Assembly (NCBI GenBank): GCA_001871075.1
Contig: MNUP01000039.1
Span: 1 to 9,901, forward strand
Length of the DNA stretch: 9,901 nt
Source of the DNA: Candidatus Desantisbacteria bacterium CG1_02_49_89
Lineage (GTDB): Bacteria > Desantisbacteria > UBA1551
Direction of reading: 5' to 3'
This document shows positions 1 to 9,901 of the stretch, one piece after another. The translations under genes were made by a program, and so were the position numbers. The first letter of the stretch is position 1; every line of letters begins with the position of its first letter. A model generated the notes under the pieces. That model was given only the letters and a program-made list of their open reading frames with translations, had not been told where the DNA came from and ran no database searches.

Positions 1-56
1 GCAATCTCGATTTTTAGGTCGAGATTGCTTCGTCGTTAACACTCCTCGCAATGACA
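1..56. repeat. Inverted-repeat intergenic element at window edge
   Basis: Positions 1-10 (GCAATCTCGA) and 19-28 (TCGAGATTGC) form a perfect 10-bp stem with an 8-nt loop. The following bases run through ATTGCTTCGTCG to CTCGCAATGACA at about 45-56. The pattern of GAGATTGCTTCGTCG, then CTCCTCGCAATGACA, resembles a dispersed repeat I remember from many unrelated bacterial genomes; that is recollection, not a search. No T-run follows on either strand, so it does not read as a simple terminator. It lies just downstream of the ORF6N gene and may continue beyond the window edge. Confidence 0.6.
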
Positions 57-99
57 GCCCAAATGTAAAGATCTGTTAGAGACACCACACTAGATAAAA

Positions 100-621
100 T
101 TAATCTACCTTAAATCCTATTTGTTTTTTCGGTTTTTCTTCTACTATCATCATTTGGCGAATCGCATTAAAAATATCAGTTATTTCCTCATCGTGTTTTT
201 CAATCTTTCTTTCCAGTTCCCTTAATTTAAAAGCGAGCTCTTTATGGGTAGAAAGCATTTCTTTTAATTTAACAAACGCACGCATAATAGCAATATTAAC
301 TTGGATCGCCCTCTCGCTGTTTAAAACACTTGAAAGCATTGCAACACCTTGTTCAGTAAAAACATACGGCGGTCTTCTTAAGCCCATTTTAGCTGAAGAA
401 TTGGAGGTCACAAATTGTGACCTCCAATTTTCTAACTCTGTTTTGCTTAATTGAAACATAAAATCTTTGGGGAAACGCTGTTTATTTCGTTTTACCGCCT
501 GGTTAAAAACTTTAGTCGGAACTCCGTAAAGCATTGCTAAATCACGGTCAAATATGACTTTATGTCCGCGGATCATAAATATCTTCTGTTCAATTATTTC
601 CTGGGGGATTATAGCCTTCAT
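100..621 (-). CDS. ORF6N-domain DNA-binding-type protein
   Basis: A 173-residue protein with an ORF6N domain over about residues 6-95, recognised from the run IRGHKVIFDRDLAMLYGV (residues 18-35), then FPKDFMFQLS and FTEQGVAMLSSVLNSERAIQVNI. The domain is known from phage KilA-N/ORF6N proteins and from free-standing chromosomal genes, and is thought to bind DNA. The tail, about residues 117-160, is rich in charged heptads (LAFKLRELERKIEKHDEEI) and is probably a coiled coil for oligomerisation. The ATG is preceded by AAGGA with 6-nt spacing, so the start is well placed. It begins 22 bp after the stop of the membrane protein upstream, so the two probably share a transcript. Residues 65-75 are encoded by a perfect 31-nt palindrome. 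The gene lies in an AT-rich stretch unlike the genes to its right. No other phage genes are visible, so prophage origin is unproven; biological target unknown. Confidence 0.88.
   Translation of the reverse strand: MKAIIPQEIIEQKIFMIRGHKVIFDRDLAMLYGVPTKVFNQAVKRNKQRFPKDFMFQLSKTELENWRSQFVTSNSSAKMGLRRPPYVFTEQGVAMLSSVLNSERAIQVNIAIMRAFVKLKEMLSTHKELAFKLRELERKIEKHDEEITDIFNAIRQMMIVEEKPKKQIGFKVD
399..429. repeat. Perfect 31-nt palindrome inside the ORF6N gene
   Basis: Positions 399-413 (AATTGGAGGTCACAA) and 415-429 are exact inverted complements around a single centre base at 414. The palindrome lies in frame and encodes residues 65-75 of the ORF6N protein (NWRSQFVTSNS). RSQ.VTS-like residues recur in this family from memory, so part of the symmetry could be forced by protein sequence, but 15 of 15 matching pairs including third codon positions is more than that explains. 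It could be an operator-like binding site, a strong mRNA hairpin, or the scar of a palindromic insertion. Confidence 0.85.
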
Positions 622-643
622 AATATTTCCTTCAGTTTCTTTT

Positions 644-1045
644 TTATATTTCGTAAGAGTCTTTTACTTTATAACTCAAGTAGCTTATTATGCCTGCTCC
701 AACAAATATTGAAGTACCAAAAAGAATAAATGGATATAAATTTTGTAGTAAAGGTATATAGGAATAATTATGTCCGGGACCAGCAACAAATAAATCTATC
801 AAAATAGCTACAAAGACTGCTAAAAAAATTAAGGCTATTACTGCAAAAATACGATCAAGCCTTTTAGGAAATTTAAAAAATAAAATTAAAAAGGGAATTG
901 CTAAAAAGAAAATAAAAAATCCTATTGTTGTTATAGCAATAAATATATTAGGAATTTTCAAGCCCAAATCTTTAAACATGATTTTATTAAATAATGCAAA
1001 AATAATAGAAACAATTTCTATTATTATAAATTTAACCTTTTTCAC
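644..1045 (-). CDS. Small hydrophobic membrane protein, unknown function
   Basis: A 133-residue protein that I do not recognise. It is mostly hydrophobic, with likely membrane segments near residues 6-20 (marginal), 33-58, 66-88 and 104-125. They are separated by short basic or polar stretches (KFPKRLDR at 58-65, GPGHNYSY at 89-96), and the C-terminus is charged (KVKDSYEI). No catalytic motif is visible. The start is a GTG (1043-1045) preceded by GAAGGA at about 5-nt spacing, a good ribosome site. Its stop lies 22 bp before the ORF6N start, suggesting a two-gene unit. Codon use is AT-rich, as in its neighbour and unlike the carbohydrate genes. Antitoxin, immunity or accessory membrane roles are all possible and none is supported. 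Confidence 0.72.
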   Translation of the reverse strand: MKKVKFIIIEIVSIIFALFNKIMFKDLGLKIPNIFIAITTIGFFIFFLAIPFLILFFKFPKRLDRIFAVIALIFLAVFVAILIDLFVAGPGHNYSYIPLLQNLYPFILFGTSIFVGAGIISYLSYKVKDSYEI

Positions 1046-1067
1046 AATTTTCCTTCTTTTTTTATAT

Positions 1068-1087
1068 GGTAGGCTACAACCTTTAAG
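1068..1087 (-). repeat. Degenerate copy of GGTTGCGGCTACC repeat
   Basis: On the minus strand this stretch reads CTTAAAGGTTGTAGCCTACC. It resembles CTAAAGGTTGCGGCTACC on the plus strand at 3766-3783, with an extra T, GCGG changed to TAG and an extra C. The similarity is short and imperfect, so shared origin is only a suggestion. It lies in the 85-bp gap between the aldolase and the membrane-protein gene, which otherwise holds only the GTG gene's ribosome site. I see no terminator after the aldolase. Confidence 0.35.
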
Positions 1088-1130
1088 TATCTTTCATCTT
1101 GAAAATCACTTGCTTTATTTCCTATTATTG

Positions 1131-1910
1131 TTAAATATGAACTATTTTATGGAGTTTTGAAATAATGTCCGCGGGATTTTCCCTGCCCCACACGTTCCTT
1201 CCGATGCAGATCCCTTTGGCTCCCGCCTTTATGCAGTCTTTTATCATGTCCAGGAACTGCTCATCCGTATCCGCCTTCGGGCCGCCGGCTATCACTATCG
1301 GCAGCGGCGTGCTTGCCCCAACTTCTTTAAAACTTTCAACATCGCCCGTATACTGACATTTAATGCAGTCCGCCCCGAGTTCAGCGGCAAGCCTGCCCGC
1401 GAGCTGCATGTCTCTGGCAGCGTCCTTCCCTTTTTCTTTCGCTTTCCCGAACTGGTGCAGCAGTGTTGACGCGGGGACCATCTCAGCCATAAGCGGCATG
1501 CCGTATCTGAAACAGGCGGTTGCCACCGTTCCTAATTTTTCAAGGTGCTCGTCTTCATTCTCAACCCCTATGAAAATGTTGACAACGACGATATCTGCCC
1601 CGCTCGCGACTGCCTGCTCAAGGTTCGAGATAAGCTTTGTTTTTTCAAGATGAAGGCCCATCCTCGTGTGAGTCCCGTCAAGCCTGAAAACAATTGCCAG
1701 GTTTCCGATCACGTCCTCCACATGGCCCAGCATTCCCGGAGTTATCAGTATCGCGTCCGCTTCGGTTTTTGATATCACCCTGACAAGCTTGTGCAGGTCT
1801 CTCAGGTTCCCGGACGGCTCGTAATACAGCCCGTGGTCCATGGGCACTATGATCGCGTTCCCGCCGTTCTTAAAGATCCTTCTCATCCTAAGCTTTTTTC
1901 CCATATCCAT
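1131..1910 (-). CDS. Class I aldolase, DeoC/FbaB/ADH-synthase family
   Basis: A 259-residue (beta/alpha)8 aldolase of the class I FbaB/LsrF/MJ0400 (ADH synthase) family. The start fits the family's usual opening (MDMGKKLRMRRIF), with AGGAGA just upstream. VPMDHG (residues 22-27) supplies the conserved Asp25. DCIKCQYTGD places the Schiff-base lysine at Lys184, and IAGGPK (207-212) with GICIGRNV (233-240) forms the phosphate-binding end of the barrel. These enzymes cleave or form C-C bonds through a lysine-bound intermediate, with substrates ranging from fructose 1,6-bisphosphate to amino-shikimate precursors and autoinducer phosphates. Here the MYPRG-type motif that usually carries a catalytic Tyr reads MVPAS (144-148), so ordinary fructose-bisphosphate aldolase activity is doubtful. 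The protein stops at KIVHI, apparently lacking the usual short tail, exactly where the DNA becomes AT-rich. Position after the oxidoreductase and TIM-barrel genes suggests a final sugar-cleavage step; the substrate is unknown. Confidence 0.88.
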   Translation of the reverse strand: MDMGKKLRMRRIFKNGGNAIIVPMDHGLYYEPSGNLRDLHKLVRVISKTEADAILITPGMLGHVEDVIGNLAIVFRLDGTHTRMGLHLEKTKLISNLEQAVASGADIVVVNIFIGVENEDEHLEKLGTVATACFRYGMPLMAEMVPASTLLHQFGKAKEKGKDAARDMQLAGRLAAELGADCIKCQYTGDVESFKEVGASTPLPIVIAGGPKADTDEQFLDMIKDCIKAGAKGICIGRNVWGRENPADIISKLHKIVHI

Positions 1911-1932
1911 AAACTCTCCTTTTGTAAATTAC

Positions 1933-1968
1933 GATTACGGTGATTTTTAACTAATGATTACAGTGATT
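1933..1968. repeat. Paired GATTACRGTGATT direct repeat
   Basis: GATTACGGTGATT (1933-1945) and GATTACAGTGATT (1956-1968) match at 12 of 13 bases, 23 bp apart, immediately upstream of the aldolase ribosome site. The pair could be two half-sites for a regulator, but similar short repeats fill the other gaps here, so a repeat-array origin is equally likely. Confidence 0.55.
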
Positions 1969-1971
1969 ATT

Positions 1972-2006
1972 TTAAGTATCAAGAGTCAAGTGTCAAGTAT
2001 CAAGTT
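1972..2006. repeat. Heptamer tandem array, TCAAGTN type
   Basis: Five consecutive 7-bp units: TTAAGTA, TCAAGAG, TCAAGTG, TCAAGTA, TCAAGTT. The period is exact and the units are degenerate. It occupies the middle of the 196-bp gap between the GH172 gene and the aldolase. No coding role is visible. Confidence 0.75.
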
Positions 2007-2034
2007 TGAAACCAAAATGTCTCTCTGTGCCGTA

Positions 2035-2057
2035 GCCCGCCACGATTATTGGCGGGC
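2035..2057. repeat. GC-rich hairpin, CCGCC-ACGATTATT-GGCGG
   Basis: GCCCGCC (2035-2041) pairs with GGCGGGC (2051-2057) around the 9-nt loop ACGATTATT. No T-run follows on the minus strand, so it is not a canonical terminator for the GH172 gene. The 19-nt core recurs at 3824-3842 with a single loop change (ACGAATATT), which marks both as copies of one element. Confidence 0.7.
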
Positions 2058-2106
2058 GGAGGTCCCTGCGTTATAGCTCCGGTATTATCTGAGCTGCAGG
2101 GGGAAA

Positions 2107-3666
2107 TTATTTTACAGGATAAAGATACACCGCATCTATGCCCAGGAAATATCCTGTCGTTGAGGTGCCGGCAAGCTTCGATCTCTCGTTAGCGCCCTTG
2201 CACACGAATTTCAGCAGGTGCTCACCTGGTTCCAGCCTGCGCTTACCGAGGCTGATCTCCCTTGCTATCACGGTCGGGCTGTAAAAATCTTTCGAACACA
2301 CGTTCCTGCCGTCAAGATAAATATCGTAAATACCGTAATCCCAGGAAAATGTCATGACGGCCCTAACAATATAATCGCCTGTTTCCTCAACGTCAAAAGG
2401 CAGCTCGACTCTGGCACTCTTGGTATCTGAGATAAAAAGGATCTGGGCTCCACCGCTCCACATGTCCCCATCCTGTTTCATTCTCGCAAAAGGCTTATAG
2501 TTCCCCTTTAGCATATACTTCTCGGCCTCAATTGCAGTATACGCGGGAATTCTTTCTTTTGCCGGAGGCACAGAAGCGAACCGCTTTGCCTTCCCTGCCT
2601 GGTACCAGAAAGCAACGCTTGAGAAATCGTCAGAGCGCTCGTCAAAACCGCTGGTAAATTTTTTCTTTTTCTCGTCCCAGACCGCGCCCTTGTGTTCTAT
2701 TGTCACCTTAAGCGAAGCCCCGAACGCGACCGGGTCAGGTATATGCCAGCGGTAAACCGTTCCCCTGTCCCCCGATTCAAATCCCTCCCAGAAGGTAACT
2801 CCGTAAAAAGGGTTGTTGAATTCCCTGAACCCCCACGCGTCGCAGAAATAATCCTCGCTTCCCGTTCCCCGCAGAGAAGGCTTTTCCTCGCCGTCAATAT
2901 AAAACCTGTCATCGCCTTCGCCGAACCATCCCGGCTGGTTCACCCTTACCGAAAGCACTGTGCCGACGTAGTGGCCTTTGCCCTTCGCGTCAAGGATAAG
3001 GTAATCCTCGCCGCTCCTGCATGGAAATTCCTGGCGGTATTGCGCATGGAAATACGGGACGCTTTCAGCGAGCGCGGGCAGTTTCTGCCAGTCCACGTAC
3101 CAGAAAAGCGCGTCAACCTGCTTATCCGAATCATTGGTCACGGTTATTTTAGCTGATTTCCTGAAAGGCATGGGCCAGTAGCAGTTATACGCCCTTCCTT
3201 CCGAGGAAACAGCCACAGGCGTTGAATTTAGCGTCCTGATGCATCCGTGGCCTACGGCGAAAAAATCTCCCAGAGGGGACTCAACCGCCGGCTCTGTGTC
3301 CCCGTCCCAGTAAATACGCAGGGTCATTGTCCGGGGGTAGTATTTGTCTTTCGCGGAAACAGTGAACCAGATATGCGTGATCCTGCCCGGGCCTTCAAGC
3401 TCCGCTACCTTCAGGGTCTTTCCCTGCGCAATAGGCCTTGCGTCGCCGTTGCCGTTCTTCCAGTTGGGGTCGGCACTTGAGCTGCGCATGGAACGGTATT
3501 CCCTGGGCATATCCAACCCTTCAAGCCCCGTGCCCTGTGCCAGGACAAGCTGCCCGCCCCAAAGGGGCGAGGTCTCGCCCCGATGAAATATCGGGGCGGA
3601 AAAGTTGAAGGTTGAAAGTTGAAAGGTAAAAAGAAGAAATATAATGAAGCATCTTAATTTCATCAT
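2107..3666 (-). CDS. Secreted DUF2961 / GH172-family glycoside hydrolase-like protein
   Basis: A 519-residue protein: an N-terminal export signal, a DUF2961 (GH172) catalytic region at about residues 47-330, and a C-terminal beta-sandwich, carbohydrate-binding-like region at about 375-519 (AIEAEKY, then TGDYIVRAVM, ending GIDAVYLYP). The hallmark GTGSEDYF is at 267-274. Characterised GH172 enzymes act on difructose- or arabinofuranose-type glycosides using two glutamates; Glu271 in GTGSED is the likely nucleophile and Glu294 (FWEGFE) a candidate acid/base by spacing. GEGDDRFYIDGE (249-260) is also family-typical. The signal region is odd. Residues 15-22 come from a CTTTCAA heptamer array and 24-38 from a GC-rich palindrome, followed by LVLAQ, which itself looks like the end of a signal peptide. 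Cleavage could fall after Ala24 or after Gln44. The ATG pair at 3661-3666 has only a weak AGG upstream. It probably works outside the cytoplasm, before the intracellular enzymes encoded alongside. Substrate not predictable. Confidence 0.85.
   Translation of the reverse strand: MMKLRCFIIFLLFTFQLSTFNFSAPIFHRGETSPLWGGQLVLAQGTGLEGLDMPREYRSMRSSSADPNWKNGNGDARPIAQGKTLKVAELEGPGRITHIWFTVSAKDKYYPRTMTLRIYWDGDTEPAVESPLGDFFAVGHGCIRTLNSTPVAVSSEGRAYNCYWPMPFRKSAKITVTNDSDKQVDALFWYVDWQKLPALAESVPYFHAQYRQEFPCRSGEDYLILDAKGKGHYVGTVLSVRVNQPGWFGEGDDRFYIDGEEKPSLRGTGSEDYFCDAWGFREFNNPFYGVTFWEGFESGDRGTVYRWHIPDPVAFGASLKVTIEHKGAVWDEKKKKFTSGFDERSDDFSSVAFWYQAGKAKRFASVPPAKERIPAYTAIEAEKYMLKGNYKPFARMKQDGDMWSGGAQILFISDTKSARVELPFDVEETGDYIVRAVMTFSWDYGIYDIYLDGRNVCSKDFYSPTVIAREISLGKRRLEPGEHLLKFVCKGANERSKLAGTSTTGYFLGIDAVYLYPVK
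3555..3598. repeat. GC-rich double palindrome within GH172 signal region
   Basis: Three overlapping inverted repeats: CGCCCC/GGGGCG (3555-3560 and 3564-3569, AAA loop), GGGGCGAG/CTCGCCCC (3564-3571 and 3574-3581), and CGCCCCGAT/ATCGGGGCG (3576-3584 and 3590-3598, GAAAT loop). They can form alternative hairpins. The element lies in frame in the GH172 gene and encodes residues 24-38 (APIFHRGETSPLWGG), which do not look like a natural signal peptide or mature N-terminus. Confidence 0.75.
3605..3625. repeat. Heptamer array encoding signal-peptide core (GH172)
   Basis: Plus-strand units GTTGAAG, GTTGAAA, GTTGAAA, followed by the related GGTAAAA. On the coding strand the unit is CTTTCAA, and 21 nt of it encodes the hydrophobic cycle LSTFNFQ in any reading frame without a stop. 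It specifies residues 15-21 (FQLSTFN) of the GH172 signal region. The 15-mer TGAAAGTTGAAAGGT (3614-3628) recurs exactly at 9514-9528 in the PorV/PorQ-like gene, in the same frame. Confidence 0.75.
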
Positions 3667-3697
3667 TTTAACCTGTAGTTTCTCTTGGATATTTTAA

Positions 3698-3743
3698 TCA
3701 GGGCTCCCTCCTTTAAGATTGGCGGGTCTTCGAGAAGCCCTGA
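3698..3743. repeat. 8-bp inverted repeat in GH172 upstream gap
   Basis: TCAGGGCT (3698-3705) is exactly complementary to AGCCCTGA (3736-3743), with 30 bp between. It lies 30-80 bp upstream of the GH172 start. It could be a regulator site or an mRNA leader stem; an eight-base match may also be chance. Confidence 0.35.
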
Positions 3744-3759
3744 GTTACAGATTTCTCTA

Positions 3760-3783
3760 CGCAACCTAAAGGTTGCGGCTACC
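3760..3783. repeat. CGCAACC-TAAA-GGTTGCG palindrome with GCTACC tail
   Basis: A perfect 7-bp stem with a 4-nt TAAA loop (3760-3777), followed by GCTACC. The unit resembles small dispersed palindromes I remember from candidate-phylum genomes, and a degenerate relative is at 1068-1087. It is part of the 215-bp gap between the oxidoreductase and GH172 genes, where I see repeats and no gene. Confidence 0.6.
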
Positions 3784-3796
3784 TTGTTTTTGCGTT

Positions 3797-3865
3797 GATA
3801 CGTTAATACGGTGCCTGCCCGCTCCGCCACGAATATTGGCGGACTGGGCGGGATACGTTGACACG
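3797..3865. repeat. Hairpin nested between octamer repeats
   Basis: GATACGTTAATACG (3797-3810) and GATACGTTGACACG (3852-3865) match at 12 of 14 bases. Both are built from 8-bp units of consensus GAYACGYT. Between them lies an imperfect GC-rich stem: TCCGCC (3823-3828) pairs with GGCGGA (3838-3843) around ACGAATATT, and the outer GCCC/GGGC (3817-3820 and 3846-3849) extends it. The core matches the hairpin at 2035-2057. The direct copies either side look like a target interrupted by an insertion. Confidence 0.7.
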
Positions 3866-3881
3866 CTTTAAAGACCAGAAC

Positions 3882-4847
3882 TCATGACTTTATTTTTATA
3901 ATTCTGCCCGTCCTGATCGATTCATTGACCGCGAGCGTGACTTCAAGGGTTTTCATCCCGTCTTCGTAATCGCACCTGATCCCCGAGCGGTCGCCTGTTT
4001 TTACCGCCTCGATGAAAGCCTTATTCTCCTCAAGCCTGGGGTCGTTCGTGGGCTTTATCTCTTTTGTCTCCCCGTTCGTAAGCCTGAACACGCTCATATC
4101 CACAAACATCCTGGCGTGTTTCAGCACGATATCAACACCCATCCCGCCGCCTGCCTTCATCAGGCAGGTTGTCAGGACGTTTCCTGCCGCCCCGCTCTTG
4201 AAATGCAGCATCGCGTTGGACGCGTCATCTATGTCGTTTTCCGGGATATCGGTCTGCAGTCCCCTGTAACCCAGGGCGTAAACGCTGTCAACGTCTCCCA
4301 GAAGGTACCTTGCAAGGTCGTAGATATGCGTTGACTGCTCAACAACCTGCCCTCCTGAATCCTTCATCCTCCTCCACCACGGGGTCGGGACAAACGGGCA
4401 CATATAGAAAGCGTGCATGACTGCGGGCTGCTTGCCCTTGAGGAAATCCTTTGCCTGCCACACTGAGTCAACGTACCTGATCACGTACCCGACGTTCGTC
4501 GCGATGCCTGCCTTCTTTACCGCGGCGCTGATCTCCGCGGCTTTCTTCATTGAAAGCGCCACAGGTTTCTCCACGAAGAAATGTATTTTCTTTTTGCAGG
4601 CTATCAGTTCCTGGTCCGTGTGCGCTGACGGCACCAGACAGATATAGACCGCGTCAAGACTTTCCTTTTCGAACATTAGATGGTGATCCGTATAAACGTT
4701 TGCCCCGCCGCTTTTCTGGCTGAACGCCTTTGCCTTCTCCTCCACGATATCGCATGCCGCGGCCACCTTGACATCGGCTATTGTTAAAAGGCTGTCCAGA
4801 TGGGCATTGGCGATCCCGCCGCAACCGATAAATCCTATTTTAACCAC
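3882..4847 (-). CDS. Gfo/Idh/MocA-family NAD(P)-dependent oxidoreductase
   Basis: A 321-residue cytoplasmic oxidoreductase of ordinary length for the family. The N-terminal Rossmann fold opens with KIGFIGCGGIANAHL (residues 3-17), a GxGGxA dinucleotide-binding loop. VEKPVALS (92-99) contains the EKP motif with the conserved Lys94. The C-terminal beta-sheet domain carries GGQVVEQSTHIYDLARYLLG (165-184), whose His174 and Asp177 are the usual catalytic and substrate-positioning residues. Such enzymes oxidise or reduce a hydroxyl or keto group on sugars, inositols, sugar acids or glycosides; the substrate cannot be read from sequence. The start is GTG (4845-4847) behind a strong GGGGGA at about 4-nt spacing. 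Placement beside a TIM-barrel isomerase-like gene and GH38 and GH172 genes suggests oxidation of a sugar or glycoside released by those enzymes. Stop TGA at 3882-3884. Confidence 0.92.
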   Translation of the reverse strand: MVKIGFIGCGGIANAHLDSLLTIADVKVAAACDIVEEKAKAFSQKSGGANVYTDHHLMFEKESLDAVYICLVPSAHTDQELIACKKKIHFFVEKPVALSMKKAAEISAAVKKAGIATNVGYVIRYVDSVWQAKDFLKGKQPAVMHAFYMCPFVPTPWWRRMKDSGGQVVEQSTHIYDLARYLLGDVDSVYALGYRGLQTDIPENDIDDASNAMLHFKSGAAGNVLTTCLMKAGGGMGVDIVLKHARMFVDMSVFRLTNGETKEIKPTNDPRLEENKAFIEAVKTGDRSGIRCDYEDGMKTLEVTLAVNESIRTGRIIKIKS

Positions 4848-4866
4848 GCTTCCCCCTTTTCAAATG

Positions 4867-4923
4867 CAGTGGCCAGTGTCCCGCCCCTTCGGCGGGTCGC
4901 CGTAGTGGCAACCAGTGGCCAGT
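4867..4923. repeat. CCCGCC hairpin flanked by CAGTGGCCAGT copies
   Basis: CAGTGGCCAGT occurs exactly at 4867-4877 and 4913-4923. Between them is the hairpin CCCGCC (4880-4885), loop CCTTC, GGCGGG (4891-4896). The right flank continues with a 7-bp period (CCAGTGG, CCAGTAG, TCAGTTA). It occupies the start-proximal half of the 130-bp gap between the TIM-barrel and oxidoreductase genes, just upstream of the oxidoreductase ribosome site. Confidence 0.7.
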
Positions 4924-4944
4924 AGTCAGTTAAAAAGTTTTAAA

Positions 4945-4979
4945 CTGGATGCTGGATACTGGTTACTGGATACTGATTT
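4945..4979. repeat. Heptamer array CTGGATA overlapping a stop codon
   Basis: Five 7-bp units: CTGGATG, CTGGATA, CTGGTTA, CTGGATA, CTGATTT. The last unit overlaps the TAA stop of the TIM-barrel gene (4978-4980 on the minus strand), so the array starts exactly at the 3' end of that gene. Confidence 0.78.
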
Positions 4980-5829
4980 ATGGAATGAACTGATTTAGGA
5001 ATTTAAAGCCGAGGCGCAGGCCATCATCAAACCTTTCGCCCCAGAAAACCTGGTCTTCGTGCTCGATTATTACCGGGCCATTATAGCCGATATTACTGAG
5101 TGCCTTGAAAAATTCCTTCCAGTTAAGTTCTCCCCAGCCCGGGATCCTGTACCTCCACCAGCCGCTGCCGTATATTCCGGCCCTGCTCTGCACGTTCCTG
5201 AAGATCTCGGTGTCCTTCGCGTGGACAGAATATATGCGCTTCGAGAATTCGTAAACCGCGGCGATGTAATCGATCTCCTGCCAGTAAAGGTGCGAAGGGT
5301 CAAACTCAAGCCCCACGGCTTCCGACGGGACAGCGTCAAACAGGGCTTTCCAGGTGGCGGGAGTGATGGCAACGCTGCCTATCGTGAGCGGGTAACCCCC
5401 GGCGCAGGGCCAGTTTTCCATGCCGATCTTTATGCCGAACGAACTTGCCGCCTTCGCGTATTCACCGAACACCTCTTTGTAAACGGGCAGGTTACCCTCA
5501 AGATCTTTTGAAGGGTCGCCCAGCGGGCAGGTGGTAACCGCTACCGCGTCCATCTCGCTTGCTGCCTCAAGGACCCTGATGAAATATTTCATGTTCTCCG
5601 TGCGGTTCTTGGCGTCAGCGTCAAGATGCCTGAGAACGCACATCACCGTGCCTACCTCGATCCCGTTCTCCCCAAAAATAGCCCTGACCTCTTTCAACTG
5701 CTCCTTGCTCGTTTTGTTCAGGTCAAGCGAACTACCCGGGCCCATCTGGACCTCAAGGCATTTGAAACCCACCTTTTTAGCGAACTCAACCCTCTCCTCC
5801 GAGTAACCCGTAAGAAACCCAAGCCGCAT
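4978..5829 (-). CDS. Xylose-isomerase-like TIM-barrel sugar isomerase/epimerase/lyase
   Basis: A 283-residue protein of the AP-endonuclease-2 / xylose-isomerase-like TIM-barrel family, usually annotated as sugar phosphate isomerase/epimerase. Candidate divalent-metal ligands sit at the expected strand ends: Glu138 (MENW), Asp177 (EFDPSH) with His180, His203 (SVHAKD) and Glu256 (IIEHED). The HAKDTE stretch and the basic WWRYRIPGWGELNW segment (224-237) are typical. Known members isomerise or epimerise keto-sugars, dehydrate inosose, or cleave 3-keto-glycosides by beta-elimination; which applies is not visible. The ATG follows GGAGG at about 4-nt spacing. It lies between the oxidoreductase and GH38 genes. 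An oxidoreductase plus TIM-barrel pair is a common pattern in inositol and keto-glycoside pathways, which supports joint action on one substrate. No signal peptide; cytoplasmic. Confidence 0.9.
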   Translation of the reverse strand: MRLGFLTGYSEERVEFAKKVGFKCLEVQMGPGSSLDLNKTSKEQLKEVRAIFGENGIEVGTVMCVLRHLDADAKNRTENMKYFIRVLEAASEMDAVAVTTCPLGDPSKDLEGNLPVYKEVFGEYAKAASSFGIKIGMENWPCAGGYPLTIGSVAITPATWKALFDAVPSEAVGLEFDPSHLYWQEIDYIAAVYEFSKRIYSVHAKDTEIFRNVQSRAGIYGSGWWRYRIPGWGELNWKEFFKALSNIGYNGPVIIEHEDQVFWGERFDDGLRLGFKFLNQFIP

Positions 5830-5842
5830 ATTGCCTCCAATG

Positions 5843-5914
5843 CGTGTCAGAGTGTCTCCGAAGAGTCCGTATGCTCCGTCCTTTCGGAGTCATCGGACAA
5901 CGTGTCAGAGTGTC
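5843..5914. repeat. Hairpin flanked by CGTGTCAGAGTGTC direct repeats
   Basis: CGTGTCAGAGTGTC is present exactly at 5843-5856 and 5901-5914. Between them is a two-step stem: GTCCG (5865-5869) pairs with CGGAC (5894-5898), and CTCCG (5874-5878) with CGGAG (5885-5889). The flanks are 8-bp units (AGAGTGTC, ARCGTGTC), the reverse complement of the GAYACGYT family seen elsewhere. The right flank is also inverted relative to CTCTGACACG at 5959-5968. It lies directly upstream of the TIM-barrel gene's ribosome site. Confidence 0.75.
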
Positions 5915-5931
5915 AACGCAACTGCAAGGAT

Positions 5932-5945
5932 TTAATTTAAATTAA
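5932..5945. repeat. AT-only 14-bp palindrome
   Basis: TTAATTTAAATTAA is a perfect palindrome between the two octamer arrays of this gap. It could be an operator or the weak centre of a larger fold with the inverted CGTGTCAGAG/CTCTGACACG pair (5901-5910 and 5959-5968). Chance is plausible in AT-only sequence. Confidence 0.35.
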
Positions 5946-5962
5946 TTCCATGTTTTTGCTCT

Positions 5963-5994
5963 GACACGCTGATACGCTGATACGTTGACACGTT
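5963..5994. repeat. Octamer array GAYACGYT overlapping a stop codon
   Basis: Four consecutive 8-bp units: GACACGCT, GATACGCT, GATACGTT, GACACGTT. The last unit overlaps the alpha-mannosidase stop codon (5993-5995, TAA on the minus strand), so this array too begins exactly at a gene's 3' end. Confidence 0.8.
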
Positions 5995-8434
5995 ATTTTA
6001 TTGCTTGCTCCAGCATATCGCACTCGGTTGCTCTGGGCGTTTTCTGGTCCATATCTATCATCAGGGTCTTTATTTCGTAAGGCTTAAAACGGACCCTGAA
6101 AGAACGCTTGAACCACGGAAGGCTTACGCGCGCGGTCCCGCCCTTTCCCCTTGTCTCGGTGAACCTCAGGATCACATTTTCCCCTTTTTCCGCTTTTTTA
6201 AAAACAGTTGTTGTCAAACCGGCAGGCGCCACCCTCGCGAACGAAACTTCCTTCGGCAAAAGACCTTCATGCGCGGGCTCTCTTCTCTCAATAAGCGGGT
6301 TGTTGAATTCGAAAGCGGTCTGCGGGATGCCTTTCTTCTGCCAGACGCCCTTGTGAGGGACCAGCGAATACCTGAACCTGTGCTCTCCCTGGTCGGTATA
6401 ACGGTATTCCACGCCGGGTTCCGGCTTCCTGGGGTCATGGAAAGCGAATATGGGCGACCTCAGCACGCTCATCCTGGCCTCGCTGCCGTGGATGCTGAAC
6501 CCGTATTTGCAGTCGTTAACAAGGGCTATGCCGTATTTCATCCTGCCGTTCTTCCTGCTCCTGGCGATTCCGGCTACGTCGATCCATGCCTGCCCCGGTT
6601 CTTCTTCCCCGTTGTTGGGCCTGGTGATCGTCCCGCCGGGAATATCGTAGGTTGTTTTCCCTGATTCAACCGCGAACGGGAATCCAACCTTCAATACCTT
6701 GTGTTTTTCATGCCAGTCCACAATTACCTCGAAATCTATCCTGGGCATCTTTTCGTAAAAGGAAATCTCCTGCTCAAGGGTCGAATTAAGGAACACGCTT
6801 TTTATCCTGATCTTTGCCCGTATCGGGCCCTGCTCAATTATTTCCGGTTTTCCCTGCATGATGAATTTACCCGTGACTTTATCATAAGCGGCGACGCCGT
6901 GGCTCCAGGTATCGCTCATGTCGTCCAGCACAAGCATTTCGTTCCCTTCCCTGCCCGGTAAAAGCATGCTCAGCCCGTTTGTTTTGTCAAAAAGATGCAT
7001 TATGCATCCCGTACGAGGATTAAGCTGCAGGAAGAAATACCTGTTCTCCATGCTGTATTGCGACACGCTGACCGATGGGACACGCCGCTTTTTCCTTCTC
7101 TTTGCCTGGCCGGTCACGCAGTACACGCTGAATCCGGTCGGAGGCACGTCCGCGCTGAAGATCAGCCTTTTTTTAATGCCGCCGAGTTCCCTTTTCTGGA
7201 ATGCCACACTTTTGCCCCCTGGTCCCAGGACGGAAAATCCCTCTCCCTCAATATCAACGCTCGCTGTCTCCTTCCTCTGCCATGAAGCCGGGTTGAAAAA
7301 TATGACGGGCTGTCCCGGGCCGGACGTGTCGGTTTTCTGTGAAATACTTTTAAGCGCCGTATCCAGCATTCCGCTGCCCGCGCTGAAAACCTCGTCGTAA
7401 TCCTTTCTGCAGTCATCGTAGGCTTCGGGAATGCTTGTCCCGCACATCACGTCATGGAACTGGTTGAAAAGAACCTTTTGCCACAGGCCCCTGATCTTTT
7501 CTCCCGGGTAGGGCAATATTTCAAGAAGGTACGCGGCAGAACTAAATTTTTCAGTTGCCTGCAGCAGGTTCTCCGCGTCCCTGTTCGCCTTTTTTATCCA
7601 GGAGACCACTGAATAACAGCCGCGCGCGTGGTGCTGCAGGTCATCCCTTACAACCTTAAATTTTTTTTTGGAATTCTGCCGCGCTGCCGCGAAGAACGCT
7701 TCGGGAGTGCTGAAAATCAACTTAATGCCGGATTTACCGTATTCCTTTATAGCCCTGATCTCTTCCCTTGACGGACCACCGCCGTGGTCACCCACTCCGT
7801 AAAAACACAGATCTTCATTAATGCCCTCGATTTTCTGGCTGCAGATCAAGTCAATTTTACTTTCAAGTTCTTCTTTTTTACCTGAAGTTCCGTATGAAAC
7901 CGGGAGCCTGGCGGTGAGCACACGGCTTTTATCCTGACTTTCCCATAGAAATAATCTGGATTCCAGCTTCTTCTCATTAGGGTCAGGCCGCATGAAAACA
8001 TAGTAATCGAAACCGCTCTTTTTCAGTATCTGTGGAAGACCGCGGTTGTGGCCGAACGAATCCACGTTGTACCCCACCTTCACGTCAACGCCAAATTTCT
8101 CCATGAAATACATTTTACCGTAAAGCCCGTGGCGCGCGAATGATTCGCCCGAAGGTATGTTGCAATCCGGCTGGACCCACCAGCCGTTCACGATATTCCA
8201 CCTGCCCTCTTTTACGTAATGCTTTATCTCCTCGAATAGCTGAGGGTCACTTTCCTCGGCCCACTTGTAAGTGGCTGCCTGACCCGCTGTAAAAACAAAA
8301 TCCGGGAACTCCTTCATGAATTCCACTGCCTGCCTGTAAGTCTTCAGGACTTCATCCCGGCCTTCTGCCCACCTCCACAGCCATACCGGGTCAATGTGCG
8401 CGTTGCCGATCATATGTATCGTGTAGTCATTCAT
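5993..8434 (-). CDS. GH38 alpha-mannosidase
   Basis: A family 38 retaining alpha-mannosidase of about 813 residues that removes alpha-linked mannose from glycans. Numbered from the start chosen here: NAHIDPVWLW gives zinc ligands His13 and Asp15; GYNVDSFGHN contains the catalytic nucleophile and zinc ligand Asp125; FNQFHDVMCG supplies His327. GVGDHGGGPS and QHHARGCYS are also GH38 landmarks. The C-terminal half (from about residue 390) has the usual beta-sandwich domains. No signal peptide, so it is probably cytoplasmic and acts on imported oligosaccharides. I start at 8434: GAGGTGA, a full match to an extended Shine-Dalgarno, lies 7 nt upstream. The adjacent ATG at 8437 is possible. A further in-frame ATG at 8476 would add 14 residues (MSQGILK...) but has no good ribosome site and lies in repeat-like DNA. 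It appears to be the first gene of the carbohydrate cluster, behind a candidate promoter. Confidence 0.93.
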   Translation of the reverse strand: MNDYTIHMIGNAHIDPVWLWRWAEGRDEVLKTYRQAVEFMKEFPDFVFTAGQAATYKWAEESDPQLFEEIKHYVKEGRWNIVNGWWVQPDCNIPSGESFARHGLYGKMYFMEKFGVDVKVGYNVDSFGHNRGLPQILKKSGFDYYVFMRPDPNEKKLESRLFLWESQDKSRVLTARLPVSYGTSGKKEELESKIDLICSQKIEGINEDLCFYGVGDHGGGPSREEIRAIKEYGKSGIKLIFSTPEAFFAAARQNSKKKFKVVRDDLQHHARGCYSVVSWIKKANRDAENLLQATEKFSSAAYLLEILPYPGEKIRGLWQKVLFNQFHDVMCGTSIPEAYDDCRKDYDEVFSAGSGMLDTALKSISQKTDTSGPGQPVIFFNPASWQRKETASVDIEGEGFSVLGPGGKSVAFQKRELGGIKKRLIFSADVPPTGFSVYCVTGQAKRRKKRRVPSVSVSQYSMENRYFFLQLNPRTGCIMHLFDKTNGLSMLLPGREGNEMLVLDDMSDTWSHGVAAYDKVTGKFIMQGKPEIIEQGPIRAKIRIKSVFLNSTLEQEISFYEKMPRIDFEVIVDWHEKHKVLKVGFPFAVESGKTTYDIPGGTITRPNNGEEEPGQAWIDVAGIARSRKNGRMKYGIALVNDCKYGFSIHGSEARMSVLRSPIFAFHDPRKPEPGVEYRYTDQGEHRFRYSLVPHKGVWQKKGIPQTAFEFNNPLIERREPAHEGLLPKEVSFARVAPAGLTTTVFKKAEKGENVILRFTETRGKGGTARVSLPWFKRSFRVRFKPYEIKTLMIDMDQKTPRATECDMLEQAIK

Positions 8435-8540
8435 CATCTCACCTCTAACTATTATTTTTAAAATTCCTTGACTCATAGCTCATAATTAATCTCTGTATCT
8501 CAGTGGCTTCATTGAATATAGTCTATCCAGTATAACTCTT

Positions 8541-8568
8541 ATTATATATTATTTATCTAAAAAAGCAA
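8541..8568 (-). promoter_or_regulatory. Candidate sigma-70 promoter for the carbohydrate cluster
   Basis: On the minus strand TTGCTT (8563-8568) is followed after 16 nt by a perfect TATAAT (8541-8546). The -35 matches only at TTG. A start site near 8534 would give a leader of about 100 nt before the mannosidase ATG. It lies immediately after the terminator of the preceding gene, a sensible place for a promoter. The surrounding sequence is AT-rich, which raises the chance of a false -10. Confidence 0.45.
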
Positions 8569-8601
8569 GAAAAATAAAACCCGCCAATCTTTATGGCGGG
8601 T
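8569..8601 (-). terminator. Rho-independent terminator after PorV/PorQ gene
   Basis: On the minus strand ACCCGCC pairs with GGCGGGT across a 9-nt loop (8579-8601). It is followed directly by TTTTATTTTTC (8569-8579). It lies about 43 bp after the PorV/PorQ-like stop codon. The stem resembles the GC-rich hairpins in other gaps, but only this copy has a T-run. Confidence 0.78.
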
Positions 8602-8643
8602 CAAGACCAAGCACTCCTTCTTCTTTTAGGCTGGTTACAGCTA

Positions 8644-9564
8644 TTAGAACTTGGCGCCTACAGTTACCCTGTGCGTATAACCCAGGTCCCCGTAAGGAAC
8701 AAGGGCGTAATCTATGCCCAAGATGCCGATCTTAAAGCCGGCACCGCAAGTTAGGCCCGCAAGCGCCCCCAGGGTATTGTTTATCGCGCTGTTATACTTG
8801 TAACCTGCCCTTATGGCAAACACAGGATGGACCCAGTATTCAATACCTGCTCCCACAGCCCATATAGAATCAAGGATGGAGTAGTTCAGGTCAGATGATA
8901 GAGTAAGCTTGCTGTCAGCAAACTTATTGGCAATGCCGACCTTCAGGTTCATAGGCAAAGGGCTTGCCTCTGTGATGAACGGGGCTTCGTAGCCCATATT
9001 CTGCAGGGCAAGGCCCATAACCAGGCCTTCCTTGTTCAGCTTGTACTGCAGACCAATATCTGCGGCCACACCAAGCGCTGACTTGTCATCTAACTGCTGG
9101 TTGATGATCTTGACTGTGCCGCCAAGGTTCAGGCGTTCTGAGAGCGTCTTAGCGTATGATACGGCTATCGCCAGGTCATTTGCAGGCACTGACCCAAGCA
9201 GAGCTCCGGCAATATCCCTTCTTTCAATGTCTGTGATATACAGGTAGGTTATACCTGCGCCTATTGTTCCGCCAAGAGCCGGCTGGCAATATGCAAGATA
9301 CTCATACCTGATAGCCTGAAACCATTCTGTATGGGTAAAGGTTACCTGCTTACCTTCTGATAGGGACAGGCCGGATGGGTTCCAGAACAGGGCATTGATA
9401 TCATCTGCAACAGCGACAAAGGCTTCGCCCATTGCAACAGGGCGAGAACCTACACCAAGTTTAAGGAAGGTGGCGCCTGTGGTTCCGGGCCCGGCGGCAA
9501 ATAAGCTCAAAGCTGAAAGTTGAAAGGTGAAAGTTAATGCAATTACAAATATAATCTTTTTCAT
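8644..9564 (-). CDS. PorV/PorQ-family outer-membrane beta-barrel protein
   Basis: A 306-residue protein with a signal peptide (basic MKK, hydrophobic 4-22, likely cleavage after Ala23-Ala24) and the family signature at residues 35-67: KLGVGSRPVAMGEAFVAVAD, then ALFWNPSGLS. The rest alternates like transmembrane beta strands and ends GYTHRVTVGAKF, with the terminal aromatic typical of outer-membrane barrels. PorV in Bacteroidota shuttles type IX secretion cargo to the sortase; PorV/PorQ-like proteins are also common in candidate phyla, where their role is less certain. The gene upstream (9607-9901) ends in a sorting-type domain, which fits a carrier-cargo pairing. AAGGA lies about 4 nt before the ATG. 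Residues 11-21 are encoded by a CTTTCAN heptamer array, and the ribosome site borders another array. A strong terminator follows. Confidence 0.88.
   Translation of the reverse strand: MKKIIFVIALTFTFQLSALSLFAAGPGTTGATFLKLGVGSRPVAMGEAFVAVADDINALFWNPSGLSLSEGKQVTFTHTEWFQAIRYEYLAYCQPALGGTIGAGITYLYITDIERRDIAGALLGSVPANDLAIAVSYAKTLSERLNLGGTVKIINQQLDDKSALGVAADIGLQYKLNKEGLVMGLALQNMGYEAPFITEASPLPMNLKVGIANKFADSKLTLSSDLNYSILDSIWAVGAGIEYWVHPVFAIRAGYKYNSAINNTLGALAGLTCGAGFKIGILGIDYALVPYGDLGYTHRVTVGAKF
9506..9533. repeat. Heptamer array encoding signal-peptide core (PorV/PorQ)
   Basis: Plus-strand units CTCAAAG, CTGAAAG, TTGAAAG, GTGAAAG. On the coding strand they encode residues 11-20 (TFTFQLSALS) of the PorV/PorQ-like signal peptide. 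The 15 bases at 9514-9528 are identical to 3614-3628 in the GH172 gene, and both specify TFQLS. Confidence 0.75.
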
Positions 9565-9569
9565 TTTTC

Positions 9570-9597
9570 CTTCATTTTTAATTTTACATTTTTAATT
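9570..9597. repeat. AT-rich heptamer array upstream of PorV/PorQ gene
   Basis: Plus-strand units CTTCATT, TTTAATT, TTACATT, TTTAATT, exactly 7 bp apart. The first unit borders the gene's ribosome site (minus-strand GAAGGA), so the array helps form the translation start. It fills nearly all of the 42-bp gap to the upstream gene. Confidence 0.6.
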
Positions 9598-9606
9598 GAT
9601 GCGGCA

Positions 9607-9901
9607 TCACCGTATGATCATTATCTTGCCGATCTTTCTTTCCTTCGTATCATCTGTCAGGAAGTAGATGTAGACGCCGGAAGCGACTGGCTCATTCCAA
9701 TTGTTTATAACAGTCCAGACGTATGGATCTGTAGTTATGTCTGTCTGCTCAAACACAAGCTCCCCTGCTATGTTGTATATCCTGAGCAGGACGTTCAGGG
9801 TGCTGTAGAGCTTAAAACTGATGGCAGTGTGACCCTGGGACGGCTTGAACGGTACAGGGAATGCGTAAGCATCCTTAATACTCGGCGCTGCCTTGGGCAG
9901 A
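9607..9901 (-). CDS. 3' end of secreted protein with T9SS-like/FlgD-like C-terminal domain (partial)
   Basis: Open reading frame entering from the right edge, read from base 9900 down to TGA at 9607-9609, giving the last 97 residues. It reads LPKAAPSIKDAYAFPVPFKP near the start, then ISFKLY, LLRIYNIAGELVFEQ, WTVINNWNEPVASGVYIYFL and finally KIGKIMIIR. This is the order of a type IX sorting / FlgD Ig-like C-terminal domain: an NPFKP-like entry (here PVPFKP), IYNxxGELV, W-x-N-x-PVASGVY, and a basic end. Such domains usually end large surface or secreted proteins. The catalytic or binding part lies outside the window. The stop is 42 bp before the PorV/PorQ ATG, so the two are probably cotranscribed and may be cargo and carrier. 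Identification rests on motif recognition. Confidence 0.82.
   Translation of the reverse strand, partial: LPKAAPSIKDAYAFPVPFKPSQGHTAISFKLYSTLNVLLRIYNIAGELVFEQTDITTDPYVWTVINNWNEPVASGVYIYFLTDDTKERKIGKIMIIR

Follow-up and report, generated by a model that had tools for sequence, protein, structure and literature searches.

Nested repeats in coding sequence: heptamer arrays and a two-hairpin palindromic element in the signal peptide of a GH172 gene from Candidatus Desantisbacteria

The N-terminus of a GH172 (DUF2961) protein of Candidatus Desantisbacteria bacterium CG1_02_49_89 is encoded in part by a tandem repeat and a GC-rich palindrome. We analyzed the surrounding stretch of 9,901 bp (the window; it is contig C130 of a genome of 2.48 Mb assembled into 150 contigs), together with targeted stretches and two samples of contigs from the rest of the genome. 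Genes were taken from open frames, and simple rules of hydropathy served to identify signal peptides.

The GH172 gene and its signal peptide

The GH172 gene lies on the minus strand (2107-3666) and was listed among the open reading frames as a protein of 519 residues with an N-terminal signal peptide. PF11175 matched residues 112-356 (E 1.7e-85; 286.7 bits against a gathering cut-off of 27), the catalytic domain shared with GH172/DUF2961 glycoside hydrolases. The signal peptide is the sole oddity. A translation start at 3666 is favoured because the homologs L013, L015 and L022 also open with a signal peptide and, after it, the same GL-x-x-L region. Separately, a GH172 paralog at G000:C53:8117-9154 (L021, L040) contains three in-frame stops and is apparently a pseudogene.

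The N-terminus reads MMKLRCFIIFLLF-TFQLSTFNF-SAPIFHRGETSPLWGG-QL-VLA/QGTGLEGLD, where the slash, here and below, marks a point of cleavage or insertion. By inspection of hydropathy, residues 1-13 (MMKLRCFIIFLLF; 3628-3666, minus strand, as for all parts that follow) form the n-region and hydrophobic start. Residues 14-22 (TFQLSTFNF; 3601-3627) are encoded by an array of CTTTCAA heptamers, ACCTTTCAACTTTCAACCTTCAACTTT on the coding strand, which was found by pattern search and reported by TRF at 3601-3625 with period 7 and 88% matches. CTTTCAA occurs nine times in the window against 2.6 expected, a count reached in 0/200 shuffles; reversing the pattern gave no usable control, since CTTTCAA read backwards is one of its own rotations. 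Residues 23-38 (SAPIFHRGETSPLWGG; 3553-3600) are encoded by a 48-bp two-hairpin palindromic element of the form T-CCGCCC...GGGCGG-G, delimited by its dispersed family, its fold and its empty-site join. Folding of the single strand gives two hairpins at −19.8 kcal/mol (z = −6.0), equalled in 0/200 shuffles. The next six bases, CAGCTT (3547-3552; residues 39-40, QL), correspond to one further array unit, as seen in the empty-site join TTCAACTTT/CAGCTTGTCC. VLA (residues 41-43; 3538-3546), with cleavage before Q44, is the likely original signal-peptidase site by inspection of the −3/−1 rule.

Excision of the 48 bp leaves MMKLRCFIIFLLFTFQLSTFNFQLVLA/QG, a signal peptide of normal appearance, and the CTTT/CAGC junction of this copy is common to three other copies. 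The insertion places the VLA/Q site at residue 43 instead of residue 27 and so increases its distance from the hydrophobic core by 16 residues; processing of the GH172 signal peptide may therefore be impaired.

These results bear on a preliminary description of the locus. It had assigned residues 15-21 to CTTTCAA units and residues 24-38 to a 44-bp palindrome; both features are present, and their extents are now corrected to residues 14-22 plus 39-40 and to 48 bp encoding residues 23-38. Its arithmetic was right, in that any heptamer read in triplets yields a single seven-residue cycle whatever the frame, which for CTTTCAA is LSTFNFQ without a stop; the opposite strand (TTGAAAG) has TGA in every frame. 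The reading of LVLA/Q as an older signal-peptide end, with the site itself probably placed by the −3/−1 inspection, was backed, as was the view of the palindrome as an insertion into a pre-existing signal peptide, given its clean removal here and likewise from four other signal peptides and from enzymes. GH172 homologs bearing signal peptides, at identities of ≤47%, contain no counterpart of the palindrome-encoded stretch, and signal peptides with FQLSTFN-like segments do recur in unrelated proteins of the genome.

A dispersed two-hairpin element and its copies inside genes

The 16-bp core of the element, GGGCGAGACCTCGCCC, has 74 exact copies in the genome and its reversed control none. The 5′ half (TCCGCCC-N6-20-core) was found 66 times in the genome and 0 times in 58 other genomes, including another species of the phylum. 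Copies follow the plan T-CCGCCC-hairpin 1-GGGCGAGACCTCGCCC-hairpin 2-GGGCGG-G, are mostly 47-57 bp long and have fixed boundaries, with the terminal T in 66/67 and the terminal G in 64/67. The hairpin arms covary: the first variable pair was Watson-Crick in 97% and 93% of distinct loops, compared with 38% and 37% after permutation. Thus, the arms vary and stay complementary, indicating that structure, beyond sequence, is kept. The idea that the element is special in keeping six open frames was rejected, as the effect was weak (15/64 copies against 7/64 shuffled).

Most GTDB matches to the palindrome pattern were set aside as apparent chance in GC-rich genomes; only six contigs (L148, L149, L155, L156, L157 and L160) resembled relatives. 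Similar palindromes, in one or two copies, occur on a few Omnitrophota and Elusimicrobia contigs and in one unclassified bacterium, and the 57-bp palindrome of L149 lies in frame within an open frame of 2666 residues. Therefore, the family extends beyond this genome.

Among the 64 strict full copies analysed, 16 are in frame inside open, mostly recognisable genes. Signal peptides host the element in the window GH172, L062, L099, L170 (PorV) and L172. Enzyme hosts are D-Ala-D-Ala ligase (Ddl; L175), HisF (L109), dihydrolipoamide dehydrogenase (Lpd; L184), fumarase (L173) and DnaE (L168), and further copies lie in a radical-SAM protein (twice; L110), an aconitase-family protein (L167), a B12-binding protein (L169), a GH127 protein (L106, at a contig end) and the N-terminus of a WD40 protein (L188). 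The host genes are unrelated, and the copies occupy varied positions in both orientations. A variant copy in ThiL (L049) is outside the strict pattern and is not counted among the 16; L183, with a C-terminal copy in an uncertain gene, was set aside, as were L084, L091, L100-L104, L166, L177, L181, L187, L192 and L193, which are probably not real genes or not clean.

In-gene copies measure 48, 51, 54 or 57 bp, multiples of 3 in 16/16 cases against 13/46 elsewhere (Fisher p 2.5e-7); these copies were selected by intact frames, so the result is proof of the boundaries and of clean insertion more than of selection. The five signal peptides regained normal form once the element was removed. When the enzyme hosts were aligned with solved structures, conserved sequence picked up again on both sides of the insert. 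HisF carries 64 extra residues, element included, between reference residues 134 and 137, and in Ddl the repeat-coded stretch replaced a helix-loop region and is not a simple addition. DnaE has one copy in the genome, and Ddl and HisF have one clear copy each; in every case this is the interrupted copy, and therefore the proteins presumably work.

Heptamer arrays in the genome and in signal peptides

Arrays were counted in a 445-kb sample of the genome, with contigs chosen mostly by number. Intergenic DNA (55.8 kb) held 81 of 111 period-7 arrays, which were of many units. Signal-peptide DNA (12.9 kb) held 10 (nine called automatically, of which L255:5628 may be upstream of the true start, and L243:2963 by eye), and other coding DNA (376 kb) held 7 internal ones. 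Thus, 10/17 arrays in coding DNA were in signal peptides (P 2.6e-11), at a density ~40 times that of other coding DNA. Per 100 kb, period-7 arrays number about 25 in this genome, 0.6 in the sister genome and about 1 in loci from other phyla. Periods 8 (6.7 per 100 kb) and 9 (2.2) also exceeded the sister genome (0.6 each) in the own-genome sample L234-L273, indicating that array formation is not strictly a 7-bp process.

Many different units occur across the genome. On the coding strand, pyrimidines make up 57-85% of nine clear signal-peptide arrays compared with 35-56% of arrays inside other proteins, which fits selection for a hydrophobic reading in signal peptides and for polar loops elsewhere. 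LeuRS (L256:10555-13044) lacks the palindrome and has two distinct heptamer arrays in frame, which encode VQCPVSSVQ and IQDPGSSIQDP; the latter peptide fits the polar-loop reading. Orientation also differs by location: intergenic CTTTCAA arrays often lie a few bases past stop codons in the TTGAAAG orientation, with a stop in every frame; those in signal peptides run in the coding sense. As a separate observation, the 1386-residue open frame of L046 (C120) combines a CTTTCAA array in its signal peptide with two internal arrays in the reverse orientation (SQLKVESSKLKVEKKEE), which no longer contain the repeat's stop codon.

A second case in the window is the PorV-like gene at 8644-9564, where pattern search and paralog comparison placed a CTTTCAA-type array in the signal peptide (9513-9533, minus strand). 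In PorV paralogs 88-90% identical to it, the unit at this position varies, CTTTCAA giving LTFTFQLSALS and CCTTACA giving LHLTLYTLHG; the signal peptides of the divergent paralogs L219-L221 are ordinary and about as long. Because array-bearing signal peptides are of ordinary total length and close PorV paralogs bear different heptamers, the array looks like in-place turnover or overwriting of a signal peptide, not an extra block. In the PorV signal peptide of L170/L218 (C36), two palindromic repeats, TCCGAATGGATCCCTTTGGGACAA and the two-hairpin element, sit in one array.

Insertion order, rival explanations and mobilisation

When the element was excised, terminal T and G included, many flanks fused into an unbroken period-7 array. 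In a flank-join test, 14/61 copies scored above threshold, compared with a mean of 1.5 (maximum 4) for re-paired flanks; the window copy scored modestly because its right side has a single array unit. Clear empty-site joins were obtained for Ddl (AGTCCACAGTCCACGGTCCA/CAGTCCACGG), HisF (CCTTACACGTAACACGTTA/CACCTTACACC), the radical-SAM gene (TTTAACTTTCAACTTT/CAACCTTCAACTTT), Lpd and fumarase. The preferred target approximates YTW/CA, and no target-site duplication was seen at the element, the flanks joining into continuous arrays. The array thus came first and the palindrome second. Many copies, of the 47- and 52-bp classes, adjoin other repeats outside heptamer arrays.

Two other composites were noted in the window: at 4865-4935, CCCGCCCCTTCGGCGGG lies within a CAGTGGC array, and at 5840-5920, a CTCCGAAGAG...CTTTCGGAG hairpin lies within a GTGTCAG array; from these, other hairpin families may share the habit of nesting in arrays. 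Positions 1-55 hold what we take to be a CGTC-type (RPE-4-like) dispersed repeat, read on the minus strand as GTCATTGCGAGGAGTG...GAAGCAATCTCGA, and the same type seemingly precedes the L047 open frame.

The order of events contradicts the earlier treatment of residues 15-38 as a single insertion, since the array (14-22, 39-40) was in place before the palindrome (23-38). An origin in one composite mobile block, as that treatment implied, would have brought array and palindrome into each gene together; the two often adjoin, and the array-coded residues of Ddl and HisF also appear foreign to their families. However, the same palindrome is found in arrays of CTTTCAA, CCTTACA, AGTCCAC and CAGTGGT and also outside arrays, most arrays lack it, and we regard joint arrival as unlikely. 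A different concern is that FQLSTFN is an ordinary convergent signal-peptide sequence, a pyrimidine-rich strand coding for hydrophobic residues and signal peptides being the main coding location. This is very improbable: the repeat is exact in DNA, synonymous sites included, other units give very different peptides in the same place (LHLTPYT, LSPFTFH, VHCPLSTVC), and arrays reach their highest density in intergenic DNA and are present in cytosolic enzymes as well.

Misjoining of contigs at short repeats could make the element appear to lie in genes, and the assembly is indeed fragmented and rich in such repeats; but in many cases (Ddl, HisF, Lpd, fumarase and DnaE) a single gene continues in frame from one flank to the other, all 16 in-gene lengths are multiples of 3, and arrays run on across the join, leaving such an artefact scarcely credible. 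The compensatory changes that preserve both hairpins would suit a palindrome that is not selfish DNA and is retained as a functional RNA or DNA structure (e.g., one acting in translation or mRNA stability). Against this, Rfam gave no match in the window, the scatter over unrelated genes, positions and orientations fits self-spread, and hairpins are also expected of an element recognised as single-stranded DNA; a functional structure therefore seems quite improbable.

The explanation that we favour, and hold to be highly probable, is that heptamer arrays formed, a two-hairpin element then inserted precisely, and both became coding sequence. Arrays of many units are spread genome-wide, mainly between genes and also within them if they read without a stop. 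Those in signal peptides have a pyrimidine-rich unit that reads as hydrophobic residues and forms the core together with the residues leading to the cleavage site. The element inserts precisely at YTW/CA-like sites, without target duplication and often inside arrays, and copies of multiple-of-3 length leave the host frame open. The window copy, of 48 bp, entered the GH172 CTTTCAA array and added 16 residues between the core and the old VLA/Q site. Evidence for the array layer lies in the pattern of the repeats, and that for the element layer in the reconstructed empty sites. The preliminary phrase "protein evolution by repeat insertion" suits the palindrome; the array looks more like signal-peptide turnover than an added insert. 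The proposed absorption into signal peptides occurs and is not special to CTTTCAA, as several other heptamers behave in the same way.

Because of its hairpins, lack of target duplication and short preferred target, we infer by analogy that the element was moved by a single-strand (Y1/RAYT-type) transposase, as are REPIN-like elements. The genome has 10 Y1_Tnp loci; no RAYT gene was flanked by the element, and no core lay within about 1.5 kb of these loci. One RAYT pair or locus, L201 (C23) 1941-2164, is flanked by a different tandem repeat family, GTAACTCAGGGCTAAAGCCCTGAAGTTTTCAAACCTGAAGGTTTGAGTTAC. Many 47-bp copies of the element sit at the GTTA/C end of the GTAACTCAGGGCTAAAGCCCTGAAGTTTTCAAACCTGAAGGTTTGAGTTAC repeat. 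The insert is probably selfish DNA with little effect on the host, and the permissiveness of signal peptides and surface loops would account for its tolerance.

Rickettsia palindromic elements (RPE), also found in Wolbachia, are in-frame palindromes in unrelated housekeeping genes whose proteins are presumed functional (PMC3767692, PMC10969869). The present element is likewise palindromic, dispersed and in frame in unrelated genes (16 cases), and DNA polymerase III alpha is hit in both systems. Unlike RPE, which measure about 100-150 bp, it is mostly 47-57 bp (48-57 bp in genes), is unrelated in sequence, lies inside heptamer arrays, has a non-rickettsial host and is frequent in signal peptides; its T...G ends also differ from the RPE-4/6 type, with a CGTC tag at one end (PMC3733652). 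REP and REPIN repeats are mobilised by RAYT and can be intragenic (PMC3733652). Paired GC-rich hairpins, dozens of copies, no observed target duplication, occasional intragenic location and Y1 transposase genes in the genome are shared with them, whereas a GTAG or CGTC end tag and an adjoining RAYT are lacking; unlike a MITE, the element has no target-site duplication. The arrays resemble the TAACTGA repeats of Beggiatoaceae and cyanobacterial STRR in being 7-bp direct arrays, mainly intergenic (81/111 here), with stops in one orientation and an open seven-residue cycle in the other (PMC4679880); MacGregor described this logic of orientation for the TAACTGA repeats. They differ in having many units per genome with none fixed, in being far commoner in coding DNA and in being built into signal peptides. 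A literature search turned up no account of signal peptides that contain heptamer arrays, nor of palindromes lying within heptamers.

Rickettsia and Wolbachia are the best-known hosts of in-frame palindromic insertions, which have often been deemed a quirk of intracellular bacteria. At least 16 such insertions are now seen in another lineage; their boundaries are exact, their empty sites could be reconstructed, and the array clearly preceded the hairpin. Arrays and element may together form a two-tier selfish system in which arrays are landing pads for a single-strand-mobilised two-hairpin element; we advance this only tentatively, and, if true, arrays in signal peptides and enzyme loops would be hot spots adding in-frame peptides to essential proteins. 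Ddl, HisF, DnaE, Lpd and LeuRS offer natural insertion mutants for tolerance assays. Signal peptides made largely of tandem heptamers provide a concrete route from repetitive DNA to functional protein, and the arrays and the nested hairpin element, repeatedly becoming coding, represent selfish DNA turned into new protein sequence.
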